The translations under genes were made by a program, and so were the position numbers. A DNA stretch of 64,000 bases from Limibacter armeniacum (GTDB lineage: Bacteria; Bacteroidota; Bacteroidia; Cytophagales; Flammeovirgaceae): the NCBI RefSeq assembly GCF_036880985.1, contig NZ_JBAJNO010000003.1:62001-126000 (forward strand), in the 5' to 3' direction. Shown piece by piece: positions 1 through 64,000 of this stretch (position 1 is its first letter; each line of letters starts with the position of its first letter). The notes beneath the pieces were generated by a model. That model was given only the letters and a program-made list of their open reading frames with translations, was not told where the DNA came from and searched no databases.

Positions 1-680
1 CTTTGATCTTTATCTCTCCAGGGCAGGTATATGGCGTTGAAAGCAAGGAGAAAAAGAAAGGGGTTGGCCATGCTTTGGTCTTCCACCCTGACCTGATACA
101 CGGCACCAACTTAGGGCGTAACATCAAGGATTATACTTTCTTTTCTTATCAGGTCAATGAGGCACTTCACCTCTCTAGCCGTGAAAGGGCAATCGTCAAT
201 GATTGCTTTGACAAGATCAATTATGAACTGGAGCACGGCCTTGACTCCCATAGCAAGACACTTATTGTATCCTATATTGAACTGTTTCTCAATTACTGCA
301 AACGATTCTACGAGCGGCAATTTATTACCAGAAGCCATGCGAACAAGGATGTGTTGACGAGATTTGAAAAGGTACTGGATGAATACTTTGGCTCTGAACT
401 GCCTATCGAATCAGGCCTGCCATCGGTTCGCTACTGCGCCGACAAGCTGTTCCTGTCGTCCAACTACCTGGGAGACCTTCTGAAAAAGGAGACCGGAAAA
501 TCTGCACAGGAGCATATCCAGTTAAAGCTGATCGAGATTGCCAAGGAAAAGATTTACGAACCAGGCAAGTCCATCAGTGAGATTGCTTACGAACTGGGCT
601 TTAAGCATCCTCAGCACTTTACAAGAATGTTCAAGAAAAAAGTTGGGGTATCACCTGTTGAATACAAGTCATTGAACTAG
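1..680 (+). CDS. AraC-family transcriptional regulator (5' end outside window)
   Basis: The C-terminal three quarters of an AraC/XylS-type regulator; the frame is open to the left edge, so the true start lies upstream. The first ~110 visible residues are the effector/dimerisation part. The last ~100 form two helix-turn-helix motifs, with the family signature near the end (ISEIAYELGFKHPQHFTRMF, then KKKVGVSPVEYK). It closely resembles the AraC regulator at 43799-44710, sharing for example the stretches YFGS/YFDS, LKKETGKS/T and FYERQF, so the two are paralogues. A hairpin terminator follows. The target genes are not visible; in this family the regulator often controls an adjacent oxidoreductase gene, as the paralogue's context suggests, but that is inference. 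Family assignment is secure. Confidence 0.93.
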   Translation, partial: LIFISPGQVYGVESKEKKKGVGHALVFHPDLIHGTNLGRNIKDYTFFSYQVNEALHLSSRERAIVNDCFDKINYELEHGLDSHSKTLIVSYIELFLNYCKRFYERQFITRSHANKDVLTRFEKVLDEYFGSELPIESGLPSVRYCADKLFLSSNYLGDLLKKETGKSAQEHIQLKLIEIAKEKIYEPGKSISEIAYELGFKHPQHFTRMFKKKVGVSPVEYKSLN

Positions 681-706
681 TGATAAATCGGGTCGGTACT
701 AATATT

Positions 707-764
707 AAAAGCTGATAGATTATCAAGGGTAGACCTTTTGTAACCTATCAGCTTTTTTGTTTTT
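707..764 (+). terminator. Intrinsic terminator after the AraC gene
   Basis: A perfect 12-bp inverted repeat (AAAAGCTGATAG / CTATCAGCTTTT) around a 26-nt loop, followed by a T-rich run. It begins 26 nt after the AraC stop codon, as expected for rho-independent termination. It also lies within the extended reading frame of the decayed transposase on the other strand, which confirms that the 3' end of that frame is not genuine coding sequence. Confidence 0.8.
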
Positions 765-802
765 GTCTTATGGTTACTATTAGTTAGTTCTCGTCTTACA
801 AA

Positions 803-1414
803 ACTCCGTAAACTTTTAGGAGCAATCTTGCCATATTCAACCAGCTCCCGATAGGCAGCTGATTTTTTAGAGGTTCGGGTATCTATTCCGAACCTTGAAA
901 AAACTTTTTGAAGGAAATGCTCATTGAAAGCCAGGGACTTAATATCCGCTAAAGAGAAAGTCCCTCTCTCTCTTCCATCGGCACATTCAAATGATGGCAG
1001 ACCTTCGCCAAGTTCACCGCCGTTAGGCTGGCGTTGCCTAGCCGCCCGCAAAACCCGCAATCTCCAATCCACGCATTTCCCTTCCTGCGCAGCCAGACCA
1101 GAAATAGCCGATCCCGCAGGTCTGCTTGCCTGACTTGGAAAGGAAACTAGGATCAAATGCCACTACCCAATCCTGCTTTTGACAGTGAGAGAGCAGTAAG
1201 GTATTAAAGGCAAAGAAATTGAATCCTTTGCCGAACCAGTTTCGCAACGTTGTTTCCGTCAACTGACTGTAACGGGTAATATTGGTTAGGTTATTTATAT
1301 ACTCCCCTGACTATCAGCATGGTAGTGAAAAGGTGAATCAGAAATTTCTTCTGAGGCCCAGCGTACGCCCTGCATTTTATCCAATATTTGTTCCGTGAGT
1401 ATCTCGATGCTCAT
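803..1414 (-). pseudogene. Transposase pseudogene (DDE, IS4-like)
   Basis: On the minus strand, fragments of one transposase appear in different frames. The N-terminus begins at an ATG (complement of 1412-1414) with MSIEILTEQILDKMQGVRWA. The next part is out of frame by one base (FLIHLFTTMLIVRGVY). It shifts again into NITRYSQLTETTLRNWFGKG and the first catalytic-domain segment (DWVVAFDPSFLSKSGKQT, then GIGYFWSGCAGREMRGLEI). A large piece of the middle is missing. The C-terminal part (GNASLTAVNLAKV, then FSLADIKSLAFNEHFLQKVF) follows after a further frameshift. The aspartate in VAFDPSFL is probably the first DDE residue. At least three frameshifts plus an internal deletion make it non-functional. 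Confidence 0.8.
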
Positions 1415-1500
1415 AGGGCAAAAGGATTGTTGTTTGGCTTAGGAACCACAAAATTAACCTTTCGCTTTTTTATTGCCCAGAATTAAAAACTTTACGGAGT
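803..1500 (-). mobile_element. Decayed IS element with terminal inverted repeats
   Basis: The two ends are imperfect inverted repeats: ACTCCGTAAACTTTTA at 803-818, and the complement of 1485-1500, which reads ACTCCGTAAAGTTTTT (14 of 16 bases identical). Between them lies a shortened, multiply frameshifted transposase. The whole remnant is about 0.7 kb, roughly half of what a complete element of this type would need, so it has lost an internal segment and is surely immobile. The same 16-bp end occurs alone at 18458-18473. The element family (IS4-like DDE) is inferred from the transposase fragments. Confidence 0.72.
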
Positions 1501-1503
1501 ATT

Positions 1504-1553
1504 ATTATTAGTACTATCTTGAAAAAATAACGATAGCTTTTTATTAGCATAAA
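1504..1553 (+). repeat. Copy 1 of recurrent promoter-like element
   Basis: Contains ATTAGTACTATCTTGAAAAA followed by ACGATAGCT and TTAGCATAAA, matching elements ahead of 2394, 10879 and 45189 on the plus strand and ahead of the minus-strand gene at 20989-21324. It sits 30 nt before the PaiB-like gene. TATCTTGA resembles the Bacteroidota -7 box (TAnnTTTG). Promoter function is inference; the repetition is seen directly. Confidence 0.5.
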
Positions 1554-1582
1554 TTTTCATCCAAACCGATATAAAAAATCAT

Positions 1583-2194
1583 ATGCACTTACCAAAATTA
1601 TTTAAGACGGAAAATTATGAAGTTCTTCAAGAAGTAATAACAAATAATCCATTTTCAAATTTAATCATCTATAACAAAAGAATAATTGCGACAAGAGCAA
1701 TGATGGCAATAAATGGAAGTGAAAATGACTTTTATATTGAAACACACCTTAATAAAGCTAACCCAGTAGCGAGACAAATTGATATTAAAGAAGAAGTTCT
1801 TTGTGAGTTTTTAGGCTCTCATACATACATAAGCTCATCATGGTATGACCATATTAATGTCTCTACATGGAATTATGAACAAGTTCAGATATACGGAAAA
1901 GTAGAATTCATGACCGAAACAGCACTTTACAACCATCTCAATAAGTTGACTAACACCTATGAATCTTCTCAGAAGTGTCCAATAACATTAGAGAAAATGG
2001 GTAAAGCGTTTGTTGAAAAAGAAATGAAAGGCGCTATAGGAATCAAAATAATTCCAACAGAAATCAAGATTAAACAAAAGCTATCTCAAAACCGAGATGA
2101 TAAAAACTTCAACAATATAATCGAGAAATTATCACAATCTGAAGATGAAATGGATATGCGCATTGCCGAAAAAATGAAAAAATTAAGGAGTTAG
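1583..2194 (+). CDS. FMN-binding negative transcriptional regulator, PaiB-like
   Basis: 203 residues with the layout of the PaiB / FMN_bind_2 family, a split-barrel flavin-binding fold. It opens with MHLPKLFKTEN and an ENPF-like segment (NNPFSNLII). The middle carries HLNKANP and the family hallmark SHTYISSSWY followed by STWNY. The C-terminus has GAIGIKI and KLSQNR. Length is typical. In Bacillus PaiB is a negative regulator of sporulation and protease genes paired with the acetyltransferase PaiA; no PaiA lies next door here, so the biological role is open. The gene stands alone in AT-rich DNA just after the decayed IS and behind the recurrent promoter-like element, which suggests acquisition as a single unit. 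Confidence 0.88.
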   Translation: MHLPKLFKTENYEVLQEVITNNPFSNLIIYNKRIIATRAMMAINGSENDFYIETHLNKANPVARQIDIKEEVLCEFLGSHTYISSSWYDHINVSTWNYEQVQIYGKVEFMTETALYNHLNKLTNTYESSQKCPITLEKMGKAFVEKEMKGAIGIKIIPTEIKIKQKLSQNRDDKNFNNIIEKLSQSEDEMDMRIAEKMKKLRS

Positions 2195-2267
2195 TGGTAT
2201 GCTAAGGCTAGTATATTGGCTAGTCCCTACTTTAGTTTCCCAATAGCAATCACATCAGGTTATTAAA

Positions 2268-2340
2268 TTTTGGATTAGTGCTATATTGGAAAGCAGCAAG
2301 CTTGATAAACAATAGCAGGATGTTAGCCACAATTAAAAAA
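2268..2340 (+). repeat. Copy 2 of recurrent promoter-like element
   Basis: Reads TTGGATTAGTGCTATATTGG, then a spacer, then AATAGCAGGATGTTAGCCAC and AATTAAAAAA. The first block is nearly identical to the copies at 10783 and 21365 (minus). It ends about 50 nt before the serine hydrolase start. Likely a promoter/leader carried with accessory genes; this is inferred from position only. Confidence 0.5.
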
Positions 2341-2393
2341 TAGTGTGTCAAAAGTTATCCTATCCGATTTCTACTAAACTAATAGATTTTTTT

Positions 2394-3572
2394 ATGAAAA
2401 ATTTTGTTGTACTCCTCTTCCTAATTTTAGTAATAAGCACCTCAGCCAAAACACAAAGTCACAATGATTCAATTACTACTGAATTGATAAAGTTAAGCGA
2501 AAACAGTCATCTTATTGGCTTTGCAGTTGCTATTGTAGATAAAGACAGTATTGTTTATGCTAAAGGATTCGGTCACGCCAACAAAAGAACAAATACACCT
2601 TATACGGTTCATACGATACAACCAATTGCTTCTATATCTAAAACTTTACTTGGGGTTGCTTTAATGAAAGCTCAAGAGATGGGAAAATTAAACCTTTGCG
2701 ATAATATTAATGACTATCTTCCTTTTAAAATTTACAACCCCAATTTTCCAGACGAAAAAATAACAATCCAGCAGCTTGCAAATCACACTTCGAGTATTAT
2801 TGATGGTGATCAATATGACCGTACATATGTTTTCAAAGAAAAAATTCCAGTTTTTTATAATGATTCATCTAGCCAAGTCAAACAAGAGATAAAGGAATCT
2901 GTTGACCTTTTCAATAAGAATGAATGGATGCCAATGTCTGATTTCATAAGAAATCAATACAGCCAAAATGGAATTTGGTACAACAGGGAAAACTTTTCTA
3001 ATAACCTTCCAGGAAGCACCTACAAATATAGTAATATGGGGGCTAATATAGCTGCCTATATTATTGAAGAAGTAAGTGGTGAAGTTTACATTGAATTTGT
3101 TAAGAAACATATACTTAACCCATTACAAATGACTAATTCTGGATGGCCTTCCAATAATTATCATCCAAGTAACGTTTCCACTTTATATTGGTATGGGTAT
3201 CCGATGCCAGAATATGAACTCATTACATATGGTGATGGCGGTTTTATGACTAACATTACAGATTTCAGCAAATTTCTTATTACAATGATTCAAGGCTATA
3301 ACGGTGAGGATAACATTTTAACAGCTACGAGCTATAAAGAAATGATGGAAAGACCAATTTCATCAAATTTAAAAAAAGGTGTTTTTTGGAGTGTAGATTC
3401 AGAAAAAATTGGTCATAGCGGAAATGACCTAGGGGTTATATCCCATGCGTATTTTTTAATAGAAAAAGGAAAGGGCATAATAATCTTTGTTAATACATCC
3501 GAAACTGAGAACGCAATGATTGAAGTAAGAGACATTTATCGAACACTTTTAAAGTATGCAAAGCGTGGATAA
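2394..3572 (+). CDS. Secreted serine hydrolase, beta-lactamase class C / penicillin-binding-protein family
   Basis: About 392 residues from the ATG at 2394, chosen over an in-frame GTG 17 codons upstream because it places a clean signal peptide at the N-terminus (MKNFVVLLFLILVISTSA). The serine beta-lactamase-like fold is shown by three motifs. SISK (S80-x-x-K83) holds the nucleophile and general base. YSN in the segment YKYSNMG is the second motif. HSG (in GHSGND) near the C-terminus is the third, replacing KTG. This pattern is typical of esterases and D-aminopeptidase-like members rather than true cephalosporinases. The export signal places it in the periplasm. It is a single gene behind the recurrent promoter-like element; the substrate cannot be told from sequence. 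Confidence 0.87.
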   Translation: MKNFVVLLFLILVISTSAKTQSHNDSITTELIKLSENSHLIGFAVAIVDKDSIVYAKGFGHANKRTNTPYTVHTIQPIASISKTLLGVALMKAQEMGKLNLCDNINDYLPFKIYNPNFPDEKITIQQLANHTSSIIDGDQYDRTYVFKEKIPVFYNDSSSQVKQEIKESVDLFNKNEWMPMSDFIRNQYSQNGIWYNRENFSNNLPGSTYKYSNMGANIAAYIIEEVSGEVYIEFVKKHILNPLQMTNSGWPSNNYHPSNVSTLYWYGYPMPEYELITYGDGGFMTNITDFSKFLITMIQGYNGEDNILTATSYKEMMERPISSNLKKGVFWSVDSEKIGHSGNDLGVISHAYFLIEKGKGIIIFVNTSETENAMIEVRDIYRTLLKYAKRG

Positions 3573-3634
3573 CATTTAATTCTAAAATTAACCTAAATAT
3601 CTATCCAGATTTATTTCACTCAGAAATTCTTTTT

Positions 3635-4009
3635 TTAAAAAGTAGAAGCCACAGCATTTAAGATAATCCATGTTCCATTCCGTTTTTCCAATTGATAGAT
3701 CTGCTGCAATCTCCACGTATCTCTCGATCCCCAAATTCTTGCATCCAACAAGTTTTGATTCATCAGTTCTGCCCTATCCCCATCCACTTTTACAGTACGA
3801 TTCAATTCTTTAGCCGTGTAGTATTTCATGCTTTCTTGGTCTATCTCATCAAACCAATCTTCTTTTGACTGGACAACTCCGGTGATATGTGTTAGGGTAA
3901 ACCCCTTGTCTACCATTTTTTCCATTTCTGTTGTGTTCTGATCGATCATCAGATTAGTGAAGTGTCTGATTACCTCAAGGACTTTATTTTCTTCTTGGTT
4001 CTGTGACAT
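3635..4009 (-). CDS. NTF2-like / SnoaL-like fold protein (DUF4440 type)
   Basis: About 124 residues from the ATG giving MSQNQEENKVLEV; an in-frame ATG 22 codons further up adds a hydrophobic lead (LLEYVALIFIRIII) that looks accidental. The pattern fits small nuclear-transport-factor-2-like proteins: an N-terminal helix with paired acidic residues, FTLTHITGVVQSKEDWFDEI, then YYTAKELNRTVKVDGDRAEL and a C-terminal WRLQQIYQLEKRNGTWIILN. Such proteins are often ketosteroid-isomerase-like enzymes or of unknown function. It lies 116 nt beyond the Mo-enzyme operon on the same strand, so it could be a distal cargo gene or independent. Function not assignable. Confidence 0.75.
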   Translation of the reverse strand: MSQNQEENKVLEVIRHFTNLMIDQNTTEMEKMVDKGFTLTHITGVVQSKEDWFDEIDQESMKYYTAKELNRTVKVDGDRAELMNQNLLDARIWGSRDTWRLQQIYQLEKRNGTWIILNAVASTF

Positions 4010-4125
4010 AGCTTTTGAGATTATGATTCTAATAAATATTAATGCAACATATTCTAAAAGGAATAGCTGCCTCACTATTAGTGAAACAGCTATATAATAA
4101 TTTACAGATACGCTCTTGATGACGG

Positions 4126-4707
4126 CTACCTACTCAATGCTTGTCTGTAATCCTCAATGGTATCTATATCTATAAGCTCACCTTTGTGTTTATATAATAC
4201 CACCTCTTCGCTAAGTTGACTGAGTAGTGATTTAGCTCCTTTGTCTCCTGATATATTAAGTAACGAAGAGAAATACTTCCTTGGGAGTATTGCAGGAACT
4301 CCAGGACTATTGCCATAGGATGTAGCCACACAGCGATCGGGATATTCTGAATGAATCGCCAACATATTATTGATATCCTTAGTCAGGATAAAAGGCTGAT
4401 CTGCCAGAAACAGGAATACGCCATCAATATCTTGCATGTCCAAAACATATTGAATTCCTGCTTTAATACTCTCGCTCAGTCCCAACGACCAGTGCTCGTT
4501 ATAAACCAATTGTACTTGGTCTGATAAAACAGGCGCAATTTTCTCACTATTGGCCCCTAATACACAACATACTAGTTCAAATTCGATGGATTCAATCGCA
4601 TCAAACATATGCTGAATGATAGGTTTGTTTTCTATCATCAGCAATTGCTTGGCCTGTCCCATCCTAGATGATGCTCCTGCCGATAGCACAATGGCTGCCA
4701 ATCCCAT
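4126..4707 (-). CDS. Molybdenum cofactor nucleotidyltransferase, MocA-like
   Basis: 193 residues, the usual length for MocA/MobA-type NTP transferases. The nucleotide-binding signature opens the protein: LSAGASSRMGQAKQLL (G-x-SSRMG-x-x-K). Further on come NKPIIQHM, an LADQPF motif that carries the metal-binding aspartate, and GVPAILP. These enzymes add CMP or GMP to molybdopterin; MocA supplies the MCD form used by xanthine-dehydrogenase-family enzymes. That fits its place as the last gene of an operon with an XdhC factor and a hydroxylase, 8 nt after the XdhC stop. The choice of CTP over GTP is inferred from this context. Confidence 0.86.
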   Translation of the reverse strand: MGLAAIVLSAGASSRMGQAKQLLMIENKPIIQHMFDAIESIEFELVCCVLGANSEKIAPVLSDQVQLVYNEHWSLGLSESIKAGIQYVLDMQDIDGVFLFLADQPFILTKDINNMLAIHSEYPDRCVATSYGNSPGVPAILPRKYFSSLLNISGDKGAKSLLSQLSEEVVLYKHKGELIDIDTIEDYRQALSR

Positions 4708-4715
4708 AATTCAAT

Positions 4716-5720
4716 CTAGTTAACAGTGATACTATTGATTACTTTACTGGATTGCTTTTTTCTGACTACAGCAATTATTTCTGCAATAACCGAAATCGCT
4801 ATTTCCTGAGGCGTGACCGAACCAATATTTAGACCTGCCGGCGAACTGATGGACTCCAGTTTGTCTAAATCCAATTCAGCATTATACTGGAGAAGTTCAT
4901 CAAACAGCATATGCTTACGCCTACTTGACCCAATAATTCCAAAATAGCAGTAGGCTTGATCGAGTATAGCCAATGCATAATGAAAATCCCTTGAATAACT
5001 ATGTGTCATTAGAATAACTGCTGTCTGCTCATCTAAACCCAAGTTGTCAATTCCATCAGGTTCCAACGCTATTACCTTATCAGCTCCCGGAAAATCACTT
5101 TTTTGTCGAGCATCTTTCAGAGAACTTACAACCGTTACTTCCATCCCACTGCTACTGCCTATCATCGCCATTTGTACAGCATCATGCTCAGTACCAATGA
5201 TTACCAAGCGCAAAGCTGGTTGCATGGTTTGGCTAAAAACAGATACGTTATGACTCGGGCTAAAATCTTTTCTAAACGTAAATTCTTTTCCCTTAAGCTT
5301 GATGATCGTTCCATAATCCGGCGACTGTCCTATTTCCTTGGAATAGAAAGCGTGCATCTCAAAGGATAACCTGGATTCCAAAACCTCAGCCCAACTGGCC
5401 AATAGTTCGTCCGATAAGCTAAAAGGCTCGATAAGTATATACAAGACTCCTTCACATCCTAGTCTGTATCTGCCATCGTAGGTCATGATACGAGGTAAGC
5501 CATCTTCCAACACCTGCTGTGCCTGTCTTATTACCTCTTTCTCCACACATCCTCCACTGACAGCTCCAACCGTATCACCCTTGTCGGTTATTAACATCCT
5601 TACCCCTGGCTTACGATAGGAAGAGCCATCTAAATCAACCACAGATGCCAAGACACACTTTATTGAAGATGCCTGGCATTGTACTGCGTGGTTCAATATT
5701 TTCTTAAATTCGAATAGCAT
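4716..5720 (-). CDS. XdhC/CoxI-family maturation factor
   Basis: 334 residues with two domains. The N-terminal XdhC_CoxI part has LASVVDLDGSSYRKPGVRML, then GAVSGGCVEKEV, where the conserved cysteine sits, and YDGRYRLGCEGV. The C-terminal Rossmann part begins around residue 175 (LRLVIIGTEHDAVQMA) and ends with YFGIIGSSRRK and the typical PAGLNIGSVTPQEIAISVIAEI-type tail. XdhC proteins bind molybdenum cofactor, assist sulfuration and insert it into hydroxylases. The gene starts 6 nt after the large subunit stop and precedes the MocA-like gene, so it is almost certainly dedicated to this enzyme. Confidence 0.92.
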   Translation of the reverse strand: MLFEFKKILNHAVQCQASSIKCVLASVVDLDGSSYRKPGVRMLITDKGDTVGAVSGGCVEKEVIRQAQQVLEDGLPRIMTYDGRYRLGCEGVLYILIEPFSLSDELLASWAEVLESRLSFEMHAFYSKEIGQSPDYGTIIKLKGKEFTFRKDFSPSHNVSVFSQTMQPALRLVIIGTEHDAVQMAMIGSSSGMEVTVVSSLKDARQKSDFPGADKVIALEPDGIDNLGLDEQTAVILMTHSYSRDFHYALAILDQAYCYFGIIGSSRRKHMLFDELLQYNAELDLDKLESISSPAGLNIGSVTPQEIAISVIAEIIAVVRKKQSSKVINSITVN

Positions 5721-5726
5721 AGTTGT

Positions 5727-7829
5727 TTATCCAAGCTCCTCAGCAAAAGGCATTTTGCGAATCCGCTTACCTGTTGCTGCATAAATAGCATTACTTATAG
5801 CGGCTGCCACTGGTGGTAATGCTGGTTCTCCCAATCCTGTTGGCGCTTCATTTGATGGAACAAACTTCACTTCGATATCCAATGGTGCGTCCTTTATCCG
5901 AAGGAATTTATAGGAGTCAAAATTGGTCTCTGCTACAGCGCCATCCACAAAAGTAATCTTAGGAAACATGGCGTGACAAATACCATCAATGATAGCACCC
6001 TGCACCTGATTTTCAGCTCCACTAAGGTTAATGACTGTACCACAGTTTACCGCACAAAAAACCTTGGTAATCCTAGGCTTTCCATTCTCCAGTTTAAGCT
6101 CAAGAACCTGAGCCGCATACGAACCAAATGAATACCATGTAGCAAAACCTCTGAACACTCCTTCAGGCGTAGTGCCCCAGTCTGACATTTCTGCCACCAA
6201 TTCAACCACACTTTTGTATTTATCAGGGTCAAACTGCAGCTTTCCAATGGGTTGCTTCTTGGCTTTTTCAAACAATTCAAGTCGAAATGCAACAGGGTCT
6301 TTTTTCAGTTCCACACACACTTCATCCATAAAACTTTCAGCAGGAAAGGCAAGTGTGTTGGCACCAGGAGCACGCCACCAGCCTGTAGGGGTATTGCTCT
6401 CCAGGCCTTGACCCTCTGAACGGTAATTTTCTAAAGCACCAGCTACATAACTATCCCCTCTAACTTCCCTTCCAATGGCAATTCCAGACTGGTGCCAGCT
6501 CCATAGTTTATCTTCCGACAAGCCAGCCCTATACCGATACATAGTAGCCGGACGGTAAAAGTCATTTTGCTGATCATCTTCCCTTGTCCACTGCACCTGT
6601 ACAGGTTTTTGAACAGCAGCAGAAATCAATGCAGCTTCCACCGCATTGTCATTCATCAGTTTTCTGCCAAATCCGCCTCCCTGTCTTGGAAGTGTAACTG
6701 AAATGTTTTCCGGAGCGATTCCCAGCAATTCAGCGACATCGCTTCTTACCTTTGCCGGCACCTGCGTTGGACCAAAAAGCTCCGCACTATCTTTCCTGAC
6801 ATCAGCAAAGTAGTTTAGCGGCTCCATTTGTCCGTGGGAAATGGTTGGCATCTCATAATAAACATCCAGCACTTTTTGGGCTGTTTTATTAGCTGCATCT
6901 ATATCCCCATCATTTCTGGACTTAGCGTCTGCACCTTTTGCCAGCAATTCCTTAAAAGAATTGAAGTGATCTGAAGAACTTTCCAGTTTCTCTGACGTCT
7001 CCCATTCAATGATCAAGGCATCTCGTCCCTTTTTGGCTATCCAAGTAGAGGTGGCCAGTACCGCTACCGAATTTTTAAGCTTTACGATATCTTTGACACC
7101 ATTGATCTTACGTGCTTCGGTATCATCTACATTTTTCAATGTTTTTCCGTAAGCTGGGGGACGAGCCACCATTGCGAATAGCATTCCCTCCCTGCGTGTA
7201 TCTATTCCATAAAGGGGCTGACCAGTAGTAATTTTATGGGCCTCAACATCTTTAACACGTGTGCCCAGAAACTTGAAATCCTCAGGATTTTTTAGTTTTG
7301 GATCAGTGGGAACCTCCAGCTTAGATGCCTTTGTCGCCAGTTCTCCATAACTTAGTTTTTTTCCACTTGATTGGTGTATAACCATTCCCTCATCTGCCAA
7401 ACACTCGTCAACAGGTACATTCCAGGTTTGGGCTGCGGCTGCTATCAACATCTCACGGGCTGCGGCTCCAACGATACGTAATTCTGCAAACTTCCCTCTA
7501 ATGGCACCACTGCCGCCTGCTACCTGTCTTCCAAATTTCTCATCCAGTGGGGCTAATGCTACCTTAACTTTTTCCCAATTCACACACAGTTCTTCAGCCA
7601 CGATCAAAGGAAGTGAAGTGGTTACACCTTGCCCAATTTCAGGGTTGGGCGCCATCAGCACGATCGTACCATCAGGACTTATCTTGATATAGGCATTTGG
7701 AGTAAATTCATCCTCTTCAGCTAATTTGCTTATGGATTTATAGCCCAGCAAGGAGAAGCTTAATAGCAATCCTCCACCTGCAATAGTAGAAGCTTTGAGA
7801 AAATGTCTTCTGGAAACTGTTGACTTCAT
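5727..7829 (-). CDS. Molybdopterin-binding large subunit of xanthine dehydrogenase-family hydroxylase (IorB-like)
   Basis: 700 residues. A twin-arginine signal (SRRHFLKAS, then a hydrophobic stretch) shows export of the folded, cofactor-loaded enzyme by Tat. The molybdenum-cofactor domains carry PNPEIGQGVTTSLP, GSGAIRGKF, PRQGGGFGRK, WWRAPGAN and GLGEPALPP; the glutamate in GEPA matches the catalytic base of the family. Length and the absence of a FAD-domain gene in the operon place it with isoquinoline-1-oxidoreductase or aldehyde-oxidase types, which pair with a small 2Fe-2S subunit and pass electrons to cytochrome c. The start is 2 nt from the small subunit stop. Substrate unknown: an N-heterocycle or aldehyde is plausible from the family. 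Confidence 0.93.
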   Translation of the reverse strand: MKSTVSRRHFLKASTIAGGGLLLSFSLLGYKSISKLAEEDEFTPNAYIKISPDGTIVLMAPNPEIGQGVTTSLPLIVAEELCVNWEKVKVALAPLDEKFGRQVAGGSGAIRGKFAELRIVGAAAREMLIAAAAQTWNVPVDECLADEGMVIHQSSGKKLSYGELATKASKLEVPTDPKLKNPEDFKFLGTRVKDVEAHKITTGQPLYGIDTRREGMLFAMVARPPAYGKTLKNVDDTEARKINGVKDIVKLKNSVAVLATSTWIAKKGRDALIIEWETSEKLESSSDHFNSFKELLAKGADAKSRNDGDIDAANKTAQKVLDVYYEMPTISHGQMEPLNYFADVRKDSAELFGPTQVPAKVRSDVAELLGIAPENISVTLPRQGGGFGRKLMNDNAVEAALISAAVQKPVQVQWTREDDQQNDFYRPATMYRYRAGLSEDKLWSWHQSGIAIGREVRGDSYVAGALENYRSEGQGLESNTPTGWWRAPGANTLAFPAESFMDEVCVELKKDPVAFRLELFEKAKKQPIGKLQFDPDKYKSVVELVAEMSDWGTTPEGVFRGFATWYSFGSYAAQVLELKLENGKPRITKVFCAVNCGTVINLSGAENQVQGAIIDGICHAMFPKITFVDGAVAETNFDSYKFLRIKDAPLDIEVKFVPSNEAPTGLGEPALPPVAAAISNAIYAATGKRIRKMPFAEELG

Positions 7830-7831
7830 AG

Positions 7832-8287
7832 CTAGTTTGATTTTGAGGCTTCGTGAATAGCTTTTCTAATCCTTACTTGAGTGCCACAACGGCAGATATT
7901 TGTAATGGCCATATCAATTTGCTCATCTGTTGGGTTTGGTGTTCGCTGCAACAAGGCTGCGGCTGCCATTATCTGACCAGCCTGACAGTAGCCACACTGC
8001 GAAACATCCAACTCCTCCCAGGCTTTTTGCAACGGATGATCCCCATTTTCACTTAACCCTTCAATGGTTGTGATTTTATTTTCTCCAATCGCTGATACAG
8101 GGAGCTGGCAGGAGCGAACTGCAAAACCGTTGAGGTGAACGGTACAAGCGCCACATTGTGAAACACCGCACCCGAATTTTGTCCCTACAAGGTTAAGCGA
8201 ATCCCGCAGTACCCAAAGAAGCGGCGTGTCAGCATCTACCTCTACCTCATGCTGTTTGCCATTAATTAATAAGGTGTATTTAGCCAT
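7832..8287 (-). CDS. 2Fe-2S small subunit of the molybdenum hydroxylase (IorA-like)
   Basis: 151 residues, full length for the family. The plant-ferredoxin-type cluster is bound by [10 protein letters not shown] plus a downstream cysteine (RSCQLP). The second, alpha-helical 2Fe-2S domain has [11 protein letters not shown] and NICRCGT. Together they relay electrons from the Mo centre in the large subunit to the outside acceptor. There is no signal peptide, as expected if the protein is co-exported with the Tat-tagged large subunit. It sits between the cytochrome c and large subunit genes with gaps of 14 and 2 nt, so the three are surely co-transcribed and probably form one complex. Confidence 0.95.
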
Positions 8288-8301
8288 GATTTTAAGTTGA
8301 G

Positions 8302-8703
8302 TTACTTTTTAAGTGCAGGTTGAATTTCTTCAGGTTTTACAGGTCCGTAGCTATTTCCAAAAGAGTTCCTGATATAATTCATGACATCTGCTACTTCCTG
8401 ATCGGATAATGGATGACCCGACATAGGTGTGTTATATTTAATCCCCTTGACTTCTATGGGGCCAGAAAGACCGTTGATGATTACCTTGACAGTTCTTTCT
8501 TTATCTGATAGGTGTTCTGAATTGGCAAGTGGAGGATAAACACCCGGCAATCCTTCACCTTGTGACATATGGCAGGATTGACAATTTACCTGATAGAGTG
8601 CTTGCCCTCTTTCAATACTGGCTTTCAAGTCAAATGATTGCGCAAACGATGTGAGTGTACTAACCACTAATACTCCCAATAAAACAAAGGTTTTCAATTT
8701 CAT
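8302..8703 (-). CDS. Secreted cytochrome c, probable electron acceptor of the hydroxylase
   Basis: 133 residues with a signal peptide ([21 protein letters not shown]) and one heme-binding motif CQSCH near residue 40. A methionine ligand is likely in the segment [20 protein letters not shown], typical of class I cytochromes. It is the first gene of the molybdenum-hydroxylase operon. In comparable operons a cytochrome c takes electrons from the 2Fe-2S subunit into the respiratory chain, and that is the inferred role here. No clear promoter was recognised in the ~300 nt upstream. Confidence 0.93.
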
Positions 8704-9000
8704 CTGAAATCTGTTTGTTTATCAATTTCAATTACCCCCCTAAAACAAGGTTCGGCATTTTCTATGTAATTTATGGTATTTTGAAAGTAAAATCAGCTTT
8801 TGAAACAGCAATTGTTTCAGGATTCAATAACCAAGCGTGTGTAGCGGGTTTACGCCGGTTGAAATTCATAGTCAATGTTCCCTCCTTTAATTCTGACAGT
8901 CACATCTTCTAACTTTACGGCACTTTGTTCAAAAGTATCGACAGCTGAAGTATATTGCCTTTATTAAAATCGTTTAGCTTACTCAATAAAAAATAACAAA

Positions 9001-9576
9001 GTGAATCTAATTTTCAATAAATATTTCTTTGACTCAAATAAGAGAGAAAGAATAAAAACCTCACAAACCAGTACATCAATAGACATTGTAAAGAATATAA
9101 ATTCGTATGACTGGACAGTAAGTATAAATTTAGTAACCAAATACCTGTCAGAAAATGAATTACTGGAAGACTCAAATACAATCTTTGAACTGATTGATAG
9201 AACAGAAAACTTGGAAATGCAAGTTACTAGTTATGATATCGGTGTATTTGATATATCTATAAATAGGAATAACCTACTTCATAATGGTTCTTACTCATTG
9301 AAATCTACCCAAAAGTTTCTCAGAATGATTATTGAAGGGAATTATAAGTTGGCTGTTGACTTTTTTAGAACTGAACCTACTATACCTCAAGGCAAGAATC
9401 AATTACATATACAGAAAGCAAAAATAGATACTGCTATAATTCATTCTGAAAATTTACTGAAAGATGTAAATGTGTTACAGGAAAAAATAGGAAAAAAGGA
9501 AAAGTCGAATAACATAATTGGGCTTATAGTAGTTTCAATTATCGTTATTATCATTTTGCTTAGAGAGCTTCTGTAA
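9001..9576 (+). CDS. Hypothetical protein with C-terminal membrane anchor
   Basis: 191 residues from a GTG, the first usable start after an in-frame TAA about 36 nt upstream. No family recognised. The first ~165 residues are soluble and polar. The last ~23 form one hydrophobic segment (IIGLIVVSIIVIIILLREL) preceded by a lysine-rich stretch (KIGKKEKSNN), so it looks tail-anchored with the N-terminus in the cytoplasm. AT-rich codon use matches other accessory genes and differs from the operon to its left. It stands alone, 165 nt before the next gene. Coding status is supported by length and the membrane tail, not by homology. Confidence 0.6.
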   Translation: MNLIFNKYFFDSNKRERIKTSQTSTSIDIVKNINSYDWTVSINLVTKYLSENELLEDSNTIFELIDRTENLEMQVTSYDIGVFDISINRNNLLHNGSYSLKSTQKFLRMIIEGNYKLAVDFFRTEPTIPQGKNQLHIQKAKIDTAIIHSENLLKDVNVLQEKIGKKEKSNNIIGLIVVSIIVIIILLRELL

Positions 9577-9741
9577 AGAAAAAAAAGCCTAATAATGGAT
9601 ACAAATTGTTAGGTTATTGATTGTAAGATAGCTCACTACAAACTGAAAAATTAATTAATGATATGCTATTTAGGTAACGATACGAAAGTATTTCGAAACA
9701 TTTTTTAGCCTATTCTTCCTCCCAATAAAAAACGAATAAAA

Positions 9742-10743
9742 ATGAAAGCTATAATCTTTAAAAATAGAAAGTTAGAAGACAAAATAGATTATAACACACC
9801 TACATTAACTAAACCAACTCAAATATTAATAAAGATAAAAGCAGCAGCAGTTAACCCTATTGATTTACAGATGTTTCAAGGGAAGAATGAAGCGAGGGTT
9901 TTAAATTCAAATATTTTAGGAAGAGAACTATCAGGTACGATTGAAAAGGTGGGTGAAAGTGTCAAAAAATTCAAGACGGGTGACGAGGTCTATTTAGCAG
10001 TTCTAGATATGGGAAGCAACGGAGCTTTCGCTGAATATGTAGTTGTGGAAGAGGAAATTGTAGCTCTTAAACCTTCAAATATTAGTTTTTTGCAAGCTGC
10101 TACGATACCAGTGTCATATGTTACAGCATGGCAGGTCGCCACAAGATTAAATCAACCTAAAACATCTTCTATATTTATCTTTGGTGCATCGGGAAGTGTT
10201 GGAAAAGCTTTAATTAATTTATTACATCATTTCGGCTATCATAACATCAAAGGAACTGCGGGTAATGAGCAAAGCGTTGAACAATTGATGAAACAAAAGC
10301 TCAAAAAAGAAAACTTAATCCATTATAAATCGGACAACTTAAGCGATGAAATCATTAAGGCTAACGAAGGGACGCTTTATGATGTTGTTATTGATTGTAT
10401 TGGCAATGAAATGACAGAAATAGGTGCTAAAGTTTTAAGAAGGGAGGGATTATATATTGATATAACCAATATGAAAACAGATAACGCTGCTTACACGCTA
10501 TTTCGAAAAGCAGCAGTTATAATGAATATTTCAAGATATTCAGAACCCGAATTATTCTGTAAGTATGGAGAAATATTAGATAGCCTTTCAAAACTTATAA
10601 ATGTCAATGATTGGTATTTACAAGAATTTATGGATTTAGGAGAACTTTCCTCAGATAATCTGTACGAAGCATTTAACCTATTAGAGACAAACAGAACCAA
10701 AGGAAAAAAGGTTGTTTTACATCCTAGCTATTTATTGAATTAA
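9742..10743 (+). CDS. NADPH:quinone oxidoreductase-like MDR protein
   Basis: 333 residues of the zinc-independent medium-chain dehydrogenase/reductase family. The N-terminal catalytic domain has AAVNPIDLQMFQG and GRELSGTIEKVG. The Rossmann half has the nucleotide-binding glycine motif FGASGSVGKALI at about residue 150, ahead of a typical substrate-side C-terminus. The structural zinc cysteines are absent, as expected for quinone reductase/zeta-crystallin-type members. It reduces quinones or unsaturated carbonyls with NAD(P)H in the cytoplasm. It is monocistronic in AT-rich DNA with no partner genes; the exact substrate cannot be inferred. Confidence 0.88.
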   Translation: MKAIIFKNRKLEDKIDYNTPTLTKPTQILIKIKAAAVNPIDLQMFQGKNEARVLNSNILGRELSGTIEKVGESVKKFKTGDEVYLAVLDMGSNGAFAEYVVVEEEIVALKPSNISFLQAATIPVSYVTAWQVATRLNQPKTSSIFIFGASGSVGKALINLLHHFGYHNIKGTAGNEQSVEQLMKQKLKKENLIHYKSDNLSDEIIKANEGTLYDVVIDCIGNEMTEIGAKVLRREGLYIDITNMKTDNAAYTLFRKAAVIMNISRYSEPELFCKYGEILDSLSKLINVNDWYLQEFMDLGELSSDNLYEAFNLLETNRTKGKKVVLHPSYLLN

Positions 10744-10782
10744 AATACTGTAGGCAACACACAATATAAAATAATTTACTTA

Positions 10783-10844
10783 ATCTTGGATTAGTACTAT
10801 ATTAAGAAGAATCGAGCTTAAGCTGGAAGTTAGCATCAATAAAG
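10783..10844 (+). repeat. Copy 3 of recurrent promoter-like element
   Basis: Begins TTGGATTAGTACTATATTAA and continues with AAGAAT, CGAGCTTAAGCTGGAAG and GTTAGCATCAATAAA. It shares both the front block and the GTTAGC-containing tail with the copies ahead of 2394 and 1583. It ends 34 nt before the esterase gene. Confidence 0.5.
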
Positions 10845-10878
10845 AAACAGAAAAACCAAAACTGATAAACGCTATAAA

Positions 10879-12120
10879 ATGGCCAAAGGATTAAGAACAT
10901 TATTGATAATTGGGCTCCTCATTTTTCTTCATCAATTTGTAGAAGCACAGGAAAATCAAAAGCAACTTTTTTTGCAAAGAGTGGGTAGTGTTGACAGTAT
11001 TTACTCCAATATACTTAGTGAGTCAAGGAAGTTTTATATACAAATACCCTCCAGTTTTAACTCTTCGAAAAATCAAAAGTATCCGGTAGCATTTATTTTA
11101 GATGGTGAAATATTTCTCCCTACTGTAAATGATGTACAAAATTACTATAGCGGTGGTTTTACCCCTGAAATGGTTCTTGTGGGAATAGCTAATGATAAAA
11201 ACAGAATTAGAGACTTAACAACTTCGGTTATAAGCTCGAAATATGGCATGCCTTTCAATACAAAAAATGGAGAGGCGGATAATTTCAGGAAATTCATACA
11301 GACGGAACTCATTCCCTATATTGAAAGCAAATATCCAGTGACCAATTATCGAACACTAATTGGTCATTCTTATGGCGGATTATTCACCATTTCCACATTA
11401 ATTCATCAACCCAATTTATTTAATAACTATTTGGCAATCGACCCAAGTCTGGATTGGGATAACCAAAAACTATTGAAAGAGGCCCAAGAACAACTTACCA
11501 GTCAGAAATATCAAGGCAAAGCATTATTCATGTCATTGAGTGGGCAATTGCATATGCAGAATTCGAAAATAACTTTAGAAAATGTAATGAGGGACACAAC
11601 AGACTATACCTTATTCCCACGTTCTAATATTGCATTTTCAAACTTGATCAAACAAAATGATGAAAGTGGATTGTCCTTTGAATGGAAATTTTACCCTAAA
11701 GACATACATGGAACCATTTCTTTCCCTTCAATTATGGACGGCTTGATTTCTCTTTTCGAATGGTACCAAATGGAAAATACTGATAAAATAAACTCATTCG
11801 ATACACCCAAGGAAGAGCTGCTTGCCATAATAAAATATAGGGAAAATAAACTACGAGAACATTTCGGATATTCAGAGCCGCCCTACCCAGAAGAACTCTT
11901 GAACATGTCAGGCTATATGAATATGGATATGCAGCAACTTGAAAAAGCTAAAATGTACTTTGAACTTGCTATTGAATATTACCCAGAAAGTGCAAATGCG
12001 TATGATTCCATGGCAGATTACTATGAGGCACAAAATGATATTACGAATGCTATAAGATTTGTTCAAAAAGCCGCTGAAATAAGTGATAATGAGTACTATA
12101 AAAAAAGAATTAAAAAATAA
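10879..12120 (+). CDS. Secreted alpha/beta-hydrolase (esterase D / IroE-like) with TPR tail
   Basis: 413 residues. A signal peptide (LRTLLIIGLLIFLHQFVEA) directs export. The catalytic domain starts near residue 35 (esterase segment RKFYIQIPSSF, YPVAFILDGEIF) and holds the nucleophile elbow GHSYGG at about residue 160; a histidine in DIHGTISFP completes the likely triad. The C-terminal ~80 residues look like tetratricopeptide repeats (LEKAKMYFELAIEYYPES, then AYDSMADYYEAQNDITNAI). Homologues include ferri-enterobactin-esterase-like and putative acetylxylan or feruloyl esterases, so the substrate is open. The gene stands alone, preceded by the recurrent promoter-like element. Confidence 0.87.
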   Translation: MAKGLRTLLIIGLLIFLHQFVEAQENQKQLFLQRVGSVDSIYSNILSESRKFYIQIPSSFNSSKNQKYPVAFILDGEIFLPTVNDVQNYYSGGFTPEMVLVGIANDKNRIRDLTTSVISSKYGMPFNTKNGEADNFRKFIQTELIPYIESKYPVTNYRTLIGHSYGGLFTISTLIHQPNLFNNYLAIDPSLDWDNQKLLKEAQEQLTSQKYQGKALFMSLSGQLHMQNSKITLENVMRDTTDYTLFPRSNIAFSNLIKQNDESGLSFEWKFYPKDIHGTISFPSIMDGLISLFEWYQMENTDKINSFDTPKEELLAIIKYRENKLREHFGYSEPPYPEELLNMSGYMNMDMQQLEKAKMYFELAIEYYPESANAYDSMADYYEAQNDITNAIRFVQKAAEISDNEYYKKRIKK

Positions 12121-12544
12121 CAACAAAGGCTAACATTGTATATAAGTAATAAAGATGATATTCATAAACCGTTACCGACAATTAAACTATATCGAAAGTG
12201 AAAGGATTAAGAGTTGGGTAACGGTTTATTTTGACACAATAATTAGGAGTGCTGTGATCAGTATGCGCTAATATAAACGGTCCAACTGCTAGATTCTATG
12301 GGAAAAGAGCCGTAATTCGGATTGTTTAAAAGAAATCACACCTTTCCTAAAACCTCCTTCTCCTTCTTACACTACCATCTCTCCCCAATAAAAATTAAAC
12401 TTCAAAATAAAATGAAGAACGTACTTCTTTTACGCTCTACTGTCTGAATATTGTATCTATAATCAAACAGAGAGGATTGGAAAATTTGTCTTCAACTAAT
12501 TATTGAAGTCGAAATTTCCCTAAGAATATATAAACAAGATACGC
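12121..12544 (+). other. AT-rich intergenic region
   Basis: No convincing gene. It holds the long inverted repeat at 12165-12228 just after the esterase gene. The rest is AT-rich sequence leading into the partner gene of the DUF4132-type protein. No obvious SD or -7 box could be assigned. Confidence 0.6.
12165..12228 (+). terminator. Hairpin after the esterase gene
   Basis: A perfect 12-bp stem (TAAACCGTTACC / GGTAACGGTTTA) around a 40-nt loop, 45 nt after the esterase stop and followed by TTTTG. The long loop makes it an atypical terminator; it could also be a protein-binding site or recombination relic. Confidence 0.4.
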
Positions 12545-13018
12545 ATGAAACTCTTATTTACAGTTAAGCAACTTGGCAAGAAGAAACCGCTACTCACTAA
12601 GAAGTCTCTTGAACTTCCATTAGAGATAAATCAGGAGCGAAAACTGATGGACATATTGGAAGTCATCGTCAAGAATCAGGTACAAAGCTTTAATGAGAAA
12701 AGAGAGGATCAGTTTCTTTCTCAACTATTAGAGGGAATGCCTATCAGTAAAAGTGATCATCAATCCTCTTTACTGAATGATGATGAAATGGCCGAACAAG
12801 CAGAGAGTGGCAAACTCACCTTTGGACATATCGAAAATACCAAACTAGCTGATGAACAAAAGGCAATTCAGACGATGAAAGAAGCCTTCGATGATGGATT
12901 GTTTGCGGTATTTCACAATGCTCAACAAATCGAAAAGGCAGATCAATTGGTCTGTCTACAAGAAGAGGATGAATTTATATTTATACGTCTCACCTTCCTC
13001 TCCGGAAGTATGTACTAA
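12545..13018 (+). CDS. Small conserved partner of the DUF4132-type protein
   Basis: 157 residues, no signal peptide or membrane segment. It starts with KLLFTVKQLGKKKPLL. A helical stretch about residues 35-60 (MDILEVIVKNQVQSF) leads to an acidic middle with DEMAEQAESGKLTFGH, and the end is FAVFHNAQQIE followed by FIFIRLTFLSGSMY. From memory, similar small proteins with the same FTFIRLTFLAGRMW-like ending accompany DUF4132 genes in other bacteria, so it is probably a conserved accessory subunit; a search would be needed to confirm that. It starts 50 nt before the large gene, on the same strand, so the two are probably co-transcribed. No catalytic motif is visible. Confidence 0.72.
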   Translation: MKLLFTVKQLGKKKPLLTKKSLELPLEINQERKLMDILEVIVKNQVQSFNEKREDQFLSQLLEGMPISKSDHQSSLLNDDEMAEQAESGKLTFGHIENTKLADEQKAIQTMKEAFDDGLFAVFHNAQQIEKADQLVCLQEEDEFIFIRLTFLSGSMY

Positions 13019-13068
13019 AAGTATACTTTAAAACACCGTGTAACCACCAATTAAACTATTCTCAAATC

Positions 13069-15279
13069 ATGGAAGAAAATTTTTTGAATAACCGAAAAAG
13101 AGAGAATCATTTAGAGGAACTCAAAGCAGCACTTAAAGCGAAAAAAGAACAAGAAGGTCTGCAATTAAAACCTAATGCCCAGAGATTTTTACAATTACTC
13201 GTTGACCCAAAAAGCTGTGGTATCAAAGGAGAAGATAGGTATTATGGCTGGAACCTACATTATTACAGAGATGACAAGCGCACACAGGCGTTAAAAGAAT
13301 TCTTTCAAAAAGACATTTTAGAGCAGGACCAGTTGGATGCCATGACCTATGTTTTCGGGAAAGAATATGCGACCTATTTACATGCCTATTGGAAAAAAAT
13401 CCCTTCGTTTCCATTTAACCAAAGCCATGATAGACGTAGTTTCAGAGCAACGTTTACCGAAGAAGATGAGATCAAAGAAACGATCTTTATCAATCAATGT
13501 AGCTTTTTGCTTCAGGCAATCAACAGCTATAATTACGATTTGCGCATAGAGGAGTTTATAGAGCATAGTAATGCCTATCCCGTTTCACAATTTCCAATCA
13601 CAGCTCTTTTGGCAGGAGCTATTCTTTCAGGAAATACGGCTATTGAGGATTTGTTGATCGACATCGTGATGGGCAATCATGATACCTATAAGGTGAGTGC
13701 ACCGATCATCCAAGGCTTACTCTACTCAGAGTCTCCAAGAGGTCTAGAAGCAGTGAAGAAATTGCTTTTAGCTGCCCAACGCCAAGAGGGACTTCGACAG
13801 ACCATTCTGGAAGCTGTAGATCAAGGTCCACTGTCCGTATTCAAAGAATTTATCCACTTGATTAACCGTGAGCAGATGTACCGCTTTGCTTCGGTGGTGA
13901 GAGCCTTTGATGTCTGGACAGGCTTAGATATCAGTGCCGAAAAGCAATCAATGATCAAACAAGGGTTTCTCTTGGCTGAGCATTTTTTGGAGGAACCTGA
14001 ACAGATTGCAGAAGGGATTCAAAGTAAGGATAATCTTGAAGCTTATATGGCTTTGTGGGCTTGTGCAACTGAAAATACAGGTTTAGAACTAGCCGCCCAC
14101 TTGAAGCATTTGGCTGCTGATCCAAAAGCAATCAAGCGGCTATTGGCCCTGCGTATTGCCAATGAATTGAAAGTGAATAGCTATTACTATTTGACCTCCA
14201 AAGACAATTTGGAAGACGAAAATGAAACTGTCCGGTTCTATGCGTTAAAGGCCTTCAATGTACATCATGCAGAAGCTGATGATATCCAGAAAGATCGTTT
14301 CGTTAATTCATGTATTGAGATGGTACAAAGGGTTCCGAGAGAAGGGATCATGCTTCAAACAAAGCTATTTGCTTGGGAAGAAAGAAAGGTACAGGCAGAT
14401 GAGCTGGTCAGGTCGATTATAAATGTTCTTGACTTGGGGGATCCAGAAGATTGTGAACGCATCTATCCTGTCTATCAGCAAGTCGATTCAGATGCCCGGT
14501 ATTCGATTGTCAATGCAATCCTGCCATTTGGAGTTTATTATGATCCTTTGAAGTCTGATCAAATCAAAAGAGAAGTATTACCTCACCAACGTGACTTTGC
14601 ATTCCGTTTTTTGCAGGACAAATCTATGACACTTCGGGAAAGTGCGTTGAAAGTATTGATCGCTGCAAACGTTGATTTTGAGGAATTACCTGTATTTATA
14701 GAGTTGCTGAAAGGGAAATCTAAAGGAATCAAGAAGTTGATCCATCACTTTTTCTTTGTGGTAAATCCATCTTTCTTACTCTCAACCATCAAGACTTTAT
14801 TGGCACAAAAAAATGCCGAACAACGGCTTGTGGGTTTAGATTACCTTGTCGCACTGAAAGGTACAGATCAATTTCAGGGTCCTATTGAAGGACAAGTCGG
14901 GATTGAAGAGCCAAAAGGAACCACTTATCTGCAATGGGTAGAAGCTACCACCAATGACTTTGTTGTGAATCGTCCAAAGTTGACGAAAACAGAACAGGAT
15001 GCAGTCACTTTATTACAAAGTGAGGCGAATAAAATGGCGGAAGCTACTTATGAAAATGGCTATGGAGGAATTTATGACCCTACCAAAGTATTGCTGACAA
15101 ATTACCCTAAAGACCGTCGTCAGGTATTGGAGGAAATCATTGCCAAGTACCGCATCCCATTGATGACAGATAGCAATACGAAATATGGATATACACAATC
15201 GATAGCTAAAATCAATGCTGCTTTGGCGGACTTAGCGAAACGTTTCGAAGCAAATGCTGGATATGAATACGAAGTGTAG
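13069..15279 (+). CDS. DUF5724-type N-terminal part of a giant DUF4132 protein (ends at in-frame TAG)
   Basis: 736 residues, largely alpha-helical with HEAT-like helical pairs (for example VRFYALKAFNVHHAEADDI, and LRESALKVLIAANVDFEELP). The first 150 residues include YYGWNLHYYRDD. Related proteins are usually ~1700-residue chains with this region followed directly by a DUF4132 region. Here the chain stops at TAG (15277-15279), but the same frame stays open through 12 further codons into the next gene, so the two are halves of one ancestral protein. Function of the family is unknown; the E. coli relatives MolR/YehI carry a WGR domain, which I do not see here. No signal peptide, so cytoplasmic. 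Confidence 0.78.
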   Translation: MEENFLNNRKRENHLEELKAALKAKKEQEGLQLKPNAQRFLQLLVDPKSCGIKGEDRYYGWNLHYYRDDKRTQALKEFFQKDILEQDQLDAMTYVFGKEYATYLHAYWKKIPSFPFNQSHDRRSFRATFTEEDEIKETIFINQCSFLLQAINSYNYDLRIEEFIEHSNAYPVSQFPITALLAGAILSGNTAIEDLLIDIVMGNHDTYKVSAPIIQGLLYSESPRGLEAVKKLLLAAQRQEGLRQTILEAVDQGPLSVFKEFIHLINREQMYRFASVVRAFDVWTGLDISAEKQSMIKQGFLLAEHFLEEPEQIAEGIQSKDNLEAYMALWACATENTGLELAAHLKHLAADPKAIKRLLALRIANELKVNSYYYLTSKDNLEDENETVRFYALKAFNVHHAEADDIQKDRFVNSCIEMVQRVPREGIMLQTKLFAWEERKVQADELVRSIINVLDLGDPEDCERIYPVYQQVDSDARYSIVNAILPFGVYYDPLKSDQIKREVLPHQRDFAFRFLQDKSMTLRESALKVLIAANVDFEELPVFIELLKGKSKGIKKLIHHFFFVVNPSFLLSTIKTLLAQKNAEQRLVGLDYLVALKGTDQFQGPIEGQVGIEEPKGTTYLQWVEATTNDFVVNRPKLTKTEQDAVTLLQSEANKMAEATYENGYGGIYDPTKVLLTNYPKDRRQVLEEIIAKYRIPLMTDSNTKYGYTQSIAKINAALADLAKRFEANAGYEYEV

Positions 15280-15315
15280 TATCAGCGAGAAAGCGAACAT
15301 AGGATTTTAGGCAAT

Positions 15316-18174
15316 GTGTTTAAACCGCTTGATTACACTTTAGATAATCGCAAATCTTTCAAACTGGAGAACTATCCCTTGGCAGAAGAGTGGGATCAAT
15401 GGTACCAAGCTTCCGGTCTAACCCCATTGGACTTGAGCCTATTAAATCTAAATGTGTTCAGGACAGAAACAGGCGATAATACGAAGGGTCTATTTCCAAC
15501 GACAAGGTCTAACCTAGATACTTTGATTCCGATATTGACCCTCAATGATCCTTATCGAGCAAAATCTGAAAGGTACTACTATGATAATAATCCTCTGGAA
15601 ACGATTCTTAGACTTCTGGAACAGAAATATCCGTACGAAGACAAACAAGGGCTTTTATGTTCGTACCTATCAAGTTGTTTTCTTGCGGTAGCACCAGTGG
15701 ATTATACCCCCATACCTTACAAAGAAAAATATGCTTATGGGAAGCAGACATTCTCTTGGTTTGAACTTCCAAAGATTCAAGTAATTATTAATAGGGCGAC
15801 GCACTTAGAAGATAGTGAAGACGATTTGTTCAAGGCGTATTGGGAGCTTAACCAATGGCAGTTGAGTTTTATGGGGACTGAAATTCCTGAAAGAGAACTC
15901 CCGTCCTTCCAACTTTATGCAAAAGCCTATCAGCATGACTTAGTCTCTAAAGATGATCTTTATTGGATCTCTTTTGAACCAAATCGCGTCAGTACATTGA
16001 GTTTGGAAGGAAAAAAGAGATACTATCAGGAATATCTGAGTAAGGAAGACTACGAAAAATATCCTGTACTCCAAGAAATCAAGACGAATGTACTGCAACG
16101 TATACTCGAGATCGAATTAGAGAGAACCGTCTCGGAGTCTAGTGTAAGTAAGCTAGTCGAGAAGATTTCACGTATCTATGGTGTCGAAAAATTCTTTCAG
16201 TTTATTGCTAAAATCGGCAAAGAGAAATTTGTAAGGACTGGGAGTTATTACAACAACGAGGTGTCACTGGCAGAGAGTATGTCACACTTGATTCGTGTCA
16301 GCCATCCAAAAGCAGCAGATAGTCAGGCACTTTTTGACCAACATGTAAAAGAGCTAAAACTAACTCCACAGCAGCTAATGGATATTGTTATGTATGCGCC
16401 TCAATGGTTGCCATTTGTGGAGCGTAACCTAGGATGGAAACTTTCATCTGCGGTGTGGTGGCTGCAGGCACATACCAAGGACGACAGCACCAATCCGTCA
16501 GCAGAAGAGATCGCCCAATATTCCAAGCTATCCCTTGATGACTTCTCCAATGGAGCCGTCGATGTTGATTGGTTTGCCAATGCTTATAAGGAATTAGGTA
16601 AAAAGCGCTGGGACATGGTCTACAAATCAGCCAAATTCTTAAGTGCCGGAGGCCAGAAAAGGGCACAGCTCTATGCTGATGTGATTCTAGGTAAAACCAA
16701 GATTACGGAAGTGCGAAAGCGTATAGTTGACAAGAGAAACCAAGACTACCTAAAGGTGTTTGGTTTGGTGCCACTCAGCCGTCAAAATCCTGAAAAGGAT
16801 GTATTGGCTCGTTATCAATTCCTGCAAAAGTTCTTGAAAGAGAGTAAGCAATTTGGATCTCAGCGTCAGGCGAGTGAAAAGCTGTCGACTCAAATCGCAA
16901 TGGACAACCTTGCACGTACTGCAGGGTATCCTGACCCTCAGCGTTTGACCTGGGCAATGGAAGCCAGAGAGGTCAACCAGATTATGGAAAACTCAGAAGT
17001 CGTTTTAGATGGTACAGAAGTGCGTATTGCCATTTCAGAAAAAGGAATCGCCAGTCTAACAATTACCAAAGGAGGAAATGCACAAAAGTCAATTCCTGCC
17101 AAATACAAGAAAGACAAACGTATACTCGCCCTAAAGGACGCCGTGACAAAACTGAAAGCGCAATACAAGCGTGCACGTGTTAGTCTTGAGGAGGCAATGA
17201 TTTCAGGAGACTCCTTCACGAAAACTGAAGTTCAGATACTAATGGAGCATCCTGTGATCCAACCGCTGTTGAAGGATTTGGTATTTATGTCCGGTGAAAC
17301 GCATGGTTTCTGGAAAGATGGTTCATTGTATTCAGCAAATGGTGTGGCACAGGAACCGGAGAATGAGCTACGCATTGCGCACTGTACAGACTTGTTCCAT
17401 ACCAAGGAGTGGGCAAGCTATCAACAGCATTGTTTTGTGAACCAGCTCAAACAACCATTTAAGCAAATCTTTAGAGAACTGTATTTACCGACTGAAGACG
17501 AGCAAAAAGAAGGGCATTGCTCCCGCCGATATGCTGGCTATCAGATTCAAGTCAACAAGACATTGGCCTTGCTCAAATCTAGAGGATGGATTGTTAACCA
17601 TGAAGAAGGGTTACAAAAGGTTTTCCATGGTGAAAGCTTTATCGTTAACTTGATGGCTTATGCTGATTGGTTCTACCCTAGCGATGTGGAAAGTCCAAGC
17701 ATCGAAATGGTTTCTTTTTATCAGAAGTCAAGCTGGAAGCCACTGGGGATGACAGAGATTTCGGAGCGTACCTTCTCTGAGATTATGCGTGACCTTGACC
17801 TTGTGGTTTCCGTAGCCCATGTTGGTGAAGTTGATCCGGAGACTAGTCAGTCATCAATCGAATTAAGAGCCGCTATTGCCCGTGAAACGGCAATGCTCTT
17901 CAAACTGTCCAATGTAACCGTGAAAGAAAGCCATATACTTATTGAGGGAACGCAAGGCAATTACTCCTTGCATTTGGGTAGTGGCATGGTTCACCTTCAA
18001 GGTGGTGCGGCCATGAATATCCTGCCTGTACATTCTCAACAAAGAGGAAAAATATTCCTGCCATTTGTGGATGAAGATCCAAAAACGGCCGAGATTATCT
18101 CTAAGATGTTATTACTCGCAAAGGATGATAAGATTCAAGATCCTACGATTTTGCGTCAGCTGGCTAATATATAA
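15316..18174 (+). CDS. DUF4132-type C-terminal part of the split giant protein
   Basis: 952 residues if started at the GTG (15316), the first plausible start after the TAG; the frame is identical to that of the upstream half. The central segment (IPAKYKKDKRILALKDAVTKLKAQ-like run, then ARVSLEEAMISGDSF and LVFMSGETHGFW) is the DUF4132 core. The last ~150 residues (WKPLGMTEISERTFSEIMRD, then HLGSGMVHLQGGAAMNILPV) match the domain that normally closes these proteins. Possible outcomes: separate translation of two polypeptides, TAG readthrough, or a recently inactivated gene. The lack of other lesions over 5 kb argues that inactivation, if any, is recent. A strong terminator follows. Confidence 0.75.
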   Translation: MFKPLDYTLDNRKSFKLENYPLAEEWDQWYQASGLTPLDLSLLNLNVFRTETGDNTKGLFPTTRSNLDTLIPILTLNDPYRAKSERYYYDNNPLETILRLLEQKYPYEDKQGLLCSYLSSCFLAVAPVDYTPIPYKEKYAYGKQTFSWFELPKIQVIINRATHLEDSEDDLFKAYWELNQWQLSFMGTEIPERELPSFQLYAKAYQHDLVSKDDLYWISFEPNRVSTLSLEGKKRYYQEYLSKEDYEKYPVLQEIKTNVLQRILEIELERTVSESSVSKLVEKISRIYGVEKFFQFIAKIGKEKFVRTGSYYNNEVSLAESMSHLIRVSHPKAADSQALFDQHVKELKLTPQQLMDIVMYAPQWLPFVERNLGWKLSSAVWWLQAHTKDDSTNPSAEEIAQYSKLSLDDFSNGAVDVDWFANAYKELGKKRWDMVYKSAKFLSAGGQKRAQLYADVILGKTKITEVRKRIVDKRNQDYLKVFGLVPLSRQNPEKDVLARYQFLQKFLKESKQFGSQRQASEKLSTQIAMDNLARTAGYPDPQRLTWAMEAREVNQIMENSEVVLDGTEVRIAISEKGIASLTITKGGNAQKSIPAKYKKDKRILALKDAVTKLKAQYKRARVSLEEAMISGDSFTKTEVQILMEHPVIQPLLKDLVFMSGETHGFWKDGSLYSANGVAQEPENELRIAHCTDLFHTKEWASYQQHCFVNQLKQPFKQIFRELYLPTEDEQKEGHCSRRYAGYQIQVNKTLALLKSRGWIVNHEEGLQKVFHGESFIVNLMAYADWFYPSDVESPSIEMVSFYQKSSWKPLGMTEISERTFSEIMRDLDLVVSVAHVGEVDPETSQSSIELRAAIARETAMLFKLSNVTVKESHILIEGTQGNYSLHLGSGMVHLQGGAAMNILPVHSQQRGKIFLPFVDEDPKTAEIISKMLLLAKDDKIQDPTILRQLANI

Positions 18175-18228
18175 TTTTAATATTGAATAAGTGTGGGTAG
18201 CCCTACTTATCAAAATAACCTCTTCATT

Positions 18229-18268
18229 AGATGGACGTCTCTTCTTTTTCGGGGGCGTCCATTTTTTG
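18229..18268 (+). terminator. Terminator after the DUF4132-type gene
   Basis: Stem ATGGACG / CGTCCAT around an 18-nt loop, followed by a run of six T. It lies about 55 nt past the stop codon and closes the transcription unit that starts at 12545. Confidence 0.75.
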
Positions 18269-18733
18269 ATGAGACTCTAAATTGTCACCAACTATTCAAA
18301 TATCGACCTCCTTGTAAATTACAGCTTCTACAGTGTGAGTTCTAGGTGACCATTAATTTGATAAACCACCTACATCGTATAACTGTTTTTCCTGAATCAT
18401 TCTATTTATTTCAAACTCTATCTGTTTCATTTTCTAATACTTCTTCCAAAGGTCAAAACTCCGTAAAGTTTTTTTGAGCCTAGAAAATAAAAAAGATATA
18501 GATAATATGGGTTGGTGTTATGGTGCAATCCACCTGTAACACCATACCCAACTTGATTAAACCATCTGGAAAACTTTTTATTTATCAGTGAAATAGGTAA
18601 CAAGTTGAATGAAACCTTTCTGCTGTTCTACCAATAAATAATTTGCCACTCTCCCCTACCTCACACTTCCTTCACTGCTTTTGTGACAATTCTGTGATAT
18701 CCATATCTTACCTTTCCAAAAAAATGAGATGAT
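18269..18733 (+). other. Intergenic region with one solo IS end
   Basis: No gene supported. A 25-codon minus-strand frame starting near 18431 (MKQIEFEINRMIQEKQLYD) is too short to call. The region contains a lone copy of the IS end at 18458-18473. It finishes with TACCTTTC about 20 nt before the response regulator, resembling a Bacteroidota -7 box. Confidence 0.5.
18458..18473 (+). repeat. Solo copy of the IS terminal repeat
   Basis: ACTCCGTAAAGTTTTT, identical over all 16 bases to the complement of the right end (1485-1500) of the decayed IS. No transposase fragment was recognised beside it, so it is either a leftover of an excised or decayed element or a coincidence of an AT-rich motif; an exact 16-base match makes coincidence unlikely. 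Confidence 0.55.
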
Positions 18734-19438
18734 ATGGATAAAGTATTGATCATAGAGGACGACCATGATATATCTGAATTGCTTTCCATTCACCTGAAAG
18801 ACCTTGGGTTTGATACTGACAGGGTCTTTGATGGAAAGGAAGGACTTGTAAAAGCTTTAAATGAAACCTACCGCATCATCGTATTGGATATACGCCTGCC
18901 GGGTATGGATGGCTTTGAGATTTGTCGGCAGATCAGGATGGAAAAAATTGATACGCCCATCATTATGCTGACGGCCAAGTCTGAAGAGATAGATAAGGTG
19001 CTTGGACTGGAGATTGGTGCTGACGACTATATTACCAAACCTTTTAGCATCAGGGAATTTATTGCAAGGGTAAAAGTGATCTCAAGGCGTGATTTTTATG
19101 CGTCAAAGCCCGCTACCACTGAAAAGGAAGAAGAGGAAATCAACTTGCCGAACCTTTCTATCAACCTGCCAAAACGAATTGTCAAGGTGTACAATGAGCA
19201 GGTAGAACTTTCACCTAAAGAGTTTGACCTGCTGGTTTTGCTGGCGTCCAATCCGGGTCGTACCTATACCCGCATCCAGTTACTGAATATGGTTTGGGGT
19301 GTTGAGTTTGAAGGGTTTGAACATACCGTCAATTCCCATATCAACCGACTGCGCTCAAAGATTGAAAAAGATATGCATGCCCCTGAGTTTATTCTGACGA
19401 CCTGGGGTGTTGGCTACAAATTCAAAGACATAGACTGA
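18734..19438 (+). CDS. OmpR/PhoB-family response regulator
   Basis: 234 residues. The receiver domain (1-115) has the acidic pocket EDD at 8-10, the phospho-acceptor D52 in VLDIRLPGMDG, the threonine of MLTAKSEEID and the lysine of ITKPFS. The C-terminal winged helix (about 135-233) carries LSPKEFDLLVLLASNPGRTY, then a recognition helix in HTVNSHINRLRSKIE and the wing WGVGYKF. It overlaps the kinase gene by one base (TGATG), so translation is coupled. Targets are not known; the downstream spondin-like lipoprotein and msrB are candidates by position. Confidence 0.96.
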   Translation: MDKVLIIEDDHDISELLSIHLKDLGFDTDRVFDGKEGLVKALNETYRIIVLDIRLPGMDGFEICRQIRMEKIDTPIIMLTAKSEEIDKVLGLEIGADDYITKPFSIREFIARVKVISRRDFYASKPATTEKEEEEINLPNLSINLPKRIVKVYNEQVELSPKEFDLLVLLASNPGRTYTRIQLLNMVWGVEFEGFEHTVNSHINRLRSKIEKDMHAPEFILTTWGVGYKFKDID

Positions 19439-20916
19439 TGGCAAAAAGAGGAAAAATTTTTTCAACATTGTATTGGCAGATTTCTGCCATCTTCCTGCTG
19501 GTGTTGCTGGTTTTCGGTTTGGTTGCTTTGCGGATTTCTGTACAGTCGGCTCGCAACTATGCCATTGAGGTCAACCAGAAACTGAACCGAGAACTGGCTG
19601 CCCATACGGTTCAGGAACTGAAACCTTTCCTCAATCATGGCGTGATCAACGAAAAAGCGATACAGGATATTATGCACTCCATGATGGTGATCAACCCCAG
19701 TGTTGAGGTCTATTTGCTTGACCCGAATGGAAAAATTTTGAGTTATGTTGCGCCAAAAAAAGTGGTAAAACTGGAAACGGTATCACTTGCACCTGTCAAA
19801 ACATTTCTGGAAAGTGACAAGGGAAATATTATTTATGGAGATGATCCCCGCAATCCGGGTGAAAGCAAGATTTTTTCTGCCGCCAAAGTGATTGAGGACA
19901 ACCAGCTGATGGGCTACATTTATATTGTACTGGCAAGTCAGGAATATGTTTCCGTCTCTGAAATGGTGGAAGGCAGTTATATTCTGGCACTCTCCATCAA
20001 GACGATGGTCACCATTCTGATTGTTTCTGCCCTGATTGGTCTGATACTGATCTGGATTATCACACAGAAACTCAACAAGATTACGGAAGGCATCAGGCAT
20101 TTTCGGGAAGGTGACCTGAAGTCTCGCATTACCGTCAAGAACAATGACGAGTTGGGTAAGATCGGGACAGCCTTTAATGAGATGGCGGCAACCATCGAGC
20201 AGAATATCGAGGAACTGAAAGGGGTCGACAAACTTAGGGTTGAACTGATCAGTAATATTTCACACGACCTGCGTACTCCGATCTCCAATATTCAGGGATT
20301 TGCCGAGACACTGCTGATCAAGCAGGAAAATATCTCCAACGAAGACAGAAACCGCTACCTGACCATAATTTTTGAAGGGTGTGAGCGGCTGAAAAAACTG
20401 GTCAATGACCTGTTCGAACTCTCCAAACTGCAAGCCAATCAAGTCAAGCTGAACAAGGAGCCATTCTCAGTTGGTGAACTGGTTCACGATGTGGCTCATA
20501 AATATCGACTGACTTCTCAGAAAAAAGGAATCAGTATCAATACGATTGTGGCAAAGAATACCCCACTCGTGGAAGCTGATATTTACCTGATCGACCGTGT
20601 ATTGCAAAACCTGATCGACAATGCCATCAAGTTTTGTGAGGATGGTGACACTATCAATATTGAAGTGGACTCAGCTGATATGGCCAATGTAAGGTTACGT
20701 ATAGCAGATACCGGAACTGGCATCAAATCCGAGATGCTGCCCCATATTTTTGAGCGCTACTATAAAGGAGCAGAATACAAAACCTCTTCAGGACTTGGCT
20801 TGGCAATCGTCAAAAATATTATCGAGCAACATCACTCAGATATCTCAGTGGAAAGTACCGTAGGACAAGGAACCGTATTTACTTTTACTTTGCCTGTGGC
20901 AAATATGGCGGTATAA
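19438..20916 (+). CDS. HAMP-containing sensor histidine kinase
   Basis: 492 residues. Membrane segment 1 is near residues 10-30 (YWQISAIFLLVLLVFGLVA). A periplasmic sensor domain of ~150 residues follows (VMVINPSVEVYLLDPNGKIL), PAS/Cache-like. Membrane segment 2 lies near 183-207 (MVTILIVSALIGLILIWII), then HAMP (NKITEGIRHFREGDL). The H-box is SNISHDLRTPISNIQGF, with N-, D/F- and G-boxes NLIDNAIKF, ADTGTGI and GLGLAIV. It autophosphorylates on that histidine and passes phosphate to the coupled regulator. The signal is unknown; the sensor region faces the periplasm. A perfect terminator hairpin follows immediately. Confidence 0.95.
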   Translation: MAKRGKIFSTLYWQISAIFLLVLLVFGLVALRISVQSARNYAIEVNQKLNRELAAHTVQELKPFLNHGVINEKAIQDIMHSMMVINPSVEVYLLDPNGKILSYVAPKKVVKLETVSLAPVKTFLESDKGNIIYGDDPRNPGESKIFSAAKVIEDNQLMGYIYIVLASQEYVSVSEMVEGSYILALSIKTMVTILIVSALIGLILIWIITQKLNKITEGIRHFREGDLKSRITVKNNDELGKIGTAFNEMAATIEQNIEELKGVDKLRVELISNISHDLRTPISNIQGFAETLLIKQENISNEDRNRYLTIIFEGCERLKKLVNDLFELSKLQANQVKLNKEPFSVGELVHDVAHKYRLTSQKKGISINTIVAKNTPLVEADIYLIDRVLQNLIDNAIKFCEDGDTINIEVDSADMANVRLRIADTGTGIKSEMLPHIFERYYKGAEYKTSSGLGLAIVKNIIEQHHSDISVESTVGQGTVFTFTLPVANMAV

Positions 20917-20927
20917 ATTTGGGGCAT

Positions 20928-20970
20928 AAAAAATGGCTGAAAAAGGAATTATCTTTTTCAGCCATTTTTT
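20928..20970 (+). terminator. Strong terminator after the two-component operon
   Basis: A perfect 17-bp inverted repeat (AAAAAATGGCTGAAAAA / TTTTTCAGCCATTTTTT) around a 9-nt loop, starting 12 nt after the kinase stop. A-runs and T-runs on both sides make it able to act in both directions, so it could also end transcription of the convergent minus-strand gene at 20989. Confidence 0.9.
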
Positions 20971-20988
20971 ATATAGTACGAGTACTTT

Positions 20989-21324
20989 TTAATGTTCAAG
21001 TTCAAAATTTTTAAACATACATTGAAATAAATCTAACATCTCTAGTTTCTCTTTCAACTCTTTATCTGCCCAAATCACAATGTGTATCATATCCGGATTA
21101 TCTTCAGCATCATAGGCGAGTTTCAACTTAATAGTATGTTTCGATCCATTCAATACATAAGTCATCCACTGCTCTTTTTCATTGTTGGTATACTTAAGAT
21201 CTTGCTTGACAATATCAATCCCTACTTCATCTAACTCATATCCTGACAGAACTGCAAGCATTGAAAGAACCCCTATCAACTTTTGATTCCAAAACCAAAA
21301 TCCATATTCAATCTCATTTTTCAT
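20989..21324 (-). CDS. Hypothetical small cytoplasmic protein
   Basis: 111 residues, no signal or membrane helix. It opens with MKNEIEYGFWFWNQKLIGVL, has a mixed beta-type middle (KHTIKLKLAYDAEDNPDMIHIVIW), and ends in a charged helix (ADKELKEKLEMLDLFQCMF). No family recognised; size and amphipathic pattern resemble small immunity-like proteins, but there is no toxin partner nearby, so that is only a thought. It is convergent with the kinase gene and shares its terminator. The recurrent promoter-like element lies about 45 nt upstream, which supports it being a real, mobile single-gene unit. Confidence 0.65.
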   Translation of the reverse strand: MKNEIEYGFWFWNQKLIGVLSMLAVLSGYELDEVGIDIVKQDLKYTNNEKEQWMTYVLNGSKHTIKLKLAYDAEDNPDMIHIVIWADKELKEKLEMLDLFQCMFKNFELEH

Positions 21325-21364
21325 TCTGATTAAATTTGGTTATGATTTCTCTAAGCACATTTTT

Positions 21365-21390
21365 TCTAAAGATAGCACTAATCCAATATT
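21365..21390 (-). repeat. Copy 4 of recurrent promoter-like element (minus strand)
   Basis: On the minus strand it reads TATTGGATTAGTGCTATCTT, then TAG. The first block is the same as in the copies ahead of 2394 and 10879, and it is again oriented toward a downstream gene. TATCTTTA fits a -7 box. Confidence 0.5.
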
Positions 21391-21579
21391 TTAAAACTGA
21401 CCACAATCGTAATTAGCTACTTGTCTCTCCTATCTGACATCACCTCAAAAATCAAATCATCACAAAAGAAAATGGAAATTTGACTGAATTGTGAAAGGTC
21501 TGTGACTTCTGCATGATACTTATTCCTGAGTTTTGAATCAGAAACCAATAGTTATTTATCTCAAAAAAACTGATTGAAA

Positions 21580-22896
21580 ATGAAAGGAATAAGTAAGTTT
21601 TTCTTTGCTGCATCTCTTCTGATGCTTTTCACACAATGTGATGATGACGACAACGGCGGCAATATGCCCGAAATATCACCTGTAAGCTATACGGTCACCA
21701 TCGAAAACATCATGCCTGAGAAGATGTTCTTTCAGTCGGGTGTCTTTAATATGCCAGTCGGCAGTTCGGAGGCTGGACCAGCCACACCCGGAAACAGTTT
21801 TACATTCTCCTTCCATGCAGGACTGGGCAGCAAACTTTCCTTTGCGACCATGTATGGAGCATCCAACGATCTCTTTTATGCACCTGACGGGGAAGGTATC
21901 GAACTGTATGCAGACGATGCACCGATCAGCGGTGACATTACAAACCAGATCATGCTTTGGGATGCCGGAACAGAAGTAAATGAAGAGCCAGGAGCAGGAC
22001 CAAACCAGCCTGCCAATGGTGGGCCTGAAGTTGGGGAAGACGAAAACGGAACTGTGCAAACCATTGATATGATAAATGACGGCTACTCCTACCCTGCTGT
22101 AGCTGACAATATCAAGGTCATGATTGCCAACGACGGAGCGGACATGTTTACGGTGACTATTGAAAACCTGTCAGGAAGTTCCACGCCGCTTGCTCCGGGT
22201 ACATTTGTGGTACATACCGCTCCCAACCCTCTTTTTGAGGAAGGACAAATGGCTGCCAACGGAATTGAACAGCTTGCGGAAGATGGTAACCCAGCTATGA
22301 CTGGAGAGTTTTTGGAGGCAAACACAGGTTATGTTTCGCCATTGGCTCCGGGGGTCTGGGTAATTCACGAAAGTGGTACAATGCCTCTCTTTGAAGAAAG
22401 TGCCGCTGACTTTGGAGAAGGTCTTGAAGGACTGGCGGAAGACGGTACACCTGCTGATTTACTTAACAGTGTACAAACTAAGGATGGTGTAAGACAATCT
22501 GGTATCTTTAATACACCAAATGGTGCAGGGAATCCGGGTCCTCTACTACCTGGAAATACTTACTCATTCACTTTTGACGCAGAAGAAGGTGACTACCTAA
22601 GTTTTGCGACCATGCTAGTCGAGACCAATGACTTATTTTATGCTCCTATGGAAATGGGAATTGACCTAGCTTCTATTTCAACAACTGTTGCCACCGACAT
22701 TACTTCAATGGTTATGCTTTGGGATGCTGGTACAGAAGTAAACGAGTTTCCTGGTGCAGGCATCTCTCAACCGCTCAGACTGAATGGAGGTTTGGATGAA
22801 AATGGAAATGTCATGGAAGTTGATGATGCTTACGACTACCCTACAGTTGAAAATGCGATCAGGGTGACCATAACTCCTTCCATATCCGAGCAATAA
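21580..22896 (+). CDS. Spondin-domain lipoprotein (two spondin-like modules)
   Basis: About 438 residues from the ATG that gives MKGISKFFFAASLLMLFTQC; the Leu-Phe-Thr-Gln-Cys is a lipobox, followed by an acidic DDDD run, so it is a surface or periplasmic lipoprotein. The first module (about 30-180) has YTVTIENI, FSFHAGLGSKLSFATMYGAS, NDLFYAP and MLWDAGTEVNEEPGAG. The second (about 190-440) begins with a PLAPGTFVVH / PLAPGVWVIH unit repeated twice and then repeats GDYLSFATMLVETNDLFYAP and MLWDAGTEVNEFPGAG. This is the bacterial form of the spondin N-terminal domain, adhesion-like in animals and of unknown role in bacteria. Downstream of the two-component system; it could be its target. Confidence 0.88.
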   Translation: MKGISKFFFAASLLMLFTQCDDDDNGGNMPEISPVSYTVTIENIMPEKMFFQSGVFNMPVGSSEAGPATPGNSFTFSFHAGLGSKLSFATMYGASNDLFYAPDGEGIELYADDAPISGDITNQIMLWDAGTEVNEEPGAGPNQPANGGPEVGEDENGTVQTIDMINDGYSYPAVADNIKVMIANDGADMFTVTIENLSGSSTPLAPGTFVVHTAPNPLFEEGQMAANGIEQLAEDGNPAMTGEFLEANTGYVSPLAPGVWVIHESGTMPLFEESAADFGEGLEGLAEDGTPADLLNSVQTKDGVRQSGIFNTPNGAGNPGPLLPGNTYSFTFDAEEGDYLSFATMLVETNDLFYAPMEMGIDLASISTTVATDITSMVMLWDAGTEVNEFPGAGISQPLRLNGGLDENGNVMEVDDAYDYPTVENAIRVTITPSISEQ

Positions 22897-22986
22897 GATA
22901 GTTTTATGATAATTTGAGATAACATTTTATCTGAATTCAAGCTTATTTATTTAAGGATCAAACAGTTAAACCAAAACTTCTTGATT

Positions 22987-23475
22987 ATGAAATGGCTCAT
23001 CAGATTGAATACAATATTTGTAGCAATGCTTTTAGCATTTTCGATTGGTGTTTATGCACAAGATACCAGAGGCAGTCATAACATTGCAAAAGTGGAAAAA
23101 TCTGCCGAGGAGTGGCAAAAGGAACTGACACCAATGGAGTACAAGGTTCTCAGACAAAAAGGAACTGAACGTGCTTTTACAGGCGACCTCCTCGAGAACA
23201 AGCAGGAAGGTATCTACACTTGTGCCGGATGTGGCTTGCCCCTGTTCACGTCGAAAGCCAAATTCGATTCAGGTACAGGATGGCCAAGTTTCTATGAGCC
23301 GATCAACAAAACCAATGTACTGGAAGAAACTGACAAAAGTTTTGGTTGGAACCGTACTGAAGTGATTTGCGCCAAATGCGACGGGCATCTGGGACATGTA
23401 TTTGAGGATGGTCCCCAACCTACTGGGCTACGGTATTGTGTCAATTCTGCTGCCTTGAATTTTGAGAAGAAGTAA
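22987..23475 (+). CDS. msrB: Secreted peptide-methionine (R)-S-oxide reductase MsrB
   Basis: About 162 residues from the ATG giving [16 protein letters not shown]; an in-frame TTG two codons up is less likely. A signal peptide ending near YAQ exports it. The MsrB domain fills the rest: [21 protein letters not shown], zinc-binding pairs CAGCG and [21 protein letters not shown], and the catalytic cysteine in [11 protein letters not shown]. It reduces methionine-R-sulfoxide in proteins; export implies repair of periplasmic or surface proteins under oxidative stress. It lies 90 nt after the spondin-like lipoprotein, possibly co-expressed, and ends in a clear terminator. Confidence 0.95.
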
Positions 23476-23511
23476 AGACCGATCGTTTTTTCCTGCTTTA
23501 ACCTATTATGG

Positions 23512-23554
23512 AAGCCTGAATACTGCTATTGTGGTATTCAGGCTTTCTTGTTTT
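23512..23554 (+). terminator. Terminator after msrB
   Basis: Perfect 12-bp stem AAGCCTGAATAC / GTATTCAGGCTT around a 10-nt loop, followed by TTCTTGTTTT. Starts 36 nt after the msrB stop. Confidence 0.85.
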
Positions 23555-23644
23555 AAATAAAAAATGACATTTCTGTTCTATTTTTTGTTAAGAGAATGAG
23601 ATCACTCCATTTCAAATTTCCTCTCTCTTGAACACGCTCTCTTT

Positions 23645-24721
23645 ATGAATACTGAAATAAAGAAATATTCATATTTCATATTAATCATCACCTACTGTCT
23701 AACCCTCCTGACAGCTTGCAATCACAAAGACACCTCCCAAACAGCTCAGCCGCCTGACATAAAAGTCAGTGTAGCAGAGGTACAACTTACTTCCGCAGGA
23801 AACACACTTCGCCTGACGGGTTCAATCCTTCCCTCCCATATGGCGAACTTGGGGTTTATGGTTGCCGGAAAAGTTTCAAAAGTAATGGTTAAGGAAGGCG
23901 ACCGAGTCAAAAAGGGACAAACAATCGCAACACTTGACCCTACTGATTATCAGTCTGGCAAAAAAGTGGCTGCGGCAGATTTACAAGAAGCAGAAGACCA
24001 GTACAAAAGACTCAAACAGGTTTATGAGCAAGGAAGTATCACAGAGGCGGATTGGGTCAAAATGCAATCCGCCTACGAAAAGGCAAAAGCCGCTTATAAC
24101 GTTGCCTCCAAAAAAGTGAGCGACACCCGAATCACCTCCCCCATAAATGGCTATGTAGCCATGAAAAAGGTAGAAGGAAATGAGGTTGTTGGACAAGGCA
24201 CACCACTTTTTTCCATTGTCAGGACTGACCCAGTCAAGGTTAAAATCAATATTCCAGAAACGGAAATTTCTCAAGTAAAAGTGGGACAAAAGGTACGGGT
24301 TACACTCCCTTCCAATGACCAAATCCCCGCTACTGAAGGCAAGATTTCCTTATTGGGAAAGGTTGCCACGCCTCCAGCCCGTACCTACAATGCTGAAATT
24401 GAGGTAGCCAATCCTGACCAGCAACTCCAACCTGGTATGATTGCCGTTGTTGACCTTTTTCTTGAAAGTTCCAGTCAGCGAGTTTCAATCCCTGCTCAGG
24501 CAGTAATCAGAGATGCTTATGGTTCTTCTTATGTCTATGTACTGGATGAGAAAAAGATGAATGTCCACAAGAGAATCATCGAAATTGGTGGTGTCAGTGG
24601 TGAAAGCCTGCAAATCCTGAAAGGTGTCAAACCTGGCGAAAAAATCATCACCGAAGGACAATCCAAACTGGAAGAAGGCACTTCTGTCTCACTGTCAAAA
24701 CACACACCCAAAAAAGGGTAA
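23645..24721 (+). CDS. RND efflux periplasmic adaptor (HlyD/MFP family), first system
   Basis: 358 residues with a lipoprotein signal (ILIITYCLTLLTAC). The barrel-sandwich half has LGFMVAGKVSKVMVKEGDRV, matched by TRITSPINGYVAMKKVEGNE. Between them is a short coiled hairpin (LQEAEDQYKRLKQVYEQGSI). The beta-barrel and membrane-proximal parts follow (VKINIPETEISQVKVGQKV, then PAQAVIRD). It bridges the inner-membrane RND pump to the TolC-type channel. It is the first gene of a three-gene operon, 36 nt before the pump. No dedicated regulator is visible next to it. Substrate not predictable. Confidence 0.93.
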   Translation: MNTEIKKYSYFILIITYCLTLLTACNHKDTSQTAQPPDIKVSVAEVQLTSAGNTLRLTGSILPSHMANLGFMVAGKVSKVMVKEGDRVKKGQTIATLDPTDYQSGKKVAAADLQEAEDQYKRLKQVYEQGSITEADWVKMQSAYEKAKAAYNVASKKVSDTRITSPINGYVAMKKVEGNEVVGQGTPLFSIVRTDPVKVKINIPETEISQVKVGQKVRVTLPSNDQIPATEGKISLLGKVATPPARTYNAEIEVANPDQQLQPGMIAVVDLFLESSSQRVSIPAQAVIRDAYGSSYVYVLDEKKMNVHKRIIEIGGVSGESLQILKGVKPGEKIITEGQSKLEEGTSVSLSKHTPKKG

Positions 24722-24757
24722 ATTTATTGTTTCGCTTTTTTAATGACCTAAAGCAAT

Positions 24758-27700
24758 ATGCGAATTGTAAAAGGATCCATGAAGTACCATCAGGTCACGT
24801 TGGTATTTACCATATTGGCGCTGCTGGCTGGAGTCTATGCACTGCTGGAAATGCCTCGACGTGAAAACCCTGCCATGGAAATTCCACAGGCATTGGTCGT
24901 CTCCTATTACCCCGGAGCCAATAACCTGCAAGTTGAAGAACAAGTCACCCACAAAATCGAGGAATACCTCTTCAGCTTTGAAGAAGTCAGGAAAGAAAAA
25001 ACCTATTCCACCTCCACAGAAGGAAGGGTTATCATTGTTGTCGAGCTTCAGAAATGGGTAAAGGATACAGACCTGTTCTGGAGCAAACTGCAACACGGGC
25101 TGAACGTCCTCTACAAAACCTCACTCCCATCAGAGGCTACGTCTCCTGTTGTAGACTCGGATTTTGGAGACACCGTCGCCTTACTCATTGCCATTTCATC
25201 AGACAGTCTTGACCAAACACAGTTGAGGCAGTATGTAAGGCTTGTAGAAGATGCACTCCGAGAACTGCCCCAAACCTCTAAAATCAAACGGCATGGTGAG
25301 CAGGAAGAAGCCATTTTTGTCACCTCCACTTCTCAGCAGTTGGTACAGTACAGCGGAAAAGATGGATTGAAAATAGAGGATATCATCAAGGTTATTCGTT
25401 CTCAGAACACTGTACAATATGCAGGAGAGTTGAATATTGGAGAGATTACCCTGCCTCTACATACTACCAATTTTTATGCTTCAGAAGTCGAGTTGGGTAA
25501 CCAACAAATATTTATCACGCCTCAGGGAGAAACCGTCAGGCTCAAAGATGTTGCCAATATCAAAAGGGGATTCAAGGACCCAACCTATCAGGTAAGGGTC
25601 AATGACACAAACACGATCCTGATTGCTATCGAGATGCAGGAAGGTTTCAATATTGTAGAGTTTGGAGATGATGTAAGGGCTAAAGTTTCAGAAGCTGAAA
25701 GCCTTTTCCCTACAGGAGTTTCCACCAATATTATTGTCGATCAGCCTACTGTCGTCAAAGAAAGTGTCAACCATTTTGTCCGTGAGTTTTTCATTGCCAT
25801 TGTATCGGTTATTATCGTAACAATGCTGCTACTGCCATTCAGTGTTGCCTCCATTGCTGCAATGGCTATTCCAGTAACAGTAGCACTTACCTTTGCCGCA
25901 CTCAACTTTGCCGGAATTGAATTGCATCAGGTTTCATTAGCAGGTTTGATTATCGTACTAGGTATGGTCGTGGACGATGCCATTGTCATTGCCGATAATT
26001 ATGTGGAAAAACTGGATGAGGGGTTAAGCCGATGGGAAGCAGGTTGGCGCAGTGCCTCAGATATGTTTATTCCAGTACTGACAGCGACCCTTACGATTAT
26101 CGCATCCTTTTTACCGATGTCTTTCCTTTCAGGCATTGTCGGAGAGTTTATCTATTCGCTCCCTTTGGCAGTAGCGATTGCCCTTTTCAGCTCCTTTATG
26201 GTTGCCATGCTACTGACTCCCTACCTATGCTATACTTTTATCAAAAAGGGACTTTCTGAAGGAAAAGGTGAAGACAAGCCAAAGCGGTTTTCCCCATTAG
26301 ATGCCATGCAAAGCGGATATGACAGTATCATTGATTGGGCATTTAAACGTCCTAAAACCATTGTGTTGCTTGCCATACTTGTCGTGATGCTGGGCGGAAG
26401 TTTTAAGCTGTTTGTCAAAGAAAAGTTTTTCCCTGCTGCTGAACGAAACCAGTTTGTAGTGGAACTTACCTTACCGGAAGGCAGCAGTTTCAGTAAGACT
26501 GATCAAGCCGTCAAGAAAATCGAAAAAGCCCTTTCTGCTGAAGATGATGTTACCAGTTATGCCTCTTTTATTGGGGGTAGTGCTCCTCGATTTTACTATA
26601 ACCTTGAACCTGAAGTTCCTGCTGATAATTTTGCCCAACTGATGGTCAATACTATCTCTGAGGAAGCCACTTCGACCTTATCTGAGAAACTCTCTTCCCA
26701 ATTGTCCAATGATGTTCCCGAAGGAAATATAGAAGTTAAAATCCTTCAGCAAGGCATGCCACTTAAAAGTCAGGTGGAAGTGCGCATCAGTGGAAACAAT
26801 ATACAGAGACTGAAGCAACTTGGAGAACAGGTAGTTGAAATCATGAAAAATACCTCCGGCTCCAAACGGGTCAGGACCAACTTCAGAGATGACCTGCTCT
26901 CCTTGAAGATCGATATCCAAGATGAAGTCGCTAACCAGCTGGGTATTACAAGGGGTGTTGTCGGGATGTACACTGCCATTGGTTTTAGGGGCTATCCGGT
27001 AACCGAACTATGGGAAAACGAGACACCTGTAGACGTAATATTCAGGTTGGAGAAAACCAGTAGAAACACCTTCGAAGACGTTTCGGACCTGTATGTAGCC
27101 TCACCCGTTACAGGAGGAGTGGTACCTTTGCGGGCAATTGCCAACCTGGAACCTGAATGGCAAACCGGAAGGATAGTTCACAGAAATGGACTCCGAACCA
27201 TCACCATTGGGTGTGAAACAGAAGGAGCTTTACCCGCTGACGTATTGGCAAGTATACGACCTGACGTGGAAAAAATTCAGCTTCCTAAAGGTTATAAGAT
27301 GACCTATGGCGGAGAGTATGAAAGTCAGGAAGAAACTTTCTCCGAGATGGTTGTAGCTCTCAGCATCAGCCTGATCCTGATTTTTGTGATTCTGCTTTTT
27401 CAGTTCCGGAATATTGCCGAAACACTGATTGTGATGGCAGCCATCCCGCTCAGCCTGCTTGGAGCTTTTACTGGGTTAATATTGACAGGCAACCCTTTTG
27501 GCTTTACTTCTTTTTTGGGATTGATCAGCCTGTCAGGTGTGGTAGTGCGCAACTCCATCATTCTGGTAGACCATGCAGATGAACTCGTCAGGGATCATGG
27601 CATGTCCACAAAAGAAGCTGCCTTGGAAGCAGGCAAAAGAAGACTACGTCCCATCTTTCTTACCACGATGGCTGCTGCCGTTGGAGTCTTGCCTATGATC

Positions 27701-27859
27701 ATCTCCGGTTCTCCACTTTGGTCTCCATTGGCAAGTGTTATTGCTGTTGGATTAATTTTCTCCATGTTTATGACACTGATCGCTGTGCCTATTCTTTATA
27801 TGCTTTTTATTAAAAATGAACCTGCCGATACCAGTTCTATCCCTACCCAAACCCAATGA
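24758..27859 (+). CDS. RND-family efflux pump, inner-membrane subunit, first system
   Basis: 1033 residues, full length for AcrB-type pumps. Helix 1 is near residues 10-28 (YHQVTLVFTILALLAGVYA). Two large periplasmic loops alternate with helix bundles. The proton-relay helix has GMVVDDAIVIADNYVEKLDE, and the second half shows LGLISLSGVVVRNSIILVDH. Helices follow the 1 + 6 + 6 (repeated) pattern. It exports drugs, lipids or small hydrophobic molecules using the proton gradient. Compared with many close relatives the segment order is regular and no lesions were seen. The TolC-type gene starts 4 nt beyond its stop. Confidence 0.95.
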   Translation: MRIVKGSMKYHQVTLVFTILALLAGVYALLEMPRRENPAMEIPQALVVSYYPGANNLQVEEQVTHKIEEYLFSFEEVRKEKTYSTSTEGRVIIVVELQKWVKDTDLFWSKLQHGLNVLYKTSLPSEATSPVVDSDFGDTVALLIAISSDSLDQTQLRQYVRLVEDALRELPQTSKIKRHGEQEEAIFVTSTSQQLVQYSGKDGLKIEDIIKVIRSQNTVQYAGELNIGEITLPLHTTNFYASEVELGNQQIFITPQGETVRLKDVANIKRGFKDPTYQVRVNDTNTILIAIEMQEGFNIVEFGDDVRAKVSEAESLFPTGVSTNIIVDQPTVVKESVNHFVREFFIAIVSVIIVTMLLLPFSVASIAAMAIPVTVALTFAALNFAGIELHQVSLAGLIIVLGMVVDDAIVIADNYVEKLDEGLSRWEAGWRSASDMFIPVLTATLTIIASFLPMSFLSGIVGEFIYSLPLAVAIALFSSFMVAMLLTPYLCYTFIKKGLSEGKGEDKPKRFSPLDAMQSGYDSIIDWAFKRPKTIVLLAILVVMLGGSFKLFVKEKFFPAAERNQFVVELTLPEGSSFSKTDQAVKKIEKALSAEDDVTSYASFIGGSAPRFYYNLEPEVPADNFAQLMVNTISEEATSTLSEKLSSQLSNDVPEGNIEVKILQQGMPLKSQVEVRISGNNIQRLKQLGEQVVEIMKNTSGSKRVRTNFRDDLLSLKIDIQDEVANQLGITRGVVGMYTAIGFRGYPVTELWENETPVDVIFRLEKTSRNTFEDVSDLYVASPVTGGVVPLRAIANLEPEWQTGRIVHRNGLRTITIGCETEGALPADVLASIRPDVEKIQLPKGYKMTYGGEYESQEETFSEMVVALSISLILIFVILLFQFRNIAETLIVMAAIPLSLLGAFTGLILTGNPFGFTSFLGLISLSGVVVRNSIILVDHADELVRDHGMSTKEAALEAGKRRLRPIFLTTMAAAVGVLPMIISGSPLWSPLASVIAVGLIFSMFMTLIAVPILYMLFIKNEPADTSSIPTQTQ

Positions 27860-27863
27860 TAAG

Positions 27864-29195
27864 ATGAAAATAATACCGATGCTGCTAACTTTTTTATTGG
27901 GATATTCCATTTGGCTTCCTGCTCAAGATACAGACAGTCTGATCACGCTGAGTATGCAGGAAGCCATTGATCGTGCCATTACAGAAAGCAGTGAAATAAA
28001 ATTAGCCTCTTTTCAGATGGACCTCGCTCAGGCAGCTGTCAAGGATGCAAAACACAACTATTACCCAAAACTAATCGCCAATGGTGGGTACATCTTTAAC
28101 CCTGATCCATTACAGGTACAGGAAGGTGATTTAGTCAATCTACCTACAGCACCAATTCCAATTATCTTTCCTGCTATACCTGTTAACTTTACCGAGAAGA
28201 ACACCTTTCTGGCAGGCATAAGCCTGATACAACCGATCACTCCCCTTTTTAAGGTAAAGTCAGGTGTTGATGCAACAAACGCACAACTTGAGATCCAACA
28301 AATTGCATTGGAAGAAGCCAAGCAAGAACTGACTTTGGGCGTAAAAAAACTGTACCTCGGTAGTCTTGTCAAGCAGTATGAACTAGAAGAACAGCAATGG
28401 AAAATAAAGGCTCAAGAAGCTGACCTAAAAGATCTTGAAAATGCAATTGATGCAGGATTGCAACTCAAGATCAAGAAACTGGCAATGGAAGCCGAATTGC
28501 TAAATCTCAAACAAGAGCAGCTCCAGACCCAACATGAAATGGCGACCTTTCACAGTCAACTGAAAAACTTGATAGGTATTCCACCAAACAAGAAGATTCA
28601 TTTGCAGGAGATGACTTCTAGCACATCCGAAGATTTAAAAACAGACCTGAATAAATTACAGGAAGGTGACAATCTTGCTATCAGAAAAGCTCAGCTAACT
28701 GTAGAACAGGCTGATCATGGAGAAGCATATGCCAACAGGGATTACATACCTGAGCTATTCCTGTTTGGTACCTATCAATATCAAAGCGGTTTTGACTTTA
28801 TTCCTGATGACTATAAGTTATTGGGACTAATGCTCAAGTGGGATATTTTCACTTTTGGAAAACGCAGTGCCAACAGGCAGACCAGTATTATCCAAAAACA
28901 AATGGCTGAAGAAAACTTAGCTAAGGTCATCAAAGACAATCAAACTGCCATCCAAACTGCCTATTTGAGCTATCAGCATTCCAAAGCATTGGAGGCTACG
29001 GCTTTAAAAGCAATGCAACTGAGGGAAGAACAACAGTCACTTTCTGACAATATGGTAAAAGCAGGTCTTGAAACGGAAGCGGCTGCTATGGAAGTAGCCT
29101 CTGAAGTGGCGGCAGCGAAAGCAAAGTACTACAGTGCCCAGCTTGGCATTCTGTTATCATTGGCAGAACTGAAGAAACTGACCGCCACAGAATAA
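27864..29195 (+). CDS. TolC-family outer-membrane efflux protein, first system
   Basis: 443 residues from the ATG giving MKIIPMLLTFLLGYSIWLPA, a signal peptide; an ATG 16 codons earlier would overlap the pump gene and mask the signal, so it was rejected. The TolC pattern is seen in LSMQEAIDRAITESSEIKLA, long coiled helices rich in Ala/Glu/Leu, PTAPIPIIFPAIPVNFTEKN (strand and loop), and a second repeat after residue 270 (AIRKAQLTVEQADHGEAYAN). It forms the outer-membrane channel for the pump. It is the last gene of the operon, followed by a terminator. Confidence 0.93.
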   Translation: MKIIPMLLTFLLGYSIWLPAQDTDSLITLSMQEAIDRAITESSEIKLASFQMDLAQAAVKDAKHNYYPKLIANGGYIFNPDPLQVQEGDLVNLPTAPIPIIFPAIPVNFTEKNTFLAGISLIQPITPLFKVKSGVDATNAQLEIQQIALEEAKQELTLGVKKLYLGSLVKQYELEEQQWKIKAQEADLKDLENAIDAGLQLKIKKLAMEAELLNLKQEQLQTQHEMATFHSQLKNLIGIPPNKKIHLQEMTSSTSEDLKTDLNKLQEGDNLAIRKAQLTVEQADHGEAYANRDYIPELFLFGTYQYQSGFDFIPDDYKLLGLMLKWDIFTFGKRSANRQTSIIQKQMAEENLAKVIKDNQTAIQTAYLSYQHSKALEATALKAMQLREEQQSLSDNMVKAGLETEAAAMEVASEVAAAKAKYYSAQLGILLSLAELKKLTATE

Positions 29196-29202
29196 GGTAT
29201 AA

Positions 29203-29236
29203 AAAAAAACCTCTCCGGATACCAGAGAGGTTTTCA
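29203..29236 (+). terminator. Terminator after the first RND operon
   Basis: A-run, then stem AACCTCTC / GAGAGGTT around a 9-nt loop and a TTTT tail. It begins 8 nt after the TolC stop. Confidence 0.82.
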
Positions 29237-29481
29237 CTTTAACCTAATTTATTAACCCATTATCAATCAAAATCTATATATACTTTCCCGTTTGATTGGG
29301 AATTGATATTTCGTTGTTGTTTGATGATACAAGTATAGTACTATTTGATTAAATAATGGTACTATTTCATCACCTTTTTTTGTTAATCAATGATAACAAA
29401 AGCACTAACAATTGAATATCAAACACTTATGCAAAATGTTATTTTGTAAATAAAATTGGACTATTTATACAACATTTTACA
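29237..29481 (+). other. AT-rich intergenic region between convergent units
   Basis: No gene seen. Contains two close copies of GTACTATTT (within 29330-29370) and several AT-rich palindrome-like stretches. It separates the end of the RND operon from the end of the minus-strand flavoprotein gene. Confidence 0.5.
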
Positions 29482-29521
29482 CTCGCTGTAAGATTTGTAG
29501 ATACCAAAACCTTACAGCGAG
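29482..29521 (-). terminator. Hairpin after the flavoprotein gene
   Basis: Perfect 11-bp stem CTCGCTGTAAG / CTTACAGCGAG with an 18-nt loop, 10 nt past the stop codon of the minus-strand gene. There is no long T run, so termination strength is uncertain. Confidence 0.6.
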
Positions 29522-29530
29522 CTGACTTGT

Positions 29531-30913
29531 CTAAGTAGTTGGCTTAATATTCTGATTTACACAGAAGAAATTGTTTGGGTCATACTTATATTTCAGCTGT
29601 ACCAGCCTATCATAATTACTACCATAAGTTGCCCTCACTCTTTCGTCTCCTTCTTCCATCATAAAGTTGACATAAGCAGCCTGCATACTATAAGGGTGGA
29701 CAGCCTCCCAATATGCTTTGCCCCACTTCATCAATTCATCTTTCTTTTCTGGGTCTGGTGAAATACCAGCAATTACCATTGACCATCTTGCATCACGGCA
29801 ACTCCAAGCAGTATCTTCAGGATTGACATCGTGTACAACTCCATCAATTGGGTACATATGCATCAATGACAGTTCACTAGGAGACTTCATGATATTTTCT
29901 ATATGCGCATCAATAGCCTCATCTGGCAATTCCTTGACAAAGTCCCCTTTCCAGTACCACTGCAATCCTTTTGGCAATAGTGGATCAAACAAAGACTGGA
30001 TGGCTGTAAATGGCATTTCCTGCATACCATACATCAAAGGCTCTGGAAGCTCTTCCTTAATCGGTTTCATTATTTCATCCACCTTATCCAAAGGGCCTGT
30101 GTAGCAAGAAATGATTGCACATATTTTCTTACCCCAAATTGCTTCAGGGAATGGAGGAGTTGAAGGTACTGTCTTCAGACCTATAAATGGACAAAGATCA
30201 ACTGGACAGTTTGGCAAGAAACCTCGGTACCACTGCATTATTTCCTTGGCATGGCTGATATCATAAAATATCGGTCCAGCATATACCATATCTACCGGAT
30301 GCGTCTTGAACAAGAAGCTAACTACTATACCAAAATTACCGCCACCACCTCGGATAGCCCAGAACAGGTCTTCATTCTGAAACTCACTTGCTGTTACCAG
30401 ACTTCCGTCAGCCAAGACCACATCAGCTTCAAGTAAATTATCGATGGTCAAGCCATATTTGCGTGAGAGGTAACCATGTCCACCTCCTAAAGTAAGGCCT
30501 GCAATACCGGTACATGAAACAATCCCTGCCGGAACCGCTCGCCCGAAAGCATGCGTTGCATGGTCAACATCTCCTTGTGTACAGCCAGGCTCTACCCGCA
30601 CTGTTTTGTCATTCTGATTGTAGTGAATACCTTTCATACCAGAAAGGTCGATCAGTAATCCGTCATCGCAACTTCCCAATCCTGGACCATTGTGACCTCC
30701 ACCTCGGATGGCCACTAGCAAACTGTGCTGATGAGCAATCTTGACAGCTGTAATCACATCTGCTACGTTAGAACAACGAGCAATCAACCCCGGATGCTTG
30801 TCAATCATTCCATTGTACAGCTTCCGTACATCATCATACTGAGCATCTTCTTCCTGAATCAGTTCACCCCTGAAGTCAGCTTTCAGCGACTCAAATACTG
30901 AAACATCTACCAT
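29531..30913 (-). CDS. FAD-linked oxidase, berberine-bridge-enzyme-like
   Basis: 460 residues of the PCMH-type FAD superfamily. The flavin-attaching motif IRGGGHNGPG is near residue 68, its histidine the probable covalent FAD link. The second FAD stretch is GIAGLTLGGGHGYLSRKYGL; a cysteine just before it (GIVSCTG) sits close to where bicovalent enzymes carry their second attachment, so bicovalent FAD is possible. The BBE C-terminal segment is present (ERVRATYGSNYDRLVQLKYK, then DPNNFFCVNQNI). Such enzymes oxidise carbohydrates, alcohols or alkaloid-like compounds with O2 as acceptor. No signal peptide was found. It diverges from the lacI-kdgK-eda genes, which hints at a sugar substrate, but only by position. 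Confidence 0.88.
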   Translation of the reverse strand: MVDVSVFESLKADFRGELIQEEDAQYDDVRKLYNGMIDKHPGLIARCSNVADVITAVKIAHQHSLLVAIRGGGHNGPGLGSCDDGLLIDLSGMKGIHYNQNDKTVRVEPGCTQGDVDHATHAFGRAVPAGIVSCTGIAGLTLGGGHGYLSRKYGLTIDNLLEADVVLADGSLVTASEFQNEDLFWAIRGGGGNFGIVVSFLFKTHPVDMVYAGPIFYDISHAKEIMQWYRGFLPNCPVDLCPFIGLKTVPSTPPFPEAIWGKKICAIISCYTGPLDKVDEIMKPIKEELPEPLMYGMQEMPFTAIQSLFDPLLPKGLQWYWKGDFVKELPDEAIDAHIENIMKSPSELSLMHMYPIDGVVHDVNPEDTAWSCRDARWSMVIAGISPDPEKKDELMKWGKAYWEAVHPYSMQAAYVNFMMEEGDERVRATYGSNYDRLVQLKYKYDPNNFFCVNQNIKPTT

Positions 30914-31133
30914 GTCAATGCCCTTTCGGGTGTTAGTGTATAATTGAATTAACCGTTACTTCTATTACTATAGAAGGTTTTTGACTTGTAGATTGTTCCT
31001 CAGACATATGGAATTATGTAAGCCCAAAACACTTGAATCTGTAGTGTTTTTTACCGTTAGGAGACATGTTTGTTTTTTTTGAAACATCCACTTGATCGCT
31101 ACTTCTTTTCAGTGAGAAAATGACAATTTTTAT

Positions 31134-31145
31134 GCAATCGATTGC
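31134..31145 (+). promoter_or_regulatory. LacI-type operator palindrome
   Basis: GCAATCGATTGC, a perfect 12-base palindrome with a central CG, as usual for LacI/GalR-family operators. It lies 53 nt upstream of the lacI-type gene and overlaps the -33 TTG of the predicted promoter, so binding would block RNA polymerase. It lies about 220 nt upstream of the divergent flavoprotein start, so control of that gene too is possible. Confidence 0.65.
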
Positions 31146-31172
31146 TCAAAGTGATAAATTGGATTATATTCG
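31142..31172 (+). promoter_or_regulatory. Predicted Bacteroidota promoter for lacI-kdgK-eda
   Basis: TTG at 31142-31144 and TATATTCG at 31165-31172, 23 nt apart start to start, matching the Bacteroidota -33 (TTTG) / -7 (TAnnTTTG) layout with one mismatch in the -7 box. Its -33 part is covered by the operator palindrome. Confidence 0.55.
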
Positions 31173-31197
31173 AAAAATATTGATTAAGAAGTAAGAG

Positions 31198-32229
31198 ATG
31201 GAGAGAAAGAAGCCCACAACTATTCACGATATAGCTAAAGCGCTGAACCTAAACAGTTCAACTGTTTCGAGAGCATTGAATAATCACCCGCGTATTTCTG
31301 AAAAGACACGCTTGATGGTACAAAAAACGGCCAAAAAGTTGGCTTATCAGCCTAATTCAATGGCTGCCAACTTACGTAAAAGCAGCTCAAAAACCATCGG
31401 TGTAGTCATCCCAAGAATCTCAAGACACTTTTTCTCTCAGGCCATCAGTGGCATTGAGGAAACAGCCTATGCTGAAGGGTACAGTGTCGTGATTTGCCAG
31501 TCAATGGAAAATGAGAAGCGGGAAATCAGAAATATTGACACCCTGATTTCCAGCCGAGTGGACGGCATTTTGATCTCTCCGGCAATAGGTACAAAAAGCT
31601 ATAAACATCTGAATCAGATCAAGGAAAGAGACATCCCACTTTTTTTCTTTGACCGATATATTGAAGAGGTAGATGCCTCCAAAATCCTGACAGATGACTT
31701 TAAGATTGCACGCCAACTTGCACAACACCTGATCGATCAGGGTTGCAAGAAAATGGCAGTCATCACAGGAGACCGACAAGCCAGCATTTACCGTGACAGG
31801 ATAAATGGTATTTACGAAACGCTCAAAGAGAATGGCTTCAATATGGAAAGCCAATTGCTGATCAAGGAAACAGAGCTGATTTACGAAAATGGGGAACAAG
31901 CTATCAGGGAATGGCTCAAACAAGGTGTTGAGTTTGATGCTGTACTTGGACTTAGTGATATGGTAGCCATCAGCGCCCTAAAAGTCTTACAGGAAGAAGG
32001 CATTAAAGTACCTGAAGACGTAATGGTCGCGGGTTTCAGTAATGAGCCTGCATCAGCCTTGATTTCTCCAGCCATTACAACAGTTGGGCAACCTGCCTAC
32101 GAAATTGGGCAACTGGCAGTCAAGAAATTGCTACACTTCCTCAAGGAAGAAAATCCAATGGATGCCCACGAGATCGCCATTCTTAAAAGTGAGCTGATCA
32201 TCAGGGAATCCACGATAAGAACTAAATAA
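31198..32229 (+). CDS. LacI/GalR-family transcriptional regulator
   Basis: 343 residues. The N-terminal helix-turn-helix is clear (TIHDIAKALNLNSSTVSRAL, then NNHPRISEKTR) with the hinge segment NSMAANLRKSSS. The sugar-binding periplasmic-protein-like domain begins with KTIGVVIPRISRHFFSQAI and shows DFKIARQLAQHLIDQGCKKM and VAGFSNEPASALISPAITTV. It represses until a sugar acid or phosphorylated sugar binds. The first gene of a three-gene unit; kdgK starts 8 nt after its stop. The palindrome over the promoter suggests autoregulation, and 2-keto-3-deoxygluconate or a uronate is the likely inducer given the downstream genes. Confidence 0.95.
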   Translation: MERKKPTTIHDIAKALNLNSSTVSRALNNHPRISEKTRLMVQKTAKKLAYQPNSMAANLRKSSSKTIGVVIPRISRHFFSQAISGIEETAYAEGYSVVICQSMENEKREIRNIDTLISSRVDGILISPAIGTKSYKHLNQIKERDIPLFFFDRYIEEVDASKILTDDFKIARQLAQHLIDQGCKKMAVITGDRQASIYRDRINGIYETLKENGFNMESQLLIKETELIYENGEQAIREWLKQGVEFDAVLGLSDMVAISALKVLQEEGIKVPEDVMVAGFSNEPASALISPAITTVGQPAYEIGQLAVKKLLHFLKEENPMDAHEIAILKSELIIRESTIRTK

Positions 32230-32237
32230 CGCAATAC

Positions 32238-33257
32238 ATGCAAACCCCAAAACCTTCTATCACTTGCTTCGGAGAACTGCTGCTCCGACTGTCACCTCCG
32301 GGACATCAGAAAATTCAGCAGGCAAAATCCTTTGAAGCCAATTATGGTGGAGCAGAAGCCAATGTGGCTGCATCGCTCGCCAGTATGGGACATAATAGTC
32401 AGTTCATCACACGACTGCCCGACAACACCATAGGTAAAACAGCCAAATCACAACTGGCATTTTATGGAGTAGATACCCAGCATATCCAGTTTGGTGGAGA
32501 AAGAATGGGCGTCTACTTTTTGGAAACTGGTACCATGCAACGCAATTCCTCTGTGATTTATGACCGTGCCAATTCAGGCATGGCCACCATAGAACAGGGC
32601 ATGATAGACTGGGATGCCATTTTTGAAAACACGCAATGGTTTCACTGGTCAGGCATTACACCTGCCCTGTCTATCTCTGCTGTAGAAGTTTGCATGGAAG
32701 CACTCACAGCAGCCAAACGTCATGGCGTGACGATTTCCTGTGACCTGAATTACAGGGGTAAGCTATGGCAATACGGTACCTCTCCTGCTGCCATTATGCC
32801 GGAACTTATCTCTATGTGTGACCTCGTATTGGGAGGAAAAGACGATGCCAGAATCATGTTGGGTGTCCAGTTCAAGGATTCGGATGGGTATGATGCGACG
32901 CCACAGAGAATCAAGGAGCATTTTCCTTCTGTGAAATGGGTAGCCACCAGCTTGCGTAAGTCCTATTCCGCTTCACACAACAGCATTGCAGGTGTATTCT
33001 ATGATGGAGAAAACACTTACCACTCCCCAACCTATGATATGCCTACCATGGTAGACCGTGTTGGTGGTGGAGATGCCTTTATGGCTGGACTCATCCACGG
33101 GATGCTGAGCTATGAAAGCGATTACCAGCAGGTCATCAACTTTGCGGCGGCAGCTTCATGCCTCAAGCACACCATTCATGGGGATATCAGCCTGTCAACA
33201 GTACAGGAAGTGGAACAGCTTGCTGCCGGACACGATGCGGGCAGGGTTTCAAGGTAA
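32238..33257 (+). CDS. kdgK: 2-keto-3-deoxygluconate kinase, PfkB family
   Basis: 339 residues, usual length. It opens with CFGELLLRLSPPGHQKIQQA, then NYGGAEANVAASLASMGH, the first PfkB signature. The catalytic loop is MVDRVGGGDAFMAGL (G-x-GD with Asp as base; Gly replaces the common Ala of GAGD). KdgK phosphorylates 2-keto-3-deoxygluconate to KDPG, the step before Eda, and the next gene encodes an Eda-type aldolase, which supports this assignment over a generic fructokinase. Cytoplasmic. Strictly, substrate assignment rests on gene order. Confidence 0.88.
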   Translation: MQTPKPSITCFGELLLRLSPPGHQKIQQAKSFEANYGGAEANVAASLASMGHNSQFITRLPDNTIGKTAKSQLAFYGVDTQHIQFGGERMGVYFLETGTMQRNSSVIYDRANSGMATIEQGMIDWDAIFENTQWFHWSGITPALSISAVEVCMEALTAAKRHGVTISCDLNYRGKLWQYGTSPAAIMPELISMCDLVLGGKDDARIMLGVQFKDSDGYDATPQRIKEHFPSVKWVATSLRKSYSASHNSIAGVFYDGENTYHSPTYDMPTMVDRVGGGDAFMAGLIHGMLSYESDYQQVINFAAAASCLKHTIHGDISLSTVQEVEQLAAGHDAGRVSR

Positions 33258-33286
33258 TTTTTTGAGAAAGACTAAAATCCAATAAA

Positions 33287-33997
33287 ATGGCAAGATTTAG
33301 CCGAATAGAAGTTGCTGTCAAGGCATACGAAACAGGTATTATCCCTGTCTTTTACCATCAGGATTTTGAAACATGCAAGGAGATACTGACTGCTTGCTAC
33401 CGTGCAAGAATCAGGGTGTTTGAGTTTACCAACCGAGGTGACTTTGCTCACGAGACTTTTGGCAAGCTGATCAAGTTTGCCGCAGAGGAACTGCCCCATA
33501 TGATTTTGGGTATTGGCTCTGTGCTTGATCCGGCTACCGCAGCACTCTATATGCAGCTCGGTACCAACTTCGTGGTTTCGCCTGTAATGAATCCTGAAAT
33601 GGCTAAGGTTTGTAACCGTCGCAAGGTAGCTTGGATGCCGGGTTGTGGTTCGCTTTCTGAGATATCTGAAGCAGAAGAACTGGGTGCCGAAGTGGTGAAG
33701 ATTTTTCCTGCCGAACAGGTTGGTGGGCTCAAATTTATTCAGGCAGCCAAAGGCCCTTGCCCTTGGAGCAGCATTATGCCGACAGGAGGAATAGAGCCTG
33801 AAAAGGAGATGGTCACCCATTGGCTTAAAGGCGGTGCGCATTGCGTAGGTATTGGCTCAAAACTTTTCCCTAAGAATGAGGATGGCAGCTATAACCTGAT
33901 TCAGATCGAAAGTAAATTGTCAGAACTGACTGAAGCTGTAAGAGAAATGGGACGGACTATATTGAATGTAGAGGAAACTACAGTCAGCCATACTTAA
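33287..33997 (+). CDS. eda: KDPG / 4-hydroxy-2-oxoglutarate aldolase
   Basis: 236 residues, a little longer than E. coli Eda. TIM-barrel signatures: GIIPVFYHQDFETCKEILTA, RVFEFTNRGD with the conserved Glu, LGIGSVLDPATAALYMQLGT, SPVMNPEMAKVCNR, and the Schiff-base lysine in VVKIFPAEQVGG; the end has PTGGIEPEKE and GIGSKLF. It splits 2-keto-3-deoxy-6-phosphogluconate into pyruvate and glyceraldehyde-3-phosphate, so together with kdgK it completes hexuronate-derived KDG breakdown. 29 nt after kdgK and the last gene of the unit, followed by a long terminator. Confidence 0.94.
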   Translation: MARFSRIEVAVKAYETGIIPVFYHQDFETCKEILTACYRARIRVFEFTNRGDFAHETFGKLIKFAAEELPHMILGIGSVLDPATAALYMQLGTNFVVSPVMNPEMAKVCNRRKVAWMPGCGSLSEISEAEELGAEVVKIFPAEQVGGLKFIQAAKGPCPWSSIMPTGGIEPEKEMVTHWLKGGAHCVGIGSKLFPKNEDGSYNLIQIESKLSELTEAVREMGRTILNVEETTVSHT

Positions 33998-34009
33998 GTT
34001 AAAACAGAA

Positions 34010-34065
34010 GAAAGGCAGGGGAAATCAATTATAATAGGTTTCCCCTGCCTTTCATTTTATTTTGC
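34010..34065 (+). terminator. Terminator after eda
   Basis: Perfect 15-bp stem GAAAGGCAGGGGAAA / TTTCCCCTGCCTTTC around a 14-nt loop, followed by ATTTTATTTTG. Starts 13 nt after the eda stop. Confidence 0.9.
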
Positions 34066-34462
34066 CTCTTTTTAAGAAAACAAACCAATGATCTAATAGA
34101 TTTTTCAATTACATAAATGAAGTTCAAAAAAGAACCGCCTTTCCCAATTCAAATTACTGCTCCAATTAAGTGTTAACCCTTTCCTTTTTAAGTTTAGTTT
34201 ATAATCCTTTCATAACTCCCCCTCTTCAAAGTTGTATTTCAATAATAAAGAATTTATCATTGTATGAAGTGTAAACTGTACAATATGAAGAGCCGTTTGC
34301 GCTTAAACTAACAAACATTATCGTGTTCGTATTAGGTATCAGACAATATGGGTAATAAACTAACTTCGTTAGCCCCAAATCAATCTGGTTCATTAGCTCA
34401 ATACTTAGCCGGTAAGCATCCCAACAACGACTTTACCTATTGAATACCGCTTTATTGATGTT
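34066..34462 (+). other. AT-rich upstream region of the DUF6377-type gene
   Basis: No gene supported. Contains several short AT-rich repeats and, near 34310-34400, mixed sequence leading to the regulator gene. It is longer than needed for one promoter, so a leader or regulatory sites are possible, but none was recognised. Confidence 0.45.
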
Positions 34463-36106
34463 ATGATGAGATATTTTACAAACTTCCTCCTTTTTCTGCT
34501 GATGCTGCTGCCGCTGTTTGGTTATAGCCAATCAGAAATGGACAGTATTCTGAAAGTATTGGATGAGGAGCTGAGCAAAAAAGAGGTTTATGTCAATGAA
34601 AAATCAAGTTACATCCTCTCTTTAAAAGACCGTGTCAAATCACTGGAATCTAATGATTTGCAAGGAAGGTATGACCTTTACAACAGGCTGTACCGTGAGT
34701 ACAACTCCTTTCATTATGATTCGGCTTACCATTACCTGTCGCAACTGAAAGATGTGGCATTCCAACTGAATGATCAGGACAAAATCCTTAAAACAAGACT
34801 TGAGTCCAGCTTTATCCTGCTTTCATCAGGGATGTTTAAGGAAGCCATTGATTCTCTCAATGTCTTGGATATTTCGGGCAAACCGAATGCGACTAAGGTG
34901 GAGTATTACGCTTTGAAAGCTAAAATATATTACGGGCTGACGGACTATTCCAACGACAATTACTATTCCCCGATCTACAACAAGGAAGGACATCAATATA
35001 TTGATTCGGTACTGAAATATGCAGAGCCTGACTCTTACCATTTCCTTTATTACCGAGGGCTTAGAAGTGCCCGAAGATCCGATATCCAACGTGGTATCTC
35101 TGACTTGCGAGCCTTGCTTGACTGCAATGACTGTAACCGTCTGTCTTACCATGAAGGCGCCATCGTTGCCTCCACCTTGAGCGATATTTACCTGAAAATC
35201 GGTGACGATGAGAAAGCCACTACCCTGCTGGCTCAGGCTGCCATCTATGATATCAGGTCGTCCACAAAAGAAACGGCAGCCACGCTGACACTTGCTGGCA
35301 TTCTGCATAAAAGAGGAAATATCCGAAAGGCATACACTTACGCCAGACACGCCTTGGATGATGCCAACTTCTATGGGGCAAGACACCGTAAGATTCAGAT
35401 CGGGGCAATTCTCCCAATTCTTGAGGAGGAGAAACTGAACCTTGTAGAAAACCAGAAAGAACTGCTGATTTTCTATTCACTGGCAATTACGTTGCTGTCT
35501 GTATTGGTAGTGGTATTTGCCATTGTAATCTTCAAGCAACTGAAGCGTATCAGAAAAACCGAGCGGGAACTCACCCACACCAATACGATCCTGAACGAGA
35601 CCAACCAGAAACTCAAGGATGCCAACGAGCAGCTGATGGATTCCAACAAGATCAAGGAGAAGTATATCGGTTACTACTTCAGTGTGACTTCAGAGTACCT
35701 TGAGAAGATCCATAAATTCAAGTCTTCTATCGAGAACAAGCTGATGGAAAAGAAATACGACCATATCAAGGTTGTTCTCAACAATATGGATCTCCGAAAG
35801 ATGAGGCTGGAACTGTTCAAGAATTTCGACAAGATATTTTTGGACCTGTTCCCACACTTTATAGAGGAATTCAACAGCAACTTTGAGGAGGAAGATCAGG
35901 TAAAACTGGAAGAAAACGAATTGCTCAACACAGACTTGCGCATCTTTGCCCTAATCCGTATGGGCATTACTGATACGGACAAGATTGCCAATATCCTGGA
36001 ATATACGGTGAACACCATCTATACCTATAAGACAAGGATCAAGAAGAAGGCAAAAACATCCAATGATGAATTTGAGAGAAGCATTATGGAGATTAAGCCC
36101 ATTTAG
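34463..36106 (+). CDS. TPR-membrane-DNA-binding regulator, DUF6377 type
   Basis: 547 residues with a three-part design. A signal/anchor at the N-terminus (MMRYFTNFLLFLLMLLPLFG) is followed by ~300 residues of helical repeats (YDLYNRLYREYNSFHYDSAY, then LRALLDCNDCNRLSYHEGAI). One membrane helix lies about 333-353 (LLIFYSLAITLLSVLVVVFA), then a coiled coil (RKTERELTHTNTILNETNQK). The cytoplasmic C-terminus ends in a LuxR-like helix-turn-helix (ITDTDKIANILEYTVNTIYT). It is therefore a one-protein sensor linking a periplasmic signal to DNA binding, a pattern seen in Bacteroidota polysaccharide-use loci. No SusC/SusD pair is next door; GH97, convergent to it, is the nearest carbohydrate gene. Confidence 0.85.
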   Translation: MMRYFTNFLLFLLMLLPLFGYSQSEMDSILKVLDEELSKKEVYVNEKSSYILSLKDRVKSLESNDLQGRYDLYNRLYREYNSFHYDSAYHYLSQLKDVAFQLNDQDKILKTRLESSFILLSSGMFKEAIDSLNVLDISGKPNATKVEYYALKAKIYYGLTDYSNDNYYSPIYNKEGHQYIDSVLKYAEPDSYHFLYYRGLRSARRSDIQRGISDLRALLDCNDCNRLSYHEGAIVASTLSDIYLKIGDDEKATTLLAQAAIYDIRSSTKETAATLTLAGILHKRGNIRKAYTYARHALDDANFYGARHRKIQIGAILPILEEEKLNLVENQKELLIFYSLAITLLSVLVVVFAIVIFKQLKRIRKTERELTHTNTILNETNQKLKDANEQLMDSNKIKEKYIGYYFSVTSEYLEKIHKFKSSIENKLMEKKYDHIKVVLNNMDLRKMRLELFKNFDKIFLDLFPHFIEEFNSNFEEEDQVKLEENELLNTDLRIFALIRMGITDTDKIANILEYTVNTIYTYKTRIKKKAKTSNDEFERSIMEIKPI

Positions 36107-36119
36107 ATAAACCTGCTGA

Positions 36120-36174
36120 GAACAAAACAGCCCCCTGTTTTCCAAATGGAATTCAGGGGGCTATTTTGTTTTAT
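36120..36174. terminator. Bidirectional terminator between convergent genes
   Basis: Near-perfect stem AACAAAA(C)AGCCCCCTG / CAGGGGGCTATTTTGTT with a 17-nt loop and A/T runs at both ends, between the DUF6377-type gene and the convergent GH97 gene. Confidence 0.85.
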
Positions 36175-36184
36175 ATAGCGCTAT

Positions 36185-38212
36185 TTATTCCGCAAGTATA
36201 CTTATGGCAAACCCGCCACTTTTTGTACAAGGAATACTGAGCTTAGTCTGACGATCAACTGTCAGTTTCTCAATTCGGTATGTGCCAGGATTGCTTTCCA
36301 AATTTGTCTCCTCGCTGTCAGCATACAGGGTAGCCTGATATTTTTTTCCTTCCGGCAGGAAAGAGAAATCCATCTCAAACGTATGGGCATTGTCAGCCGT
36401 AGCGCCACCCACATACCAGTTGGTTCCTTTTCGACGGGCAGTCACCATATGTTCCCCGATCTTGGCATCCAGTAATTTTGTATCATCCCAGTCGGCAGGT
36501 ACATCACGAATAAACTGGAAAGCCGGATGCCCTTCGTAGTTCTCAATCATATCCGAAGCCATCTGAAGTGGTGAGTACAAAGTGACAAACAATGCCAACT
36601 GTTTGGAAAGCGTGGTATGAATACGGGCTTCCCCCATCACTTGGGCTGTGGTGTTCCAAGCCACACGATCATTGTAACGCTCATACTTCAGGTCAAAGAT
36701 ACCTGGCGTATAATCAATCGGGCCGCCCAGTCCTCTGGTAAATGGAATAATCAGGTGATGCGATGGCGGATTGCCATCACTCCAGCCATTCCACTCCATT
36801 CCTCTTACACCTTCCCTTGTCATCATGTTGGGCCATGTACGACGGATGCCCGTATCCTTGATCGGCTCGTGGACATCCAACATCAGGTGATACTTGGCTG
36901 CAAGTTCCACAACCTTACGGTAATGACGTACCATAAACTGTCCGTGATGGTAATGACCACGTGGCATAATACCTCCTGCATATCCCGTCTTCACGCCTTC
37001 TGCACCCAACTTACGGTACTTGGCAAAAGCCTTATCCATCAATGCCTCGTAAGATGGAATATCACCACCTGTCTCATTGTGCATGATCAAGGCAATCCCT
37101 TTTTCCTTACAGTAGGCAGCTACCTTATCCAAATCAAAATCTGCATACGGCGTGATATGGTCAAAAGCATCCTTCTCTCCCCATTTGTCCCAGCCAGTAT
37201 TCCAGCCCTCAAAAAGTACCGCCTGTATATTGTTGGCAGCGGCAAAGTCGATGTATTCCAAAGCATGTTTGGTTGTCGCGCCATGACGTGGTCCCATTGT
37301 CCATGTCTGATGACCAATATGCATACCCCACCAAACTCCGACATATTTCATCGGTTGTATCCAGCTCGTATCTGTAATCTTGCTAGGCTCGTTGAGGTTC
37401 AGTATCATATCTGACATGACCAAACCTGCGGCATTGTCTGCAAGTTGCAGGGTACGCCAAGGGCTTTTCAACGTTCCCTTTGCCCTAACCTTTACCTTAT
37501 CCGGCCAAGGAGTCAGTACAGAACGGAGACACAACGGATTATCCGCCTCCTTGTAAAGCATCATCTCAGCAAAGTCCGTCAGGGCAGCCTCGTGGATACT
37601 GGCGGCAAGCTTGCCGTCTGCTGACTCAAAAGTGATTGGTGTACTCGCATCTTTCACTTCAGAAAGTGGCGAATGCTTATAAAGCTGTTCGTACGTATCG
37701 TAATTGGCATGGATCCACCAAGCTGACAGGTCCTGCTTAAAATTGAACTGAGTGTGTTCTTCCATCAGGAAAAGGCTATCCTCAAGTGAAACGGCAGGAA
37801 TCTCATAACGGAATGCCACACCATCATCGAATGCTCTGAAAGCTAGCTGTACTTTCCTGTCACCTTGTTGAAGATTCAGTGTCAGTTCATTGTACTCATT
37901 AAGATGCTGTTTACGCTCTCCCCAAGGCGCTTCCCATTGTTCCTTTTTATGGTCAGTTGAAGCGTCGACCATCTCAAAGCCTTTTTGAAGATTCGCTGTC
38001 TTTAATGTCCATCCCAGATAAGAGGTGTCCAGTACAGTTTGTTGATTGCGGCTAACCAGATAAAAAACCTTCCCTTCATTATCTATCCCTACAGTCAATT
38101 GGTTTTGCTTGTCAGGTGAGCTGAGTTCCAGCGTCTCCTTTTGATGATTATCGCATGCTGACAGCATAAGGAAACCTGCCAACAACATAGCCAGTTGTTT
38201 TAGTTTAGTCAT
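36185..38212 (-). CDS. Glycoside hydrolase family 97 (alpha-glucosidase/alpha-galactosidase), lipoprotein
   Basis: 675 residues from the ATG giving MTKLKQLAMLLAGFLMLSAC; this start places a lipobox (MLSAC) at the right spot, so an earlier in-frame ATG was rejected. The N-terminal ~270 residues form the beta-sandwich (AFRAFDDGVAFRYEIP, LFLMEEHTQF). The barrel follows, with KYVGVWWGMHIG, GAEGVKTGYAGG, LMLDVHEPIKDTGIRRTWP, RGMEWNGWSD and the signature LGGPIDYTPGIF. A final beta-domain closes it. GH97 enzymes act on alpha-linked glucosides or galactosides, inverting or retaining; which type applies is not decided here. Anchored in the periplasm or on the surface. Confidence 0.93.
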   Translation of the reverse strand: MTKLKQLAMLLAGFLMLSACDNHQKETLELSSPDKQNQLTVGIDNEGKVFYLVSRNQQTVLDTSYLGWTLKTANLQKGFEMVDASTDHKKEQWEAPWGERKQHLNEYNELTLNLQQGDRKVQLAFRAFDDGVAFRYEIPAVSLEDSLFLMEEHTQFNFKQDLSAWWIHANYDTYEQLYKHSPLSEVKDASTPITFESADGKLAASIHEAALTDFAEMMLYKEADNPLCLRSVLTPWPDKVKVRAKGTLKSPWRTLQLADNAAGLVMSDMILNLNEPSKITDTSWIQPMKYVGVWWGMHIGHQTWTMGPRHGATTKHALEYIDFAAANNIQAVLFEGWNTGWDKWGEKDAFDHITPYADFDLDKVAAYCKEKGIALIMHNETGGDIPSYEALMDKAFAKYRKLGAEGVKTGYAGGIMPRGHYHHGQFMVRHYRKVVELAAKYHLMLDVHEPIKDTGIRRTWPNMMTREGVRGMEWNGWSDGNPPSHHLIIPFTRGLGGPIDYTPGIFDLKYERYNDRVAWNTTAQVMGEARIHTTLSKQLALFVTLYSPLQMASDMIENYEGHPAFQFIRDVPADWDDTKLLDAKIGEHMVTARRKGTNWYVGGATADNAHTFEMDFSFLPEGKKYQATLYADSEETNLESNPGTYRIEKLTVDRQTKLSIPCTKSGGFAISILAE

Positions 38213-38430
38213 TTGTTCGGAATTTGGTTGAATCAAGTAACCAAAGGTAAGGGAAAGCATTTATTCTAGAACTGATAAAAATCAAGTAGCGATAAGTTAC
38301 AGACATACAAAACAGTTTCAACCTTCAATAAGATATTACCTTAATCGATGCTACATCTCACTTACAAGTGTATTTGTATTAAATAATACTATCATTTAAA
38401 TTGAATCCACTTTTTAAAATAAACATTCAT

Positions 38431-39123
38431 ATGACTGACAAAAAACTATTCCCAAATACAATACTTCAATTTGTATTATTGACCCTATTATCCATTTCAT
38501 TAGCATCTCCATTATTAATTCTAGAGCAAAATGGATTTGTAACAAGAGAGTTTATTATTCCAACCTTTGTAGTCTTAATCACACTCTTTTTACTTATGTT
38601 TTACCATGTCATAAATATAAAAAGAGGTGTTAAACCTAAATACTTCTTTAGGCATACAAATATTAGAGAGGCTGTTCTTTTCTCCTTTCCTATCGTTTTA
38701 TTTTCAATTGGAGTAGAAGCTCCTATAAACGAGCTTATCTATCATTATAATGATAAAACAGCTGTTATTGACTCTCCTTTCACTTCTCTATTTACATTTA
38801 TTTCAATGTCTTTAATTGGGCCGATCATAGAAGAGTTGATATTTAGAAATATCTTTCTCAGTGGATTACTTACAAGGTTTAGCCCTAAAAAGGCAATTAT
38901 TATCTCGGCTATTTTATTTGGTATAGTACATATTGAGCTTTACAAAATTGTATGGTCTACAATATTTGGGTTATATATTGGGTATGTTTTTTATAAAACT
39001 AATAACCTTACTTTGACAAGTATTATACATATAGCAGTCAATACATCTTTATTATTAGTATTTATCACGATTAACAATCTATGTATTAACAAGTCTTCTC
39101 CTTCGAGATCTGAAGTTATGTAA
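38431..39123 (+). CDS. CPBP-family intramembrane protease with IS-encoded C-terminus
   Basis: About 230 residues from the ATG giving MTDKKLFPNTILQF. Multiple hydrophobic helices; the CPBP/Abi signature EELIFR (EE-xxx-R) is followed by the second motif FGIVH and a third histidine in SIIHIAVN. These proteases, of the Rce1 type, act in the membrane and are linked to bacteriocin immunity or surface processing. From codon ~211 onward the frame runs into the IS5-like element, so the last ~20 residues (LCINKSSPSRSEVM) are IS-derived. All catalytic motifs precede that point, so activity may survive. AT-rich, accessory. Confidence 0.82.
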   Translation: MTDKKLFPNTILQFVLLTLLSISLASPLLILEQNGFVTREFIIPTFVVLITLFLLMFYHVINIKRGVKPKYFFRHTNIREAVLFSFPIVLFSIGVEAPINELIYHYNDKTAVIDSPFTSLFTFISMSLIGPIIEELIFRNIFLSGLLTRFSPKKAIIISAILFGIVHIELYKIVWSTIFGLYIGYVFYKTNNLTLTSIIHIAVNTSLLLVFITINNLCINKSSPSRSEVM

Positions 39124-40064
39124 ACCCGCTCCAATTTTCATCACTCTATCTAATGCCCCTTCTCTTCTTAGCCTGAAAATATCCTTGAGGATTCTGAGCC
39201 TTTTAATCCCGCAGATAGCATGCTCAACACGAACCCTTATACTTGCCAGCTTTCTATTCGCCTCTTTCATAAAATCAGGTAGCTCAATCCCTTTGTGTTT
39301 TTTGATAGGCACAATGAATGTAACATTATCAAGATCAATGCCCTTGAAGGCTAAGTCCCCCAGTAGCTTGATACCTTTTTTAGGAAAGGCAAACTGTTGT
39401 TGATCAAAAAGCTTTTTATCATGAATACTACCTGCTACAGTCTCAGAAAGATAGAGCACTTGCTTACCCTCTTTGTCGGTGATGACAAGGTTCTTGGTAG
39501 TATGTCTCTTCTTCTTTCCACTGTAGTTCATCTTTTGCTTTTCCGAGTCCTTTGGACGCTGTATGAGGCGTTCTACTCCATCCACTAAGAATACTTCACT
39601 CCAGTAAGGCTTAAGTTTTTTTCGAAACTCTTCCATTACATTGGCAGGTAGCTCTCCTACATAATTTAATGTTTGTAGTAAGCAGTTTCCCAGGAAATAT
39701 AGCCATTCACTTACCTTACTTTGACTGATATTGAAATACAATCCTAGTGATTCTTGCGTGGGATTCTCCTTCAAGCTATATAGAATAAAAAAGAGTTTAG
39801 TCTCTATCCCTTGGAGACTGCTGTTACGGTAATCATCCAGCTTCTTCAAAGGCTTCCTGCGAGGCCTCCCTTTCATGGTATACTGCTGTAAGGCTTCAAC
39901 ATAAACATATGAGAAAATTCCTTCCAATTCTCTCAACTCTTCCTTGGTCAAGGACGTTAAACTCTGTAGGCGACGGGCACTTATGGATTTAGGTTTCACA
40001 ACTAAATGAGTGCTTTGTCGCCTTCTTTTGTTCCTAATTCACAACTTTTTGTTAATCGTGATAA
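39062..40064 (-). mobile_element. IS5-like insertion sequence, intact
   Basis: About 1.0 kb bounded by perfect 16-bp inverted repeats, TTATCACGATTAACAA at 39062-39077 and its complement at 40049-40064. It carries one uninterrupted transposase. No matching target duplication could be found: the outer flanks read GTA-T on the left and TGTC on the right. The left neighbour is a CPBP gene and the right neighbour is the 3' half of an unrelated S41 peptidase gene, so a deletion or recombination beside the element has removed the original flank. Confidence 0.87.
39079..39999 (-). CDS. IS5-family DDE transposase (DDE_Tnp_4 type)
   Basis: 306 residues. An N-terminal helix-turn-helix region (ESLGLYFNISQSKVSEWLYF) precedes the catalytic domain. 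The probable triad is D in VFLVDGVER, D in LLGDLAFKG and E in RVRVEHAICGIKR, the last with the typical K/R spacing. Basic patches (SGKKKRHTTKNLVI) contact DNA. It fills the element, running from 15 nt inside the right repeat to 17 nt from the left, and has no frameshift, so the element may still be able to move. Confidence 0.92.
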   Translation of the reverse strand: MKPKSISARRLQSLTSLTKEELRELEGIFSYVYVEALQQYTMKGRPRRKPLKKLDDYRNSSLQGIETKLFFILYSLKENPTQESLGLYFNISQSKVSEWLYFLGNCLLQTLNYVGELPANVMEEFRKKLKPYWSEVFLVDGVERLIQRPKDSEKQKMNYSGKKKRHTTKNLVITDKEGKQVLYLSETVAGSIHDKKLFDQQQFAFPKKGIKLLGDLAFKGIDLDNVTFIVPIKKHKGIELPDFMKEANRKLASIRVRVEHAICGIKRLRILKDIFRLRREGALDRVMKIGAGLHNFRSRRRRLVNT

Positions 40065-40540
40065 TGTCTACAGTCGATGGTGGAAATTCTTATGTTGCTC
40101 GTGGAATTATGGGACGATTTATCAATGAGTCAAAACCCTATCAAAAACATTGGACAATCGAAAAATATAATGAGAATCCTATGGTTGAAAGAAGTTGGGT
40201 TGAGTATGTAAGTCCAAGAAAAGAACAATATAAAAAACCAGTGGTAATTTTAGTCGGAAGATGGACTGGAAGTATGGGGGAAGGACTTGCAATTGGTTTT
40301 GAAGGAATGGAAAGAGCTCAAATTGTTGGTTCAGAAATGGAAAGGTTAGCAGGAGAAATGAGTGGGTTTTCATTTAAAAACCAACGTTTTGGGTATCGAC
40401 TTTCGACAGCTAAACTTTTCCATATAAATGGAACGCCTAGAGAAAAATATATACCGACAAATTATGTTACTCAAACCACGACTGAAAATGATGAAACCCT
40501 TGAAAAAGGAATCAAACTGATTTTTAAAAATGTGGAATAA
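40064..40540 (+). pseudogene. S41-family peptidase, 5' end lost at the IS
   Basis: The last ~158 residues of a C-terminal-processing/S41 peptidase. It begins inside the catalytic core at GGNSYVARGIMGRF; the nucleophile region is VVILVGRWTGSMGEG, with Ser in TGSMGEG, and the rest of the family fold runs to the end (FKNQRFGYRLSTAKLFH, IPTNYVTQTT). The PDZ/helical N-terminus that a working enzyme needs is missing, replaced by the IS5-like end. An open frame continues a few codons into the IS, but no proper start or signal remains. Non-functional in all likelihood. Confidence 0.82.
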
Positions 40541-40780
40541 AATATACGTAGAACAATGGTTTGAGTTGAACCTAAACTCAAACCTAACTACTAATAATCA
40601 TAAAGTCACAAGACTTTAAATCAGGTCAAATGAAGATAGTTTTTACTGGCAGTTATTTTTTTCAAGTTGTAGAGTTAACCTCAAGGGTATTATAAGGTAA
40701 CGATTAGAGGACCATCATATCATTTAAACATGCTAGTTAGAGCATATATCTTCAGAGTAAAGAAATTTGTTACCAGTATA

Positions 40781-41239
40781 ATGAAGGCCATAATAAGATT
40801 ATTTGGAGTAACTCAAGTCATGATTGGTGGATATTACGTCTATAAGACAGGTTTTCATCTAATAAACTACAATCAAACCTTTGGACTCGAACCAGGAACT
40901 TTTGGATATGGTCGCCCTTTTTGGGAGGTAGCCATCGAATTCCTATTTTGGCTAACTGTAACAAGTGGAGGAATTGGGTTGTTACAGTTCAACAAAATAG
41001 GTTTAAAAATCGGACTATACTCACTTGTTTTACCAACTTTGGTATCCATAACGTTCTTGATTGCTGAACTTTATAGTAAACGGAATTATTCATCAACTAT
41101 AATAGTAAACACTCAGCGAAGAGATATGACCCTTTTTGAACAATGGAACTATATCTATTCTGAACCAGTATTATTAATAACTTTAACATTGGCATGTTTA
41201 GTCATATTTTGGCTAACAATGAAGCAACTAAAAATGTAA
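40781..41239 (+). CDS. Hypothetical membrane protein with four helices
   Basis: About 152 residues from the ATG giving MKAIIRLFGVTQVMIGGYYV; an ATG 17 codons earlier adds a basic, unlikely lead. Hydrophobic segments: near 7-25, 55-75 (WEVAIEFLFWLTVTSGGIGL), 82-102 (LKIGLYSLVLPTLVSITFLI) and 130-150 (LLITLTLACLVIFWL). A polar loop (GLEPGTFGYGRPFW) links helices 1 and 2. No family recognised. AT-rich, alone, no partner. Confidence 0.6.
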   Translation: MKAIIRLFGVTQVMIGGYYVYKTGFHLINYNQTFGLEPGTFGYGRPFWEVAIEFLFWLTVTSGGIGLLQFNKIGLKIGLYSLVLPTLVSITFLIAELYSKRNYSSTIIVNTQRRDMTLFEQWNYIYSEPVLLITLTLACLVIFWLTMKQLKM

Positions 41240-41407
41240 AAGGCTTAAAACTTGTGCTAATAAATACTCTGATGAATGTATTATAGAAAATCATGACAAC
41301 ACTCTAATAACCAGACAGTCAATCATAAATAATAATTTTATATCAAGGCGTGGCTATGTGAGAGAGAAAAGATTAGTGCTTATCGTTGAACGTTATTTTT
41401 TTGGACA

Positions 41408-41810
41408 ATGAATAATCTAAGTTGGAAATTAGTTTTACCATTGACGATTTTATCATTTGTTCTCTGGACTAAGTGAAGGACAGTTTATGCATTGCCAGTT
41501 AACACACCTAACATAATAATGGTCGGTAATTCCGTTAGCATATGTTAATGACGGATGGCATACATCGATGTCATTACAAATATACTTTCTTGAACCATTC
41601 GTTGACTTGCTAGTATATTTTCTTTTTTGGTTTGCTATTATATAGCTTATGAATAGGATTATGGCAAAAATTCAAATCAATAAAACTTCAACATATATCC
41701 TACTGATAATAAACCAATTGATTTCATTTGGACTAATTAAAATAGGCACTAACTCAACAAACCTTTACTATGTAAAACAATTATGCTCCTTCGGTAGAAG
41801 AAGTAGTTGA
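41408..41810 (+). pseudogene. Broken small membrane-protein gene
   Basis: Begins MNNLSWKLVLPLTILSFVLW in one frame. After a TGA in that frame the same frame gives RTVYALPVNTPN. A shift then brings in the clear continuation DGWHTSMSLQIYFLEPFVDL, and LVYFLFWFAII, a further stop, then a polar tail. The order and spacing match a small multi-helix hypothetical protein common in Bacteroidota genomes (from memory, with a KWWYALPVDAP and DGWHTSMSLQ core). At least two in-frame stops and one frameshift mean it is dead. Confidence 0.65.
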
Positions 41811-41844
41811 CAAGTGCCTGACATATAAATCAATTCAACTTTAA

Positions 41845-42168
41845 CCTATATCAATAAAGAGATACGCAAGTAACCAAATTGTAAAGTCGATCATAAAAGG
41901 ATTAACACTTGTAAACTGTACTAGCATATTCAACGACTATAAACTTGAGAATGACAGTGCGTTCTTTTTAAGAATTTCAGAGAGATCTTTTGAAATCATG
42001 GATAAGATAAAACTATCATTTCTTGAAAGAATGAAAATGAAGTTGAGGAAAAGTAAAACCTCTACAAAATTCAATATAATGCAACACCTAGCACAGTATC
42101 TAGTAGATTTATTACTACCTGAAAACCAATTGAATACCTCAGTATTTCCTAAAACTATTTTACAATAA
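41845..42168 (+). pseudogene. 3' remnant of an unrecognised gene
   Basis: An uninterrupted plus-strand frame of 107 codons with no usable start codon near its beginning. It ends in a helical, charged segment (DKIKLSFLERMKMKLRKSK, then NIMQHLAQYLVDLLLPENQL). Its composition looks like real protein rather than noise, and the opposite-strand frame over it looks random. It could be the tail of a decayed gene. No family recognised. Confidence 0.35.
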
Positions 42169-42305
42169 AATAAGCTTCTCCATATAATAGATGCATTATA
42201 TCTAATGATAGAAGACCAAAAAGTATACATGTTTCGAAACTGAGTATAAGGCCACTATGCAGTATTCCATCGACCTTTGTAATATACATTAAACAATAAA
42301 GGAAG

Positions 42306-43259
42306 ATGCATAAAAACACATTTGGTAAACTAGGGTGGACTCCTGAAAGAATTGAGAAGTTAAACGGTAAAACTTACCTTATCACAGGTGCAAATGCAGG
42401 AGCTGGTTTTCAGGCAGCTAGAATACTTTTAGGTAAAGGAGCCGAAGTCGTGATGCTAAACCGCAGCATTGAAAAATCGAACAAAGCCATCGCCGACTTG
42501 AAAGCAGAATTTGGTACAAGTGCCAAGGTTTCATTTATTAAAATGGACTTATCAGAGCTTGACTCCGTACGCAATGCTGCAACAGAAGTAATAAAGACCA
42601 TTCCCAAAATTGACGTCTTGATTTGCAATGCCGCCATCGCACAAGTGCCCAAACAAACTTTTACAAAAGACAGTTTTGAAAGTCAGCTAGGCGTAAATCA
42701 TTATGGACATTTTCTTTTGTGTGGATTACTTTACGAGAAAATAGAGGAATCAAAAGGACGTATAGTAGTCGTAGGAAGTGAAGGGTATAAAATGGGCATT
42801 AAAACCATTCAGTTTGATGATATGAACTGGGATAAGAATTATCACCCCAACGATACGTATTGCCATAGTAAACTAGCTCAAATGCTATTTGCATATGAAT
42901 TACAAGACCGAATTAAAGCAGCCAACAAGAATGTAAAAGTATATGTATGTCACCCTGGTGCATCTGCCACTTCATTGATTAAAAATAATGGTGGTTTAAT
43001 GAATCGGATTATTTTTGGATTAATGTCTATGACACCATTGGTACAATCAGCCGAAAAAGGTGCATATCCTGAAGTAATGTGTGCTACAGAGGCGGATGAA
43101 AACTTGAATCAGAAGTCATATTATGGACCAACGGGAAGAATGCAATGGACGGGACCTGTGGGCGAGTGTAAACTTGAGTCTTTTGCACAGGATAAGACTG
43201 TGGCTAAGAAGTTGTGGGAAGTAAGCGAAAAAACAACAGGCTTACAATGGAATCTCTAA
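42306..43259 (+). CDS. Short-chain dehydrogenase/reductase (SDR)
   Basis: 317 residues, an extended classical SDR. The nucleotide-binding motif is TGANAGAGFQAARIL near residue 25, followed by the structural NAA motif (ICNAAIAQV). The catalytic pair is Y-x-x-x-K in DTYCHSKLAQ, with a serine in VVVGSEGYK. The C-terminus resembles retinol-dehydrogenase/oxidoreductase types used on alcohols and ketones. It is the first gene of a tight run: a membrane protein gene follows after 25 nt, then the AraC regulator after 1 nt, so the three are probably one operon. Confidence 0.9.
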   Translation: MHKNTFGKLGWTPERIEKLNGKTYLITGANAGAGFQAARILLGKGAEVVMLNRSIEKSNKAIADLKAEFGTSAKVSFIKMDLSELDSVRNAATEVIKTIPKIDVLICNAAIAQVPKQTFTKDSFESQLGVNHYGHFLLCGLLYEKIEESKGRIVVVGSEGYKMGIKTIQFDDMNWDKNYHPNDTYCHSKLAQMLFAYELQDRIKAANKNVKVYVCHPGASATSLIKNNGGLMNRIIFGLMSMTPLVQSAEKGAYPEVMCATEADENLNQKSYYGPTGRMQWTGPVGECKLESFAQDKTVAKKLWEVSEKTTGLQWNL

Positions 43260-43284
43260 TTTAGAAACCCTTAAAATATTAGTC

Positions 43285-43797
43285 ATGGACATATTAAAAA
43301 TATCAACAGATTGGGCGAAATCCGAACTTGTTTCAACTTCTTTCTTTATCATTATCGGAGTTGTATTTGTTATGGCAAGCTTCGGGTTTTGGCAGTTCGG
43401 AAAAACTGATTTAGCGAGAGCATATATCATTCCACTTCTAGTAGCTGGAGCTTTTTTAATGATCGTAGGTTTTGGATTATTTTTTACAAATAAAGCCCGA
43501 ATTACTCAGTTTGAAACCGCATACAACAAAGATGTTTCGGTATTAATTACATCAGAATTGGAGCGTACAGAAAGCACGTTGAAGGAGTATAATACTATTG
43601 TATTTACGAGCATCCCTATCATTATTGTGGTTTGCAGCTTGGTTATTTTCTTCCTGAACACACCTATATGGCGCGCAAGTATGATTTCTGCTATTGCTAT
43701 GTTGGCGGTTATTTTACTGATTGACGGATTGGCACATGCTCGAATTGACGATTACAATAAACAATTACTACAAGCCAAAAAAGAATTGACAAAATAG
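43285..43797 (+). CDS. Hypothetical membrane protein of the SDR/AraC cluster
   Basis: 170 residues. Two N-terminal helices (about 20-40, FIIIGVVFVMASFGFW, and 53-73, IIPLLVAGAFLMIVGFGLFF), a middle polar helical stretch with KDVSVLITSELERTESTLKE, and two more helices (SIPIIIVVCSLVIFFL; ISAIAMLAVILLIDGLAHAR). It ends in a basic tail. No named family recognised. A fragment of a second copy of its last ~70 residues lies right after the AraC gene. It sits between SDR and AraC genes, so it is likely part of the same response, perhaps a sensor or transporter component, but there is no motif for either. Confidence 0.72.
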   Translation: MDILKISTDWAKSELVSTSFFIIIGVVFVMASFGFWQFGKTDLARAYIIPLLVAGAFLMIVGFGLFFTNKARITQFETAYNKDVSVLITSELERTESTLKEYNTIVFTSIPIIIVVCSLVIFFLNTPIWRASMISAIAMLAVILLIDGLAHARIDDYNKQLLQAKKELTK

Positions 43798-43798
43798 A

Positions 43799-44710
43799 AT
43801 GCAGCACTTTAAAACATTATCAGCTTATCTGGATTATTTAGAGCTTCCAAGTCCGGAGCATCCTATGTTGAGCGTGTTTTCGGCAATAGGTGAAGGTCAT
43901 TTGCCTTGTCCTAAAAAAAGCTCCCCTCCTATTACCAATGATTGCTATTCTATTAGTTTTAAGAAGATTGTAAAGGGTGACTTAAACTATGGACGAACAA
44001 AATATGATTTCACCAATGGCGCTTTGTTTTTCATCGCTCCAAGGCAAGTGCTACAATGGGATAGCAGCGTAGTGTTTGATCAAAAAGGCTTTTCGATAAA
44101 CTTTCACGAAGATTTTATTAAAGGGACAGAGTTAGCGCAACAGATCAAGAAATATGGCTTCTTTTCGTATTCAGCAAATGAAGCACTGCACCTTTCACCC
44201 AAAGAAGAAAAACAGATCGAATCGATTGTAGAAAATATTGACATCGAATACCAGAACAATCAGGATGAATTCAGCAAGGACATCATCATTTCTCAACTGA
44301 GCACACTTTTAAAATATGCACATCGCTTTTATGAAAGACAGTTTTTAAACCGAAAGGAACTTTCAAATGATTTGCTGGAGCAGTTCAATCGTCAATTAGA
44401 AGATTATTTTGATTCGGGACAATTGCAGGAAAAAGGGATTCCAAGCATTGAGCAAATTGCGGATAAACTATTCGTCTCACAGCGCTACCTAAGCGATACA
44501 CTTAAAAAAGAAACAGGAAAAACCTCAACTGAGCATTTGCAATTGTACCTGATTGATGAGGCCAAAAATATTTTATTGAACCCCAACAAAACAATTGCTG
44601 AAGTAGCTTACGAATTGGGCTTCGAATACCCTCCCTATTTTTCGAGATTATTCAAAAAGAAAGAAGGCATCAGCCCTACAGCGTACAGAGAAAAATATAA
44701 AATTAATTAA
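43799..44710 (+). CDS. AraC-family transcriptional regulator
   Basis: 303 residues, complete. The N-terminal ~190 residues form the ligand/dimer part (a cupin-like run with DFTNGALFFIAPRQVLQW). The C-terminal two-HTH domain has IEQIADKLFVSQRYLSDTLK and TIAEVAYELGFEYPPYFSRL, followed by GISPTAYRE. Closely related to the regulator at the left edge of the window. The ATG comes 1 nt after the stop of the membrane-protein gene, so translation is coupled. The likely target is its own operon with the SDR; the inducer is unknown. Confidence 0.94.
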   Translation: MQHFKTLSAYLDYLELPSPEHPMLSVFSAIGEGHLPCPKKSSPPITNDCYSISFKKIVKGDLNYGRTKYDFTNGALFFIAPRQVLQWDSSVVFDQKGFSINFHEDFIKGTELAQQIKKYGFFSYSANEALHLSPKEEKQIESIVENIDIEYQNNQDEFSKDIIISQLSTLLKYAHRFYERQFLNRKELSNDLLEQFNRQLEDYFDSGQLQEKGIPSIEQIADKLFVSQRYLSDTLKKETGKTSTEHLQLYLIDEAKNILLNPNKTIAEVAYELGFEYPPYFSRLFKKKEGISPTAYREKYKIN

Positions 44711-44927
44711 CCTTGGAAAGATTAAAATTGACCACTCAATAGACGAATACAAAACCATCGGTTTCAATGTCATTCCATTTATTATAGTTGCCGCTGCGCT
44801 GTTAATCGTTTTCGTTGACAAGCCCATCACAACTATTGCCATGATGGTAGTTATTTTGTTGTTGGACAGTAATGCCAATGCTAGAATCACAGAGTATAGA
44901 AATCAATTGGATTTAGTGGACCAATAA
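44706..44927 (+). pseudogene. Partial second copy of the cluster's membrane protein (3' end only)
   Basis: A frame of ~73 residues without a start codon, overlapping the end of the AraC gene. It reads IDEYKTIGFNVIPFIIVAAA, then DKPITTIAMMVVILLLDSNA and NARITEYRNQLDL. Aligned with the tail of the protein at 43285-43797 it matches in order: KEYNTIVFTSIPIIIV, TPIWRASMISAIAMLAVILL, IDGLAHARIDDYNKQL. It is divergent, so not a fresh copy: either an old tandem duplication or the end of a related cluster from recombination. Confidence 0.78.
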
Positions 44928-45111
44928 GAAAAAGAGAACGTTTATATCATAAGCTAGACCTGACTGATAGGTTTGGCTTTTTTTGTGACCAACCAAGACT
45001 TAAAGATCTAAAGGATTGGAAGTATAAAAGGTAACACATACTGCTTGCCTCAATTTCTGTTTCCCCACTTTACCTTGCTAAACAAGCGTTTTAAAACGAC
45101 TTAAACGTTTA

Positions 45112-45175
45112 TAAATACTATATTAAGAAGGATCAAACTCAAACAAACGATAGCTAGACATCAAGTGACATAAAA
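45112..45175 (+). repeat. Copy 5 of recurrent promoter-like element
   Basis: Contains AATACTATATTAAGAAGGAT, then AACGATAGCTAGACATCAAG. It matches the block TACTATATTAAGAAG of the copy at 10783 and the ACGATAGCT of the copy at 1504. It ends 13 nt before the next gene. Confidence 0.5.
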
Positions 45176-45188
45176 ATGAATTACAATA

Positions 45189-45614
45189 ATGAAAATTGAA
45201 CCTTTTGGAAATATTAAACTCAATGTAAAGGACAATGAATGGTTTGGAGATGTAGAAAATATTTGTCCACACAACAAAGTCGAACTAAGTATTTGTCTTC
45301 AAAGCACAAATCAAGACCTGAGTCAAAAGATTGATTTGGTCAAAGAATTAGCATCAGACTATGAAAAGATTGTTGCTTCTCTTTACGATCTAGCTTACCA
45401 AAAGTACAAGAATACAGAATTTGAAGTGACCCGAGAAGAAATAGAAAAAATGTACTTCCTATCTGCAGTAAATTTGAAAGAAGACAATGAAACATGGTGG
45501 TTGACAATGGAGCCAAACTTTAATGTCACTCCTATTTATAATCACTTCTTGCGATTTACAATGCACCGACGAAAAATCATTTGGGCTAACTTTGAAATTA
45601 ATATAACATCCTAA
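45189..45614 (+). CDS. Hypothetical protein, possibly DUF2262-like
   Basis: 141 residues, soluble, no signal. An N-terminal beta-rich part (FGNIKLNVKDNEWFGDVEN) is followed by a helical middle (KIDLVKELASDYEKIVASLY, then DLAYQKYKN) and a C-terminal part (WWLTMEPNFNVTPIYN, HRRKIIWANFEINI). The pattern of an opening NEWF tryptophan, central helix and closing tryptophan resembles DUF2262-type proteins, but I would not insist. Preceded by copy 5 of the recurrent element. Stand-alone accessory gene. Confidence 0.6.
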   Translation: MKIEPFGNIKLNVKDNEWFGDVENICPHNKVELSICLQSTNQDLSQKIDLVKELASDYEKIVASLYDLAYQKYKNTEFEVTREEIEKMYFLSAVNLKEDNETWWLTMEPNFNVTPIYNHFLRFTMHRRKIIWANFEINITS

Positions 45615-45693
45615 CATAAGTTAAACTTCGTATTTGCCCTGTAGATAGCAGTTGTTCTTCATAGGTAAACTGTAAATAGAAAAAGAATCTAAA

Positions 45694-46151
45694 ATGCAGA
45701 AGAAACTAAGAGTTGGAATAGCACTATTAAGTTTGACAGTATTTGTCATTTTGTTGACTCAGGATGCTATTGTCTAAATGATTTTGATGGTCAAAAAACA
45801 CATTCATCATTCTCATTACTTATTATGGGCAGTACGGTAGTCCTAGGAGGAGGACTACTTGAGTGGTTAGTTTGGCTTGCTAATCCAAGCTACATTTTAT
45901 CAATGATATTGTTTATCAAGGGCAAAAGAAATGGACTTAAACTGAGTATCACTTCAACTATAATCGCACTCTCATTTTTAAATTGGAATAAAATACTTGC
46001 TGCTGAAAATGGAAGAAAGGCTACAATCCATTCTCTAGAACTTGGATATTGGTTATGGACATCGAGTATGGCTATCTTAAGTATTGAAATGAGATTCTAT
46101 TATTTTAAAAGAAAAAATCACGAAAGCATAACAAAAACGAGACTACATTAA
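45694..46151 (+). pseudogene. Frameshifted small membrane-protein gene
   Basis: Begins MQKKLRVGIALLSLTVFVIL in one frame, runs into a TAA after LTQDAIV, and continues in a second frame from about 45771 (CLNDFDGQKTHSSFSLLIMG, then STVVLGGGLLEWLVWLANPS) to a normal stop. One base lost or gained near GCTATTGTC explains the break. The second part includes IHSLELGYWLWTSSMAIL and two more membrane helices. Only the 3' part could be translated from its internal ATG (45825). A frameshifted gene or a sequencing error. Confidence 0.68.
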
Positions 46152-46184
46152 AACATGGTATAACATACTATTATTAGCAATAAA

Positions 46185-46712
46185 ATGAAGACTTTGATTG
46201 AAACTGAAAGGTTATTATTGAGAGAGATTACTTTTGATGATAAAGAGGAATTGCTTCAGTTGCACTCTGATCCAGAGGTTCAAAAATGGACCGGGGAGCC
46301 TGTTATTGAATCAATGAAGGAAATAGAAAAGGCAATTGATATAAGACAAAATAACTATAGACAGTATGGGTTTGGAAGATTGGCTGCAATCCAAAAAGAT
46401 ACAAGCGAATTCATTGGTTGGGTAGGACTGACTTATTTGCAAGAATTTGACAAAGTGGACCTTGGGTACAGACTTAAAAAGAAATACTGGGGAATGGGCT
46501 TCGCAACTGAAGCCTCCAAAGCCATTATTGATTATGGCTTTAACATACTTAATCTTGATTTAATAATAGCTATAGCTTTACCTGAAAACAAGGCTTCAAT
46601 CAGAGTCATGGAGAAGGTAGGAATGATATATGATAAGCAAGCTCCTTATGATGAAATGATATTAGATGCCATTTGGTATAAATTAGATAGGACCACTTAT
46701 AACAAAAGATAA
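46185..46712 (+). CDS. GNAT N-acetyltransferase, RimJ/RimL type
   Basis: 175 residues of the GNAT fold. It opens TERLLLREITFDDKEELLQL, has the acceptor-side segment FIGWVGLTYLQEF and the acetyl-CoA pyrophosphate-binding region YRLKKKYWGMGFATEASKAI, and ends with ENKASIRVMEKVGM, all typical of the RimJ/RimL branch, which acetylate protein N-termini or small amines. AT-rich, single gene, 52 nt before the macrodomain gene (49 nt to its first ATG), same strand; shared function with it is only a possibility. Confidence 0.93.
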   Translation: MKTLIETERLLLREITFDDKEELLQLHSDPEVQKWTGEPVIESMKEIEKAIDIRQNNYRQYGFGRLAAIQKDTSEFIGWVGLTYLQEFDKVDLGYRLKKKYWGMGFATEASKAIIDYGFNILNLDLIIAIALPENKASIRVMEKVGMIYDKQAPYDEMILDAIWYKLDRTTYNKR

Positions 46713-46764
46713 CACCTTATAAAAATACATTTAATGCTAATCGTAGGCTGCAATTACAAATATG

Positions 46765-47277
46765 ATGGAAATAAGATTAATAAAAGGTGACATCACAAAG
46801 ATTGAAGTTGATGCAATTGTTAACGCAGCTAATACTTCCCTTTTAGGAGGAGGTGGAGTTGATGGAGCAATCCATAGAGTTGGAGGACCTCAAATTCTAG
46901 AAGAATGTAGAAAAATCAGAGCTAGACAAGGAGGATGTAAAGTAGGTGAAGCCGTAATTACTACTGCTGGTAATTTAAATGCTAAGTTTGTAATTCATAC
47001 TGTCGGCCCTAGGTGGAATGAAGGAAATTCCAATGAAGCAGAAAAATTAAAAAACTGTTATATCAACTCCTTGAAATTAGCTAGTGAAAATGGAATAAAA
47101 TCAATTGCTTTTCCAAATATTAGTACTGGAATTTATGGTTATCCATTAGAAGAAGCTGCTGATATTGCAATTAAAACTGTTACAGAAGCAGATTTTCCTG
47201 AAATAAAATCAATAACTTTTGTCTGTTTTGGAGATGATAACTACAGGCTTTATGATAAAAAAATAAAGCAATTGTAA
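46765..47277 (+). CDS. Macrodomain protein, O-acetyl-ADP-ribose deacetylase (YmdB-like)
   Basis: 170 residues from the second of two adjacent ATG codons; the first (46762) adds one Met. A complete macrodomain: [39 protein letters not shown] with the catalytic Asn/Asp/Gly loop, [20 protein letters not shown], and the second ligand loop [18 protein letters not shown]. This subgroup (MacroD/YmdB type) removes ADP-ribose from proteins or deacetylates O-acetyl-ADP-ribose. A conserved gene of unnamed family follows 192 nt later; together they may form an ADP-ribose-handling unit. Confidence 0.96.
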
Positions 47278-47469
47278 CCAACATCATATATGAAATAAGG
47301 AATCCGTTTTGTTTCTTGACGGATATGATGTGCAATGGTTTCAATTGATTTTTCCCTTAAAGTTATACAATGTTTAATCAGTGAGTTTATTCAGTTATCT
47401 ATTCGCTTGATACTTTGTCCCCTCTCCACACAGAGATTACACTGAACATTATCGATAAAAAATTAGCCC

Positions 47470-48462
47470 ATGTGGTTTGAAGACTTAGTAGGATTTGAAG
47501 AGGTATCCCCAGAGGATGTAAGAAGTAAACTTTACTTAGAAGGTCAAAATATTATTTCAAGAGTTAATGGTAAATCCTTTCAATATGGGACTTTAGAAAC
47601 TCCAACTTTAAAAGACCTAAAAGAACAATCTTACATGGATGTTTACACAGGTAGTTTAAGTGTCAATGAGATAGTAGGTGATGTACAAGAAATACATTGT
47701 CTAAAGGAAAATAATAACGCTTTGTTTCAAGCTGCTTCTCAATTCAATGTATTGGAAATGATTACTCCGCATATAGTCCCAGAAAGAGGAGTAGGAATTT
47801 ATGAAAAGGATCGCACTCAAGGTCCTGCCTGTGCAATTGCTTGTGGAGCAGGAACAATTTACAGAAATTATTTTGTACCACTAAACAATCAAATTGGTCA
47901 ATCATCCAACAATCAAATTGATTGTTTAGAATTGATTGGAGACAAATTAAACAATAATGAGCTAAGTCTGTGGCGAATGCAGAATGGATACGCTTTAATT
48001 CATCAAGAAGGCATTTTAAAGATTAATTCAATTATTAATAATTTTCATGAAGAACAAAGGGAACTTCTAAAAGAAAAACTTAAGATAGGAATTCAGTGGA
48101 ATACAGAGGTAACCATTAGTAAATCAAAACAAATAGTTACACAAGCATATTGTTCAGCATTACCCGTTGCTTATTCAAATATTGAATCATTCTATTGGGA
48201 AAGCTTTGCCAGATTGATTCTTGAAGCTACTTATGAGGCAACTTTATATGCAGGATTGATTAACCTAGATAGAAACTATAGCAATAAAGTATATTTGACT
48301 CTTGTTGGGGGAGGTGCTTTTGGAAATGAAATTGACTGGATAACTGAATCTTTATTCATAGCTCTTAAAAAGTTTAGAAATACTCCTTTAGACGTATATG
48401 TTGTAAGCTATGGAAGCTCAAACATACATATAGCTGATTTGATAAAGAAAATTAATCGATAA
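47470..48462 (+). CDS. Conserved protein of an unnamed family, possibly macrodomain-related
   Basis: 330 residues, cytoplasmic. The conserved-looking blocks are WFEDLVGFEEVSPEDVRSKL, GDVQEIHCLKENNNALFQAA, SQFNVLEMITPHIVPERGVG, a glycine/cysteine loop GPACAIACGAGTIYRNYFVP, QIGQSSNNQIDCLELIG, and, near the C-terminus, VYLTLVGGGAFGNEIDWI with VYVVSYGSS. From memory, proteins with these blocks occur in scattered bacteria and eukaryotes and have no assigned function. The VGGGAFGN loop and the beta-strand order resemble macrodomain-like ADP-ribose pockets, which fits its position behind a true macrodomain. The catalytic role is not known. Confidence 0.7.
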   Translation: MWFEDLVGFEEVSPEDVRSKLYLEGQNIISRVNGKSFQYGTLETPTLKDLKEQSYMDVYTGSLSVNEIVGDVQEIHCLKENNNALFQAASQFNVLEMITPHIVPERGVGIYEKDRTQGPACAIACGAGTIYRNYFVPLNNQIGQSSNNQIDCLELIGDKLNNNELSLWRMQNGYALIHQEGILKINSIINNFHEEQRELLKEKLKIGIQWNTEVTISKSKQIVTQAYCSALPVAYSNIESFYWESFARLILEATYEATLYAGLINLDRNYSNKVYLTLVGGGAFGNEIDWITESLFIALKKFRNTPLDVYVVSYGSSNIHIADLIKKINR

Positions 48463-48527
48463 CAGCCAAACTTCTTTCGTATTAAAAGTGAGGTTTCGTT
48501 TATGCAATTTGTGTCACATAAAACTTT

Positions 48528-48641
48528 ATGAATAAATTCCTTTTTTATATGTTGGTTCTTGCTGTCTCTGGAACTGCTATTTTTTATCTCTTGGGCTACT
48601 TCGGTCAAACAAACTGGATTCCCCGTCACAAACTTAAATAA
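48528..48641 (+). CDS. Very small membrane protein (37 residues)
   Basis: An ATG-started frame, MNKFLFYMLVLAVSGTAIFY, then LLGYFGQTNWIPRHKLK and stop. One membrane helix with a basic tail. It may be a real micro-protein or the 5' end of a longer, truncated gene. AT-rich, in the debris zone before the IS4-like element. No family recognised. Confidence 0.35.
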   Translation: MNKFLFYMLVLAVSGTAIFYLLGYFGQTNWIPRHKLK

Positions 48642-48693
48642 TGGCTCTTCAAAATGTTATAGCCATACTGTTATAGCGCTCTAAAGAAAAATA

Positions 48694-48840
48694 ATGGAAG
48701 TACGAGAATTTGAAGTGAATGGAACGAAATTCGTATTCAATATATTAAAGCATAACACAGAACCATGCTCTGGATGTGGGATACCTGCTTGTGGAAAAGA
48801 AGATATAACTGATATGGAGAATATTGCATATGAAAGCTAA
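48694..48840 (+). CDS. Small cysteine-motif protein (48 residues)
   Basis: An ATG-started frame MEVREFEVNGTKFVFNILKH, then EPCSGCGIPACGKEDI and a short acidic end. The C-x-x-C-G-x-P-x-C cluster could bind a metal, or be the remains of a larger protein with such a motif. The density of cysteines in a small, otherwise AT-rich frame is unusual for chance. No family recognised; may be a fragment. Confidence 0.35.
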   Translation: MEVREFEVNGTKFVFNILKHNTEPCSGCGIPACGKEDITDMENIAYES

Positions 48841-48993
48841 ATCTCACAAATTTCAACTTAAAATAACTAGAGGATAAAAACGAAGTCTACACCTTATATC
48901 CCAGCAGAAACTATTCACAACACGTATGCAAACCGTTGTACTTAATTTATATGAGAACACTTTTTTTGACATTAATTACTTATTACATTTTTT

Positions 48994-50273
48994 CACTCTA
49001 CGGTACAGTTTTAAAAACAAAGTGAATTAAGAGTATAATACTGGATTACAGGATATTTGCAGGTCATTTCAGTGGCTGATTGGGGCAATAAAAAGCAAAG
49101 GTCTAACTTTGCCGTTCGCCAAAACCACAAGCCAGACCTTTACCTTTATGTTGACTGCAAATATACTTGAAATCCTCTGCGGTTTCCAAATCGTCAAAGG
49201 CAAACCAAGCAAACAGGTACTAGCCAAGCTAATTACGGCCTTGGTGGAAGATGAAAATGTGCAATTTCATCAGATAGCCAAAAACTTGCCATCCAAGGCG
49301 CAAAAAGCTTCTCGGACCAAGCAAGTCAAACGCTTTATGTCAGGAGCTGTGTTCAATTATCAGGCCCTGATGGCATGGTTGTTTTCCTGCCTGCCATCCG
49401 GAAAGATCACCCTCTGCATTGACCGAACCAACTGGCAGTCCAGAAAGCAGGCAGTGAATATTCTGGCAGTGACGGCCTACAGTCATGGCGTGGGTTTTCC
49501 ACTGGCTTTTCGGCTACTGGACAAAAAAGGAAACAGCCACCAGCAGGAGCGTATTGATTTGCTGAAGGAAGTACTTCAGATTGTGCCTCCCGAACGGATC
49601 GGGAAAGTGATTGCAGACCGGGAGTTTATCGGCAAAAAGTGGCTTCGGTTTATGACCATGCAAGGGATTGTCTTCTGCGTTCGGATTCCATCACACCACA
49701 AAATCAACATCGATGGTGTGGAGAAAACAGGAGAGGTATGGAGCAAAGAAGGCTTTCGCTGTACTGACCGAAGAGCAACGATCTATGGAATGGACCTGAC
49801 TCTTTCCATGCAGATGACCAAGGATAAAAACGGGCGAAAGGACTACCTGATCGTAGTCTCAAACCTGATGAAAAGAGGCTTGCTGTCAAGCTATAGAAAA
49901 CGGTGGAGCATCGAGGTGTTCTTCCAGTCGCTCAAAGGGCGGGGATTCAACCTGGAAGCCACTCACCTGACCAAATTGGATCGGCTTGAAAGACTTTTTG
50001 CTGTGGTGTGTATGGCCTTTGCTGTTTGTCACTTATTTGGCGTGGCTTTCCATGAAAAAGTACAAAACATAAAAGTAAAGAACCACGGTTACAGGGAGAA
50101 CAGCTATTTCAGAAAGGGAAAAGATCTGTTGCAGGAACATTTCTGTACGAGACCCCGCCAAGTAGGTAATGAGATCAAAGGACTTTGGAAGAAGTTTTGG
50201 AGGGGAATTAGTCCCAAAACACCATCTGAAAAACTGGTTTTTAGTTGGTTATAAAAAAGTGTACCGTAGAGTG
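48994..50273 (+). mobile_element. IS4-like insertion sequence with 9-bp target duplication
   Basis: 1280 bp bounded by inverted repeats: CACTCTACGGTACAGTTTT at 48994-49012 and its complement at 50255-50273, with 18 of 19 positions paired. The 9-bp direct repeat ACATTTTTT flanks it at 48985-48993 and 50274-50282, a duplication size used by IS4/IS10-type elements. It carries one intact transposase and so may be active. It sits inside an exported-protein gene, splitting it. Confidence 0.9.
49148..50254 (+). CDS. IS4-family transposase
   Basis: 368 residues from the ATG giving MLTANILEILCGFQIVKGKP; an in-frame TTG 13 codons earlier is possible. The DDE triad is probably D in LCIDRTNWQ, D in KVIADREFIG and E in RWSIEVFFQSLKGRG; the Y-(2)-R-(3)-E-(6)-K signature of IS4 is present in SYRKRWSIEVFFQSLKG. 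The stop lies at the right inverted repeat. Uninterrupted, so likely functional. Confidence 0.93.
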   Translation: MLTANILEILCGFQIVKGKPSKQVLAKLITALVEDENVQFHQIAKNLPSKAQKASRTKQVKRFMSGAVFNYQALMAWLFSCLPSGKITLCIDRTNWQSRKQAVNILAVTAYSHGVGFPLAFRLLDKKGNSHQQERIDLLKEVLQIVPPERIGKVIADREFIGKKWLRFMTMQGIVFCVRIPSHHKINIDGVEKTGEVWSKEGFRCTDRRATIYGMDLTLSMQMTKDKNGRKDYLIVVSNLMKRGLLSSYRKRWSIEVFFQSLKGRGFNLEATHLTKLDRLERLFAVVCMAFAVCHLFGVAFHEKVQNIKVKNHGYRENSYFRKGKDLLQEHFCTRPRQVGNEIKGLWKKFWRGISPKTPSEKLVFSWL

Positions 50274-50933
50274 ACATTTTTTTTATTGGTTAGCAACTTA
50301 TTATCAGCTCAAAATGTAACTGTTACGCAAGATACTACCTCCTTTAATGGAGAAGTAACCTCTTCAGATTGGATTGATCATGGTTTAACGATAGGTATCA
50401 ATTTTTCACATTATCTGTATGGAGAAGTTGATTATTATAAAAGCTACATATGGGAAGCTGGAGGGTTCCCAACTTTATCTACTACAATGAATTACGGATT
50501 AGAGTTTTCTTATCTTGACAATCTTATACTAGCCCCTAAAATTCAGGGTAGAGTCCATGCCTATTTTTTCAATGCAAGCTTAGCCGCTCTTTGTTATAGT
50601 AATTTGAAAAATGACTTTGCTATAAAATTACGACCTGAGTTAGGGTTGGGACTATGGAATATTGACATCAATTATGGTTATAATATTGGAGTCTATAAAG
50701 AAAACTTTAATAAAGCTAATAAACATGTTATAGCACTTAGGTATTATATAGGTCTTCATAGAAAACACCTTAACCAATATGATAGAAACGGCAATAAAAA
50801 GCCTAAAAACTAAATACAGCAATAACATAATGACAAACAATAGGCTATTATATAAGATTGATAATCAATTCCATTAAAGTAAATTCATACATTTTATTGC
50901 AAACAGTATAACATAAGGTAACATTAACAAATC

Positions 50934-51482
50934 ATGCATAAAATTAATTTAAACAACAATAAATGGATTTTTATTATAATATTTCTTATCGCAATACCTA
51001 TTACACGAGAGTGTTATTTAAATGACAATAGAAGTGCTGCAATAGATATGTATAGAACGTCTTTAAATGAAAATATCAATTACTTTGACAACTCTATGGA
51101 TATAATTTTAAATGCCACTTTACCACAAAGTAGCAATGTATTACATATACATAGAATGGGAAGGAACAATATTGCACTATCAGGTCTTAATGAAGGGGTT
51201 AAAGATGTATCTACATTTATATCTCAAGAGCATGAGCGTGAACTTTTTGATTTCATGTTCAATAAATCTGGACCAATAAACATGAAAAAAATCAGTATCT
51301 ATATAAACAAAAAAGACACCTTAGTGTCTTATTCTTACTCAAATAAATTAGGTAGTTTAACTCGTCTTAAAAGCGAAAATATTAAAGTAAATAAAAATGG
51401 AATTGAATTGAGCAAAACACTAAATGTAGATATATTGATTCATTTGAAAGATGATTGGTTTTATTATGAGAACTTTAAATAA
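50934..51482 (+). CDS. Hypothetical membrane-anchored protein
   Basis: 182 residues, one N-terminal membrane helix (NKWIFIIIFLIAIPITREC), then a soluble, mixed alpha/beta part facing the periplasm: MDIILNATLPQSSNVLHIHR, NIALSGLNEGVKDVSTFISQ, and MKKISIYINKKDTLVSYSYS. Ends with VDILIHLKDDWFYYEN. No family recognised. AT-rich, alone, follows the split gene by 120 nt on the same strand. Confidence 0.6.
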   Translation: MHKINLNNNKWIFIIIFLIAIPITRECYLNDNRSAAIDMYRTSLNENINYFDNSMDIILNATLPQSSNVLHIHRMGRNNIALSGLNEGVKDVSTFISQEHERELFDFMFNKSGPINMKKISIYINKKDTLVSYSYSNKLGSLTRLKSENIKVNKNGIELSKTLNVDILIHLKDDWFYYENFK

Positions 51483-51596
51483 ACCAATCTCTTTCTAGAT
51501 AATTATACATTATCAATCTAATTACCCACATTCAAGGCAAATAGTCGTATTTCAAGTAAACACATCTCATATGTTAACATATAAATTATCAATTCA

Positions 51597-52286
51597 TTAG
51601 TTAACCAACTCTGTTTTCACAACCTTCCCATTTTCATAAAACTCATATGCTTCTTCTTTTCCTAAACTATCTACATAAACCCATTTACCTTGTTCAAGAT
51701 CATTTTGATATTCACCTGAAACACGAAGGTTACCATTAGGATAGTACTCGTAATTAACTCCTTCCTTTTTTCCTTTTCTATAATTAAACTCCCTTTTTAT
51801 TTTACCATCTGAAAAATAGCTATAACCAACACCATCATATTCACAGTCCTTCATATTGTATTCCATGACCTTAATACTTTGTTCATTGTAAAACAGCAAC
51901 TTACCATCACAACATTCTATACTTTCATCGCAGCTATTATCTATAACTTCAATTAATTTTAGAGACCCATCCTCTCTCCAATGCTTTCTTTCATTAACAT
52001 ATAATCCTAAATTAAAATTAGCCAAATCCTTCTTGTTCCCATTACTATACCACCATTCCCAAATACCATCTTTCTGTCCATTATTAATCCTTCCTTTCGT
52101 TCCCAAATTCCCATTTTGATAATAAAAAGTTCTTACATAAGAAGTTGTATCTATTTGGTTATCAAAAGTGTGAATGATTTTCTCAGAACCATCCTCCCAC
52201 CGTTGAACAACCACTTCATTATATCTTTCTTTACAAGCAGAAAAAAATATCAATACTATTATTAGTATACATCTAGTCATTTGCAT
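51597..52286 (-). CDS. YwqK-like/MORN-repeat lipoprotein
   Basis: About 229 residues from the ATG giving MQMTRCILIIVLIFFSAC, with a lipobox ending at Cys; a start 10 codons earlier lacks this clean signal. The rest is a series of MORN/YwqK-type repeats with a GxxxGxWxxWYxNGxK-like pattern: NNGQKDGIWEWWYSNGNKKD, YVNERKHWREDGSLKLIE, VGYSYFSDGKIKREFNYRKG, and YEYYPNGNLRVSGEYQND. Often annotated as the YwqK-type antitoxin family; here, as an exported lipoprotein, it is more likely structural or surface-bound. No toxin partner next to it. Shares the intergenic terminator with glnS. Confidence 0.82.
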   Translation of the reverse strand: MQMTRCILIIVLIFFSACKERYNEVVVQRWEDGSEKIIHTFDNQIDTTSYVRTFYYQNGNLGTKGRINNGQKDGIWEWWYSNGNKKDLANFNLGLYVNERKHWREDGSLKLIEVIDNSCDESIECCDGKLLFYNEQSIKVMEYNMKDCEYDGVGYSYFSDGKIKREFNYRKGKKEGVNYEYYPNGNLRVSGEYQNDLEQGKWVYVDSLGKEEAYEFYENGKVVKTELVN

Positions 52287-52349
52287 TTCCATAAATTGTT
52301 TATTCCCTACAATCATAAATTTAAGTATTTTCTATCAGTGATACGTATT

Positions 52350-52392
52350 TATAAAAAAAGGGCACTCCCATTAAGAGAGTACCCTTTTATAT
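52350..52392. terminator. Bidirectional terminator between glnS and the YwqK-like gene
   Basis: Stem AAAAGGGCACTC / GAGAGTACCCTTTT (one internal mismatch) around a short loop, with A- and T-runs on the two sides, 38 nt beyond the glnS stop. Confidence 0.75.
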
Positions 52393-52430
52393 TTCTTTAT
52401 ACTCAAGCCTTACGTCTCAAGCCTAAAAAG

Positions 52431-54137
52431 CTACTTATTCTGCTTAGCCCAACTGTCTTTCAGCGTTACAGCTCTATTGAACACCAACTTTTCGGATGTA
52501 CTGTCCTTGTCCACAGAGAAGTAACCCATACGCTGGAACTGGAACCCTTCCATAGGTTTTGCATCCTTTAGACTTGGCTCAAGCTTCGCTGCTGGAATTA
52601 CCTGCAATGAATCTGGATTCAGGAACTCCTTAAAGTCCTTGTCCTTATGTCCGTCAGGTGCTTCGTCGTTAAACAAACGATCATACAGACGTACCTCTGC
52701 ATCAATTGCATGATTAGCAGATACCCAGTGCAGAGTACCTTTCACCTTACGCATAGATGCTTCTGTACCACTACCTGAACGGCTGTCTGGGTCGTAAGTA
52801 CAGTGGATTTCTGTAATGTTACCATTCTCATCCTTCACTACTGACTCACCTTTGATGATGTAGGCATTCTTCAAACGAACCTCTCTACCCAGTGACAGTC
52901 GGAAGAACTTACGAGGTGCGTCTTCCATAAAGTCTTCACGCTCGATGTAAAGTACCTTTGAGAATGGAACCTGACGTGAACCTGCATTTTCATCTTCAGG
53001 ATTGTTCTCAGCTGTCAGCCATTCTTCTTCACCCTCATAGTTGTCAATCACCAGTTTCACAGGGTCAAGCACCGCCATCACACGAGGTGCAATCTTGTTG
53101 AGGTGGTCTCTTACACTATGCTCTAGCAATGCCACATCGATTACGTTCTCACGTCTGGCAACACCAATCTTGTTGGCAAAGTTACGGATAGACTCCGGTG
53201 TATATCCTCTGCGTCTCAATCCTGAGATAGTTGGCATACGTGGGTCATCCCAGCCAGTTACAACACCCTCCTCTACCAGTTGAAGCAGCTTACGCTTACT
53301 CATCACGGTGTAACTCAGGTTCAGGCGAGCAAACTCAATCTGACGTGGCTTGACAGTACCTTCCTTGTAAATCTGGTTCAGGAACCACTCATACAATGGG
53401 CGGTGTACCTCAAACTCCAATGTACAGATAGAATGCGTGATTCCTTCGATATAATCTGACTGGCCGTGTGCATAATCATACATTGGGTAGATATGCCATG
53501 TGTCACCAGTACGGTGGTGTGTCTTGTTGATTACACGGTACATCAGTGGGTCACGCAAATGCATGTTCGGTGAAGCCATGTCAATCTTGGCACGAAGTAC
53601 TGCCTCACCAGCCTTCAGTTCGCCATTTTTCATTTTCTCAAACCACTCAAGGTTTTCCTCCACAGGGCGGTTACGGTAAGGGCTTTCCTTGCCTGGCTCT
53701 GTTGGAGTACCTTTTTGCTTAGCAATGTCTTCTGCCGACTGATGGTCTACATATGCCTTACCATCTTTGATCAGCATAACAGCCCAATCATACAGTTGCT
53801 GGAAGTAGTCAGAAGTATATTTCGGTTCTCCTTCCCATTCGAAGCCCAACCATTGTACATCCTCCTTGATCGCATCTACATATTCCTGCTCTTCCTTGGA
53901 TGGGTTGGTATCGTCAAAACGAAGGTTACATTGGGCATTGTACTTATTTGCCAAACCAAAGTTCAGACAGATAGACTTTGCGTGCCCGATATGCAGGTAA
54001 CCGTTAGGTTCAGGTGGGAAACGCGTATGTACTGCACCACCGTTTACACCATTTTTGATATTCTCTTCAATAATTGTTTCAATAAAATTCAGAGACGCTT
54101 TCGGTTCTCCAGAATTTTCCGATGCTGTATGACTCAT
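52431..54137 (-). CDS. glnS: Glutaminyl-tRNA synthetase
   Basis: 568 residues. A class I aminoacyl-tRNA synthetase: HIGH motif in [13 protein letters not shown] at about residue 45, KMSKS variant VMSKRKL near 270, and the family pieces [34 protein letters not shown] and [16 protein letters not shown]. The two C-terminal beta-barrels contact the anticodon ([20 protein letters not shown]). It charges tRNA(Gln) with glutamine. Start ATG gives [12 protein letters not shown]. An alternative frame upstream (62 codons, overlapping its start) was judged accidental. Core housekeeping gene; composition is higher in G+C than the neighbouring island. Confidence 0.97.
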
Positions 54138-54379
54138 ATGCTTCTGTTAGATTGCCTTTTCTAGAAATTTGCAATTCAGCCGCAGAAATCGGGGTCTCAG
54201 CCCCTATTTCCTTCAATTTTTCCAGCTTTTGCTCAATCGGTGCAATATAATACCTTTTATGCACCAAGACATAAGATTTCAGCTATAAGAATGGAGATTT
54301 TTCTTTTGGAAGGCAATTTCAGACGATATTTTCTGATGCATTTTTACTCAACTGGAGCAACTATACGTTTGGCAGGCTG

Positions 54380-54532
54380 CTATTTAGTCTTTTGATACTG
54401 ATTTTTTTGGCGACTACGTACCAATCGTTTTGTTTTCTGAAATGAAAGTTCCTTTTCCTCCCTTTTCAGCTTATCATAATTTTTCAAAGCTCTCTCAAAT
54501 GCTGCTTCATACGACTTGTAATCATTTTCCAT
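54380..54532 (-). CDS. Small basic protein (50 residues)
   Basis: ATG-started frame MENDYKSYEAAFERALKNYD, then KLKREEKELSFQKTKRLVRS and a lysine/arginine-rich end (RQKNQYQKTK). One charged helix predicted; basic C-terminus suggests nucleic-acid binding or accidental coding. It starts 7 nt after the response-regulator stop on the same strand, so it could be the last gene of that operon. No family recognised. Confidence 0.45.
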   Translation of the reverse strand: MENDYKSYEAAFERALKNYDKLKREEKELSFQKTKRLVRSRQKNQYQKTK

Positions 54533-54539
54533 ATCCAAC

Positions 54540-55313
54540 CTATTGATTTAGCCACTGTTTGAATTTACTTGTACGCTCCAATGGAATAATAATCTCCATT
54601 TGGCTTTCAGGTTTAGTATTCACTTTTAGCCTACTTCGCGAGTACTGTACAACTTCACTAATGGCTTCCATCTGGATGATGTATTTTCTATTTGCCCTAA
54701 AAAACAGTTTGGGGTTCAATTCCTTTTCCAACTGGTCCAAAGTGTAGCTTGTATCATAGGTTTTACCACCAAAAGTTGTAAAAAACACCGCCTTGCTTTC
54801 TGCAAAGAAATAGGCAATTTCTTCTGCCTTGATGGACTTGATCTGGTCTCTTACAAATACCATAAAACGTTCCTTATACTCAGGCACCAATTGGTTCAGC
54901 ACAATCTGTCCTAGCTTCTGATAATCTATCGATTCACTTTTATCCACTGTTACTGGTGAATGGAACCTAAAGTACTTTTTGATACTCTTTTCCAGCTCTG
55001 GTAAAGCTATAGGCTTCAAGAGGTAATCAATGCTATTCTGCTGAAAAGCTTCAATGGCATATTGGTCAAAAGCAGTGGTAAAGATGATTGGGGTTGCTAC
55101 TTCTATCCTCTTAAAGATTTCAAAGCTGTTGCCATCTGCCAAATGAATATCCAAAAAGATCAGGTCGACTTCCTCATTGGTCAGGAAATCAACTGTACTG
55201 GAAATGCTATCAGTAACTTTCACTACCGAGAAGTCTGGCTCCACTTCGTGTAGTAACTTTTCCAATTTTCTGGCAGATAATGCCTCATCTTCCACGATCA
55301 ATACACTAATCAT
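54540..55313 (-). CDS. LytTR-family response regulator
   Basis: 257 residues. The receiver domain (1-115) has EDE at 8-10, the phospho-acceptor D55 in IFLDIHLADG and the lysine of DYLLKPIALP. The LytTR DNA-binding domain (about 160-257) shows AEEIAYFFAESKAVFFTTFG, YTLDQLEKELNPKLFFRANR and KYIIQMEAISEV. It starts inside the end of the kinase gene (8-nt overlap), so the pair is translationally coupled. Located directly downstream of the second RND efflux operon, it may regulate it; the terminator between them argues for a separate transcript. Confidence 0.95.
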   Translation of the reverse strand: MISVLIVEDEALSARKLEKLLHEVEPDFSVVKVTDSISSTVDFLTNEEVDLIFLDIHLADGNSFEIFKRIEVATPIIFTTAFDQYAIEAFQQNSIDYLLKPIALPELEKSIKKYFRFHSPVTVDKSESIDYQKLGQIVLNQLVPEYKERFMVFVRDQIKSIKAEEIAYFFAESKAVFFTTFGGKTYDTSYTLDQLEKELNPKLFFRANRKYIIQMEAISEVVQYSRSRLKVNTKPESQMEIIIPLERTSKFKQWLNQ

Positions 55314-56355
55314 TGTCTACTTCAATTAATGGTATTTTGGCTACAAAGTCCTTGTTGACAACCTTGAATGAAGGTACCTTATCAGTAATCAAGGCATATT
55401 TTTTTTCCAAATTATTCAACCCCTTATGGTTGGACGCAATATCTTTCAGAAGCCTTGGCTGGTAAGTATTGGTTACGACCAGATAATCCCCTTCCTCATA
55501 AACACGAATATGGATCGGTTTTTCTTTACTGACGATATTGTGCTTGACTGCATTTTCGATTAGCAACTGCAACGATAGTGGAGGAATATACTTTTGCAAT
55601 ACCTTGTCAGATACATTCTTTTCAAAAAACAACCCTTCCTCAAACCGGATCGAGATCAGGAACACATATGAGTCCGTAAACTGCAATTCTTGCTGAACGG
55701 ATACCACCAGCTCCTCCTGAATATTCAACGTATAACGATATATTTTGCTCAACTCCTGAATAAAGCGGTCTGCCCTTTTGACATCTTCGTAAATCAGGGA
55801 AGAGAGTACACTCAAGCTATTGAATAGAAAATGATGGTCCAGCTGCTGTTTCAATACATTGTACTTGGTTGTGATCTGCTCTTTCTTCAGCTTCTCCATC
55901 GAGATTTCCAGATTCACTTTTTCCTCATACATATTGATCAGCTCCACGATTACCATAATCAGAATATGCATCACAATAGGCATGGCTATTCTGGTGTCAT
56001 GGGAAGGAAACTTTATCTCATTTGGAGGTGGTACTTTCGGAAAAAATAGTGGAAAAACATTGATTGCGATAGCGGCTAATGAACCTGCAACTAATAGGTC
56101 AACCAAAAACCTCAATATCAGGTTTTTGTTCCAAGGCAAGTAATGGTTCAGGCTCCGAACAGCAAAGTCAAATACCATTACCTGAAAGATGAAGTAGAGA
56201 AATATCTCAGGTACAATATTGATCAGAAAAAACTGAACCTCTTCTACTGTCTTAAGTCCATAGATCAGCATGATTCCAATCGGAATTGGCAGTAGCAGCA
56301 GCCAAATCAGCGGGATCATCAGTACCTTATAATTGAATTTTCTCTTCAGCTTCAT
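55306..56355 (-). CDS. LytS/YehU-type sensor histidine kinase
   Basis: 349 residues. Four membrane helices fill the first ~145 residues (YKVLMIPLIWLLLLPIPIGI, and MPIVMHILIMVIVELINMYE). After a coiled coil comes the His_kinase core, LDHHFLFNSLSVLSSLIYE, with the phosphorylated histidine. An ATPase-like end follows: LQLLIENAVKHNIVS, then a TNTYQP and NHKGLNNLEKKYAL segment. Typical of the group that partners LytTR regulators. The signal is unknown; the sensor is mostly membrane-embedded. Confidence 0.93.
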   Translation of the reverse strand: MKLKRKFNYKVLMIPLIWLLLLPIPIGIMLIYGLKTVEEVQFFLINIVPEIFLYFIFQVMVFDFAVRSLNHYLPWNKNLILRFLVDLLVAGSLAAIAINVFPLFFPKVPPPNEIKFPSHDTRIAMPIVMHILIMVIVELINMYEEKVNLEISMEKLKKEQITTKYNVLKQQLDHHFLFNSLSVLSSLIYEDVKRADRFIQELSKIYRYTLNIQEELVVSVQQELQFTDSYVFLISIRFEEGLFFEKNVSDKVLQKYIPPLSLQLLIENAVKHNIVSKEKPIHIRVYEEGDYLVVTNTYQPRLLKDIASNHKGLNNLEKKYALITDKVPSFKVVNKDFVAKIPLIEVDND

Positions 56356-56377
56356 AATGGTATCCTAAAATAGTTGA

Positions 56378-56440
56378 CTAAAAAGGTACTGGAAAGTTAC
56401 ACAGGAATTCCCAATTCAAGGCATTCCGCTTTCCAGTACC
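56378..56440 (-). terminator. Terminator of the second RND operon
   Basis: Perfect 12-bp stem GGTACTGGAAAG / CTTTCCAGTACC around a 32-nt loop; read on the minus strand it is followed by TTTTT. It lies 10 nt past the TolC-type stop and before the LytS-type kinase, so the kinase-regulator pair probably has its own promoter. Confidence 0.75.
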
Positions 56441-56449
56441 TAAATAAGC

Positions 56450-57793
56450 TTACTGCTTTAGCAGCATCCCTGCCAATTGCAACAGATTTACTTCTGAAAT
56501 CTTTGCAGCATATCTGGCATTATTCAACCTGTTTTCTGCTTCTAACAAGTTTTCCTGTGCAGCTCTGAACTCGACTGTATTTGACTGACCAAAGGCGTAG
56601 GACTCCTCGGTCTGTTCAAAGTTCAATCTTGCTTGCTCCACACTGGTTTCTTCCATCTTTGCCAACTGTTTCTTGTAAACATAATCGGTCCAAGCATTGG
56701 CAACTTCCTTTTCCAGCTCCAGTTGTTGCTGTGTTGTTGTAGCCTTTTGCGCCTCAATATTCAAACGAGCGTTCTGTTCCTTGATACGTTGCTGGCTACC
56801 ATTGAAGAGGTTCATACTCATCTTGACCCCTGCTGATGGTCCCAAGCTTCGGTTATAGACCATTTGGCTGGCATCGTTCTCCTGTTGGTTCCATCCGTAT
56901 GCACCATAAAGGCTTATGGTCGGATACCTATTGGCATTGGTCACCTTAGAATCCAACATACTGATTTCTTCCTGCTTTCGCTGTACACGCAAGGAAGCGT
57001 TACTGGAGATCACTTCAGCCATGATTTCTTCCCTGTCAAGGTTTTCCTGATAAGTGACATCCTCCTCAACTTTGTAGTTTGTATCTACAGGTTGCCCCAT
57101 CACCGTATTCAGATTGCGAATCGCTTTCTCCAAAGCCTGCTCTGATTCCAAAACCTTGGTACTGTCCGTGTTCAAGTCAACCTCAGCATTCAATACCGCC
57201 AAACGATTTTGTTGTCCGTACTGATACTGCTCATTTACCTTCTCAAGTCGCTGTCTTGACACGTCCATTGAAACCTGCGCTGATTTCAGGTTCAGTTGCT
57301 GACGACAAACCTCGTAATAATATTGTACTACCTGAAGCATGGTACTTTCCATTTCCTGATGGTATTTCAAAGATTCAAGGTTTTCTGTCTCTTTCAGTTT
57401 TCTGAAATTATATCGGTTACCGAACCCATCAAACAGCACGTAATCCACTTGTAGCTTTGCATTATAGCTCAGTGAAGTAGCACCATTGATTTCCTGTCTG
57501 TTAGTGCTCAATTCACTGCCACCAGCACCTCCTGCCTGTACAAACTCCACCTCTGTATCTGTATTGGAGTAATCTGCTCCAGCATTTAATGAAACTGAGG
57601 GCAATAGACCTGCATTACCTACTTGGGCATTCTTAGATGCAATTTCCTTTTGCGTCTCCGCTACTTTTAGCTGATAGTTACTGCTCAATGCTGTTTCTAC
57701 TGCCTGCTGCAGTGTCAGTTTTTCCTGACCAAGTCCCACTGTTGAAATTGAAAGCAGGCTCAGCATCAGCATACTGAATTTATACTTCTTCAT
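56450..57793 (-). CDS. TolC-family outer-membrane efflux protein, second system
   Basis: 447 residues from the ATG giving MKKYKFSMLMLSLLSISTVG, a signal peptide; an earlier in-frame ATG (11 codons up) would bury the signal. It overlaps the end of the pump gene by 14 nt. TolC features: LTLQQAVETALSSNYQLKVA, long coiled coils, SLSYNAKLQVDYVLFDGFGN, and second repeat NASLRVQRKQEEISMLDSKV, then AGVKMSMNLFNGSQQRI. It forms the exit channel of the second pump. Confidence 0.93.
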   Translation of the reverse strand: MKKYKFSMLMLSLLSISTVGLGQEKLTLQQAVETALSSNYQLKVAETQKEIASKNAQVGNAGLLPSVSLNAGADYSNTDTEVEFVQAGGAGGSELSTNRQEINGATSLSYNAKLQVDYVLFDGFGNRYNFRKLKETENLESLKYHQEMESTMLQVVQYYYEVCRQQLNLKSAQVSMDVSRQRLEKVNEQYQYGQQNRLAVLNAEVDLNTDSTKVLESEQALEKAIRNLNTVMGQPVDTNYKVEEDVTYQENLDREEIMAEVISSNASLRVQRKQEEISMLDSKVTNANRYPTISLYGAYGWNQQENDASQMVYNRSLGPSAGVKMSMNLFNGSQQRIKEQNARLNIEAQKATTTQQQLELEKEVANAWTDYVYKKQLAKMEETSVEQARLNFEQTEESYAFGQSNTVEFRAAQENLLEAENRLNNARYAAKISEVNLLQLAGMLLKQ

Positions 57794-60700
57794 GTGTGTA
57801 TTCGTATTTAATTTCCTTGATCGCACTTTCCACTTCTTCTGAGGTTACTGCCTTTCCTGTTTTTAATGAAGCCCACAGTACCTTCAACTTATTGACCAGT
57901 GTCAACAAGACTGGCAATACAAATAGTGTAGCCAATGTAGCTGCCAGAATACCATAGGCAATGGTCACTACCATCGGTACAAGGAAACGAGCCTGCAAGC
58001 TCTTCTCAAAAACCATCGGTCCCATACCTGCAATGGTAGTCAGGGAAGTCAACAGGATTGGACGGAAACGAGATGCTCCTGCTTCAACCAATGCATCAAC
58101 GTATTTCATTCCTTGCTTCAGGTTAATGTTCAAGGCATTGATCAATACCAATGAATCATTGACCACTACCCCAACAAGTGCAATCACCCCAAGGAACGAG
58201 ATAATACAGATAGGTACACTGTGAATCCAATGGGCTATAATCACCCCAATAAAACTGAAAGGAATCATGGCAAACACCAGAATGGACTGGCTTACCGATC
58301 GAAGGGTAAATATGACAATGGCTAGCATCAATACCATCACAACTGGCAGTACCACTTTGGCAGAGCGCATCACCTTGTCCTGCTCACGTTTCTGACCGTC
58401 ATAGCTGGCTGTAAGTCCAGGGTACTTGTGCTGAAGCTCAGGGATATATTTCTCGTTTACCTTCTTGATAATCTCCGGAACGGATGCGTCAGGATCTGTC
58501 AGCTCGGCAGTAATCTGCACTTCACGCTGAAAGTCAAGGTGATTGATAGCCGAATAGCCATTGACAAAACTTAGCGTGGCAATCTCAGAAAGCGGATAGG
58601 CATTTCCGTTCGAAAGGCGGATTTTCATATCCTCCAGCTGTCCAATTGCATTTCTGTTTTCAGGCTTGTAACGTACCCAAACCCTTACCTCGTCCTGTCC
58701 TCTTTGAAGGCGTTGTACCTCCAGACCAAAGAATGCCTGTCTTACCTGACCAATCACATCCTGCAAGCTTATTCCCAAAAGATTGGCTTTCTCTTTCAGT
58801 TGCAGGTGAATCTCACGGCTACCTACTGGCGTGTTATCCGCAATATCCCTTAGTTCAGGAATTTTTGTAAGCATCTGTTTCAGCTCTTCCTTGGCTTTGC
58901 TCAATGAAGAAATATCTGAATGGTTCAATGAAAGTGCGAAAGGCTTTCCGAATGGAGAAAATGCTACAAACTCATACTTCTCTGCTCCCGGAATGGATGG
59001 CACACGCTGCTGAATACCATTGATGACATCATAAATACCTCCTGTTCTTACTTCAGCATCCAATAGGGTAATACTGACCTGAACCTTGTTTTCTGAGTTT
59101 TGGTAGCTTTCTGACACCTGCTGAATCATATGTCTGCCCTCAGGCTGGTTCGCTGTCAACTCCTTGTCTACCTCGTTAATTGCCTTATTGATCTCATCAA
59201 CCCATTTTGACGTAACCTCCTCTTGTGTACCCGTTGGCATCTGCAACGATAAGGTAATGTCATCACCTTCCACATAAGGGAAGAAAGTCACCCCTACATA
59301 GCCCTTTGCAATCATGCCAATGGCAATCATAAACAGCGCAGTTGGCGTACAGATGGCTACCAGTTTGTTTCTTAACAGGAATATAATTGCAGGGCGATAC
59401 AAGTTTTCTTTAGCCCAACGCATAGCGTCCTCGGTGTACTGTGTAGGCTTGAAGCTCTTCTTGTAACCTTTTTTCAATGCCTTTGAGTGAGCAATATGTC
59501 CAGGGAGAATGATCAGCCCTTCTATCAACGATACAAACAGGATCGAGATCACAATCATGGACATCTCCGAGAAAAAGTCACCCATATTTCCATCTAGGAA
59601 TATAAAGGCTGAGAATGCCACCATTGTGGTTAATACTGCTGAAAGTACTGCCGGAATTACCTCCATTGTTCCATCAATGGCTGCCTTTACGGATGTCTTC
59701 CCTTTCTCATAATGCTGGTAAATATTCTCGGCAATCACAATCGCATCATCCACCAGAATACCCAGTACCACAATCATGGCAAAGAGGGTAATCATATTGA
59801 TCGTAACGGCGGTATAGGAGATAATGATAAACATACCCAGAATGGATATCGGAATACCTCCTGCTACCCAAAACGCAATACGAGGATTCAGGAATAATGA
59901 AAGGAAGACCAGTACCAAAACGATACCCATAATACCGTTTTCTGTCAGCAGGTCAAGACGTTGTTGAAGGATAACAGACATGTCCTTGATGACTGTCGCT
60001 TCCAGCAATTCATTTTCCTGATTGAAATTGTTGATATAGTCTTTTACAAGGCTGGAGATATTTACTACATCCTCCTCATAGGTACAGCTTACTGTCACAA
60101 TGGCTGTCCGATTTCCATTTAACAATGCCTTGGTTGGTGTATCTTTCCATTGGTCTTTGACTTCAGCCACATCCTTCAGCCTGATCACACCACCATTTTC
60201 AGTATTCCTGATTACCAAATGGTCAAGTTCCTCACTCTGGTATCCTTTGCTTTTGACACGAATAAAAAACTCTTCCTTACCATCCTTGATGCTACCACCT
60301 GTCAGGTTAAGGTTTGCTTCAGATACAGCTGCTGCCACCTCCTGAAAAGTCAGGTTATAAGCCTGCATGGCAGACTCATCCAACAGGATCACAATTTCTT
60401 CATCCGGAAAGCCTGACAAGGATACTTTTGAAATCCCTCTGATCGCCATCAGGTCCTTCTCAATCTTGCGCGCATTTTCCTTGAGTGTATGCAGGTTCAC
60501 CTTATCCCCTGTAATACCAAAGTTGATTACGAAGTTGGTATTTTCCTGCTTGTAGGTGATAATGGACTCCACACCTGTAGGGAATGAGCTGATACGGTTC
60601 ACGGCATTTTCAACATCAGCCAATGCCTGTGTCATATCCGTACCTGATATCATCTCTACGGTTACCTGTCCACTGTTTTCCGATGACACAGAAGTCAGTC

Positions 60701-60938
60701 GTTCCAGACCCGTTACGCCTTTGAGGTTTTCCTCAATCTTTAGGACAACTCCTTCCTCCACTTCTTCAGGGGAAGCACCCGGATAAACGGCTTCCACCAT
60801 AATATTTCGCTTAGGGCTATTTGGAAACAGGTTGCTATTCATCCTGCTTGCCCCAATAAATCCGAAAAAGACAATCAGTACCATCACAAGGTTGACTGCC
60901 AACGGAAACTTGATAAAGTATTCAATAAGTTTTCTCAT
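57780..60938 (-). CDS. RND-family efflux pump, inner-membrane subunit, second system
   Basis: 1052 residues, full length. Helix 1 is near 14-33 (LAVNLVMVLIVFFGFIGASR). The proton-relay helix 4 has VVLGILVDDAIVIAENIYQH; the second half has GVIALVGVVVNDSLVLINAL. Two large periplasmic loops each begin after helices 1 and 7 (VEAVYPGASPEEVEEGVVLK). Exports hydrophobic or amphipathic compounds using the proton gradient. Order adaptor, pump, channel differs in strand and sequence from the first system (23645-29195), so the two are separate operons rather than a recent duplicate. Confidence 0.95.
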   Translation of the reverse strand: MRKLIEYFIKFPLAVNLVMVLIVFFGFIGASRMNSNLFPNSPKRNIMVEAVYPGASPEEVEEGVVLKIEENLKGVTGLERLTSVSSENSGQVTVEMISGTDMTQALADVENAVNRISSFPTGVESIITYKQENTNFVINFGITGDKVNLHTLKENARKIEKDLMAIRGISKVSLSGFPDEEIVILLDESAMQAYNLTFQEVAAAVSEANLNLTGGSIKDGKEEFFIRVKSKGYQSEELDHLVIRNTENGGVIRLKDVAEVKDQWKDTPTKALLNGNRTAIVTVSCTYEEDVVNISSLVKDYINNFNQENELLEATVIKDMSVILQQRLDLLTENGIMGIVLVLVFLSLFLNPRIAFWVAGGIPISILGMFIIISYTAVTINMITLFAMIVVLGILVDDAIVIAENIYQHYEKGKTSVKAAIDGTMEVIPAVLSAVLTTMVAFSAFIFLDGNMGDFFSEMSMIVISILFVSLIEGLIILPGHIAHSKALKKGYKKSFKPTQYTEDAMRWAKENLYRPAIIFLLRNKLVAICTPTALFMIAIGMIAKGYVGVTFFPYVEGDDITLSLQMPTGTQEEVTSKWVDEINKAINEVDKELTANQPEGRHMIQQVSESYQNSENKVQVSITLLDAEVRTGGIYDVINGIQQRVPSIPGAEKYEFVAFSPFGKPFALSLNHSDISSLSKAKEELKQMLTKIPELRDIADNTPVGSREIHLQLKEKANLLGISLQDVIGQVRQAFFGLEVQRLQRGQDEVRVWVRYKPENRNAIGQLEDMKIRLSNGNAYPLSEIATLSFVNGYSAINHLDFQREVQITAELTDPDASVPEIIKKVNEKYIPELQHKYPGLTASYDGQKREQDKVMRSAKVVLPVVMVLMLAIVIFTLRSVSQSILVFAMIPFSFIGVIIAHWIHSVPICIISFLGVIALVGVVVNDSLVLINALNINLKQGMKYVDALVEAGASRFRPILLTSLTTIAGMGPMVFEKSLQARFLVPMVVTIAYGILAATLATLFVLPVLLTLVNKLKVLWASLKTGKAVTSEEVESAIKEIKYEYTHEEV

Positions 60939-60966
60939 GAGCTAAGTTGCTGAGGTTGACAGTTCA

Positions 60967-62076
60967 TTACTTTTTTACCTGTACAGACATGCCTTCAAAG
61001 GCACTCTTCATCACCGTGGACAATACCGCACTGTTGGCAGGCAATCCCTTTACAATGGCGATGTTTTCCTTTTCGGCTAGTACCTCTACAGGTTGAAGCT
61101 TCAGTTTGTCGTTCACGACCACAAACACCTTGCTGCCAGTCAGCAGCTTTCTCGGTAGCGTAACAGCACCTTCAAATTTATCGGCAGTAATTTCTGCTTC
61201 CAGAAACATCCCTTCCTTCAGTTCCTTTCCTGAAGTCGCTACAAATACCTTTACAGACTGGGAACTAGCATCAATGTTACCTCCAATTCTTGCGATTTTC
61301 CCATCCCATTGACCTTCTATATCCACTGATGAAAGTGCTACCACATCTCCAGCTTTCAGATAAGCAACATCCTTTAGTGGAACAGTCAACTCAAGCTCGT
61401 AAGCGCTTGTATTGATCATCTCACCCAATTGTGTTCCAGGTCTTACAGCCTTTCCTACAGCAACCATTGATTGAGTCACCACACCACTGAAAGGTGCTCT
61501 GATGACAAACTTTCTCAGTTGTTCTTCTGCTGACTGGATAGAGTAATAGGAATTGTAGATGCCTTTTCCTGCGATAAAGTATTTTTCTTTTTCTGTCGCT
61601 GGTTCAGGAAGTGCCTTCAGTGAATTGTTGAGGTTCAGCTCTTCCAGATACTTTTTCCATTGCGGATAGCTTTCAGGAAAGTCTGATTTCAAGTCTGGGA
61701 TGATGGCTGTAACGCTTGAAAGGAAATTACTTTTCTGAGCAAGCAAACTCATCAGGTTTTCCTGCTTGTCAATACTCAATACAACCGCACCTTTACGGTA
61801 ATACTTACCTTCCTTAAATACCTTGGCAGATGCCTCTAAAGCACCATCTACCTGTGCATATATTTCAAAGCGTTCTTTGGCTGTCAGTTTTCCGGTCGCC
61901 TTGATGATGTTATCCACTTCCTGAGCTACTGGATGGATCACCTCAACCAATGGTGCTTTTTTCTCCTTGATTTCAGCTTTAGCCTTAGCCTGTTCCGGCA
62001 TAAGTTTCAGGAAAGCAACAGCTACTAACAGGATCAGTACCCCTGCCCCTACTGACATGAATTGTTTCTTCTTCAT
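60967..62076 (-). CDS. RND efflux periplasmic adaptor, second system
   Basis: 369 residues with an N-terminal membrane anchor (MSVGAGVLILLVAVAFLKLM). Barrel-sandwich halves: KERFEIYAQVDGALEASAKV, and VIRAPFSGVVTQSMVAVGKA. A helical hairpin insert lies between, somewhat longer and tidier than in the first system (KSDFPESYPQWKKYLEELN). Beta-barrel: YELELTVPLKDVAYLKAGDV. First gene of the operon, 28 nt before the pump. Divergent from the small acidic protein gene upstream, so the region between holds promoters for both. Confidence 0.92.
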   Translation of the reverse strand: MKKKQFMSVGAGVLILLVAVAFLKLMPEQAKAKAEIKEKKAPLVEVIHPVAQEVDNIIKATGKLTAKERFEIYAQVDGALEASAKVFKEGKYYRKGAVVLSIDKQENLMSLLAQKSNFLSSVTAIIPDLKSDFPESYPQWKKYLEELNLNNSLKALPEPATEKEKYFIAGKGIYNSYYSIQSAEEQLRKFVIRAPFSGVVTQSMVAVGKAVRPGTQLGEMINTSAYELELTVPLKDVAYLKAGDVVALSSVDIEGQWDGKIARIGGNIDASSQSVKVFVATSGKELKEGMFLEAEITADKFEGAVTLPRKLLTGSKVFVVVNDKLKLQPVEVLAEKENIAIVKGLPANSAVLSTVMKSAFEGMSVQVKK

Positions 62077-62232
62077 TTGTGCTTATGTTTTCAAAAAATA
62101 TTGATAGAGCGTTTCTGGATATGCCTTCAGGCACGGCTCAAAAGTGGAGATGATTTATATAAACACGAATTGAAAGTGGATGAACCCGAAAAGATAGAGG
62201 ATGAAATTGTTTCAGATGCAATACTTAGGCTG

Positions 62233-62264
62233 TTGAAAAAATAACATTTTTATAGATACCTTCG
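62233..62264 (+). promoter_or_regulatory. Predicted promoter of the small acidic protein
   Basis: TTG at 62233-62235 and TACCTTCG at 62257-62264, 24 nt apart, close to the Bacteroidota -33/-7 pattern (TACCTTTG). It lies 36 nt before the start codon at 62300. Confidence 0.6.
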
Positions 62265-62299
62265 CACCCAATATTGTTGTCACAAAAAAAGTAAAGAAC

Positions 62300-62626
62300 A
62301 TGAAAGTAGAAGATTCATATATCGAGTATGCCAACGGTTTCAGTAAGGATGTTATTACCATGAAAGATATCCAAAAGGCAATTATTGACATTGCTGATAT
62401 GGAAGAAAACTATGGTGCCTTTTGGGTTGGTGTGATTGTAGAGGGGTTAGACAACGAGATCACGATGGAGGCACATCAGGACCATATGGTCATAGTCCAA
62501 TTTGCAGAAGGCAAAGCCAATGAGTTTACAAAACAGCTAGATAGTGCTCAAGAGGTAGAACAATATTTCACTCTGCTGATGAGTGGAAATATTGAGGAAC
62601 TGAAAGAAAAAATGGGATGCATATAA
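62300..62626 (+). CDS. Hypothetical small acidic protein
   Basis: 108 residues, strongly acidic, no signal. Sequence features: VEDSYIEYANGFSKDVITMK, IQKAIIDIADMEENYGAFWV, an acidic EGLDNEITMEAHQDH segment and a final helix (EVEQYFTLLMSGNIEELKEK). No family recognised; might be a small regulator or immunity-like protein. A good Bacteroidota -7 box lies ahead and a strong terminator behind, so it is an independent gene. Confidence 0.7.
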   Translation: MKVEDSYIEYANGFSKDVITMKDIQKAIIDIADMEENYGAFWVGVIVEGLDNEITMEAHQDHMVIVQFAEGKANEFTKQLDSAQEVEQYFTLLMSGNIEELKEKMGCI

Positions 62627-62648
62627 ATCAGTTAAACTGATCTAGTTT

Positions 62649-62684
62649 AAAAAGCTGCCTTCTAAAATAAGGCAGCTTTTTTTG
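62649..62684 (+). terminator. Terminator after the small acidic protein
   Basis: Perfect 13-bp stem AAAAAGCTGCCTT / AAGGCAGCTTTTT with a 7-nt loop and a T7 tail, 22 nt past the stop codon. Confidence 0.9.
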
Positions 62685-62933
62685 CTACAACCACAACTAA
62701 AACCACACACAACAAACTCTTTATCAATATATTAAAATCACACTTCGGGACATTTTCCTTAAAAGGGTAAGCTACAACGCTAAGTTTTTAATCCATAGTT
62801 TGCGTTAATGTATTTCCCCGCCCCTCTAACATTAATGTCACCACTTCATATTGACTTCTCTCACTTTTTTCTATTTATAAAACCTGGAAAATTGCATACG
62901 CCAATTTTTGACAACGCACACATACCAAAACAT
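62685..62933 (+). other. Upstream region of fhs
   Basis: No gene or known riboswitch recognised. A pyrimidine-rich patch (CCCCGCCCCTCT) near 62820 and AT-rich sequence up to the start. No SD-like sequence at the ATG, which is usual in this phylum. Confidence 0.45.
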
Positions 62934-64000
62934 ATGAAAACAGATATCCATATTGCGAGGGAGACTGTCCTTCAACCAATTCAACAGATAGCTGAGAAAG
63001 TCAATATTCCAACTGATGAACTATATCCGTTCGGTAAACATATTGCTAAAGTTCCACACACTTTAGTAGACCTTGAAAAGGTCAAACAATCCAATCTGGT
63101 ACTGGTTACTTCCATCACGCCAACCAAATCAGGAAATGGTAAAACCTTAACTTCCATCGGATTGACGTTGGGGTTAAACAAGATTGGCAAGAATGCCATC
63201 GTAGCCCTTCGGGAACCTTCATTGGGTCCTTGCTTTGGAATGAAAGGCGGCGCTGCTGGTGGTGGTTATGCGCAGGTACTGCCAATGGAAAAAATCAACC
63301 TGCACTTTACAGGAGATTTCCATGCGATCACTTCTGCCCATAATATGATTGCGGCAATGCTGGACAACTACCAGCACCAAAATCGTTTCACGGGCAAAAT
63401 GTTAAAGGAAGTTGTTTGGAAAAGGGTATTGGATGTCAATGACCGAAACTTACGCCAGATTGTAACAGGTGTTGGAGGCAATGCCAATGGAGTCATGGCT
63501 GAATCAGGATTTGATATTACGCCTGCCTCAGAAATCATGGCAATTCTCTGCCTTTCCACAGACCTAGATGATCTGAGGGCTCGTATTGAAAATATCTTGC
63601 TAGGTTATACTGCAGACAATCAAGCGTTCATGGTACAAGATTTAGGCATCGCCGGTGCTATTGTAGCACTGCTGAAAGATGCGCTTGACCCGAACTTGGT
63701 TCAAACCACTGAGAATACGCCTGCTTTTGTACATGGAGGTCCATTTGCCAACATTGCACATGGATGCAATTCCGTTCTTGCAACGCAAATGGCTATGACC
63801 TATGGTGATTATGCGGTAACAGAAGCTGGCTTCGGTGCTGATCTTGGTGCTGAAAAATTCTTTAATATTAAATGCAGAAAAACAGGTATCGTTCCAAAGG
63901 CTACAGTCATTGTGGCAACCTGCCAAGCACTTAAGATGCATGGAGGTGTAGACCTCTCTGCAATTAAAGCTGAAAACCTTGATGGTATATACAAAGGGTT
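62934..64000 (+). CDS. fhs: Formate-tetrahydrofolate ligase (3' end outside window)
   Basis: About 355 residues are visible and the frame is open at the right edge; the full enzyme is ~555 residues. The start gives [20 protein letters not shown]. The P-loop for ATP is [20 protein letters not shown] near residue 65, followed by [73 protein letters not shown] and [20 protein letters not shown], all family blocks. It makes 10-formyl-THF from formate, THF and ATP for purine and fMet-tRNA synthesis. No lesions in the visible part. Confidence 0.96.

Follow-up and report, generated by a model that had tools for sequence, protein, structure and literature searches.

A gene family with a predicted PARG-like macrodomain fold, found in Limibacter armeniacum and on mobile elements

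Background

The solved structures closest in fold to the protein family described here are those of bacterial and microbial PARGs (DUF2263, PF10021, TIGR02452), for which frequent horizontal transfer has been described, as has a role in immunity to an RNA-modifying toxin (PMC11833690). A macrodomain can also do without both the PARG and the MacroD catalytic motifs: the DUF4804/MavL class is arginine specific and hydrolytic with a loop of its own (PMC10951314), and it is a precedent for the present family, in which both motifs are likewise missing. The Macro-likeness of C12ORF4/DUF2362, a family whose catalysis is uncertain, was recognised by prediction (PMC6500376), as is that of the present family. 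Macro domains occur in Thoeris defence systems (PMC11204291), NADAR has been described with NAD-salvage genes in phages (PMC9503650), and NAD+ synthesis is fed by the breakdown of 2'/3'cADPR by phage RyDEP (PMC13232231).

We analysed a window of 64,000 nucleotides from Limibacter armeniacum (GCF_036880985.1, contig NZ_JBAJNO010000003.1, positions 62,001 to 126,000), in which a YmdB-type macrodomain gene is followed by a gene of this family.

Results and discussion

Two adjoining genes in the window

A first-pass annotation had placed two same-strand genes at 46762-48462, and both are present there as complete open reading frames (Table 1). Its call of a YmdB-type macrodomain for the first gene agrees with Pfam Macro and with NCBIfam PRK00431.1-6 (O-acetyl-ADP-ribose deacetylase; 242.8 bits against a cut-off of 200), and loop 1 (an 18-letter stretch) and loop 2 (STGIYGYP) are both recognisable; by these matches it is an ordinary YmdB-type macrodomain gene. 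No terminator-like sites are listed inside the intergenic gap, and promoter-like matches in 45100-49200 are not above chance (15, against a shuffle mean of 18.4). The genome also carries, on another contig, a canonical PARG with GGG...QEE.

Table 1. Coordinates of the two genes and of the predicted functional segments of the 330-residue protein, in window positions
Feature	Position	Strand	Remarks
YmdB/MacroD-type macrodomain gene, 171 aa	46762..47277	+	Pfam Macro 6e-52; NCBIfam PRK00431.1-6 above cut-off
Intergenic gap, 192 bp	47278..47469	.	Between macrodomain gene and 330-aa gene
330-aa PARG-like macrodomain family gene (predicted)	47470..48462	+	AF2 model; bacterial PARG best structural match
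Residues 87-97, QAASQFNVLEM, candidate catalytic loop 1	47728..47760	+	Putatively replaces PARG NxASxxNPGGG...QEE
Residues 114-119, DRTQGP, second invariant block, after flexible loop	47809..47826	+	D114, T116, G118, P119 invariant in 33 sequences
Residues 129-134, TIYRNY, in helix 126-135	47854..47871	+	T129, R132, N133, Y134 invariant
Residues 280-286, GGGAFGN, predicted diphosphate-binding loop 2	48307..48327	+	hhalign register with PARG WGCGVFQN

We take the second frame to be a real, conserved gene because it has eight relatives at 47-71% identity among the genome contigs searched, and because 48 positions are invariant across 33 aligned sequences (the window protein included) from bacteria, plasmids, phage contigs and a giant-virus-like contig. 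The two blocks that had looked conserved in the single sequence are both among the most conserved parts of the family, namely D114-x-T116-x-G118-P119-x2-A122...T129-x2-R132-N133-Y134 and G280-G281-G282-x-F284-G285-N286. The family set holds 34 sequences, the window protein and 6 of 338 plasmid records among them, and its alignment A8 has 33 rows, L070 being omitted as a near-copy of L069. Left out of the set were fragments and remnants (L019, L054 with its region L080, L055, L056 and L062-L066), marginal matches (L044, L045), broken copies (L005, L012) and repeats (L014, L016, L067, L086 and further loci of the same places); only the open part of L005 was used, in alignments A1 and A2 only.

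The 330-residue protein has no NCBIfam match and no significant Pfam or PDB sequence match. Several candidate assignments were rejected, each of them being non-significant or confined to few sequences and none in agreement with the model fold: LAGLIDADG_2 (Pfam; E 0.019, 15.4 bits against a cut-off of 25), CARF9--CARF_HEPN (PADLOC; 1 of 13 members, E 5.9e-4), a CRISPR DxTHG entry in the PDB (E 0.12 in the first search and 0.39 with the larger profile, not significant) and the unrelated WaaZ sugar transferase (NCBIfam; 3 of 33 members, E 0.0055 or weaker). A PHROG endolysin (1 of 13 members, E 2.7e-4) and a PHROG family without function (2 of 13 members, E 0.003) were rejected on the same grounds.

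Predicted fold and profile comparisons

The AlphaFold2 model of the 330-residue protein (pLDDT 87.8, pTM 0.90) has 27 Foldseek matches in the PDB at E <= 0.001, with the PARGs of D. radiodurans and T. curvata and the macrodomains Af1521 and YmdB in the top rows. The first nine VIA-align rows are bacterial PARGs (Z 16.0-17.1, the closest two at 17.1 and 17.0); 5zdc_F reaches the Z of 17.1 over 229 residues at an rmsd of 3.7, and 3sih aligns across model residues 1-325, with identities of 7-13% in the structural alignments. Non-PARG rows for this predicted model have Z 12.8-14.0 over 154-196 residues, among them YmdB 5cb3 (Z 14.0, 166 residues, rmsd 2.8); the model thus has the core fold of MacroD/YmdB-type proteins (PF01661), from which it differs by about 60 extra N-terminal and about 100 inserted residues (model 63-327, 166 aligned). 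The ranking is of the best 50 rows, and classes missing there, for example DUF4804, are not thereby excluded. A giant-virus-like member, 33% identical and folded separately, again has bacterial PARGs in its first nine rows (Z 14.7 to 13.2), making PARG the nearest solved fold for both proteins; its model is weaker (pLDDT 65.4, pTM 0.72), and most of the alignment is common to the two models. The first-pass annotation had proposed such a model and structural search, and had named a structure with no macrodomain similarity, together with no co-occurrence of the two genes, as the outcome that would speak against it; the search returned bacterial PARG first (Z 17.1) and macrodomains next (Z up to 14). 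A macrodomain core with a PARG-like overall arrangement is, as a prediction, well supported.

We also compared the families at the level of sequence profiles. With hhalign, family against DUF2263 PARG places GGGAFGN on GCGVFQN at P 0.0053 (reversed control 0.11), a value that alone would not prove homology; the known pair PARG and macro gives P 0.0032 with similarly shallow alignments, and two unrelated alignments give 0.27 and 0.29. Family against macro gives P 0.021 with A2/A4, and 0.19 with the larger family set against 0.18 in the reversed control. The PARG alignment (9 of the 10 PARG loci found, L094 being truncated and left out and L096 partial) is small because the search of 299 genomes of the phylum of L008 found two. 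A PDB sequence search with the 13-row family profile had the Af1521 macrodomain as its sole match at E <= 10 (E 0.67-0.79), and the larger profile had a CRISPR protein at best (E 0.39), with Af1521 at 0.98. For 33 members, the Pfam matches at E <= 1 include no Macro-clan or PARG model and neither DUF2362 nor DUF4804. TIGR02452 (the bacterial PARG family) matches 1 of the 33 at E 0.011, which we regard as noise level because the unrelated WaaZ matches 3 of the 33 at 0.0055 or weaker. Judged by these comparisons, the family has no significant profile match to PARG, and its sequence similarity to macrodomains is not significant.

Predicted active-site loops

The PARG catalytic motif GGGx6-8QEE is found in none of the 34 family sequences (QEE is absent anywhere in them), and the same is true of the MacroD loop-1 motif Nx6GG[VLI] and of the DUF4804/MavL motifs [VIL]xGxGxGx[FWY] and WDxx[SA]xPGN[DE][FY][FWY]. 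All 34 keep a diphosphate-type loop, GGG[AV]FGN, which matches GCG-x-F-x-N of PARG, and the MacroD-type loop-2 motif G[VIA][YF]G. The pattern [NQ]xASxxN just ahead of the catalytic loop is shared with PARG (34 of 34 family sequences, 9 of 9 PARGs, 1 of 260 neighbouring ORFs), and we infer that the two occurrences are structurally equivalent at loop 1; hhalign forced to extend did not reproduce the correspondence and gave no sensible register there. In the family the pattern forms part of QxASQFNxLEM (34 of 34), followed by P..G...Y..D.T.GP; in the window protein this segment comes after strand 85-88 and extends into a low-confidence part of the model (93-103). The suggestion that VGGGAFGN recalls ADP-ribose pockets appears to have been right, because the model matches bacterial PARG best and then macrodomains; the loop aligns with PARG WGCGVFQN in the profile comparison, which is weak, and a macrodomain fold is predicted.

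Gene neighbourhoods and the favoured reading

The family occurs in NrtR-PRPP synthetase-NAMPT operons of more than one independent lineage: locus L006 has the order NrtR-PRS-NADAR-Nuc_deoxyri_tr2-DUF4291-KptA-NAMPT-family and L004 the order NrtR-PRS-family-unassigned-NAMPT, and the two family copies are not sisters in the tree. These operons are bacterial, unlike the phage NADAR/NadV neighbourhoods of PMC9503650, in whose relevant passages the family is not named. The setting is a minority one (2 of about 33 independent family neighbourhoods); the rough chance of at least two NAD operons in 33 neighbourhoods is 0.002-0.015 under simple operon and genome-size assumptions. Of the 20 NAMPT loci read from the order to which L006 belongs, one has the family, namely L006 itself, and genome G564 has NAMPT and a family gene on different contigs. 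In NrtR-PRS-NAMPT operons elsewhere, macro (two loci) and PARG (three loci) appear to stand in places similar to that of the family. Mutual exclusion of macro, PARG and family in such operons (2, 3 and 1 loci of 20) was set aside as evidence, the numbers being too small for a test.

In the reading that we favour, and hold to be fairly probable, the 330-residue protein is a divergent macrodomain (ADP-ribosyl)hydrolase of a PARG-like kind, which may recycle ADP-ribose towards NAD+. An ADP-ribose-containing ligand would lie in the usual cleft, N93 would hold the distal ribose, and the bond at this ribose would be hydrolysed with E96 or D114 as the acidic residue doing the job of the glutamate in PARG QEE. 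From the operon context, family members there would free ADP-ribose (or ADP-ribose phosphate) from adducts with nucleic acids, proteins or small molecules, and the product would pass by way of ribose 5-phosphate, PRPP and NMN to NAD+. This recycling may not apply in the window's own genome, because a NAMPT query gave no match there (one query, no positive control).

Distribution and alternative explanations

The distribution of the family is patchy and mobile, and its members mostly stand alone. Copies are found in Bacteroidota, Pseudomonadota, one cyanobacterial plasmid, 338 plasmid records (260 from Klebsiella, many near-identical), phage contigs and giant viruses; viral contigs with a copy also carry head/packaging or T4-like genes, and two further viral scans with divergent members yielded no contigs beyond those found before. 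Literature searches, by words and not by sequences, did not bring up the family.

This distribution bears on an alternative that we consider unlikely, in which mobile elements use the protein as a counter-defence enzyme against host ADP-ribosylation or an immune signal made from NAD, and its place in the two NAD operons is a secondary offshoot. Of the 338 plasmid records, 288 are typed as conjugative; traX and repA flank the gene in three loci (L101, L102, L025), parM or stability genes lie beside it in two (L022, L103), and RyDEP offers a phage precedent. In Caballeronia its neighbours include genes for a Sir2-family protein, a DNA methyltransferase and an ATPase matching a PADLOC candidate model; the Sir2 gene, however, has no PADLOC model match. 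Against the same alternative, 0 of 50,697 phage records match the family at E <= 1e-5, and many copies are chromosomal with unrelated or housekeeping neighbours, such as L069 and L070, between rplQ-like and thymidylate-synthase-like genes (labels by eye).

Loss of QEE from all 34 sequences, yet with the diphosphate-type loop kept, would also suit a reader rather than an eraser, that is, a non-catalytic macrodomain that senses or sequesters an ADP-ribose derivative such as an NAD-derived immune signal. Such a role would fit plasmid and phage carriage, and the macro-domain Thoeris systems provide a parallel, but the 48 invariant positions, many of them polar and clustered by loop 1, are more suggestive of an active site than of a plain binding cleft, and we think a reader quite improbable.

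The first-pass annotation had further proposed that the two genes may both handle ADP-ribose or NAD derivatives, as one module. The first part gains from the two relatives that lie within NAD-salvage operons, in one case alongside other ADP-ribose enzymes; the second does not hold up. We surveyed 40 loci (tblastn with the window's macro protein, E <= 1e-5; 39 hold a family copy, L067 and L086 repeat the places of L004 and L008, and some are ended by contig ends), and the co-occurrence that the annotation had looked to did not appear as adjacency: a macro gene is present in one, L075, about 3 kb away on the opposite strand, and no macrodomain is annotated in 10 plasmid stretches around the family gene. 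Nor is macro required for the family, since just 5 of 9 other family-bearing genomes have a Macro match. The macro and 330-residue pair is not supported as a conserved module, and a dedicated two-gene system for ADP-ribosylation reversal or NAD signalling, favoured by the shared strand and short gap in the window and by L075, is highly improbable given the other 39 loci, the four genomes with no Macro match and 21 NAMPT loci in which macro, PARG and family never occur together (again too few for a test). The window copy was probably acquired horizontally as an ADP-ribose-cleaning gene that stands alone, and its position after the macrodomain gene is probably happenstance.

Conclusion

More tentatively, and as a reading that we think rather unlikely, the family could found a new class of catalytic macrodomain, PARG-shaped and with a QxASQFNxLEM...DxTxGP active site in place of GGG...QEE. 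Carried by conjugative plasmids, by phages and by giant viruses, such an enzyme would cleave either an ADP-ribose adduct or an immune signal made from NAD, in both cases a poor substrate for PARG and MacroD enzymes, and would return ADP-ribose to NAD+ synthesis. Hundreds of plasmid records from enterobacteria carry the gene, as do genomes of phages and giant viruses, and in the plasmid records examined it is annotated just as 'hypothetical protein'. The physically linked operons, in which macro, PARG and family genes appear to take similar places, would tie ADP-ribose removal to NAD salvage. If family members erase ADP-ribose by means of an active site of their own, macrodomains gain a class, N93, E96, D114 and F284 offer a simple set of residues for mutation, and the study of how mobile elements handle NAD-based defence gains a defined target.

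The gene pair in its genome

The window (G000:C3:62001-126000) belongs to a genome of 8.04 Mb in 9 contigs, and both genes were confirmed where the first-pass annotation had placed them, adjacent on the forward strand, the first encoding a macrodomain.

Features around the gene pair in the window
Feature	Position	Strand	Evidence or remark
GNAT acetyltransferase gene	46185-46712		Upstream of the macrodomain gene
Macrodomain gene, 171 aa	46762-47277	+	Pfam Macro 6e-52; NCBIfam PRK00431.1-6 above cut-off
330-aa family gene	47470-48462	+	192 bp after the macrodomain gene
DDE transposase gene	49109-50254	+	Pfam DDE_Tnp_1, E 3.2e-16; Starts 646 bp after the 330-aa gene
Further ORF	50169-50813		Overlaps the end of the transposase gene

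The annotation had also proposed that the pair may form one module for reversing ADP-ribosylation or for NAD signalling, and this half of its interpretation did not survive the co-occurrence check. The window's macrodomain protein was found by tblastn at 1 of 40 loci (39 of the 40 carry a copy of the 330-aa family), namely at L075, where it lies about 3 kb from the family copy on the opposite strand; any Macro match at all is present in five of nine other genomes bearing the family. A two-gene module is thus very improbable; the better reading is that the two genes are neighbours by chance or through a local arrangement. The window's own genome also encodes a second Macro gene and a canonical PARG in which GGG...QEE is present, and a NADAR gene lies at a distance of about 52 kb; a NAMPT search of this genome (run without a positive control) gave no match.

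Predicted fold of the 330-residue protein

The other half of the interpretation, that the 330-residue protein is itself macrodomain-like, held up: an AlphaFold2 model and structural search place it, by predicted fold, with PARG-like macrodomains. NCBIfam gave no match for the protein, Pfam a single sub-cut-off match (E 0.019), and a PDB sequence search nothing better than E 0.12. The model, built on a 13-sequence alignment, has a pLDDT of 87.8 and a pTM of 0.90, and its only segment of at least three residues with pLDDT below 50 (93-103) starts inside a conserved loop. Foldseek against the PDB returned 27 matches at E <= 0.001, with the D. radiodurans and T. curvata PARGs at the top and Af1521, YmdB and viral macrodomains below them; VIA-align gave Z 17.1 over 229 residues (3.7 A) for PARG 5zdc_F, Z 17.0 over 237 residues for 3sih, and Z 14.0 over 166 residues (2.8 A) for YmdB 5cb3. 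A separate model of the L015 member (33% identical to the window protein) is weaker, with pLDDT 65.4 and pTM 0.72; bacterial PARGs occupy its first nine structural rows (Z 14.7 to 13.2), and macrodomains score 11.5 or less. The two models share most of their alignment. As a prediction, the macrodomain/PARG-like fold of the family is well supported.

Conserved residues and the link to PARG

Among 33 aligned family sequences, 48 positions are invariant, including Q87, A89, S90, Q91, F92, N93, L95, E96 and M97 in a first block, P104, G107, Y111, D114, T116, G118 and P119 in a second, T129, R132, N133 and Y134 in a third, N172, G173, Y174, Q225, C228, S229, A230 and P232 in the middle, and T277, GGG 280-282, F284, G285 and N286 in the C-terminal part. 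The motifs QxASQFNxLEM, GGG[AV]FGN and G[VIA][YF]G (loop 2) occur in all 34 family sequences; the PARG catalytic motif GGGx6-8QEE, QEE anywhere in the protein, the MacroD motif Nx6GG[VLI] and each of the two DUF4804/MavL motifs occur in none of the 34. Because the defining PARG catalytic motif is absent, we do not file the protein as a PARG.

The sequence link to PARG is weak. Profile-profile comparison of the family with DUF2263 PARG gave P 0.0053, with GGGAFGN falling on GCGVFQN, against control values of 0.11 for reversed PARG and 0.0032 for the undisputed pair of PARG and macro. Searched against the PDB, a 13-row family profile found only Af1521 (E 0.67-0.79), and a 33-row profile placed a CRISPR protein first (E 0.39) and Af1521 next (E 0.98); no Macro-clan model appeared among Pfam matches at E <= 1. 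A TIGR02452 match (1 of 33 members, E 0.011) was given no weight, as the unrelated WaaZ matches 3 of 33 (best E 0.0055).

By eye, PARG LNFASAKNPGGG aligns with family LFQAASQFNLLEM, and [NQ]xASxxN is present in nine of nine PARGs and 34 of 34 family members versus 1 of 260 ORFs from the neighbourhoods. This loop register was not recovered by hhalign, and we therefore treat it as inferred. According to the review PMC7050489, a conserved Asn ahead of GGGx6-8QEE touches the 3''-OH of the distal ribose, and microbial PARGs have aspartate instead; the DUF2263 PARGs compared here, unlike that statement, have Asn before the motif. N93 is a candidate counterpart of this Asn.

Distribution of the family

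A genome-contig scan found eight relatives (47-71% identity) in Bacteroidota, one Chlorobiota MAG and Oceanibacterium. Counting each starting genome, full-length members are present in 7 of the 118 genomes searched in the window's order (omitting two marginal matches), 8 of 248 in the order of L006, a Saprospiraceae MAG locus (omitting three partial matches), and 5 of 398 in the phylum of locus L008 (omitting two genomes that gave partial matches alone). With a smaller profile, a phylum-wide draw yielded 3 of 395; one of these was the own genome and another a remnant interrupted by stops. In the tree the window protein groups with L001 from Flammeovirga (100/95), and a Nostoc plasmid copy falls, at a weak fork (83/82), among copies presumed to come from Bacteroidota. 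Two copies are broken, one out of frame near its C-terminus (L005, a Chryseobacterium contig) and one stopped after 89 residues (L012, an IMG/VR contig).

On plasmids, 338 of 72,556 records match (315 covering 80% or more of the query), 288 of the 338 being typed conjugative. Hosts are Klebsiella (260), Escherichia (58), then Shigella, Enterobacter, Citrobacter, Nostoc, Caballeronia and others; many Klebsiella records are near-identical and so do not represent independent gains. In the plasmid rows listed, the gene is annotated 'hypothetical protein' or not at all. In a set of 5426 complete E. coli genomes, 7 contain DNA closely resembling one plasmid allele (along most of the allele in 6) and 6 contain DNA closely resembling a second (along most of it in 5); all of these matches lie on plasmids. 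None of 50,697 phage records matches at E <= 1e-5. IMG/VR gave seven loci, with L011/L016 and L013/L014 as apparent repeats; L015 has, by eye, a giant-virus look, and the first five rows from a viral structure library are Yasminevirus, Bodo saltans virus and Klosneuvirus proteins (17-31% identity).

Genomic neighbourhoods

The family gene lies between traX and repA on three plasmids (L101, L102, L025; the first two also with hok there) and by parM/stability genes on two (L022, L103). The plasmid search gives two places for the family on L103 (NC_009787.1 16610-29551), a 34-kb E. coli plasmid; about 640 bp upstream of the match is a second hypothetical gene, 1005 bp long, which follows a RelE/ParE-type toxin gene. 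In Caballeronia, a putative molybdenum-carrier gene is about 1.2 kb and a Sir2-family gene 1.8 kb from the family gene, and a DNA methyltransferase flanks it on the opposite side at a distance of 3.8 kb; PADLOC reports the methyltransferase and one ATPase match at this locus, and the Sir2-family gene matches none of its models. Viral locus L010 has portal and head-protease genes, with the family gene (4738-5736) on their strand in the structural-gene region; L013 has SbcCD-like, late-sigma and baseplate genes, and its family gene (5980-6975) overlaps by 1 bp the next gene on the same strand (PHROG 'DNA binding protein'). At L081 (G977:C116; gene labels by eye), the family copy shares 4 bp with a gene downstream of it that resembles an HD-type (p)ppGpp hydrolase, and upstream are other unknowns and a large gene of SNF2/helicase-like type; this may be a defence island.

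Across 35 neighbourhoods (about 33 independent), the family gene mostly stands alone among unrelated neighbours, with two exceptions. L006 reads, by Pfam, NrtR, PRPP synthetase, NADAR, Nuc_deoxyri_tr2, DUF4291, KptA, NAMPT, family gene; L004, from a Bacteroidetes MAG, reads NrtR, PRPP synthetase, family gene, a small ORF without Pfam match, NAMPT (the first two labelled by Pfam, NAMPT by 78% identity to that of L006), its genes overlapping or almost touching. The two family copies are not sisters in the tree. A NAMPT search of 198 genomes of L006's order gave 21 matches in 19 genomes, and we compared 19 regions (several ended by contig ends) with L006 and L004. By tblastn, the 20 loci of this order include KptA in 8, NADAR in 3, macro in 2 (L131, L134), PARG in 3 (L133, L139, L141) and the 330-aa family in 1, which is L006, the starting point of the survey; none of the 21 loci has two of macro, PARG and the family. 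PARG lies between PRPP synthetase and NAMPT in L133, where L004 has the family gene, and directly after NAMPT in L141, where L006 has it; the family therefore occupies, in these small numbers, places of known ADP-ribose erasers. L131 reads NrtR-PRS-NADAR-macro-DUF4291-KptA-phosphatase (by eye)-NAMPT, and in genome G564 NAMPT and the family are on separate contigs. These loci of one Bacteroidota order (L131, G616:C2; L133, G663:C55; L139; L141) mostly have NrtR and often PRPP synthetase, and vary in NADAR, macro, PARG, KptA, DUF4291 and a nucleoside deoxyribosyltransferase-like gene. NAMPT loci with variable ADP-ribose and RNA-repair genes are a possible NAD recycling cassette.

Proposed function

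The family combines its predicted fold with a kept diphosphate-type loop, a differing catalytic-loop sequence and operon links in two lineages. As the hydrolase that we favour, the 330-residue protein would bind an ADP-ribose-type ligand and hydrolyse it, E96 or D114 serving as its acidic residue, and the ADP-ribose released would feed NAD+ salvage. Precedents are described in the literature: the MavL/DUF4804 macrodomain class has a catalytic loop of its own (PMC10951314), bacterial PARGs confer immunity to a toxin that ADP-ribosylates RNA (PMC11833690), and phage enzymes break down cyclic ADP-ribose signals and fuel NAD+ synthesis (PMC13232231). A counter-defence enzyme is a somewhat unlikely alternative, and a non-catalytic reader is less likely still.
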